From a virus: a stretch of 32,686 nt of DNA. The notes beneath the pieces were generated by a model that was given only the letters and a program-made list of their open reading frames with translations, was not told the origin of the DNA and did no database searches. Positions 1 to 32,686 of this stretch are shown here, piece by piece (position 1 is the stretch's first letter; every line of letters begins with the position of its first letter). The stretch lies in the IMG/VR virus record IMGVR_UViG_3300044684_000366, positions 1 through 32,686 of that record. The stretch is one strand, 5' to 3'. The position numbers were made by a program, and so were the translations under genes.

Positions 1-2171
1 GATGTTTGCGGACCTAGCCAAGTACCATTTGTTGTTGTGTTTGGGGTAATGACAGCATTGCTGAATTTGAAATTTGCCGTTTGACCACTACCAGAACTTT
101 GAGAATAGGTGAAACCTCCAACGCCAATTTGTCCTTGCGTATATGTCGTGTCCGTTGCTGTTAATGTAGGTGTACTACTTCCGTTAAGATAGACATTATG
201 TACTCCAGCATTTGAGACAGTAATTTTGATATGAGTAGGATTTGATCCTACTGTTGTTTGTGCTAGTGTTGAAGTATTAGATGTTGTTGGCCCGTTCGCG
301 CCTTTAGAGAGTGTGCAATTATTTGAAATACCGGATTGTTGGAATGCAAATACATATGCCGCTGCTTGGTAGTTGGGAAATTCTCCGTTACTATACCAGT
401 ATGTTTGTAGATAATAAATATGCATTTCTGACGAAAAATTATTTGTATTTGGAATAGAAACATCAAAATCAATAGAAATACCATTTGCTGTTCCTATTAT
501 TCCTGCCCAATCAAGACGAGCAGTCCCTACTTGGTTATTTGAGCTTGTCACCTTAATATTAATACTGCATTGAGAGCTGGAAATTGATTGTGTTACTGTT
601 GTTGTATTTGCTGGGCCATAAAATAATATTTGATTCGCTATGGAGTTATTCAACCATGGTGATGTGATAGTCCCCATTGTTAGGTCCCCGCCTGTAGATG
701 CGGTTAATCCTGTATAAGTCCCTGCATTCCATTGAGCTTGTGTTGCAAATTGACCAATGACATCCGATTTTGTTGCGGATGGTGCCGAATTGATAATGAC
801 CTGAACATTTGAAAGAGTCGGGATAATTTCTGGATCTGCACCGCTAACAAATGTTTCTTTCAGCGTCAGGGTACATCCTGCAACATTTGACCCAGCGGGT
901 AAAGCGGGCAAAGTAGCGTTATTGGAACATTGCACATATGTAATACCACCATCATAGGAAACATAAATTGTAGCACTAGAACCGCCTGAAACCCAGGTGA
1001 CGCTTGAATTACTGATAAGTTTAACAGGATCAATATTGTAATTGGGGCTAATTCTGAAGGAACTGGCTACATTGATAACTGGAATGACCGATAAGATCAC
1101 GCTAGCTGGGGCATAACCCGTAATATAGGTAATTGGGGCTGGACTTAATTGTGTCGTTGTTGCGGTGGTACCAAAAAAAACTGTCCCTGAATCTAGATAG
1201 ACATTTTGATAATATGCTGTATATGATCCATTTTTTAATCCTCTTAATGTAATATAGACATTTTGAATTGTTTTGCCTGAATATGTAGCAAGAGAAAACC
1301 TCCTGACATACCATTTATCTTTGGCGACATTTGCAAGATCAGTTCCAGAATAGTCTGAATAGCCATTTTGATCAGAAGCGCTGATAGTACTCGATCCATC
1401 TGTAAAGTTGAGTCCTAATGTGAATTTTATTTCTGGTGAGACGCTTGAAATAAATATACTATAATTTAAAAAATCACTTGAGCCAAGTGTAAGAGAACCT
1501 GCCCAGATATTAAGTTGAATAACGGCAGTTGAAGAATCAAGAGGTAAATGTGCCTGAAACTTCAATCCGCTTACGGTTATTGGTTTCAAAGTATTATTGA
1601 CAGCCTGGACATTGGTAAGTGTGCCAGTTGCAAATGTTGATGTTGTATTCTCCGTAATCGTTATATTTGACCCAGCCTGCGCTAATTCAAGCCAGTTATT
1701 GCCGTCAGCATCAACAATGCCTTGCGTATTGTTCAGAATGCCCTGATTAAATTTCACCGCTGTATTATCCTCATGCTCAGCATAATTGACTGCAAGACCT
1801 TCTTGGCTGAGCACGTTGCTTAATTGGTCTACAACGATTTTTCCGGCCTGTGCCGATGTGCTATAAGTACGCGTAAAGGTACGTTTGTCTGCAAACCACT
1901 CAGGTCCAATACAGTCGATGCTATGCAATATCCAGCCAGTAGGATATTGTGGCACTTCTTTGTCCGTATTGATAACGCCGAAGAAGACCGTGCCTACATT
2001 TGGATCGGTGACGGTAACTTGCTCGCCTTTCTGAAAATGCACGCCTACATAGTCGATCACGTCGCACTGAAAACGCCCACGCTCCTGCAAATTGAGAGTG
2101 GCATCAAACTGATCCTCAATCATCGCTATGTCTGGATAGGTATATTGCCCGATAGTTATAGTTGCTGCCAT
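1..2171 (-). CDS. Distal tail / baseplate-hub-like protein, partial (C-terminus outside window)
   Basis: Open frame from an ATG at 2171, preceded at 7 nt by a GGGAGG ribosome binding site, and still open at base 1, so over 720 residues are present and the stop lies to the left. The first ~130 residues (starting MAATITIGQYTYPD) look like the beta-rich domain of tail hub proteins that follow the tape measure gene. The middle is Ser/Thr/Asn-rich beta structure. Residues about 560-690 look like a concanavalin/LamG-type lectin fold (strands around HIKITVSNAGVHNVYLNG). Its position directly after the tape measure supports a tail-tip, hub or receptor-binding role. The family is inferred from position and gross pattern; no catalytic motif was seen. 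Confidence 0.75.
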   Translation of the reverse strand, partial: MAATITIGQYTYPDIAMIEDQFDATLNLQERGRFQCDVIDYVGVHFQKGEQVTVTDPNVGTVFFGVINTDKEVPQYPTGWILHSIDCIGPEWFADKRTFTRTYSTSAQAGKIVVDQLSNVLSQEGLAVNYAEHEDNTAVKFNQGILNNTQGIVDADGNNWLELAQAGSNITITENTTSTFATGTLTNVQAVNNTLKPITVSGLKFQAHLPLDSSTAVIQLNIWAGSLTLGSSDFLNYSIFISSVSPEIKFTLGLNFTDGSSTISASDQNGYSDYSGTDLANVAKDKWYVRRFSLATYSGKTIQNVYITLRGLKNGSYTAYYQNVYLDSGTVFFGTTATTTQLSPAPITYITGYAPASVILSVIPVINVASSFRISPNYNIDPVKLISNSSVTWVSGGSSATIYVSYDGGITYVQCSNNATLPALPAGSNVAGCTLTLKETFVSGADPEIIPTLSNVQVIINSAPSATKSDVIGQFATQAQWNAGTYTGLTASTGGDLTMGTITSPWLNNSIANQILFYGPANTTTVTQSISSSQCSINIKVTSSNNQVGTARLDWAGIIGTANGISIDFDVSIPNTNNFSSEMHIYYLQTYWYSNGEFPNYQAAAYVFAFQQSGISNNCTLSKGANGPTTSNTSTLAQTTVGSNPTHIKITVSNAGVHNVYLNGSSTPTLTATDTTYTQGQIGVGGFTYSQSSGSGQTANFKFSNAVITPNTTTNGTWLGPQT

Positions 2172-2256
2172 ATAAACACCTCCCAACCAATTGGCTTCTG
2201 AGGCTGATTTGCGGCATAAGATGAGTATAGAACCTCAGAGGAGGGATACAAAATTT

Positions 2257-5200
2257 TCATACGTTTCGTATTCCTCCTTGAGCGCGAAGCTCGCCATGCT
2301 GATATTTCGTGACTATTTTACTAATACTCTTACCGTCCATGTCAATATGAATTGTCATATTTTGCGCAGTTTGAGTGCCTGCTGTTCCTGGTATAGCAGG
2401 CGTGAGTTGATATACGATTGGAATATCGCCTCTAACGTTGGCTGTGGTAGTTGCGTAAGTCGCCGGTATGCCTGCTGTTCCGCCTGTACTTGTGATATGT
2501 CTGATCGTGGCGTAGATATCATCGCCGCTCTGTTTCAGCTTTATGATGGTGTCTCCAGCAGCCGCAGCGGCCTGCGCGAGCGCAGTTTTTACGTCGGTTG
2601 CCATAGCTTTTGTATTTGGGAGAAAATTTTCGATGATTTGCAAAGCAGCTTGCTGTGAGACGGTAGCTAGCGCAGGTATCTGGGATTGCATGCCGGAAAC
2701 AAAATTTTGCAGAAAGTGGATGCCCCATTGGCTGTCACCGGCCAATGGACCGGCTGAAGGCTCACTATGACCAAAGAAACTTGCCGCAGAATTAGCAACC
2801 ATTGTCATAGCTGAATACACCGCATTACTGATATTCAAAAGTGCTATTTTTGCTTGATCTTCTATTAATTGCAATTTATTGTTAGCCGCTTGAGCAGCAG
2901 AAAGGTCTTGTTGAATACTTTGTATATCTGATTTTGCTAATGCTGATTGGGAATTAGCAAAATCAGATATACTGGAAAATACTTGTGATATTTGTTGTGC
3001 ACTACTATTCATCATTTGAACAGTAACATCCATTCCTTGTTGCACCTGGCCTTCTTGCTGTTGCGCATTTGATGACATTGCATTAATTTGAGCATTCGTT
3101 TGCTGTAATTGTGCAGACATTGCACTTGTTGCATTTTGCACACTTGATTCTGTAGAATTAATAGCAGATGAAACTGATTGTTGCATCTGGGAAATAGATT
3201 GACTAACACTAGCAATTTGCTGATTCATTTGGCTTACAGAAGAACTAACTGTCTGTTGCATGTTTGTAATTGCTAGATTTGCTTGTGAAACAGCTAAATT
3301 TACTTGCGCTGCCATTTGCTGTGTTGCTTGTGAAACTTGAGTTTGCATTTGATTGACAGATTGTGATACCTGCGATTGCATTTGCTGAAGAGAAGTTCCT
3401 ACACTACTTATTTTTTGCATCATGTTTTGCACATCTTGCTGAACCTTTATACTCATTTGATTAACAGCATTTTGTACTTGTTGAGTCATATTATTTGTGG
3501 CATTTGTTACTTTTGGAGTATCCTGCGTAATTTGGCTGGAAAACATACTCATCAGGTTAGGCATCCAGGTATCTGCCGTGGAAAGTGGGCCGGTTGCGGC
3601 TGGTGACTGGATACCAAGAAAGTTTTTGATGGTCTGAGCGACATTTGTTGCTGCTTTTTGCACTGTCGCAAGACCACTTGTGATGCCCTGAGCAAACATA
3701 TTCATCATGTTTGGCATCCAAGTGTTCGATGTTGCCAGCGGGCCTGTGGGAGGAGGAGAGTGAAATCCAAGGATAGACGCGATTTGCTGTCCGACATTCG
3801 TTGCAGCTTTAATAACAGCCTGAGCGCCATTCGTGATGCCTTGTGCAAACATATTCATCATGTTTGCAACCCAGGTCTGCACATTTTTGATGAGTCCGTT
3901 GAACCAATTCTGAATATTGGTCAACAGTGTAGCAAGAGGTTTTTGGATGTAGGTGGACCAGGCATTACCAAAAACAGTACTGACTTGTTTCCAGAGATTG
4001 GAGGCGGCTGTGCTCACCTGCGTTGTCGTAGTTGTCCACCATTTACTGATATTATTCCAGAGTGCCGAGAGCGCGCTAGAGATCGCATTCCAGGCACGGC
4101 TAAAGGCTTGAGAGACAGCATTCCAAGCGGTTGTAGCGAGATTTGCCATGCTATTCCACTGATCGGTAAGCCATTGAATGGAGGTATTCCAGGCCGACTG
4201 GATGGCATTTGTTACGTCTGAAACAGACGTCTCAACAGCCGATTGAACTGCTTGCCATGCACTGGTAGCTGCGTCTTTTAAACTATTCCATTGGTCTGTT
4301 ATCCAGGTGACAACATTCTCCCAGGTCTTTTTGAGCCAGGTAGTAACGTCAGTCATCACCTTTCGGATGAAATCAACGAGATCGGCAAAGTAGTAATTGT
4401 GTTGGTAGAGCCATTGAAAGTCATCGACAATGTTTTGAATGACTGATTTGATAAATTTGACTAAATCATTCCATGCTGTTTGAGCAGTATTCTGTATTGC
4501 CGACCAGGCGTTTTTCGCGGAGGTAACAATTCCGTTCCAGGCCGATTGTAAGTTTTGCGAAATACCTGAACCAATATCAGAGAAAATTTTAGCAATATTT
4601 TTCCATGCTGTTTGAGCAGCATCTGATATCGTTGACCATGCTTGCTTGAGTGTGTTTCCTATGCTCTCTCCAATATTCTGAAAAAAGCTTCCTGCTGCTC
4701 TCCATCCCTCTTGTATCTTGCTCCATGCGGCGAGCGCTACTCCGCTAATAATTTCCCATGCCCCTTGTAAATACGTTTTAATCCCATCCCATACACCCGA
4801 AAGCATGTCTTTAAAATCAGACCATGCCTGCTTCCAGTTGCCACCAAGAATATCAAGCCCGATGTTTATAATACCTGAAATGAGCGACCATGCCACTTTA
4901 ACGATACCTACGATCTCATCCCAGACGCCTTTGAGGAGAGGTGCAAGAAACGGCCAAACAGCATTCCAGACACGGAGGAATTCATCCAGATTGGTATTCC
5001 ACTGCGAAATCATCTGAACAAGGATAGGAGCAATACGTTGTGTGATTTCTACAACGAATTGACCAAGAGCAGCAACTGCCTGTGATACGTAGGGTGCCAG
5101 GAATTGAATAGCTTTTCCCAGCACATCTGAAATGACTCCAGCCAGCTTGATGGCATATGGAATGATGGCTTCAAAAACTGGTAGCAGAGCTGAAAAAGCG

Positions 5201-6819
5201 CCTTGAAAAGCATTGTGTACGGTATTACCAACAGAAGAGAGTGTGCCCAACAAACTCTGTCCTGCTTTTGCTAACTGGATAAATCCAGGCTCAGCCTGCT
5301 TAAACGCTGGTATCACTGAGCTTTGAAACCATTTACCCAAATCTTGTGCATGAGACGAAAGAGCCTGGAGCAAATTTGCACCAGGACTCATATTGGCAAA
5401 AAACTTCATCACCTGTGTTGTAACCGGCCCAATCGTACTGTCTACAGCAAAGAGGATGCCATTAAAGCCAGCTATAATTGGATTAAGACCGTTTTTTACA
5501 AAATTGCTTGCTGTACTACCTATTGACTGAAACATTGGAGCAAGCGAAGATGCAATAACACTTGCTACCTGGCTGACAATATCTTTAACATAGGCAAATC
5601 CTACTCCAAGTAATTTGAAGGTCTCCTGAAATTTAGAAAGAGGCCCGTTTGCTGAGTTTGTACCATTGATTAAATTGCTGAGCCCTCCAACAAAATCCCC
5701 AATTTTAGTAACAACGGGCGTTACAATTGGAAGCAGTTTTTCGCCAAGCGTGATCAGTAAAACATTAAGAGCAGCCTTAGCGCGATCTATTTGAAAATTA
5801 AAATCTTGCTGGACAAGAGCCCATCCCTGAACATCTCCCTTTCCATTCGCCATCGCAGCACTAATACTTTTGATATTGTTTTCATAGGCTTGCATATTTT
5901 GACCACCAAGCATCAGCGCAACGTTGTAACCGGTCGCACCACCCATGATCGCTTTAAAAGCGGCGACGGCCTGGACACTGCCTGCCGGGAATTTTTTGTT
6001 GACGTGATCCTCAATAAGCTGAATAGCAGCAGCCAAGCCCTGATTACTTAGCGTGTCCTTTAGTTGCTGTGCAGACAACCCAACTTCTTGCATCGCTTTT
6101 TGAGCAGATGCTCCCGGCGCCGCAAGCGAACGAATGGCATTAGCGAGGTTCATTGATGCACGCTGAGCGGTCATGCCTGCATTGGTCATAGTACTGATCG
6201 CACCAGCGACCTGTGGGAAAGAAATATGCAGTGAGGATGCCAGTGGAAGTACATTGCCCATGGCCGAGGCCATATCCTGCATGTGTGTCTTTCCAGCAGC
6301 GACTGCTGCCACCAAGCCGTTCATGGCACTCGTGGCAGCAGTCGCTGGCATGTGATAATCAGTCAGCGTGGTAGTCAAAGCCTTAGCTACTGTGTCAAGA
6401 TCCGCATTTCCCACTCGTGCCCCCTCCGCAGCCGCTTTCAAAACTTGAAGTCCCGCTGCGCCGTGTTGCCCACTACTCTCTATCTCATACATTGCTGCCG
6501 ATAAGTCTTTTGTTGACGTGCCCGTCGCTGTAGACAATTGCAATATTCCAGCACTGACTTGTTTTATATTGCTTTGTGCCTCCCCTGCACCAGTCACAAG
6601 TTGTGTCATCGATTGCTGAAAATCTCCGGCTGATTTGACTGCTGCAACACCAATCCCAACCACAGCAGCGGCAGCGGCAGCGCCCGCAGTAACAACACCT
6701 CCCAATGCACTACCACCTGTAAGGCCCTTGAGCGTTTGAGTAACGCCACTTACTACAGATTGCACATTAGATGCATTTGCGCTTATAAGTATATTAAGTG
6801 CCAGGTCTCCTGCTGCCAA
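2257..6819 (-). CDS. Phage tail tape measure protein (TP901-like)
   Basis: 1,520 residues from a TTG start with an AAAGGTG site upstream, 11 nt after the stop of the frameshifted tail chaperone. The N-terminus has a hydrophobic Ala/Gly stretch (~45-65) followed by the TP901-type core (about 65-290). The middle is rich in AW..I repeats typical of tape measures. A motif of the form G-HSP-TGPL-W occurs several times (about 1015-1090 and again near 1345-1375), as in tape measures ending in FLGI-SPS units. Between these copies, residues ~1091-1345 are a Gln/Ser/Asn/Met-rich coiled coil encoded by visibly AT-richer DNA. It sets tail length and is ejected during infection. The order chaperones - tape measure - distal tail protein is canonical. 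Confidence 0.93.
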   Translation of the reverse strand: MAAGDLALNILISANASNVQSVVSGVTQTLKGLTGGSALGGVVTAGAAAAAAVVGIGVAAVKSAGDFQQSMTQLVTGAGEAQSNIKQVSAGILQLSTATGTSTKDLSAAMYEIESSGQHGAAGLQVLKAAAEGARVGNADLDTVAKALTTTLTDYHMPATAATSAMNGLVAAVAAGKTHMQDMASAMGNVLPLASSLHISFPQVAGAISTMTNAGMTAQRASMNLANAIRSLAAPGASAQKAMQEVGLSAQQLKDTLSNQGLAAAIQLIEDHVNKKFPAGSVQAVAAFKAIMGGATGYNVALMLGGQNMQAYENNIKSISAAMANGKGDVQGWALVQQDFNFQIDRAKAALNVLLITLGEKLLPIVTPVVTKIGDFVGGLSNLINGTNSANGPLSKFQETFKLLGVGFAYVKDIVSQVASVIASSLAPMFQSIGSTASNFVKNGLNPIIAGFNGILFAVDSTIGPVTTQVMKFFANMSPGANLLQALSSHAQDLGKWFQSSVIPAFKQAEPGFIQLAKAGQSLLGTLSSVGNTVHNAFQGAFSALLPVFEAIIPYAIKLAGVISDVLGKAIQFLAPYVSQAVAALGQFVVEITQRIAPILVQMISQWNTNLDEFLRVWNAVWPFLAPLLKGVWDEIVGIVKVAWSLISGIINIGLDILGGNWKQAWSDFKDMLSGVWDGIKTYLQGAWEIISGVALAAWSKIQEGWRAAGSFFQNIGESIGNTLKQAWSTISDAAQTAWKNIAKIFSDIGSGISQNLQSAWNGIVTSAKNAWSAIQNTAQTAWNDLVKFIKSVIQNIVDDFQWLYQHNYYFADLVDFIRKVMTDVTTWLKKTWENVVTWITDQWNSLKDAATSAWQAVQSAVETSVSDVTNAIQSAWNTSIQWLTDQWNSMANLATTAWNAVSQAFSRAWNAISSALSALWNNISKWWTTTTTQVSTAASNLWKQVSTVFGNAWSTYIQKPLATLLTNIQNWFNGLIKNVQTWVANMMNMFAQGITNGAQAVIKAATNVGQQIASILGFHSPPPTGPLATSNTWMPNMMNMFAQGITSGLATVQKAATNVAQTIKNFLGIQSPAATGPLSTADTWMPNLMSMFSSQITQDTPKVTNATNNMTQQVQNAVNQMSIKVQQDVQNMMQKISSVGTSLQQMQSQVSQSVNQMQTQVSQATQQMAAQVNLAVSQANLAITNMQQTVSSSVSQMNQQIASVSQSISQMQQSVSSAINSTESSVQNATSAMSAQLQQTNAQINAMSSNAQQQEGQVQQGMDVTVQMMNSSAQQISQVFSSISDFANSQSALAKSDIQSIQQDLSAAQAANNKLQLIEDQAKIALLNISNAVYSAMTMVANSAASFFGHSEPSAGPLAGDSQWGIHFLQNFVSGMQSQIPALATVSQQAALQIIENFLPNTKAMATDVKTALAQAAAAAGDTIIKLKQSGDDIYATIRHITSTGGTAGIPATYATTTANVRGDIPIVYQLTPAIPGTAGTQTAQNMTIHIDMDGKSISKIVTKYQHGELRAQGGIRNV

Positions 6820-6830
6820 TTAGCACACCT

Positions 6831-7417
6831 TTACTTTGCTTCTTCTTTTGCTTCTCTTTGAACTGCCCATTTTGCCGCAATGCGCAACTTATGTTTGACT
6901 GCTTTCTCTTGTGGACTGGATAGATACCCCCAATATCCGCCGAAGAGTGGGTACAACTCTTCTTCAAAGATCTCTATAGGCGTACTTTCGCCATGTTTGA
7001 GCTTACCTCGATATGCTCGTTGACAGAGTCTAAAAAATCCTCCTGTTCCTCTTCTGACATCGCACTAGCTAACTGGTCGAGCCGTTCCAGGATCGGATTG
7101 CTATAATTAGCTGGCAATTGGCGAATATTTGCCGGTGTAACTGGCACTTTTTGTCCATGACGCAAAAAAGTCCAGTCGATAATCATGCGGTCAAGCAATG
7201 CATAGCGCCCAGTTCCGGCCTGCATCTGCATGTCGCCCTGTTTGCTGGACTTGACATAATGGTTGTTTACATATTCCTGGTCAGCGACGGTTACTATTCC
7301 CTTCAACAAAACTTGTTCGTGCTGTTCCCATCCCCATTTTCGGCGAAATGCGTCAGATGCTGTTGTATTATTGGGGTCTGGTAAGATAATCGGTTCTACA
7401 TCGTCAAATGCGCCCAT
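6831..7417 (-). CDS. Tail assembly chaperone, -1 frameshift product (gpG-T-like)
   Basis: Reading 7417 to 7031 in the gpG frame, slipping back one base at 7037-7031 and continuing from 7031 to the TAA at 6833-6831 gives a 195-residue fusion. The 66-residue extension (contains HGESTPIEIFEEELYPLF and ends KWAVQREAKEEAK) is rich in charged and aromatic residues, as usual for the T domain that contacts the tape measure. It has no start codon with a ribosome site of its own. The tape measure TTG start follows 11 nt after its stop. Known in lambda and many siphophages; here inferred from the heptamer, frame and position. Confidence 0.85.
6974..7417 (-). CDS. Tail assembly chaperone, short form (gpG-like)
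   Basis: 147 residues (starts MGAFDDVEPIILPDPNN). It lies between the tail tube gene and the tape measure gene, where phages encode a pair of tail assembly chaperones. The frame ends at a TAG at 6976-6974. A slippery heptamer T TTT TTA lies in frame 56 nt before the stop, and the -1 frame beyond it encodes a gpT-like extension, which supports the assignment better than sequence similarity does. The protein should coat the tape measure during tail assembly and be absent from the virion. Confidence 0.85.
   Translation of the reverse strand: MGAFDDVEPIILPDPNNTTASDAFRRKWGWEQHEQVLLKGIVTVADQEYVNNHYVKSSKQGDMQMQAGTGRYALLDRMIIDWTFLRHGQKVPVTPANIRQLPANYSNPILERLDQLASAMSEEEQEDFLDSVNEHIEVSSNMAKVRL
7031..7037 (-). 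promoter_or_regulatory. Programmed -1 ribosomal frameshift site (TTTTTTA)
   Basis: On the minus strand the codons GAT-TTT-TTA present the heptamer T TTT TTA in the right phase for tandem slippage by -1. The -1 frame is open for 66 codons beyond it. No obvious downstream pseudoknot was worked out. Confidence 0.85.
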
Positions 7418-7444
7418 GATGTCCCTCTTTTCTGCTTGATTGAA

Positions 7445-9055
7445 TTATGCTGTATAGTTCGGTGGCATCTGCGAGATGACGGCTAGCTTGTATGCTCCGC
7501 CGATTCCGCTATCATACTCTGTTTGCCAGGTAGATGTTGCTACCACACTGCCTTTGCTTGGATCAGATGTGACATCAAACCCACCGTCAGAGCGAACTGG
7601 TAGTGTCCAGGTCCACGATTTGTAGTAAGCGGTGCCTGATGAGGTGCCTATGTACTGCCCAAGAAACTGGACAGCTAGGTATTGCTTGAGGTTTTGGCGA
7701 AATTGCTCATATTGCAGGAGATCAATGAAGTCAAATACGACTGTTGCAGTACAACTGCGTTTAACGGGGTAGGCACGGTTGTAACTCTGTGTGTTTACAA
7801 ATGTAAAGTGATCTTCCTGCGGAACTTTCAAGTCAACTTTTAATTCTTCAATGTTGACATTCTGAGTGGTTAATGGCGTGCCAGTAATAGCATCCAGATA
7901 TACTTGTGTCTGCCAGCCAACAATCGGCAGGTCATTCAGGTTGACACCAAGAGCGGCGATGCGATTTGTACCAGAAAGTGGTGTTGTGGTTCTGTCTCCA
8001 ATTGGTAAGCGATCCTGGGCCTTACCTTTTCCAGTTAAAGAGATTTCACTTTGCACTTTGGCATCAAATGTACCTTCCTCAAAAATGGAAAAAGGATGTG
8101 TCCATGAACCAGTACCGTCATACCACTCAACTACAGCAGAGTACTGCGCAGCGCCTGATAAAAACGTATATTGCCATCCAAAAACTCCTGTCACTGCAAG
8201 CGTAGCCACCGTACTGGCATTAGTAATACCTGATGCATTGATCGCAGAGTACACATTACTGCTGTAATAGGTTCCATTTCCGGTGATGGAAATAGACTCA
8301 GATACATTTGTTACTCCATTTACTGTTCCAGTAAGTGTAAGTGTGCCAGGCGTTGTGAATGCAGTAATCGCTAAAATGATTTTCATCCCCGGCGCCGTAG
8401 GCTGCGTTGTTAAACTCATCGTCGAAGTGATGGATGTGGCAGATAATAAAGAGGCTGGTGTGGATGGGATGGTCGCCGTGGAGACTGGCGCGCCCATTAT
8501 TACATAAGGCCACCATAAACTAATATCAGCGTAGACATCTTGTTTAATCTCATCAATGGTTGTATTCTGGATAAGTTGCACAACCTTTTTGTCACGTTCA
8601 ATAAGTGCATTGTGCTCGTTTGGTGAATAAATCTTTGGTGTACGTTTCGATTTTACAGTTGACGGTAAAGCGTACTTTCCGGCTTGTATACCATAAATAG
8701 CAATAATGCCATTAGTCAAACCTGTTGCTGTGATATTAGTGAGAGCGGTATAAGCGTTAACAGAAACGATTTCAAAATTTGCCATCTGCCCTGATTGCAC
8801 TTGCTGTTGTGTTAATGCTGCCACAGTAAAGGTCTCCGAGTTGCCAGGAACACCGGTACCATTAATGGTAAAGCTTCCAGAGGCTGTAAAATTGGTAAGT
8901 TTAATATGAAGCCTCATCCCAGTGCTGCCAGACGGCGCTGTAATACCTGTTATAGTAGCGGTGATAGCCGTGGGAATGAGTAATTGCTGTTCACCAGGAT
9001 TGGCCTCAACAATGATATTGGCTACACCTTTTGCTGCTGTTGCGGTTATAGGCAT
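7445..9055 (-). CDS. Major tail (tube) protein with duplicated beta-sandwich inserts
   Basis: 536 residues; the ATG at 9055 directly follows the stop of the upstream gene (9058-9056). The C-terminal ~200 residues (e.g. NIEELKVDLKVPQEDHF, YEQFRQNLKQYLAVQFLG) have the alternating strand pattern of a tube protein. The N-terminal part holds two similar Thr/Ser/Gly-rich beta domains (about 15-120 and 195-300; compare GMRLHIKLTNFTASGSFTIN with GMKIILAITAFTTPGTLTLT), apparently a duplication, likely exposed on the tube surface. It sits just before the tail chaperone pair, the standard place for the tube gene. Confidence 0.8.
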   Translation of the reverse strand: MPITATAAKGVANIIVEANPGEQQLLIPTAITATITGITAPSGSTGMRLHIKLTNFTASGSFTINGTGVPGNSETFTVAALTQQQVQSGQMANFEIVSVNAYTALTNITATGLTNGIIAIYGIQAGKYALPSTVKSKRTPKIYSPNEHNALIERDKKVVQLIQNTTIDEIKQDVYADISLWWPYVIMGAPVSTATIPSTPASLLSATSITSTMSLTTQPTAPGMKIILAITAFTTPGTLTLTGTVNGVTNVSESISITGNGTYYSSNVYSAINASGITNASTVATLAVTGVFGWQYTFLSGAAQYSAVVEWYDGTGSWTHPFSIFEEGTFDAKVQSEISLTGKGKAQDRLPIGDRTTTPLSGTNRIAALGVNLNDLPIVGWQTQVYLDAITGTPLTTQNVNIEELKVDLKVPQEDHFTFVNTQSYNRAYPVKRSCTATVVFDFIDLLQYEQFRQNLKQYLAVQFLGQYIGTSSGTAYYKSWTWTLPVRSDGGFDVTSDPSKGSVVATSTWQTEYDSGIGGAYKLAVISQMPPNYTA

Positions 9056-9340
9056 TTATTTGTCTACCTTTCTAGATTTATTGTCTGTTGCCCTTTTAAC
9101 TGCAACAGGTGATGACTGTTGCTCCGCTCCAATAATGCTTGGCCTGGTTGATTGAAGCAACGCTGTAAGCATGCGTGAGGTGATAATTTGATCCTCATCC
9201 GCAGGAGGCACTGCGAGAAGGCGCGTCGCTACGACTTTGTTTTCATCTGTGTCAATATCTATTTCTTGACCTGCATGGAATTCACCAGGAATGCCTGGAA
9301 TAACCATACTTGATCCAATAATTTTATAGGTCTGTATCAA
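9056..9340 (-). CDS. Small tail-region protein of unknown function (TTG start)
   Basis: About 94 residues. The frame is open further upstream to an ATG at 9412, but that reading would run through the terminator hairpin at 9363-9390 and has no ribosome site. A TTG at 9340-9338 is preceded by GGGAGG at 6 nt, so I place the start there (LIQTYKIIGSSMVIPGIPGEF). The N-terminal half is beta-rich and hydrophobic; the C-terminus is basic (VAVKRATDNKSRKVDK). Its stop abuts the tail tube ATG, so the two are probably translated from one message. Function not recognised. Confidence 0.7.
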   Translation of the reverse strand: MIQTYKIIGSSMVIPGIPGEFHAGQEIDIDTDENKVVATRLLAVPPADEDQIITSRMLTALLQSTRPSIIGAEQQSSPVAVKRATDNKSRKVDK

Positions 9341-9362
9341 AGGTGCCTCCCTTGCCAGAAAT

Positions 9363-9390
9363 AAAAAAACTTGAGTTGGTGGCTCAAGGC
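9363..9390 (-). terminator. Intrinsic terminator, GAGCCAC-loop family (copy 1)
   Basis: Minus-strand stem CTTGAG / CTCAAG around the loop CCACCAA, followed by seven T. It is preceded by CGAGCC. It lies about 30 nt after the beta-helix gene stop and 23 nt before the TTG start of the next gene, with no room for a promoter in between. Confidence 0.85.
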
Positions 9391-9420
9391 TCGAAAAGGT
9401 TTTATGTAACAAAAAAAGAT

Positions 9421-11667
9421 TTATAAAACTTGCGCATACATAAAACTTGAACTAGTTGAGAGCGACCCAGCGGTTACTGATGATGGCAAACTGCTTTGCC
9501 CCGTCCACACAGCCGTAAGCCGTGGATCGTTGGAGTTACTTGATCCGGTGCTGCAAATGACGCCCGTTACCGTTGGTGCCGTTGCAGCCGTCACGACAAT
9601 AGCCCCGATGGCATATTGCTGTCCCTGCGCTAGTGTTACCGATGCTGCCATGTTTCTTGTGTAATCTGTATTAGCTGATGCAAAAATAGATGTATCGTTG
9701 CTAATTGATGAAAGTAGCGTCAAATTACCGGAACTGTCCACACTGTATAAACCAAATTGCACCAATGTAGGAGTGGCCCCTGCGGCAGTGGAACCGCTTT
9801 GCATTCTTATCTGTGTCACAGTCTCATTTTTGCGTGCGCGAAAATAGGCCACTCGAAAAGTGCCACTGGACAAGGTGATGTTTGTGAGATTACTTGCTGC
9901 CCAGCGAGGCATCGTCTCCTCTCCAGCCGTTTGGATGCCAACCATCTCTGAAGTAATGATCGTTGGCAACTTCGGTCCAATTTGAAGTAGATTTTGCATA
10001 TTATTGATCATCGTTACACCGGAAATTGGCGCGTAAGGGTACACAGCAGTAATTCCGTATGGCGTTGCACGCTGATCAATGATCGTATTATTTTCGATGT
10101 AGATATCCGTGACGGTTGCTGCCTGGTCAATAAGGATGCCAACGTTTTGTGGATTAGTCATTCCGGTAAGATTCGTACCAATAACCGTTGATCCGTCAGC
10201 ATAGTACTGTGTCCCAATGTCCATGATGAGGTTGTTGGCAATTTTTACGCCCTGACATCCGTTGAGATAGACACCCGACCGTGGCGCCCGACGAATCATA
10301 TTATTTGTAATTAACAATTGTTTAGCGTAGAATGTTGGAGAAGATGGAGCATTGGAAGGATATCCACGAACTGCAATACCATTACACTGAATATCTGTAA
10401 TATTATCGGATGGGCCACGATTATAACCCTGATCTATCGTGTTCCCTGAAACTATACCATAAAGCGGCGCATCCTCTAAACGAATCCCATTTTGCCCTAC
10501 ATTTTTAATTGTGTTACCTATGCATGAGAAATCTGTTGGGCCGTAATCAGTTGAGTTGCCAGCCGAAATAAAACCAGACAGCCAGATGCCATCAAAGCAA
10601 GATAATTCGGCAGTATTACCGGTGCAAGTTATCTTGCTATTGCCTCGCGATATGGAAAATCCATTATCAGCGCTCATGTAAGAGTGGCAATTTGCTAGGA
10701 TGACCTCCTGATTAAAGCCAAATCCAACATCTTTTGTATTTGTAAATTCGCAATTGGTTACACTGGTTATGCCTGTTATACCAAACAAACGAATTGGTAA
10801 TGATGAAATATTGCGAAAAGCGCAGTTACGAACTGTAATATTTGTAATAACCGTTGTGCTATTAGCAGCATCAAGCGATCCGTCAAAGTAAAGCGCTGTT
10901 GTGCGTGCCTGCGTTGGGACAGAAACAGTTTGGTTTACGGTGCCGATAAAAAGCATATCAGCAAACGAGATATTGCTGATAGCGGTACTGCTATGTGAGA
11001 AAACGAAGTCGTTTGCAGAACATTGAAAAACAGTCGAGATGCCTTGCCCTTGAAACAGAATATTAGAATTGACGATCGAGTAATGCGCTGAAAATGAATA
11101 AGTTCCTTCGGTAAAAAGTACACGTCCACCACCAGCAGGCAGGGTACTCACCGCACTAGAAATAGTGTTTTGATCGGCTGAACCAGTACAGACAAAATCA
11201 GCACGCGCTTGAGAGCGTGGTGAAGCATTGGACGCTGCAACAACAACAGTAGCCGATTCTGATGGAAGCAGGCTTGAACCATACCAATAGGTCCCATTCC
11301 AAGTGTAGCTCTTTTGAGACAGTGGAGGGATAGTATCACTTGTTCCGGCTGCGACATTGCTAGTTCCAACCGCCAGAAAAGTAGCAGGATAATTTGAGAT
11401 ATTAATAACTGTTTGTTTTTGACCAATTTGTGTTCCTGCCTGCAAAACGTAATTGGAGGTTGTGCTTACTGGATTAATACTGACAAGAGATCCTGTATTC
11501 GTAGGAATTGTGCTCGTTGTTACTGGAGTAATCGGCGTTCCAATTGGCGCAACAGAAACAACGCTCATCGTACTCGTGTCAACCGTAACCTGTGAGCCCG
11601 CAGGCCAAGTTCCAACAACGCCATCAATTGTGCCTGGCTCGTTGAATATGTAAATCTGTTGTGCCAT
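9421..11667 (-). CDS. Right-handed beta-helix protein, tailspike/pectate-lyase-like
   Basis: 748 residues, ATG at 11667 with GAAGGA upstream. Residues ~1-150 form a Thr/Ser-rich adaptor with a WNGTYWYGSS motif. From ~155 (TISSAVSTLPAGGGRVLFTEGTY) to ~590 is a parallel beta-helix with repeated N-rich turns (ITNITVRNCAFRN, GNTIKNVGQNGIRLEDAP, IENNTIIDQR), as in pectate lyase-fold tailspikes and depolymerases. The last ~140 residues are a separate beta domain (RVAYFRARKNETVTQIRMQSG). Likely binds or cleaves a surface polysaccharide. It has its own promoter-like motif and terminators at both ends and lies between tail-completion and tail-tube genes, so it looks like an added transcription unit. 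Catalytic residues were not assigned. Confidence 0.82.
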   Translation of the reverse strand: MAQQIYIFNEPGTIDGVVGTWPAGSQVTVDTSTMSVVSVAPIGTPITPVTTSTIPTNTGSLVSINPVSTTSNYVLQAGTQIGQKQTVINISNYPATFLAVGTSNVAAGTSDTIPPLSQKSYTWNGTYWYGSSLLPSESATVVVAASNASPRSQARADFVCTGSADQNTISSAVSTLPAGGGRVLFTEGTYSFSAHYSIVNSNILFQGQGISTVFQCSANDFVFSHSSTAISNISFADMLFIGTVNQTVSVPTQARTTALYFDGSLDAANSTTVITNITVRNCAFRNISSLPIRLFGITGITSVTNCEFTNTKDVGFGFNQEVILANCHSYMSADNGFSISRGNSKITCTGNTAELSCFDGIWLSGFISAGNSTDYGPTDFSCIGNTIKNVGQNGIRLEDAPLYGIVSGNTIDQGYNRGPSDNITDIQCNGIAVRGYPSNAPSSPTFYAKQLLITNNMIRRAPRSGVYLNGCQGVKIANNLIMDIGTQYYADGSTVIGTNLTGMTNPQNVGILIDQAATVTDIYIENNTIIDQRATPYGITAVYPYAPISGVTMINNMQNLLQIGPKLPTIITSEMVGIQTAGEETMPRWAASNLTNITLSSGTFRVAYFRARKNETVTQIRMQSGSTAAGATPTLVQFGLYSVDSSGNLTLLSSISNDTSIFASANTDYTRNMAASVTLAQGQQYAIGAIVVTAATAPTVTGVICSTGSSNSNDPRLTAVWTGQSSLPSSVTAGSLSTSSSFMYAQVL

Positions 11668-11686
11668 GTTGTTCCTTCATAAATGC

Positions 11687-11719
11687 AAAAAGCCTCAGAG
11701 TTTGTGGCTCCGAGGCTCG
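11687..11719 (-). terminator. Intrinsic terminator, GAGCCAC-loop family (copy 2)
   Basis: Minus-strand stem GCCTCGGAG / CTCTGAGGC (one mismatch) with loop CCACAAA and five T, preceded by CGAGCC. It ends 20 nt before the beta-helix ATG and starts 13 nt after the extended -10 motif at 11741-11733. Confidence 0.85.
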
Positions 11720-11732
11720 TTAAATTAGCTTG

Positions 11733-11741
11733 ATTATAGCA
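11733..11741 (-). promoter_or_regulatory. Extended -10 promoter motif TGCTATAAT
   Basis: A perfect TATAAT with the TGn extension on the minus strand. No TTGACA-like -35 at 16-18 nt (closest TACTCA). A transcript from here would start just ahead of terminator hairpin copy 2 and then read the beta-helix gene. Confidence 0.55.
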
Positions 11742-11792
11742 CGTCGCAATGGGATTGAGTAGAGGCGGCCTTCGGCCTGGTGCAGGAAATGA

Positions 11793-12296
11793 TCACGAAA
11801 CCACACCAGGAGGCGTGATCACGAACCACTCCTGAAGTATGAGTATCTCGCAAACGTAAGCCCTCAACCATTGCTGATTGCGAAATACTCTAAAAAATCT
11901 GGATGAATTTGGCCGAAGTTGCGAATGATACACGCTCCCAGCGCCACCAAGAGTTGCATGTGTTTGAAACGGGACCATCAGAGCATCACGCACATTACAG
12001 ATCGTCTGTTCTGCTGTTTGTGCATTATCCAGGCTAACCAGAGAGAGCAAATACCAGGATTGCGTGTCTTTAATTTTGCCTCCAAACCCCTTGTGTTGGC
12101 TATCATCCGTATTAGCATAGACCTCTAGTGAAACATTGCCTCCTGCTACGTTGTTGGTCACATCCTTTTGTTCGCCCAGAGTGACAGTCGTGTACACAAG
12201 AGTACTTGTACCTGGATAAACCAACGCTTGAGCAAAACTGACTATTGCATTCCCTACCGCAAGAGTATTTGGTGCATTTGAATATAAATTTGACAT
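11793..12296 (-). CDS. Probable tail terminator / tail completion protein
   Basis: 167 residues starting MSNLYSNAPNTLAVGNAI; the C-terminus ends in a short hydrophobic beta segment (ILILQEWFVITPPG). The pattern (N-terminal helix, then strands separated by YANTDDSQHKGFGGKIKDTQ, then a helix with NVRDALMVPF) suits the small alpha/beta proteins that cap tails or join them to heads. It is the last gene of the connector series before the beta-helix unit. Only a weak ribosome site is visible before the ATG. Assignment rests mainly on order. Confidence 0.55.
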   Translation of the reverse strand: MSNLYSNAPNTLAVGNAIVSFAQALVYPGTSTLVYTTVTLGEQKDVTNNVAGGNVSLEVYANTDDSQHKGFGGKIKDTQSWYLLSLVSLDNAQTAEQTICNVRDALMVPFQTHATLGGAGSVYHSQLRPNSSRFFRVFRNQQWLRAYVCEILILQEWFVITPPGVVS

Positions 12297-12312
12297 TTAA
12301 GCACTTTTCTTT

Positions 12313-12780
12313 TTAATATGTTGTAGAACTAATGATAGGTCCATTGATACTTGTCAAAGCCAGTTCTTTCCATGCGCTGTCAAGAGACCGTGAGAACGTC
12401 TTTCGTATCCAATCTGTTTCATTTTCTAGTGTATATTCCATGTAGTAGATGCCGGGGTCATTGGTAAAATGCCTGCCCAGACTATCTGTCATTCCTGAGA
12501 AGCCTTGCTCTCTCCTCCAAGCATAAGGTGAATCGTTTACAAGCGCTCCTGAGACAGGCATAGATGATGAGTAAATCTGCTGAATAAAATTGTGTTCCAA
12601 TGTTCCAGTTGGATGCTTAAATTTGCTTGACATATAATCTTGCGCTGAGGAGAAAAGGTGATCTAAGCTCAATCTCAGAGCTATAGTCATCCATTCATCA
12701 AGTGCTGGCCCCCAATTACTAAATTTTTGTAGATCCTCCAGCCCTTGTACTTCAACCTGAAGAAAACCAGTTCCTGCCAT
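12313..12780 (-). CDS. HK97 gp10-like tail completion / head-tail joining protein
   Basis: 155 residues; ATG two bases after the upstream stop (TAA at 12784-12782) with GGGAG at 5 nt. It begins with a strand and helix (FLQVEVQGLEDLQKF), then a long amphipathic helix (MTIALRLSLDHLFSSAQDYM) and a motif resembling gp10-family proteins, in which a short Gly-Thr segment precedes a helix and an SPYAWRREQGFSG stretch comparable to the family's Y-..-E.G. It ends with a helix containing Trp and Lys. Position after the head closure candidate agrees. Confidence 0.6.
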   Translation of the reverse strand: MAGTGFLQVEVQGLEDLQKFSNWGPALDEWMTIALRLSLDHLFSSAQDYMSSKFKHPTGTLEHNFIQQIYSSSMPVSGALVNDSPYAWRREQGFSGMTDSLGRHFTNDPGIYYMEYTLENETDWIRKTFSRSLDSAWKELALTSINGPIISSTTY

Positions 12781-12781
12781 A

Positions 12782-13111
12782 TTAACTCCCTCTCATGCGT
12801 GTTACCACCCACTGAAAATGTCCCGTAATAGTATCAATACTAGGCTCACTCACAATGCGATACTGACGTAGGCGACCTGTGACCGCATCAATAACAACCT
12901 GATCAACCATTAAATCACGGAAGAGCACAAATTGAGGATTATTCAGGGGAAGCATTGTTGTATATACATTGTAGGTAAAATGCGGGTCTGCACCCTGGTA
13001 TGTTGCCGCTTCCATTGCAGGTAACTTATCGAGTTGTACCATGATGTTTGTTGCATATGCCGCATTCCCTATACCTTCATGATACAGGTTGACACGTAAA
13101 TCTTCAGAAAT
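12782..13111 (-). CDS. Head closure / stopper-like protein, probable ATT start
   Basis: From the first ATG (13042) only 86 residues would be made, leaving 86 nt after the upstream stop and no ribosome site. The same frame continues upstream without a stop to an ATT at 13111, 6 nt behind a strong GGAGG, adding MISEDLRVNLYHEGIGN... (109 residues). This gives the short head-closure type protein with an N-terminal helix and beta barrel. An in-frame CTG lacks a ribosome site. AUU initiation is rare (infC is the known case), so this start is an inference. It lies between the adaptor and the gp10-like gene. Confidence 0.6.
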   Translation of the reverse strand: MSEDLRVNLYHEGIGNAAYATNIMVQLDKLPAMEAATYQGADPHFTYNVYTTMLPLNNPQFVLFRDLMVDQVVIDAVTGRLRQYRIVSEPSIDTITGHFQWVVTRMRGS

Positions 13112-13128
13112 AATACACCTCCAACCTG

Positions 13129-14019
13129 TCAGAAAGATTGCATCGTGTACGAATCCAAAATCTTTTGCGCGCGCTTACGAAGCAAACTTTCGCCTGAATT
13201 ATCTCCTCTAAGCACAGCTGAAATATGCCTCTGTCCACTGGCTAAATCAGGTGCGCCGACTGGATTCAATCGCTTTGCCAGAATATCGCTCGTCAGCAGT
13301 ACGGCAGCCTCAATTACGTCAGGCGGCATCACACTAAAACCTGCGGTATAGGTGATCACAACCTGAGCTTGCCTATACCTACTCGGGACATTCCAGATCG
13401 GATAAGGTGATTGTCCAGAGCCTGCTAGTGGAAGTGGTTGCATATTCGGCATAGAGCAAATTTGCTTGTCTGAATCGATAATCACCTGTGTTGGGTCATA
13501 CTGGATGGTGTTATTTGGTACTGTCGTGATAGACAAGCTGGTAAGTGTCTGGACAGGCCAATGACGTGGCCGAAAATGCAACGCAAATTGATTATCGATA
13601 GCCGCGCGCATGGTCGGTAGAGCAAGCATCTCATTCGTATACGTACTTAGAAAGAGCGATTGTTTACAAATCGTCTCCAATTGCTGAGAAGCTTTAATGA
13701 TCTGGTCAGCCAGCGAACCGAACACACCATCTGTACAGTAACACGTACCTGCGGCATGGGCGTAAGTCGTGGCGGTTACAGAGATGCTTGTTGCACCAAT
13801 AGAAGCTGTTGCCGTGGCCTGTACTATTTCTGAATTGGAACCATCAAAGATAGTTATCACATCCCAGGCATTGATTGCCACATTTAAAGCAGGGACAGAA
13901 AGTAGCGTAGCTCCAATGGAGACTGCGCTACTTAGTCTGCTTGTGTTCCCCACTAAAGAGCCCCACTCAAGACCTGTAGTGGTCCTTTGCCAATCAAACC
14001 AGCTGATGTATGTATTCAC
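13129..14019 (-). CDS. Head-tail adaptor / connector protein (gp6-like) with N-terminal beta domain
   Basis: 296 residues from a GTG at 14019 with GGCGGAGG in front. The C-terminal ~110 residues (ITYTAGFSVMPPDVIEAAVLLTSDILAKR) match the pattern of gp6-type adaptors: a strand with YTAGF, then P.d...A......ilakr, ending in a basic helix. The N-terminal 120 residues carry a repeated beta unit (VSIGATLLSVPA, ASIGATSISVTA) that is not part of a minimal adaptor. It should bind beneath the portal. Located between the head decoration gene and the head closure gene. Confidence 0.75.
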   Translation of the reverse strand: MNTYISWFDWQRTTTGLEWGSLVGNTSRLSSAVSIGATLLSVPALNVAINAWDVITIFDGSNSEIVQATATASIGATSISVTATTYAHAAGTCYCTDGVFGSLADQIIKASQQLETICKQSLFLSTYTNEMLALPTMRAAIDNQFALHFRPRHWPVQTLTSLSITTVPNNTIQYDPTQVIIDSDKQICSMPNMQPLPLAGSGQSPYPIWNVPSRYRQAQVVITYTAGFSVMPPDVIEAAVLLTSDILAKRLNPVGAPDLASGQRHISAVLRGDNSGESLLRKRAQKILDSYTMQSF

Positions 14020-14078
14020 AGAACCTCCGCCTGTGGATGCCCCGCTCTTTTAAGGCAGGGAGGAAACAAGCAGCCTAA

Positions 14079-14957
14079 TCAGATGTAGGCAATGGTAGCA
14101 GCCATTGAACCGGATGCCTGCGAAACGGTTAAGCCGTTGGCAAATGGCATATCTAGAGTGATGATGGTACCAGCGGCAATGTTACTTGCTGTTGTATAGA
14201 GTATCGTTCCAGATGCTGCACTGGCATTGTCATAAAAAGAAAGAGCAGACGTTGCAGTCGTAGTCACCACAAAATTTTTGAGATACCCTGCACTGTTCTT
14301 GATAGTGACTGGTGTTGTACCTGTGCCAGCGGCAAGTGGATAGTTTGACTTGGCTTGCTGAACAATCAATGCACCGGTCGGAGCCACAATGAGCGCCGTA
14401 TCACCCGCTGTAGTGTTTTTTCCGTACAAATCAGTATTGAGCACGCGAGGGGCATCAGTAACGGGGACTGCGTGAGCAGTTACTGTAACAGTTCCAGCGC
14501 TAAATCCTGAGACGCGTGCACGAATATTCTGCAAGCCAGCAACTGATCCCTCATACAAATGAATGCTGGTAGTTGTTGAGCCAGTGACAGAGGTTACAAT
14601 GGTATTGGTACCCTCTTGTGTAACCTGCAACGGGTCATAGTTGGTACCGTCTTCAGAAACTTCAAAGTTAACAGTTCCTGTAAAGCTAGACATATTCACC
14701 GTCAGGATCACTGAGGAGTTACCAAGCAAGGCCAAAGGTGTGCCATTTCCATTGGCGCCTGCAGCGTTTTGCAGTGTTCCATTGACGGAAGCATACGCAA
14801 GTTGTTGGATAACCATAGGTGCATAAGGCGCACCATTGGAATCGGTTGCAACTGCTCCACCCTGCACACCTACCGTCCCAACACCCGGCACATAAACAGA
14901 CCCGACAGGATAGCCTGTGGTATCTCTTGGAATTGAACCATCTGTAAAATAGGTCAT
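14079..14957 (-). CDS. Probable head decoration or minor structural beta protein
   Basis: 292 residues, almost entirely Thr/Ser/Gly/Val-rich strands. An internal domain (VNFEVSEDGTNYDPLQV) resembles the carbohydrate-binding or Ig-like modules of phage virion proteins. The C-terminus (SALSFYDNASAASGTILY) has the pattern of small beta-sandwich phage proteins. It follows the capsid gene, where decoration proteins are usual. No catalytic motif. Function inferred from place and composition only. Confidence 0.5.
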   Translation of the reverse strand: MTYFTDGSIPRDTTGYPVGSVYVPGVGTVGVQGGAVATDSNGAPYAPMVIQQLAYASVNGTLQNAAGANGNGTPLALLGNSSVILTVNMSSFTGTVNFEVSEDGTNYDPLQVTQEGTNTIVTSVTGSTTTSIHLYEGSVAGLQNIRARVSGFSAGTVTVTAHAVPVTDAPRVLNTDLYGKNTTAGDTALIVAPTGALIVQQAKSNYPLAAGTGTTPVTIKNSAGYLKNFVVTTTATSALSFYDNASAASGTILYTTASNIAAGTIITLDMPFANGLTVSQASGSMAATIAYI

Positions 14958-14968
14958 ATATTCCTCCG

Positions 14969-15214
14969 CTACGATTTATAATTAGTGCCCATCGGGCCAG
15001 GATTGGTTGACATTGATTTCGGCGCTAGTTTCTCAAATGGAGGCTGGTTGCCTTGAGGTGCCATTGAGGGCTGACCCGCTACCACAGACTGCTGACCAAA
15101 GGTATAGCCAGTTCCCTTCACACCATCAGCATTCGAGAGTTTGTATGGGCCTCCAACCGTATCAAGCAGATTCGGTGTGGATGGTAACCCGGTTGCTACA
15201 TTTGGATCGTTCAT
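14969..15214 (-). CDS. Small Pro/Gly/Asn-rich protein of unknown function
   Basis: 81 residues from ATG 15214 with GGAGG at 9 nt. Composition is rich in Pro, Gly, Asn and Gln with few hydrophobic residues, so probably largely disordered. First gene after the terminator that closes the capsid unit and 11 nt before the decoration candidate, suggesting co-expression with head accessory genes. Family not recognised. Confidence 0.65.
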   Translation of the reverse strand: MNDPNVATGLPSTPNLLDTVGGPYKLSNADGVKGTGYTFGQQSVVAGQPSMAPQGNQPPFEKLAPKSMSTNPGPMGTNYKS

Positions 15215-15238
15215 AGGAGATTGACCTCCATTGCAAAC

Positions 15239-15271
15239 AAAAAAGCCAACGGCTTGTGGCTCGTTGGCTCG
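15239..15271 (-). terminator. Intrinsic terminator, GAGCCAC-loop family (copy 3)
   Basis: Minus-strand stem GCCAACG / CGTTGGC with a loop containing AGCCACAAG, six T, preceded by CGAGCC and followed by GTTTGC. It closes the capsid/intron region and ends 25 nt before the next ATG. A TTGACA lies upstream (15308-15303) but the -10 candidates are poor. Confidence 0.85.
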
Positions 15272-15328
15272 TGAATTAGCTTAACTACGCTGTTACAATG
15301 CCTGTCAAAATTCCGCTTCCGCCTAAGT

Positions 15329-15554
15329 CACTTTGTTACTCGTCCAACGGACGGGGCTAGCAGTTTCCTCTAGCCTCTCTGGTTTCATTATGAGATTATT
15401 GCCAGAGGTCGGATCATATCTTCCCTTTCGGGCCTGCGTGTGATCTCTACGGACTCCGCACCTTTCGGATTGGTTGCCTCGGTATTGCCAGTCTCCTGAG
15501 TTCCACCGATACAGCAGGTTTTTCATGTTAGCTCATTAATATTGCTATTACGCG
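15329..15554 (-). ncRNA. Group I intron 2 (226 nt, no ORF of its own) downstream of capsid exon 2
   Basis: Minus-strand core visible by eye. P1: exon TGTTAGT (15561-15555) with GCTAACA (15532-15526), including the conserved T-G pair at the splice site. P3: CCTGC (15518-15514) / GCAGG (15437-15433). P4: TCGGT / ACCGA within P-like and Q-like segments. P6 closed by GCAACC / GGTGC. P7: GATCA (15445-15441) / TGATC (15416-15412), the latter in an S-like AAGATATGATCC. P8: CCCGAAAGGG. P9: CTCTGG / CCAGAG, plus two more 3' hairpins. P9.0 AC / GT places the 3' end at G15329. A 67-codon frame inside it is a chance frame over these helices. Confidence 0.82.
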
Positions 15555-15577
15555 ACTAACAAGCAGCACTTCTACTT

Positions 15578-17556
15578 CTACTGATTGATGAGCGTTTCTG
15601 ATGTATATACTCCATACATCCACTGGGTGGGATGGCTTTGATCCAAATTTGTTACTCACTCTTACGAGCGGGATAGGTCATTTCTGCCTATCTCATACGG
15701 TTCAATTCCCGTATGTTCAGACTATCTCTTATTCCTTCAGATACTTCTACCTGTTAGGATGCTAGTACATAGTCGTTACACCTTCCGATTAGCTATGCAG
15801 CTAAAAGGCTCGGCTCGGTATTGGCGGCCTTGCGGCACTTCGCAGCTTTCACCGAATTCTCTAGCTTTCGACCTGAAATTACTCCCAGGCGGCCCAATCT
15901 TTGTTTAGGCGGATATTCCAGCGCCCACATCTCTCTATTCGTTGATACCCGTAATGGAGGTTTATCAATTTCTGCAACCTGGAAGGGCAAAGTGAGTGAA
16001 ACAGCAATTATAGTACCTTGCATTAGGTAGGGCACCATAATGATATCCATTAACCTTCCAGTCGTCTGATTGATCCACTTCGTCGCACGACCACCGCCAA
16101 CCAAATCAGACTGCGCAGGGCCTGTTGGCTGCACATTCACACGGTAGTTGGTTGATTGCGTGATGATGTTGCTGAGGGCTTTGTGATCTTTCACACTCAC
16201 AAGCAAACATTCAGGATTGGCACGAGAGTTGAGATACATTGCCTCAAGCCAGGTATCGATATCAGTCTTGGCCAGTGCACCGCCTGTATCAGCCACACGT
16301 TTAACTGCTGCCGTCTCACCACCAACACCTGCAGTACTCAGAGTACCAGTGTTGTTGTAGATGAGCGATTGAATACCGTCAAACATCAGGGGCTGATTGG
16401 CAGGAGTACCACCGCCGCCACTGGTAAATGCGATCGCTGTGTTACCAGCACTGACTACCGTGCTATAGGCTGTACCAGAGCCTGTGCTGCTCGTCATAGT
16501 AACGGAGAAGTAACCCGATGCATAGCCGCCGGGATCATTCAAGGCTGAAGCACCACCAAAGTTTGAGGAGGCCGATTGCTTCCACATGGCCGTATTGGCA
16601 GGCTGTGTAGAGCCAGTGCCAACGTACACGTTGTAGCTCGTAGCGTTGGGCACGCGCATGATATTGAAGGAAATCGTGCTCGTGCTACCAGTCGTAACTT
16701 GTGTAAGTGCAGTCGGAGTGGAACCGCCAAATGCCAACGTTTCGCCTTGCGCATTCACGGCTGTTACAATAATCCAGTACGTTGCAGCAGAAAGCGTGCC
16801 ACCCGTGGTTGTAGTGGACGCGCCAACAGCAGGAGGAGGAGCCCAGAGATTCTGCGCACCATTTAGGTATGCCACTTCCTGACCGAGCATCAATGATGGT
16901 GCCAACTTCGAGGCAACTTTTGCGCGAACATCAGGCTCAAACATACGCCCGTAGAGTTCGCTTTCCATTGTCACGACATCACTGAAAGCCAATTGCCGCA
17001 ACACATTGGATTTATTGACCCAGGTGTAACTGGCCTTCTGCGGCGCGGTTTGCTGTGCCAGGATGAACGAGCCGAGAGTTGGACCACTTCCACCAAACAC
17101 ATCTGTAATAGCACGCCAGTTCTCAACATCGATGCCCACGCTTGGCGTACGTGGAAGCATGTTTCTGAACGGGGTATCGAACGGGACAACAAACTTGGCA
17201 AGCGGCTCAAGGTAGTAGCCAGTCCAGTCCGCGTTATTGCCAATATACTGCTGATCGCGGTTCTGACTACCTTGCTGGATCGCGTTAATTGTTTCTTCGT
17301 TGAGATGTTGATGAACGAACTGCTTGGGCATGTTCATTCGGCGCATCTCTTGCACAAAGCGATCTGAGAACTCGGCTCCGTCCTCATAGGCGATACCGTG
17401 ACGAGCACGCGCCATAATGAGAGCCTGGTTTTTGAGGATGTCACCTTCGGTATACAGTCCTTCATCGATGACACCCACTGCTACGCGGGAATCGCCGATG
17501 CTTTTTTGTGCACTTTGGGGCAACTGTTCCTTGATGGATGTATCAGTTACTGCCAT
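15578..17556 (-). CDS. Major capsid protein, interrupted by a group I intron (exons 17556-15907 and 15643-15578)
   Basis: Exon 1 gives 550 residues and exon 2 adds 21 (ends QWMYGVYTSETLINQ, TAG 15580-15578); 571 in total. Unspliced, the frame runs into the intron and ends after 37 meaningless residues at 15793. The exon junction restores EYPP-DQSHPTQW and a W-YGVY-ETL pattern usual at capsid C-termini. The N-terminus (MAVTDTSIKEQLPQ) and F-PFDTPFRNMLPRTPS agree with an HK97-fold family. Residues ~240-388 look like an inserted fibronectin-III/Ig-like domain (ATYWIIVTAVNAQGETLAFG). ATG 17556 has GGAG at 9 nt and follows the protease stop by 3 nt. It assembles the shell around the scaffold and is probably processed by the upstream protease. 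Confidence 0.88.
15644..15906 (-). ncRNA. Group I intron 1 (263 nt) interrupting the major capsid gene
   Basis: Minus-strand helices. P1: exon CCGCCT (15912-15907) with GGGCCG (15895-15890), T-G at the splice site and one mismatch. P2: CCTG / CAGG. P3: GCTAG (15865-15861) / CTAGC (15765-15761). P4: TCGGT (15855-15851) / ACCGA (15819-15815). P6a: TTAGCT-GCAT-AGCTAA. P7: GACTAT (15774-15769) / ATAGTC (15725-15720) in an S-like AAGAGATAGTC. P9: CATACGG / CCGTATG (15715-15709 / 15700-15694), then GATAGG / CCTATC and a GTAA-loop hairpin. The 3' end is G15644, with P9.0 AA / TT, and exon 2 starts GATC, able to pair with GATT before the guide (P10). No ORF of its own. Confidence 0.87.
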
Positions 17557-17561
17557 TATTT

Positions 17562-19334
17562 TTATCTCCGGCGTTGCGCTGCAAGAGCTGCAGCCATCGC
17601 ATCTACTTGTTTGTCAGGAGTATCCAACTGGCCACGCTTGGAAAGTTCAGCCATCGCCTGGTAAACAGCGCCATAAGTGAGGGCTTCATCATTGCGTGGT
17701 AGTGGATCAGTAGCCAACTGCTTTTCAATTGGCGGACGAGGCATCACACTCGCATTCAAAACCGGGCCACCAGGCATCGGCTGTTCCGCAATTTTGTCAA
17801 CTTGACCTTTTACCGCTGACAATTCAGCGCGTACTTCGTCTAAGCTTGATTTGGTTGGGATCTCAGCAATGCGAGCCTCAAATGTCTCGAACGCCCTGGT
17901 GATTGAAGATGTAATAAGTTGGTCGATATTGGTCGGAGCGGCGTTGACATTACTGCGTGCTAATGTGCCTGCAATGCTCTGTAGTCGTGAATAAACGGGC
18001 TGTAATGAGCGCTCAATAAGAGAAGTAACAACCCGCTCCATGTCCTTCTCTTGGCCGTTGTAGAGTGATTGCCAGTCGTTGTCTGGATCGTCATAGCCAC
18101 CAAGATCAACATCACCATCATTGTCAGGATCGATGATCTTCATGGCGGCTGCACACTGCGGGCAATCGTCTTTGCAGTTTTTCATCTGCGCCACAGCTGC
18201 GTGCAATGTATGTGCTATGGCTTTATGGTTCGCATCCTGTGTGCCTTTACCAACACGTGCTCCTGCTCTTTCCAAGGATCGGGAAGCTTCTGGCTCGTCT
18301 TCTGTCGTATCCAGCACATCGGTAGCAAATCCGTCAGCACGTACAATGGTGACATCGCAACCAGGACAGGCCGGGTTATCGACTAACGACAACTCAGCAA
18401 CGGTATATCTTGGCAGGTAAGGGTATTCTTTGCCCTGGTACTCTTTTTTTGGCCAGCGGCGTGGATCGTTGCCAAACTCAGGATCAGGGATAATCGATGC
18501 AGAGTAGCCAGTGAGTACGTTGTCCTCAACTTTGAGCCAGGTGTCCTGCGCACCACGCGAGACGCGAGATCCGACATAAATAGCGCGTTCTTCAGGATCG
18601 GGCGTGATGTCAACAGCCTTGCCAACAGCTTTCTTTGGATCGTGCTGCTCGCGGATATTGCCACGCCATTTGGTCCAGGCTTCAGGATAATAGCCGAAGA
18701 TCGTGCCGTATGAGTCTGGCACTTCAGCGGTAGCCTGCCCCCAAACTTCGCGCTTGGTGGCATCGATACGCACCAATGGCAAGCTCATCACATGGCGATC
18801 AGTGGTCTGGATGGCGGTAGCAGGTTCGTGTGAATGGTTATGTGAGTGGGCTCGTTCCTGCGTAGCTTCTTCGTGGCTGTGTTTGTGGTCTGCATCATTG
18901 TCGTGGCTGTGCTCGTGCTCATGGTTCTCATCGTCGCCTTGACCGCCAAAAGCCGGGTGAGCATGTGAGTGTGTACCACTAAATGCATCGTGACTACCAT
19001 CAGCGCGAATGAGTACGCCAGTGGTTACACGCTCTTTGGAGTCTCCATCATCAGACTCCTCTTTCCATGTATCTGGCAATGGATACCCCTTTCTCTTAGC
19101 AATCGCTTTTAGACGCTTTTTGATCGATGCCTGCTTATCTTCAGGGGCACGCCCAAGCAATTTCACTGCTGCATTGAAATGCGCCAAATCGTGCGCAGGA
19201 TACTTTTGTTCTTCTGGCCAGCCAAAATCACTATCAGGCATGGCATCACGTTCTGCTTGGGAAACATAGCGAGGAATGCCGAATTCTTCAGCGCCCTCAA
19301 GCCAAACGTCTATGAGCGCATCTTTTACCGTCAT
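17562..19334 (-). CDS. Prohead serine protease with N-terminal accessory domain, His-rich linker and C-terminal scaffold-like region
   Basis: About 590 residues from ATG 19334 (GGAG at 8 nt); the frame extends to 19370 but lacks a better start. Residues 1-95 (FGWPEEQKYPAHDLAHFNAA) resemble a small helical domain often found in phage protease or capsid operons. Residues ~112-172 are a tract very rich in His, Asp and Glu, potentially metal binding. Residues ~185-335 are the caudovirus prohead protease: His231 (NIREQHDPKKAVGKAV), Ser278 (TGYSASI) and AELSLVDNPACPG. Next come CKDDCPQC (387-394) and a calcium-loop-like DPDNDGDVDLGGYDD (402-416). The last ~140 residues are coiled-coil, fitting a scaffold released after cleavage. 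Immediately upstream of the capsid gene, as expected. Confidence 0.85.
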   Translation of the reverse strand: MTVKDALIDVWLEGAEEFGIPRYVSQAERDAMPDSDFGWPEEQKYPAHDLAHFNAAVKLLGRAPEDKQASIKKRLKAIAKRKGYPLPDTWKEESDDGDSKERVTTGVLIRADGSHDAFSGTHSHAHPAFGGQGDDENHEHEHSHDNDADHKHSHEEATQERAHSHNHSHEPATAIQTTDRHVMSLPLVRIDATKREVWGQATAEVPDSYGTIFGYYPEAWTKWRGNIREQHDPKKAVGKAVDITPDPEERAIYVGSRVSRGAQDTWLKVEDNVLTGYSASIIPDPEFGNDPRRWPKKEYQGKEYPYLPRYTVAELSLVDNPACPGCDVTIVRADGFATDVLDTTEDEPEASRSLERAGARVGKGTQDANHKAIAHTLHAAVAQMKNCKDDCPQCAAAMKIIDPDNDGDVDLGGYDDPDNDWQSLYNGQEKDMERVVTSLIERSLQPVYSRLQSIAGTLARSNVNAAPTNIDQLITSSITRAFETFEARIAEIPTKSSLDEVRAELSAVKGQVDKIAEQPMPGGPVLNASVMPRPPIEKQLATDPLPRNDEALTYGAVYQAMAELSKRGQLDTPDKQVDAMAAALAAQRRR

Positions 19335-19380
19335 GTATTGCACTCCTGCGCCTGCGTGGCGCTCCAACAAAATTGCAATA

Positions 19381-19411
19381 AAAAAAGCCCCCGAGCTTGT
19401 GGCTCGGGGGC
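19381..19411 (-). terminator. Intrinsic terminator, GAGCCAC-loop family (copy 4)
   Basis: Minus-strand stem GCCCCCGAG / CTCGGGGGC, loop CCACAAG, then six or seven T. Strongest of the six hairpins. It lies 47 nt before the protease ATG and 95 nt after the stop of the small gene at 19506. Confidence 0.9.
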
Positions 19412-19479
19412 ACGTGTGTGCTTCTCTTTCGAGAGAAATATTAGTTACTTAGTCCTAACTAGGGTTATCATTTGTCTGA

Positions 19480-19488
19480 AGTATAGCA
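19480..19488 (-). promoter_or_regulatory. Extended -10 promoter motif TGCTATACT
   Basis: TG-n-TATACT on the minus strand, between the stop at 19506 and terminator copy 4. No consensus -35 (TAGCAC at 17 nt). Same motif as before copies 2 and 6. It would drive protease and capsid through the hairpin. Confidence 0.45.
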
Positions 19489-19505
19489 TAACATAACAAG
19501 CGGTG

Positions 19506-19730
19506 CTAGTGTGTTCTCTCCATTGGGAAATATACACTTCTATGTGTTGGCATATTCAGGCATCTCACATAGTACCAATGTTTACGTCCACTTAGATCTA
19601 CTTTAAGTAATTGCTGTGTATAGCCAGCATTCATGTAGATCTTTCCCCAGTGTCTACGCAATTTGTGTGTATCGGCAGATCCTAGTTTGCGTTTTCGTGC
19701 TTCACGTGATAATTGTTTATATCGTTTCAT
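19506..19730 (-). CDS. Small basic protein of unknown function
   Basis: 74 residues from an ATG at 19730 whose A is the last base of the preceding stop (TAATG), so it is translationally coupled. A longer frame to 19793 would overlap the upstream gene by 64 nt and is less likely. The N-terminal half is strongly basic and helical (MKRYKQLSREARKRKLG); the rest has several Tyr, Trp and His. It lies in the head module between the minor head protein and the protease. Not recognised; nucleic-acid binding is possible from charge only. Confidence 0.6.
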   Translation of the reverse strand: MKRYKQLSREARKRKLGSADTHKLRRHWGKIYMNAGYTQQLLKVDLSGRKHWYYVRCLNMPTHRSVYFPMERTH

Positions 19731-20200
19731 TAGAATGAAATCACCTTGAATGGCTCTAGCAACTTCTCTGCAACCTTTGATTGCCATACCCATGTAGAGC
19801 CAAACTCTGCTTTAACCATTTCTCCCCATTCACCACTGAGATGCAAATGAAGCAATTCATTGAAGATTGGATTTGTTTCTTCGATATCATAGCCCATGAG
19901 CCGAAGATAGCGATGGAAGTGAGCACGATATGGATATGTGCTATCCCACACATATCCAGTTAGTTTCAGCATCTCGCCTTCATCCATGTACCCTGCATGT
20001 TGATCACCGCGTACATGTTCTAATTTGAGAATCTGTGATGCAATAAATGAATCATAATCTTCGTTGGCAACATCATACGGACAATGTACCGTGAGAGTGT
20101 CAGACCTGAACCGGATATAGACATTCTGCCCCTGCTCATTTACGGCCTCCCACTGCGAGGGGAAAGAGTCGCAGGTTTTCTTAAGATTGTGCAGTATCAT
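19730..20200 (-). CDS. Hypothetical protein in head module
   Basis: 156 residues; the ATG at 20200 overlaps the stop of the minor head gene (ATGA). Acidic and aromatic, with Trp/Tyr-rich segments (YVWDSTYPYRAHFHRYLRLMG, ELLHLHLSGEWGEMV). No signal peptide, membrane segment or known motif. The tight coupling on both sides (ATGA before, TAATG after) indicates one translational unit with the minor head protein and the 74-residue protein, so a role in head assembly or with injected proteins is plausible but unproven. Confidence 0.6.
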   Translation of the reverse strand: MILHNLKKTCDSFPSQWEAVNEQGQNVYIRFRSDTLTVHCPYDVANEDYDSFIASQILKLEHVRGDQHAGYMDEGEMLKLTGYVWDSTYPYRAHFHRYLRLMGYDIEETNPIFNELLHLHLSGEWGEMVKAEFGSTWVWQSKVAEKLLEPFKVISF

Positions 20201-21366
20201 ACACGCATAATACTTCCTGCCAGCAAATCCATCAACCTCTGCACTGCGCTCTCATCCTTCGACAACAACAGTGAGTGTATCGGTTCTTCATTCGCGTTGA
20301 CCAGTCGTACACCGGCTTGCTCTGCCCACTCTCGTTCCTCTGGGCTAAAACCATCCTGTAGCCACACAGCCGATTGCACATTATTTACATGCATACAATA
20401 CTGTATAGCCTGTGGCTTCTTGCCCAAATCAGGATAGAGCCGTTCCGCTTCAGTCTCATCCTCTTCCAGTGTGAGTGGATACCAGATAGACCAAGCGTGT
20501 AATCCGGCCCGTACACACCAGGCACTAGCTAATTGTCCCCAGTGCGTCATCCAGATAGGTCTAACAGTTTTATCCTTATCAATAGCTTGCAGGATAGCGT
20601 TGGCCTGCGGAACTGGCCACGCTTCTTTGCCATAAATTGTTTCTTGTGGCAGACCAGCACTGGCAACCGAAAACACACCATCTACATCGAGGAAGAGATA
20701 AGTAATGTCCTGATTTGCTCGCACGCTACGTCTAATAGGTTGATCGTTCACGACGATGGTTTTGTAATGGATGCAGTTTGTGTGCATTGGAAAATTTGGC
20801 ACAGCATCAGACAAATTATAAGTATTTCCAGCATAAGAGGCGCACGTGTCAGAACTGCTATGCCCTGGCTCAACCAGTATCTGCAGTCTGAGCAATCCAT
20901 CATCTTCCAACTCTTCAGCGTTGTCCCCATCCCGTACATCATCCACAAACTGATCAGTGCCATCATTGTCGCCAGTGGACCACGTATTATCAGCGATCTG
21001 TTGTGTTTTCCATGGTAAGAAACCGCTAATCCAGTCACCAATAGCAGAGACAACATTCTTGATCCCACCAATGATATCGCCAAGTGCTCGCTCTTGTGGC
21101 AATCGTTCTAGTTCGTGGCGCAATAAGGTCTCGTAGGTGTTGGCAATGCTCTCAACCTGCTGAGTGGCCCATTGTTGCGATTTCTCAACCTCGGCCTCGG
21201 TGGCTTGCCATGGTTTGCGCAGGCGAACCAGGTGGCTAGTTTTTGATTGTGCTCGCTGATAGGCTTGAGCTTTTGCGAGAAGATGGCCTTTAGCAAGGAT
21301 ATTGATAAGTTCCTGTTTGTCAGCTTCAGTAAACTTGTAAACAGCAACGATGTGATCTACGTTCAT
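20197..21366 (-). CDS. Minor head (SPP1 gp7 / Mu F-like) protein fused to a HAD phosphatase domain
   Basis: 389 residues from ATG 21366, five bases after the portal stop, with GAAGG at 8 nt. Residues ~1-205 are helical and end in a gp7/Mu F-like segment with C175 and the PMHTNC pattern near 193-198. Residues ~220-385 look like a HAD fold: motif I LFLDVDGVF (D227, D229), motif II WMTHWG (T274), a lysine pair KK (316-317), then AVWLQDGFSPEE (D338). This arrangement resembles the HAD domain of Swiss-Army-knife RNA repair proteins (HAD_SAK_2 type), which act as nucleic-acid end phosphatases. If virion-borne, as gp7 proteins are, the enzyme could enter the cell with the DNA. The repair role is inference. 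Confidence 0.72.
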   Translation of the reverse strand: MNVDHIVAVYKFTEADKQELINILAKGHLLAKAQAYQRAQSKTSHLVRLRKPWQATEAEVEKSQQWATQQVESIANTYETLLRHELERLPQERALGDIIGGIKNVVSAIGDWISGFLPWKTQQIADNTWSTGDNDGTDQFVDDVRDGDNAEELEDDGLLRLQILVEPGHSSSDTCASYAGNTYNLSDAVPNFPMHTNCIHYKTIVVNDQPIRRSVRANQDITYLFLDVDGVFSVASAGLPQETIYGKEAWPVPQANAILQAIDKDKTVRPIWMTHWGQLASAWCVRAGLHAWSIWYPLTLEEDETEAERLYPDLGKKPQAIQYCMHVNNVQSAVWLQDGFSPEEREWAEQAGVRLVNANEEPIHSLLLSKDESAVQRLMDLLAGSIMRV

Positions 21367-21370
21367 GTCG

Positions 21371-24300
21371 CTAGCCTTCCATCGTTGCTGTACTTTTATG
21401 TCCACGCTGAGTTACTCGCTCAAACACAGCATTAATGCTCTTTGCTAGATCGTCCTTGTTTGCAATTGCTGGCTCTGCCTCTTTGCCACGTGCGCGATTG
21501 AACACATTACGAACCTGATCAGGCGTTGTACACTCCACAAGTTCGTCACTTATCCATTTATGAATATCTGGAGATATGAGTGTGGTGGTAAAGCCTCTCT
21601 GTGTACGCCCTGCCTTCACATCGTCTATTGCCCTGGTCCGCCAGCGTTTGTATTCTTGCGAAATAGCGCGTTCGTCTCCTCTATCGAGAGTGCTTTGCGT
21701 GGCGTCATTGATCGCGGTGGAGACATCCTCAACATCTCCGCTTCCTGTTGCTCTAAGAGCCATTGCGTCTTCTTCGGATCGCGCAAAATGCGTTCCATCT
21801 TCCTGGCTTGACGTTTGCGCTTGCATCTGTTGCGTGAGTAGTTGAAGGAGTTCGCTAATCGTGTAGCGCTTTTCTTCAAGTCCCTTTTGCTCGTTGGTAG
21901 CATCTTCTTCTTCCTCCTCATCTTCGTAATAGTCATACTCACTCTCATCTGCCAACATGGCACGAAGCATCTCTGACTGTGCTTTCTGTACAAGCTTTTC
22001 CAGTACGCTCGCCCTGGCTTGTGTCATGCCACGCTGGCCTTGCAACTTACCAATTGCCGATGTCAGATTCTCCACGAGGCTAGCGGCATCTTCTTCATTC
22101 TGATGAGAGTTGATAGCCTGCATTAAATCATGGAGATCCTGAGCAATGTTTGCGGCTTCTTGTGACTCCTGAGCCGTCCACGTCTTCGACGGCTTGCGTC
22201 CTGAGAGCGCGTTGTAGAGTTGAGCCTTAGAGCCAATCGTGTTTACTAATGATTGCAGTTGTTTGGCTGCGGTCTGCTGTGCCTTTGCTGTCTTCATAGC
22301 GGCTTGCACTGGTGATTTAGTTGACTTCGCAGCAGTCTTAGCGGCTTTCGTGGCTGCAACCTGTGCTTTCTGTTGAGCTTTCGCTGCCATCTTCCCGGCT
22401 TTTGCCTTCGCTGCTGCTGCCTGCTTCTGCAATCGTGCCTTTTGCGCCTGAGCCCTGGCTTTTGCTGCTGCGGCTTTCTTCTTCGCTGCGGCCTTGGCCT
22501 TTTCAGCCTTCAGTTTCGCGGCTTGTGCCCTCTTCTCAGCAGCTTCCTTCTGTCTCTGCTCACGCTCTGCAGCCTTCTCTTCACGAAGCTTTGCAGCCGC
22601 AGCCGCCCGTTGCTCGCGTTCCTGTTGGCGCAATTGTCTAGCTTGAAGTGCGGCCTGATGCAAATTGGCTTCGGCTTGATGGAGTGCCGCCCTTGCCGCT
22701 GCCTTATCCCCCGGCGCTGCATTGTGCAGGTTCTGTTGAGCCTGGTGGAGAGCATCACGTGCACTCTGTAACTTGGTTTCAGCGGCTTGTAACTGAGGTT
22801 GGAGTTGTGCCGCTGCTTGCGAGGCTTGTTTGGCTGCTGGTGATGTGTCGTGTTTGACACCATACGCTGGATGAGCAAAATCGCCATGTGTTTTTTGGTC
22901 GTGGTCCTTCCCACCGGGTTCGTGGCGCTCAAAAAGAATAAGATCGGCAAGAGGATTATAGCCATACTCATCGATGCCATACACACGCTCTAGCTCGGAG
23001 AATGGCTCATCCTGGTCCGATTTGAGCAGTTGCAGGATCTCATCTTCATATTCCAGATCTTCTGGTGTTGGCAATTCACTCTCTTCTTCGTCTAGTTCGT
23101 CGGCTTCATCACCACTATCTGCATCATCATCTGCTGAATCGTCCATCTGACCAGACGTGGCACGACTCAACTCTTCCTCGTCGCTCTGATCAGGTTTGTT
23201 CTGGCTACTCTTCTTCTGTGGTGGTGTCTCTTCTTCGTCCTCATCGTCCTGTGGTGGCTTCTGTTGCTGCGTGGGTTGTTGTGGTTGCTGTAACCCTTGC
23301 AGTTTGGCTTGCAGGGCTGCATTGCGCATTTTGTCGGAGGCCATGTCATCGAGGAAGATTGGTCCGTCTTTACTGAGTAAAATTCTTCCAATGTAGGGTG
23401 CATCTGGATCGTCAGGGAGTTTTAACAACTTACCAGCATTGGTTACACCGAGGATACCAGACGTTACCAGTGTACTATATGCACCTGCTAACTCTGATAC
23501 ATCTTCCTCCTCATCAAAACCAGCAAAAGACGCTTCAAACATCTCACCGTGTAGGTCAGGATCGAAGTCATTGTTCATACATTGCGTAAGAAAGCCAGCA
23601 TACACCATAGCAAGCGGGTCAATGGTACGCCTGTATGTCACATTTTGCTGAGAGTCACCACTACTCTTGTGAATATCCTCAGTGAAAGCAACATCCTGCA
23701 TACTTAGGCCATATGCCGCCACGCAGATGTTAATGAGGAACTTATCGAAAGTAGGATCAAGCTGATATTGCTCAAACGCCTGATACTCCATGCCTGGTTG
23801 TGTAAAACGCATACGCACTTGCTGACTTTGATTGCCTGCAAGTAAAGCGTTCCACGCCTGTTCAAATGCATCGATCTGGTCAGGAGTCCACGTAGCATCG
23901 GCTGGCACCTTCATCATGCCTTGTGGAATATTGCCCTCTGTGAAATGGCTCAAGTCTTTCTTCTGCTTGCGCAATGCTTGATTAACAAGCATGATGATAC
24001 GCTCGACTCTGGATTGTCCATAAGGATTGTCGGCGGCTGGTGACTCTTGGTAGTGGATCATTTCATTTGTTGTAAACCATTGACCAGGCAAACCCCAGGG
24101 ATATTGTTGATACGCATAATTAGGAGGTTGCGGTATCTTTCCCCAATCATCCAAGAGGGGTTTGAACTGGTCCCCAGCTATGATTTCCAATGAATAGAGC
24201 CCACCGCCACGTTTTTTACGCTTATAAATGTATAGTTCATCTAATTGGGTTTGTTCTCTAAGTGCAATGCGAATCCAAGAATGCAAATCATGCATCTTAT

Positions 24301-24790
24301 CAGGTGAATCAAACCATGTTCTAAAATAAGAGATTTCAGATTGATAATCCTTGTCATCGGCTCCAGAGGCTACATACTCAGGTTTAAGTGATATCTTTAA
24401 TTCCATGCGTGGCACTAAGTCCAGCCAAGTGCGCTCACATAAAGTGACCCCTTCGTATAATTTCGCCAAAGAACGTAGTTGTTGAAAAGATGGCCGCTCT
24501 GGATCATTTAGAGTGCGATCCGGCGGGAAGGTATTTATCGCAACTGGAAAGCGCCACTGTACTGGATATCCACCGGGATTTACACCGGGCTGTACGGGTA
24601 ATGGTACACCAGGACTGAATAGGGCACTTTGTCCTGTAGTAACGTTTTTTGTGGTAGTTCCGTAAAAAGTTTGCCCAAGAGTCCCCTGAAGAGATCCGGG
24701 CGGGACATATAACAGCCCACCGCTGCCAGGTAAAGCAATAGGTGTTGCCCTGCTAAGAGATGCTTTCTTTTTACGAATACGTCTACTCAT
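21371..24790 (-). CDS. Portal protein with very long acidic, KDHDQKTHG, coiled-coil and C-terminal extensions
   Basis: 1,139 residues, about twice a normal portal. ATG 24790 has GGAG at 5 nt. Residues ~60-500 contain portal features (ERTWLDLVPRMELKISLKPE, LEIIAGDQFKPLLDDWG, NEMIHYQESPAADNPYGQS, LRKQKKDLSHFTEGNIPQG, CVAAYGLSMQDVAFT). Residues ~500-610 are extremely acidic. A GGKDHDQKTHG motif (~628-638) is of a type seen in phage minor head and protease proteins. Residues ~650-830 are an Ala/Lys/Gln coiled coil. The end (~1000-1139) is a mixed helical domain (TISELLQLLTQQM; SPDIHKWISDELVECTT). Portal and part of a second morphogenesis protein may be fused. It forms the DNA entry vertex and motor dock. 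Confidence 0.85.
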   Translation of the reverse strand: MSRRIRKKKASLSRATPIALPGSGGLLYVPPGSLQGTLGQTFYGTTTKNVTTGQSALFSPGVPLPVQPGVNPGGYPVQWRFPVAINTFPPDRTLNDPERPSFQQLRSLAKLYEGVTLCERTWLDLVPRMELKISLKPEYVASGADDKDYQSEISYFRTWFDSPDKMHDLHSWIRIALREQTQLDELYIYKRKKRGGGLYSLEIIAGDQFKPLLDDWGKIPQPPNYAYQQYPWGLPGQWFTTNEMIHYQESPAADNPYGQSRVERIIMLVNQALRKQKKDLSHFTEGNIPQGMMKVPADATWTPDQIDAFEQAWNALLAGNQSQQVRMRFTQPGMEYQAFEQYQLDPTFDKFLINICVAAYGLSMQDVAFTEDIHKSSGDSQQNVTYRRTIDPLAMVYAGFLTQCMNNDFDPDLHGEMFEASFAGFDEEEDVSELAGAYSTLVTSGILGVTNAGKLLKLPDDPDAPYIGRILLSKDGPIFLDDMASDKMRNAALQAKLQGLQQPQQPTQQQKPPQDDEDEEETPPQKKSSQNKPDQSDEEELSRATSGQMDDSADDDADSGDEADELDEEESELPTPEDLEYEDEILQLLKSDQDEPFSELERVYGIDEYGYNPLADLILFERHEPGGKDHDQKTHGDFAHPAYGVKHDTSPAAKQASQAAAQLQPQLQAAETKLQSARDALHQAQQNLHNAAPGDKAAARAALHQAEANLHQAALQARQLRQQEREQRAAAAAKLREEKAAEREQRQKEAAEKRAQAAKLKAEKAKAAAKKKAAAAKARAQAQKARLQKQAAAAKAKAGKMAAKAQQKAQVAATKAAKTAAKSTKSPVQAAMKTAKAQQTAAKQLQSLVNTIGSKAQLYNALSGRKPSKTWTAQESQEAANIAQDLHDLMQAINSHQNEEDAASLVENLTSAIGKLQGQRGMTQARASVLEKLVQKAQSEMLRAMLADESEYDYYEDEEEEEDATNEQKGLEEKRYTISELLQLLTQQMQAQTSSQEDGTHFARSEEDAMALRATGSGDVEDVSTAINDATQSTLDRGDERAISQEYKRWRTRAIDDVKAGRTQRGFTTTLISPDIHKWISDELVECTTPDQVRNVFNRARGKEAEPAIANKDDLAKSINAVFERVTQRGHKSTATMEG

Positions 24791-24812
24791 CTCGGCTCCA
24801 TATCATAACAAA

Positions 24813-24847
24813 TTGACAGTGTATCCATATTGGTGTAATATGGATAC
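24813..24847 (+). promoter_or_regulatory. Promoter with palindromic operator for the RHH-endonuclease cassette
   Basis: Plus strand: TTGACA (24813-24818), 17 nt, TAATAT (24836-24841). A perfect 10-bp inverted repeat, GTATCCATAT (24821-24830) and ATATGGATAC (24838-24847), covers the spacer and the -10 box. The start point expected 6-7 nt after the -10 coincides with the ATG at 24848, so the message is probably leaderless. The repeat is a good operator for the ribbon-helix-helix protein encoded next. Confidence 0.75.
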
Positions 24848-25003
24848 ATGAATAAACAACCAACAGAAAAGCGTATCTCTATACGCTTCCCAATTGATTT
24901 ACTTGAAGCCATTCGCAAACAAGCAAAAGCCAATGAGCGGTCCTTTAATGGTGAGGTCATTTGGTTATTACGAAAGGCAATCGAACAGGAGCTAAAAGTA
25001 TGA
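24848..25003 (+). CDS. Arc-like ribbon-helix-helix DNA-binding protein
   Basis: 51 residues, plus strand, opposite to the phage operon. The sequence fits an Arc/MetJ fold: a basic beta strand (KRISIRFPI), helix A (DLLEAIRKQAKANE), the turn RSFNGE and helix B (VIWLLRKAIEQE). The RFP-D-L and N-E pattern is typical of Arc. No ribosome binding site: the ATG sits at the predicted transcription start. The perfect inverted repeat over its promoter suggests autorepression. Its TGA overlaps the endonuclease ATG (ATGA), so the pair is coupled. Likely keeps endonuclease expression low. Confidence 0.85.
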   Translation: MNKQPTEKRISIRFPIDLLEAIRKQAKANERSFNGEVIWLLRKAIEQELKV

Positions 25004-25887
25004 CACCCACCGATCTCGCGTGGCTTGCAGGACTTATTGAAGGCGAGGGATGTTTTACGCGCCATACCACGCGTGGAAGATGGCACAGTGCTAATATTAA
25101 AGTGCAAATGTCCGATGAAGATGTTATCCGCAGGTGTCTCTCGGTCTCCAATCTTGGTCGGGTACATGGACCCTATGTCAGGGACAATCCCAAGTGGAGC
25201 CCTCAATGGATTTGGGCTGTGACCAGACGTGATGAAGGGATTGAGTTGATGACACTGTTGTATCCCTTGATGGGGGATCGGCGGCAATCTCAAATTAGAG
25301 AGTGTTTGAAAATCTATCAGACCGTCCCTTCGCATGAGACGTACTACCCACAGGAATACGATTCTTTTGCATGGCTTGCAGGGTTGATCGAAGGAGAAGG
25401 ACACATGAGATCTGATATCAAGGCATCGCAATATGATTTCATCACTAAGATTATCATGAAAGTTGTCATGGTCGATGAAGACATCATCCAGCGCTGTCTC
25501 GCAATCTCTGGAGTTGGTCGCGTTTGGGGCCCAATTTCCCCAAAGGATCCTAAGAACAAACCAACATGGGCATGGCAAGTCGCAAGTCGAGAGGATGTCG
25601 TGGCACTCATGACAAAACTCCGTCCTTTGATGGGTGAAAGGCGTCAAAGGCAAATTGATGAGTGCCTCTCTGTTCATGAGCTACATCCTCCTAGATTAAG
25701 CAACCAACATCAGATAGACAAGACTCATTGCCCTCAAGGTCATCCATATGATGATGAGAACACACTTGTCCATAGAGGGCACCGTTCTTGCCGTGCGTGC
25801 ATGAAGATCGCGGGAAAACGCCACAGAGAAAAGCAACGTCTCCTTCGGCAAACACATGATAGACAAGAAAATATAGATTGCTTGTAA
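25000..25887 (+). CDS. Free-standing two-motif LAGLIDADG homing endonuclease with C-terminal zinc motif
   Basis: 295 residues from the ATG at 25000. Two copies of WLAGLIEGEG (8-17 and 125-134) carry the acidic residues that bind metal in LAGLIDADG nucleases. The two halves repeat each other (DEDVIRRCL / DEDIIQRCL; LYPLMGDRRQSQI / LRPLMGERRQRQI), giving a monomer with pseudo-twofold symmetry. A C-terminal extension has C-x2-GH...C-x2-C (C244, H248, C264, C267) then a basic tail, probably extra DNA contacts. Not inside an intron here: it stands between the terminase operon and the portal gene on the opposite strand with its own promoter. Function as a mobile cassette is known for the family; its target is unknown. 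Confidence 0.9.
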   Translation: MTPTDLAWLAGLIEGEGCFTRHTTRGRWHSANIKVQMSDEDVIRRCLSVSNLGRVHGPYVRDNPKWSPQWIWAVTRRDEGIELMTLLYPLMGDRRQSQIRECLKIYQTVPSHETYYPQEYDSFAWLAGLIEGEGHMRSDIKASQYDFITKIIMKVVMVDEDIIQRCLAISGVGRVWGPISPKDPKNKPTWAWQVASREDVVALMTKLRPLMGERRQRQIDECLSVHELHPPRLSNQHQIDKTHCPQGHPYDDENTLVHRGHRSCRACMKIAGKRHREKQRLLRQTHDRQENIDCL

Positions 25888-25935
25888 CCTTTTCCATATC
25901 TTCTTGTCAGTTTGCAATTTCATTCCCTCGCAAGT

Positions 25936-25968
25936 AAAAGAACCTCCGAGAAGTGGCTCGGAGGCTCG
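25936..25968 (-). terminator. Intrinsic terminator, GAGCCAC-loop family (copy 5)
   Basis: Minus-strand stem CCTCCGAG / CTCGGAGG, loop CCACTT, then TTCTTTT. Preceded by CGAGCC and followed by ACTTGC. It lies 33 nt after the stop at 26001. The next minus-strand start (portal) is 1.1 kb away, because the endonuclease cassette lies between. Confidence 0.8.
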
Positions 25969-25983
25969 ATGTTTATTGATGAT

Positions 25984-25992
25984 ACTATATCA
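25984..25992 (-). promoter_or_regulatory. Extended -10 promoter motif TGATATAGT
   Basis: TG-n-TATAGT on the minus strand, 15 nt before CGAGCC of terminator copy 5. No consensus -35. If used, transcription would run through the hairpin and antisense to the endonuclease cassette into the portal gene. Confidence 0.4.
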
Positions 25993-26000
25993 CGGCTGTG

Positions 26001-26405
26001 CTAGTCTCTTGGCCTATCTAGCTCCCCTACGTGTTCCTTGCAAATCTGTTCAATACGCATCAATGCACTAAAGAGTGACAATGCGGCTTTCTCCATTGTC
26101 TTCTCTGGATTATGTGGATCAACACATTGTTTTGCTTGAGCGGCAATCTCAAGAATAACCGAGAGAACGGTATTGAGGTTGCCATCTTTCACTTTCACTG
26201 CTTCAGGAATATGGTTAACGTGAAATTCTTGATACTCAACTCCATCTGGCAACGGCTCATCAAACTTGACGGTAAACGATGGGTAGTGGACTGATATGAC
26301 TTTCCCAGGAACAGTGATAGACTCAATACTCATCAATTTGAATGGATCATCCTGCAATCGAAACTTTTTAACTAAAGCAATATCGCCTGTTCTCACTATT
26401 CCCAT
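26001..26405 (-). CDS. Small beta-domain protein of unknown function
   Basis: 134 residues; ATG 26405 overlaps the upstream frame by 10 nt. The N-terminal ~65 residues look like an SH3-like or KOW-like beta barrel (VRTGDIALVKKF, GKVISVHYPSFTVKFDEP); the C-terminus is a helix with KQCVDPHNPEKTMEKAALSLF. No membrane segment. It ends the terminase transcription unit just before terminator copy 5. Function not recognised. Confidence 0.65.
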   Translation of the reverse strand: MGIVRTGDIALVKKFRLQDDPFKLMSIESITVPGKVISVHYPSFTVKFDEPLPDGVEYQEFHVNHIPEAVKVKDGNLNTVLSVILEIAAQAKQCVDPHNPEKTMEKAALSLFSALMRIEQICKEHVGELDRPRD

Positions 26406-26641
26406 CCTACTAATTCTAACGCTTTCAAAATCGCCCGACAGAGTCTATCCTTACACTCGCTGCATATCTTCTTCTGACTGCAATGGAAAGGATAAGCCAC
26501 TTGATGCATCACGAGTTCTCCAACAACTTCTTCCGATCTCATACACATTGCACAGACATTTTCTGCAACAGCAACAAGTGGCTCACCTTCGGAATTATTG
26601 AGCCAGCCACCTTTTCGCAATATATTACTCCAATTAACCAT
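26396..26641 (-). CDS. Small Cys-rich (zinc-binding) protein
   Basis: 81 residues; ATG 26641 directly follows the upstream TGA. The pairs CAMC and CSEC, together with another Cys and His in FHCSQKK, suggest one zinc site (roughly residues 30-65). A short helix follows at the C-terminus. Such small zinc proteins are common near phage packaging genes, but no role can be assigned. Confidence 0.65.
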   Translation of the reverse strand: MVNWSNILRKGGWLNNSEGEPLVAVAENVCAMCMRSEEVVGELVMHQVAYPFHCSQKKICSECKDRLCRAILKALELVGWE

Positions 26642-26875
26642 TCATCCCATCACCCTTTTCCAAATCTCCTCATCGCTCATCCCAGGCAACTCCTCCACTC
26701 TTAGTCCAACCGGCGTAAAATAGCGATCATACTGCGATGTGTTCGGTGTCACTCTGCACAGTTGCCCATCACGATAGCACAGCTCGAAATTATCCCATGC
26801 CACAAAGATCGTTTGGCTGGTAGCAGCATTGCGTACGGCTGTAGCAAGGATAGCGCATGCTTTGTCATCACTCAT
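26642..26875 (-). CDS. Hypothetical protein coupled to large terminase
   Basis: 77 residues from the ATG at 26875, which overlaps the large terminase stop (ATGA) and has GGAGG in front. The frame reaches 26893 but that start lies inside the terminase gene without a ribosome site. Contains a beta-rich part (TIFVAWDNFELCYRDGQLCRV) and a C-terminal helix (MSDEEIWKRVMG). Not recognised. Confidence 0.65.
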   Translation of the reverse strand: MSDDKACAILATAVRNAATSQTIFVAWDNFELCYRDGQLCRVTPNTSQYDRYFTPVGLRVEELPGMSDEEIWKRVMG

Positions 26876-28266
26876 CTCGCACCTCCAGGCCACGCAGGTG
26901 CTGCGGTTCGCGTGCGGGCCAGTTCGACACGACGTTTCATGGCTGCTACGTGCTCATCTGGGCTCATCTCACCACCAAGCATTAATTCAGTCAATAACCA
27001 ACATAGTGCATCTAAATGGTTAGGTGAGTCTTCACCCTGCTCCCATTGGCATTGTTCATCTTCTAGCACGGGGAAAAGTCCAACATGATGCACCATTCCC
27101 TTCTCATAGAGTGCTGCAACAGGCTCTGCCCTCGTGTATTTGCCGCGTTTCGCATGAACGCGCTTAAACGAGATCGATTTATCCACGGTGCGAATAGTCG
27201 TCTCAATCAACTCACCGCCCTGGTTGCCCTCGGCAATCATGCGATCCGCATGAAACTTATGATACTGGGCAACAGCTTCACTCGCCCACGTCATAGGTGA
27301 AGCCCTCAGTGAAGCATCTGCCAAGATATAAGCATGCCCATCTTTGCCAACGCCACCAACAATAATACCTGTCTCATCGCTATCTTCACCACTGGTAACG
27401 GCAGGATCAATAGCCACGCCTATTCGCACAAGATCAGGAGCCTTCGTTACACGATAGGCATCAATCATCATTTCACGATTCCAAAGGGCATTCTCATTGT
27501 CTTCAATGAGTAAACCTTCCAGTTCCTGACGCCCAAGACGAGTATTTTCGTAGCGTTTAATAATTTCGTTGAAAAAGGCCTCTGCTAGATTAGAACGATT
27601 GTCATAGGTTGTACTACGGCTTATCTTCGTAGTAGAAGAAGATGCCAATCGTTTGATTAATTTCGTCACACGAGGGGTAGTTGTCAGACATGCCTGTGGA
27701 TTATTGCCAAGACGCAAGCCAAACGAGGCCATATCATATGCTTCCTCTGCATACTGCCACGCTCCGATCTCGTCTAGCCACATAGAGGAACACTGCGGAC
27801 CTCTTAAAGATTCGGGCTCATCGGCACTAAACGTGATAGCCTGAGCACCATTATCCCAAACGAGACGACGTTTAGATCGCTGGTAGACGGGTTTATCCCA
27901 GGGTGGAGAAATAGCAAGAATACCAGACTCACCATCGATCATCACGTCCCGCACATCGGCTGCGGTACGTCCAATGAGGTGCAAGTATGGCGAGGTTTCC
28001 TTCTTCATCCGTATCCACTCAGCACCCGCCCTCGTTTTACCTGCACCGCGCCCTCCCATATTCAACCATGTGACCCACTTCCCTCGCGGTGGTAATTGAT
28101 TATCTCTAGCCCATGCCTCCCAGAGATAACGTAGTTGGATAGCCTCTGCATCAGTCAGCGATTTAACGAACTCTGTCTTCTGCTCAATAGATAGTCGAGA
28201 AAATGTGCGGGCATCCTCAAAAGAAAGAAAATTATTCAGTTTTGTGTTCTTTGTCTGGCGCGGCAT
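26872..28266 (-). CDS. terL: Terminase large subunit
   Basis: 464 residues. ATPase domain: Walker A GGRGAGKT (71-78), Walker B SSMWLDEIG (D165, E166), coupling motif LTTTPR (194-199). Nuclease domain, RNase H fold: first acid D287 in GVAIDPAVTSGED and last acid D419 in SPNHLDALCW. Both domains are intact, so the enzyme should be active in cutting and packaging DNA. The ATG at 28266 lies inside the small subunit gene (35-nt overlap), the usual coupling of the two. It docks on the portal. Confidence 0.95.
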   Translation of the reverse strand: MPRQTKNTKLNNFLSFEDARTFSRLSIEQKTEFVKSLTDAEAIQLRYLWEAWARDNQLPPRGKWVTWLNMGGRGAGKTRAGAEWIRMKKETSPYLHLIGRTAADVRDVMIDGESGILAISPPWDKPVYQRSKRRLVWDNGAQAITFSADEPESLRGPQCSSMWLDEIGAWQYAEEAYDMASFGLRLGNNPQACLTTTPRVTKLIKRLASSSTTKISRSTTYDNRSNLAEAFFNEIIKRYENTRLGRQELEGLLIEDNENALWNREMMIDAYRVTKAPDLVRIGVAIDPAVTSGEDSDETGIIVGGVGKDGHAYILADASLRASPMTWASEAVAQYHKFHADRMIAEGNQGGELIETTIRTVDKSISFKRVHAKRGKYTRAEPVAALYEKGMVHHVGLFPVLEDEQCQWEQGEDSPNHLDALCWLLTELMLGGEMSPDEHVAAMKRRVELARTRTAAPAWPGGAR

Positions 28267-28765
28267 CTACTGACCTGATCATATTAGAAAGTTTAGCAAG
28301 AAGTTCTTCCTTGGCTCCATTAATATCAATTGAACCTGAATGCTCGATTTGTTGTTTTTCTTTGTACTCTGGAAGATTAGCTTTTGCATAAAGGGCAGCT
28401 AGCGAATCACTCCACTTGTGAACCATCAATCTCGTCTTGCGTGTAACAGGTTTACCTTTACTATCGAGAATAGGCTCATTCTGTTCATCAAGGATAGGTT
28501 CATACTCGTAGACAGCTTGTCCCATACTGACAACTGGCTCATCCCAACCAATGATGCCGCGTGCATAAATAGACTGGCGTGCTATATCCCGTGCTCGCTC
28601 TATTGCATCATCCCAATCTGTAGCAAATTCCTTATCCTCATTACGCCAGTTATAAGCTGTAGTTCTACCAATACCTGCCACCTCGCAAGCAAGTGAAACA
28701 TTTGAATCCTTCAAAAGAGATTCAATAAATGTCTTTTGCACTTGCTTACGCTGTTTACTATTCAT
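28232..28765 (-). CDS. terS: Terminase small subunit
   Basis: 177 residues. The N-terminal helix-turn-helix (FIESLLKDSNVSLACEVAG followed by IGRTTAYNWR) resembles the DNA-binding domain of small terminases of the phBC6A51 type, followed by a helical oligomerisation region (DAIERARDIARQSIYARG) and a C-terminal tail that would contact the large subunit. ATG 28765 overlaps the stop of the zinc-knuckle gene. Directly precedes and overlaps terL. Confidence 0.88.
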   Translation of the reverse strand: MNSKQRKQVQKTFIESLLKDSNVSLACEVAGIGRTTAYNWRNEDKEFATDWDDAIERARDIARQSIYARGIIGWDEPVVSMGQAVYEYEPILDEQNEPILDSKGKPVTRKTRLMVHKWSDSLAALYAKANLPEYKEKQQIEHSGSIDINGAKEELLAKLSNMIRSVDAAPDKEHKTE

Positions 28766-29009
28766 TGCGCGTAATTACCTGTTCACTTTGTTCAAATTTG
28801 CTCTCACGTTTCGGCATCATTCCCATCGCGCCCGGCATCTGCACACCATGCACCAACGCATACTGTATCGTTGCCAACATCACATCGAAGCACACACACG
28901 TCCTCACAATCCTTGGAGGCAACAATCGACGCCAGATACCACACCTCGGCTCGCCCACATGTATCGGCGCATGGCAGATTGAACATCGTCCAATTAGCTT
29001 GCTATTCAC
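28758..29009 (-). CDS. Small zinc-knuckle protein
   Basis: 83 residues from a GTG at 29009 with AGAGG 6 nt before it. N-terminal C-x2-C (CSICHAPIHVGE) plus downstream Cys residues (RCGIWRR, TCVCF) suggest a zinc site. It overlaps the small terminase start by 8 nt, so it belongs to the packaging unit. Function unknown. Confidence 0.6.
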   Translation of the reverse strand: MNSKLIGRCSICHAPIHVGEPRCGIWRRLLPPRIVRTCVCFDVMLATIQYALVHGVQMPGAMGMMPKRESKFEQSEQVITRNE

Positions 29010-29123
29010 TCATCACCTCTGACTGTTTGTGTTGGCGCGTGGTTGCAGTGTTTGTCTGAGATGTGTGTTGAAAGGCACCTCAACATAACTGATACTTCGC
29101 GGCTACCCGTGCCACGCGCAAAC

Positions 29124-29153
29124 AAAAAGAGCCATGAGTGTGGCTCAAGGCTC
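29124..29153 (-). terminator. Intrinsic terminator, GAGCCAC-loop family (copy 6)
   Basis: Minus-strand stem GAGCCTTGAG / CTCATGGCTC (9 of 10 paired), loop CCACA, then five T and GTTTGC. It lies 35 nt after the stop at 29188, ahead of the packaging genes. The ~115 nt between this hairpin and the GTG at 29009 show no convincing promoter. Confidence 0.8.
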
Positions 29154-29161
29154 GTAATCAA

Positions 29162-29170
29162 AATATAGCA
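29162..29170 (-). promoter_or_regulatory. Extended -10 promoter motif TGCTATATT
   Basis: TG-n-TATATT on the minus strand, only 7 nt before CGAGCC of terminator copy 6. No consensus -35 (TAGCGC at 17 nt). It would drive the packaging genes with the hairpin at the extreme 5' end of the RNA. Confidence 0.45.
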
Positions 29171-29187
29171 TACTTTGGCCGCTAGCG

Positions 29188-29478
29188 CTATCCTACTCGT
29201 TTTGACCGCTGAAGGTCTGCCAGGTCCGTCTCCAGATCCAACGCCGCCTTTCTCAATCTCGTCAACTGTGTCTGCAGTGCCTGCTCATCACCGCACGCCA
29301 GCTCGCGCCACGCTTGGAGCAATGTCATCATGCTGCACGAGCTGATCGTATCATGGCGGCGACAGAGCACGGTGAGCACTGGCTTGCCAGATTTATCATA
29401 GCCGATTTCGCCGATTTTGTGTGGATGATCTCTATCAAGGACGCAGTTGACAGGCAACATCTTTGACTTGTTATTCAC
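29188..29478 (-). CDS. Hypothetical protein with His/Cys residues (possible zinc/HNH-like remnant)
   Basis: 96 residues from a GTG overlapping the upstream TGA (GTGA). The N-terminal part (NCVLDRDHPHKIGEIGYD, LCRRHD) has Cys and His spaced as in small zinc folds; the C-terminal 45 residues are a coiled coil (LQTQLTRLRKAALDLETDLADLQ). No full HNH motif. Last gene before terminator copy 6. Confidence 0.6.
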   Translation of the reverse strand: MNNKSKMLPVNCVLDRDHPHKIGEIGYDKSGKPVLTVLCRRHDTISSCSMMTLLQAWRELACGDEQALQTQLTRLRKAALDLETDLADLQRSKRVG

Positions 29479-29840
29479 AGCGCTTGCTCCACATTCTGCA
29501 TCTCTTCCCTGCTAGCCATCTCCTCCAGCATCAGCCGAACATCATCCACAGATCGACACGAGCCCAGACCAACAAACACATTGGCCAACGTCTGTTGTAC
29601 AGGATCTGGCATGCTCCTCTCTACAAAGCGTACATAAGACCGATGACAACGACAAAGAGGTGTCATTTCCAGCGAATCGACCAGTTTGCACGCATCTTTC
29701 CCGCCAGAGGAGAGCAAATGAAACATTTTTACTCCTCCGCAGAGAAGATGATAGAGATAGACAGCAGAACAATCAGCAATGAGTAGGTTTTCGTCGTCGG
29801 CCCAGATGCGCGTTATTCCTTCGTTGAAAAGGTGCTTCAT
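29475..29840 (-). CDS. Hypothetical protein
   Basis: 121 residues; ATG 29840 with AGGAG 8 nt before it, inside the end of the upstream gene. Contains several Cys and His (LYHLLCG, LCRCHRSY) and an acidic C-terminal helix (LMLEEMASREEMQNVEQ). No recognised domain. Overlaps the next gene by 4 nt, so part of a tightly packed small-gene operon. Confidence 0.6.
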   Translation of the reverse strand: MKHLFNEGITRIWADDENLLIADCSAVYLYHLLCGGVKMFHLLSSGGKDACKLVDSLEMTPLCRCHRSYVRFVERSMPDPVQQTLANVFVGLGSCRSVDDVRLMLEEMASREEMQNVEQAL

Positions 29841-29845
29841 GGCAT

Positions 29846-30385
29846 CTACTCCTGTTCCTGCGTACGTACCCGCCGTCGAGATGGAGGAGTGAGAAGCTGA
29901 GTAAGCATCTCAGTCTGCTTGCAAAGTTCCTGATAGTGCACTTCGAGCATTTTACTCTGTCGGAGCAGTTCTTTGTCCTGTGCTTGAAGATGCTTAACAA
30001 TATGCTCTATATCATGAAATGACCTTTGAGTTGTCTTGAACATTTCATCAGCTTGTATTTCTGCTTTTCTACCCAATACATTCTGACCAACAGCAAGAAC
30101 TGGTAGCATGGTTAGCTGGATGAACGTTTGTGATACCCATATTACATATATTGCAACAAGAGGACCAAGCCATTGTGCAAGCGCAGGAAAGCCAAGGATC
30201 GCGAGACAGGCAAATGCATAAGCAGTCCACATCGTCCCGGTCATCCTAGTTATAATCACGGCAATCTTCTGATTAAATCCGGCTTGCTGACATTCTTCGT
30301 TATGAATTATGTTAGGATTTTTTGGCACATGTGGATGATGAGGATGCCAGTAAATGACATTTTGTTCAAGCTCTTCTTTTGGCAC
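29846..30385 (-). CDS. DUF1003-like membrane protein with C-terminal coiled coil
   Basis: 179 residues from GTG 30385 with AGG 6 nt before it. Cytoplasmic N-terminus with several His (YWHPHHPHVPKNP), then two membrane segments (about 47-66 and 76-97; MWTAYAFACLAILGF and VAIYVIWVSQTFIQL), a VGQNV motif and a long helix (ADEMFKTTQRSFHDIEHIVKHLQAQDKE). Pattern matches DUF1003 and similar bacterial membrane proteins. An accessory gene here, perhaps acting on the host envelope or lysis; no role established. Confidence 0.6.
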   Translation of the reverse strand: MPKEELEQNVIYWHPHHPHVPKNPNIIHNEECQQAGFNQKIAVIITRMTGTMWTAYAFACLAILGFPALAQWLGPLVAIYVIWVSQTFIQLTMLPVLAVGQNVLGRKAEIQADEMFKTTQRSFHDIEHIVKHLQAQDKELLRQSKMLEVHYQELCKQTEMLTQLLTPPSRRRVRTQEQE

Positions 30386-30393
30386 GGCTCACC

Positions 30394-30693
30394 TCATTTC
30401 TGCTCGTGCGACTCTCTTAAAATAGCTTCAGCTTCGGCCAACACGTCACGCTCATTGAGCGATGTTTCCTTAAGATGACCATACCCCCACCATCTCACAA
30501 ATTGCTGACATTCCCACTGACTATGATAGAACGGATTCACATAGTATCCACAGCCTGTGCACTCTATGCGTACGCATTCGCCTTGCGTCTGACAGAACAG
30601 TTCAAGTGCTCTCTGGCTCTGGACCATAATGATCATGCCTGGCGGCAATATATATTTTCCACAAGATGGACAAGTGGATAATATTCTCCTCAT
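30394..30693 (-). CDS. Zinc-ribbon protein
   Basis: 99 residues from ATG 30693 with GGAG at 8 nt. The frame is open to 30993 but that part lies inside the glycosidase-like gene, so the internal ATG is preferred. CPSCGKYI (8-15) and C-x2-C in ECTGCGYY (44-51) form a two-knuckle zinc ribbon. The C-terminal helix is acidic (SLNERDVLAEAEAILRESH). Role unknown. Confidence 0.6.
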   Translation of the reverse strand: MRRILSTCPSCGKYILPPGMIIMVQSQRALELFCQTQGECVRIECTGCGYYVNPFYHSQWECQQFVRWWGYGHLKETSLNERDVLAEAEAILRESHEQK

Positions 30694-30706
30694 ATCGCAT
30701 TCTCCG

Positions 30707-31786
30707 CTATTTCCCGACCATCGCTGCATATTTGGCCAACGTGCTTTGATTTGCCGCATTTTGCAGATCGCTTGTAAACACCAGAATAGCAACAGCGCCA
30801 TTGTTAATCGCTGTAGACAAATCCGCATCAAGTTTATCCCCGCTAGTTCCTGTATCATTTCTCTGCTCCGCCAATATTGGCCAGCCCTTTGGCAAAACTG
30901 AAAAACTGCTTGGTAGTCCCTGCCCAGCAATAAGCCCGTTATCCTGAATCCAAATGTTTCTATTGTTGAGTTTAGCAATATAATTGATGACATCTTGCTC
31001 CTTCAGCGATCCGCCAAGAAAAGAAGCGTCAGGCATCAGTGCAAGAGGAGTTTTTGTGAAATTCGCTGCGTACATGGTCACAATCTGCTGAATGGTGTTG
31101 AACCAGACCTGATCAGAATAGCCGATCGCCTGCCAGAGCTTAAGCATATTCGGATTCTTCATCGTGTCCACTTTCGTTTCGCCACCATCTCCTACGCCAA
31201 TTTCTATGCAAGTAATATTCGGATTGTCATCATAGCGACCGGCAAAAGCATGGATAAAATCAGCGAGTGAGGCCAGGAAGTGTGGGTTCCAGTACTGCGG
31301 TTTGATCGCTCCGTCTGTTTCCGTGACGTGCTGGACGCCCTGATCAAATACCCATTGCGGAGTGCCCTGCTTGCTGTTTTGCTCAGGCTGCCATTTGGCC
31401 CACCCAGCGGTAGAAATGCGAAGGATAACGGATTTACCGGCTTTTATCCACGGCTGCATATCATTATCGATCAGTGACCAGTTGAATTGTCCGCCTTGTG
31501 GCTCCAACTGTGACCAATAATATGTGAGTGCTGTCCCAGCGACATTTGGATTATCTACAAAAAGCGAGGTCTTTGCCATGTTGTTAAAAGCAAAGATGCC
31601 ACGGAAACCAGTAGTTGCAGGCGGTGTAACTGGAGGTGGTGTGACAGGTGGAGTAGGGCTCACGCCAGCATCTTGTTGAAGTTGTGTCAGGTTCGCTTGG
31701 ATTTTGTTATAGAGATCTAGCACATTAGCAGCGGTATCAACGTGGATAATTTCCCAGGTACCATCAGGCATACGTGTAAGGTCCAT
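30707..31786 (-). CDS. TIM-barrel glycoside hydrolase-like protein (possible lysin)
   Basis: 359 residues from ATG 31786 (GGGGAG upstream), 4 nt after the preceding stop; a start at 31846 would overlap that gene. Residues 1-40 are a short N-terminal domain, 41-58 a Pro/Thr linker (TPPVTPPPVTPPATTG), then a GH-A-like barrel: TYYWSQLEPQGGQFNWS (88-104), AGKSVILRISTAGW, WNPHFLASLADFIHAFAGRYD, IEIGVGDGGET (E195 or E203 as candidate acid/base) and WPILAEQ (E307 as candidate nucleophile). No signal peptide. With two small membrane proteins upstream it could be the endolysin, or a virion-associated glycosidase. Substrate unknown. Confidence 0.6.
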   Translation of the reverse strand: MDLTRMPDGTWEIIHVDTAANVLDLYNKIQANLTQLQQDAGVSPTPPVTPPPVTPPATTGFRGIFAFNNMAKTSLFVDNPNVAGTALTYYWSQLEPQGGQFNWSLIDNDMQPWIKAGKSVILRISTAGWAKWQPEQNSKQGTPQWVFDQGVQHVTETDGAIKPQYWNPHFLASLADFIHAFAGRYDDNPNITCIEIGVGDGGETKVDTMKNPNMLKLWQAIGYSDQVWFNTIQQIVTMYAANFTKTPLALMPDASFLGGSLKEQDVINYIAKLNNRNIWIQDNGLIAGQGLPSSFSVLPKGWPILAEQRNDTGTSGDKLDADLSTAINNGAVAILVFTSDLQNAANQSTLAKYAAMVGK

Positions 31787-31790
31787 CCTT

Positions 31791-32102
31791 CTATTCTCCC
31801 CGAAGCCAAGAAATATGGCAATCGCCAAACTCTTCCAGAAAATCAATCATCTGCCGCAAGCTACGATAAATTTGCACTTGCAAATGGTTTGTATCGATAT
31901 GCACATGACCGCTCGGAAACAAAACGCCATAGGCTTCATGGCGCGCAAAACCTCGCAGTTGCTTTTTGCGATTGTCGAAGACCACATGGAACAGTCCATA
32001 TGCTGGTACCTCCTCCTCTGACACATCCACCACGACACGATCGAGAAACATGTCACGGTTAATTGGCAAAATCGTGATTTTCGGGTCTGCTTCTCTGGTC
32101 AT
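31791..32102 (-). CDS. Hypothetical protein
   Basis: 103 residues; ATG 32102 with GGGAG 3 nt before it. Mixed alpha/beta with a charged N-terminus and a C-terminal helix (RSLRQMIDFLEEFGDCHI). No membrane segment or known motif. It sits between the membrane protein pair and the glycosidase-like gene and is probably co-transcribed. Confidence 0.6.
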   Translation of the reverse strand: MTREADPKITILPINRDMFLDRVVVDVSEEEVPAYGLFHVVFDNRKKQLRGFARHEAYGVLFPSGHVHIDTNHLQVQIYRSLRQMIDFLEEFGDCHISWLRGE

Positions 32103-32111
32103 AGTCTCCCC

Positions 32112-32228
32112 TCACAGATTAATTAAAACAGGCATAGCATGCAAATACAATATCGCTAATCCAGTAACACACAAAACAAACACGGCGATCGCTATAATGC
32201 CCAGCCAGAACTCCTCTTTTGAACTCAT
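32112..32228 (-). CDS. Small single-span membrane protein (holin-associated?)
   Basis: 38 residues from an ATG overlapping the stop of the preceding frame (ATGA). A short charged start (MSSKEEF) precedes one long hydrophobic helix (WLGIIAIAVFVLCVTGLAIL). Overlap with a second small membrane protein resembles holin/antiholin or spanin-like arrangements, but no sequence motif proves it. Confidence 0.5.
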   Translation of the reverse strand: MSSKEEFWLGIIAIAVFVLCVTGLAILYLHAMPVLINL

Positions 32229-32470
32229 CGCCGCACAGCCAGAATGCTTACCAGAATGACAAGAGCTGCCGTGATGCCAATCGCGAACCGCCAAGCAGCC
32301 TCTCCAATCACCGCTCCACGCGCGAGCAGGACAAACCAAAAATCGAGAATCATGAGCAACTGCACCGCACAGGCCAATGATTTCCATCCGGGTTTCATCC
32401 ATCGCGGCTCCGTGCAGACATGCCGTTTCTGTTGTCGTCCTTGTGGACCTGGATAGCCCCATACTGTCAT
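32225..32470 (-). CDS. Small two-span membrane protein, holin-like
   Basis: 81 residues from ATG 32470; a shorter start at MKPGWKS is possible. After a basic N-terminus, two hydrophobic helices (SLACAVQLLMILDFWFVLL and FAIGITAALVILVSILAV) are joined by a short turn, and the protein ends VRR. Topology and size fit a class II holin. The gene begins about 30 bp inside the boundary of the IS-type element, so its native promoter may have been displaced. Confidence 0.5.
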   Translation of the reverse strand: MTVWGYPGPQGRQQKRHVCTEPRWMKPGWKSLACAVQLLMILDFWFVLLARGAVIGEAAWRFAIGITAALVILVSILAVRR

Positions 32471-32499
32471 ATCACTTCTCGCTGCTATTGCACAAAAAT

Positions 32500-32686
32500 T
32501 GACATGCTCCCCATGTCTAAAGACAGGGGCTTCTCACAATCACGCACCGGGTCTTATGCTCTCTCCACAGGCAGCCACCGCTTGTCCAGCGGCCAGAATG
32601 TTGTTTAATCGAGGAAAAGCGCTTAGGCGTCGTCTGTCTTTGTGGCAACACGCCGCTCAACTCCTTGCTCGCAGCAGCAAAACCAC
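32500..32686 (-). mobile_element. IS200/IS605-family (IS1341/TnpB-type) element, right end, partial
   Basis: Read on the minus strand, the window edge runs through a tnpB-like 3' end into a hairpin (CCCCTGTC-TTTA-GACATGGGG, 32529-32509) and ends ...GGGGAGCATGTCAA near 32500. This terminal hairpin with a downstream TCAA is characteristic of IS200/IS605 right ends and of the 3' end of the associated omega RNA. The rest of the element is outside the window. Recognised from pattern memory; boundary accurate to a few bases. Confidence 0.6.
32517..32686 (-). CDS. tnpB: tnpB-like transposon nuclease, C-terminal end only
   Basis: A frame open from the window edge to a TAG at 32519-32517, inside the terminal hairpin loop. 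It encodes about 56 residues ending CVIVRSPCL, similar to the low-complexity, basic TnpB C-terminus that overlaps the omega RNA in IS1341-type elements. No catalytic or zinc motif lies in this part, so the call depends on the adjoining right end. It could also be non-coding element sequence. Confidence 0.4.
   Translation of the reverse strand, partial: GFAAASKELSGVLPQRQTTPKRFSSIKQHSGRWTSGGCLWREHKTRCVIVRSPCL

Follow-up and report, generated by a model that had tools for sequence, protein, structure and literature searches.

Two separate, ORF-less group I introns very probably self-splice from the mRNA of a probable phage capsid gene, and they appear to spread by short-tract recombination between related phages. 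Both lie on the minus strand of a 32,686-base virus record (the whole stretch analysed, hereafter the window), at the 3' end of the gene. An earlier reading of this DNA, made from the letters alone (the sequence-only reading), had proposed two group I introns in this place, and covariance models bore it out: Rfam model RF00028 for intron 1, and a model built here, R2, for intron 2. The gene is divided as follows:

15907..17556, minus strand: exon 1 of the capsid gene, 550 codons (1650 nt) ending ...EYPP; delimited by the ORF list, the phrog_13692 match and homologues collinear to here
15644..15906, minus strand: group I intron 1, 263 nt, ORF-less; RF00028 50.0 bits, E 1.6e-11
15580..15643, minus strand: exon 2, 64 nt, encoding DQSHPTQWMYGVYTSETLINQ plus one base; spliced translation as in intronless homologues
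15329..15579, minus strand: group I intron 2, 251 nt, no recognisable ORF; R2 79.6 bits at 15522-15406
15285..15328, minus strand: exon 3, 44 nt including the stop TAG, encoding YLGGSGILTGIVTA; from the spliced translation, with an end conserved in intronless homologues

Probable capsid gene and gene order

Head genes follow one another on the minus strand in the order terminase (26872-28266), portal (21371-24790) and head maturation protease (17562-19370), and then comes the interrupted gene, from 17556 downward. Because it follows the protease, and because a Pfam SU10_MCP match (weak, E 1.8e-5) was found in one of 11 close homologues, it is probably the major capsid gene. The unspliced ORF of 587 aa matches phrog_13692, a family without a named function, as far as residue 553. 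Neither PDB sequences nor the annotated phage collection contained a match to the capsid protein, and no relatives of it came up when GTDB genome contigs were scanned twice. AlphaFold2, run with the 11 close homologues, reached a pLDDT of 34, a model too poor for use of the fold.

Just past the capsid gene, at window 15268-15239 (minus strand), a terminator-like hairpin (GCCAACG...CGTTGGC followed by six T) was seen by eye; it is common to the window and three intronless relatives (L003, L004 and L005). Between portal and terminase, in the opposite orientation to the head genes, the window encodes a 308-aa protein (24961-25887, plus strand) with two LAGLIDADG-like motifs and matches to phage homing endonuclease families; the gene is absent from the 103-kb record of L005 and is a candidate for an endonuclease that promotes intron homing in trans. 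The end of an ORF for a 51-aa Arc-like ribbon-helix-helix protein (24848-25003, plus strand; PF03869, E 5.7e-8) overlaps the start of this endonuclease ORF, and the small protein is possibly its regulator.

Spliced product and splice sites

The 37-residue nonsense tail that the sequence-only reading had recognised on the capsid frame is real: in the 587-aa ORF it follows the 550 residues of exon 1 and is spurious. Once both introns are removed, exons of 1650, 64 and 44 nt give a protein of 585 aa in which DQSHPTQWMYGVYTSETLINQ is followed directly by YLGGSGILTGIVTA and the stop, and the predicted C-terminal end is DQSHPTQWMYGVYTSETLINQYLGGSGILTGIVTA. Intronless homologues end in ...EYPPDQSHPTQWMYG.YSSET...QYLGG.GIL.G.VTA/S and then stop, and removal of 15906-15644 and 15579-15329 yields an end of this type in the window, to the last residue. 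A YLGG-GIL-G-VT-like end was present in every intronless homologue read to its end. The spliced end equals that of L005 at 31 of 35 residues, with only 74 of 108 positions identical in the DNA of exons 2 and 3. The capsid frame had previously been taken to end at TLINQ, which was wrong: the third exon adds YLGGSGILTGIVTA and the stop, conserved in intronless homologues.

The predicted junctions join CCGCCT to GATCAA (intron 1) and AATCAGT to ACTTAG (intron 2). Collinearity of homologues through 15906-15644 had been named beforehand as evidence against an intron; homologous capsid genes are collinear through neither intron, and excision of both restores the host gene, as it should for group I introns.

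Intron 1

Intron 1 was matched by RF00028 at window 15916-15695 when a 1-kb stretch was searched (50.0 bits, exactly the gathering score) and with 49.2 bits in a search of the whole window. Its position had been given exactly by the sequence-only reading (15906-15644, 263 nt), and the helices pair at these ends: P1 (GCCU/GGGC, 15910-15907/15895-15892) with a U.G pair at the 5' splice site, P10 (GAUU/GAUC, 15899-15896/15643-15640), and also P2, P3, P4, P7, P8, P9, P9.1 and P9.2. The last base is a G, at 15644. The minimum free energy is below that of shuffled sequences (z -4.23). No match to the intron was found in the annotated phage collection and, apart from the capsid read-through, no ORF of at least 60 aa lies inside it.

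L007, a relative whose DNA is about 75% identical, has an orthologue in the same position (RF00028, 57.6 bits). Between L007 and the window, compensatory changes were seen in P3 (GCUAG/CUAGC to GCUGG/CCAGC) and P4 (UCGGU/ACCGA to UCGGG/CCCGA). The two introns are 86% identical by BLAST, a higher value than the approximately 76-78% of the adjacent coding sequence, and this suggests that intron 1 was transferred separately from the capsid gene, although constraint on the RNA could also explain the 86%.

Intron 2 and its covariance model

Intron 2 begins at 15579 and is 251 nt long, a shift of 25 nt from the start at 15554 (226 nt) proposed earlier, and the middle exon is accordingly 64 nt, not 89 nt. 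A start at 15554 was rejected, as it would leave a stop ahead of the conserved YLGG end. The helix earlier taken for P1 (GUUAG/CUAAC) is P2, at 15560-15556/15531-15527, and covaries with an intron in the relative L008, where it is CUAGC/GCUAG. P1 proper is CAGU/GCUG (15583-15580/15567-15564) and places a U.G pair at the splice site; its loop pairs with exon 3 (15328-15325) through P10 (AAGU/ACUU). P2.1 carries a GCAA loop, P3 pairs at 15518-15514/15437-15433 and P7 at 15445-15441/15416-15412; further helices are P4, P5, P8, P9, P9.1 and P9.2, and the terminal base is a G, at 15329. The minimum free energy is modestly below that of shuffles (z -1.92). An endonuclease ORF was not found within intron 2; the lone ORF of at least 60 aa lying largely inside it (67 aa, 15323-15526) exits the intron and resembles a translated ribozyme core. 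A comparison with the annotated phage collection gave no match.

A check with the Rfam group I model, suggested by the sequence-only reading, succeeded for intron 1 but was silent on intron 2, with no report even at E 10; members of the intron 2 family in L032, L034 and L037 pass RF00028. Two DNA patterns of the intron 2 core, searched against viral contigs, retrieved 19 and 105 stretches. Alignment of 13 cores of the family gave P4, P5, P7 and P8, with eight core pairs changed on both sides and pairing kept; P3 was fully paired in 12 of the 12 members tested, with several different sequences. Model R1 includes intron 2, so the 114.6 bits it gives for this intron are not independent. In the control model, R2, made from 12 other members, the window intron and its nearest relatives were left out; it matched intron 2 with 79.6 bits (E 9.3e-19) and gave a weak score for intron 1 (17.4 bits, E 0.019; 24.2 bits with R1), the best match elsewhere in the window being 12.0 bits. 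Intron 2 is a member of a widespread family of phage introns, often tandem and often in capsid genes.

The sequence does contain the core words common to both introns, and GAGTAACAAA ahead of each 3' splice site, as described earlier. The description of the introns as diverged relatives holds for a shared structural class and fails for close kinship, the two being about 50% identical (MAFFT) with a best BLAST E of 0.093, not significant. Recent duplication of one intron into a tandem pair was ruled out by this identity and by the weak cross-scores.

Distribution of related introns

Among the relatives retrieved by the capsid search, intron cores were confined to the window, L002, L007 (where the core is of the intron 1 type) and L008. 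The record of L023 gave a sub-threshold RF00028 match (22.6 bits), distant from the capsid gene. In L008, a relative of intron 2 lies elsewhere in the capsid gene, after ...CACAGT, and its P1 is also CAGU/GCUG; the contig ends inside this intron, before its 3' site. A possible P10 has been assumed with GGATGT, an exon sequence that other relatives conserve.

Twenty of 69 further loci, fetched with the intron patterns, had two cores on the same strand within 400 nt, though several of the 20 are near-identical contigs and represent fewer independent cases. Introns of this kind lie in phrog_13692 genes in L078, L050 and L034, at other positions (two of the three near the 3' end); in L061 and L073 the genes concerned match a major head protein family. 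The earlier view that it is unusual for a capsid gene to have small introns in tandem thus stands only in part, given the tandem loci, several of them in capsid genes, and a published capsid gene in five fragments.

Two side observations concern more heavily divided genes. On the minus strand of L042, cores at 1128-1247 and 874-992 belong to introns of a phage gene that, as judged by eye, are apparently separated by about 17 nt of exon. Four to six group I cores within a few kb, on one strand of single phage contigs, were seen in L110, L047, L037/L039 and L034, as in heavily split genes.

Allelic exchange between near-identical phages

The introns are part of a tract that distinguishes otherwise near-identical phages:

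15176..16042, minus strand: allelic exchange tract, in which the window and L002 differ from the otherwise near-identical L003 and L004

Both introns are common to L002 and the window (99.8% identity), and L003, L004 and L005 are without either; the whole 103-kb record of L005 gave no group I intron match. L002 and L004 show one difference in 18755-16043 (2.7 kb upstream) and none in approximately 3.2 kb downstream. Between these flanks there are 15 differences in 16042-15907, all silent and at third codon positions, then introns versus none, then 3 differences at 15186-15176. As the divergence is confined to about 0.9 kb between near-identical flanks, two versions of the capsid gene end have recently been swapped by recombination. 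Assembly error is an unlikely source of the introns, as the same arrangement recurs in L002, an IMG/VR contig of its own that departs slightly from the window. No donor of either allele stands out from the block identities to other relatives. The exons of the intronless allele carry CCA for CCT at the intron 1 site and ACCT for ACTT at the P10 site of intron 2.

In L003-L005, a 148-aa LAGLIDADG ORF (PF14528, E 3.3e-7; 5849-6295 in L005) begins approximately 90-100 nt past the capsid stop, and L006, L011 and L012 have GIY-YIG genes at that post-capsid position. Two other exchange patches were observed nearby. One, specific to L005, comprises 21 changes in about 130 bp of the capsid gene (window-equivalent 16498-16369) between identical flanks, and is a second exchange tract. 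The other, specific to the window, comprises 12 changes at 15197-15101 in the downstream 81-aa gene, where L002 agrees with the intronless contigs.

A break-driven cause of the swap is likely. Ordinary homologous recombination, with no homing started by an endonuclease, is quite possible too, if not the favoured account: the two nearby patches show that short tracts without introns occur, and no endonuclease known to cut either intron site was found. Against it stand the composition of the tract, in which one allele has the introns and the other a free-standing endonuclease gene, the presence of homing endonuclease genes after the capsid gene in several relatives, and the elevated identity of intron 1 between the window and L007, which suggests separate transfer.

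A more elaborate and rather doubtful scenario goes beyond the break-driven swap. The capsid 3' end might be contested by two incompatible selfish elements, the ORF-less intron pair and the free-standing LAGLIDADG gene, each replacing the other by break repair; insertion of the introns would destroy the endonuclease target, and the exon changes of the endonuclease allele would make it a poorer host for the introns. The intron 2 lineage would move to new capsid gene sites through its four-base guide CAGU, as the position in L008 suggests.

Proposed mechanism

Splicing and catalysis in vivo are proposed by analogy with the established chemistry of group I introns. In each intron the internal guide would form P1 with the final bases of the exon before it, a U.G pair marking the cut. 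A guanosine bound at P7 would attack at the 5' splice site and then be replaced by the intron's own last G, and the exons would be joined, with P10 aligning the 3' exon. With both introns out, the 585-aa capsid protein would be made. Lacking an endonuclease of their own, the introns would spread when co-infecting relatives recombine and a short part of the gene is replaced, with a DNA break made in trans as the probable trigger.

Exon skipping, in which the 5' site of intron 1 is joined to the 3' site of intron 2 and two capsid forms result, is very unlikely, even though it has been published for two group I introns of a phage terminase gene (PMC11878797) and the middle exon of this gene is very small; the product of skipping, CCT ACT TAG across the junction, stops one codon past it and loses the conserved 35-residue end. 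Nothing in the sequence favours skipping, though it could give a minor product. That intron 1 alone is active and intron 2 a degenerate remnant, the protein ending at TLINQ in exon 2, is highly improbable: removal of intron 1 alone does give a stop TAG beginning at 15580, at the edge of intron 2, and a slightly shorter protein, and Rfam does not detect intron 2, but exon 3 encodes the conserved end in full and in frame, and intron 2 has kept its core helices, P1, P10, terminal G and a high R2 score.

Comparison with known systems and significance

Splicing of both introns, as preferred here, has several published counterparts. Group I introns within a capsid subunit gene occur in mycobacteriophage LittleE and lactococcal phage Tuc2009 (PMC3706429), but there the gene has one intron, with a homing endonuclease ORF in LittleE, whereas the window gene has a pair of small ORF-less introns with 64 nt between them. 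Several group I introns split the capsid gene of a crAss-like Zeta-group phage into five fragments (PMC7886860); those were recognised mainly via their encoded endonuclease domains, unlike the compact ORF-less introns of the window. Two or three group I introns per gene, some with a small exon between them, have been described in Twort and Bastillevirinae, with splicing shown (PMC11878797). These interrupt polymerase, terminase and reductase genes and have a mean length of 802 bases, in contrast to introns of 251 and 263 nt in a capsid gene, for which splicing is inferred.

Collaborative and intronless homing by free-standing endonucleases is known from T4-like phages, T7-like phages and a cyanophage (PMC3984707, PMC2988022, PMC10448857), and exchange of flanking exon markers is a classic by-product of homing (PMC2988022). 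The present case resembles these systems in having ORF-less introns, free-standing endonuclease genes at the same gene and flanking exon exchange; it differs in that the endonuclease gene adjoins the intronless allele, not the intron-bearing one, and in being known from sequence. Tandem group I introns in phage capsid genes have already been published; the present example comes with an unusually clean pair of natural alleles.

Capsid genes serve as phage markers and as annotation anchors. Standard ORF calling in this gene appends 37 spurious residues and drops 35 genuine, conserved residues, and one of the two introns escapes the standard intron model. The intron 2 family, often tandem in phage structural genes, looks under-annotated. 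The near-identical phages with and without the introns are a natural before-and-after pair for the spread of introns that have no endonuclease.
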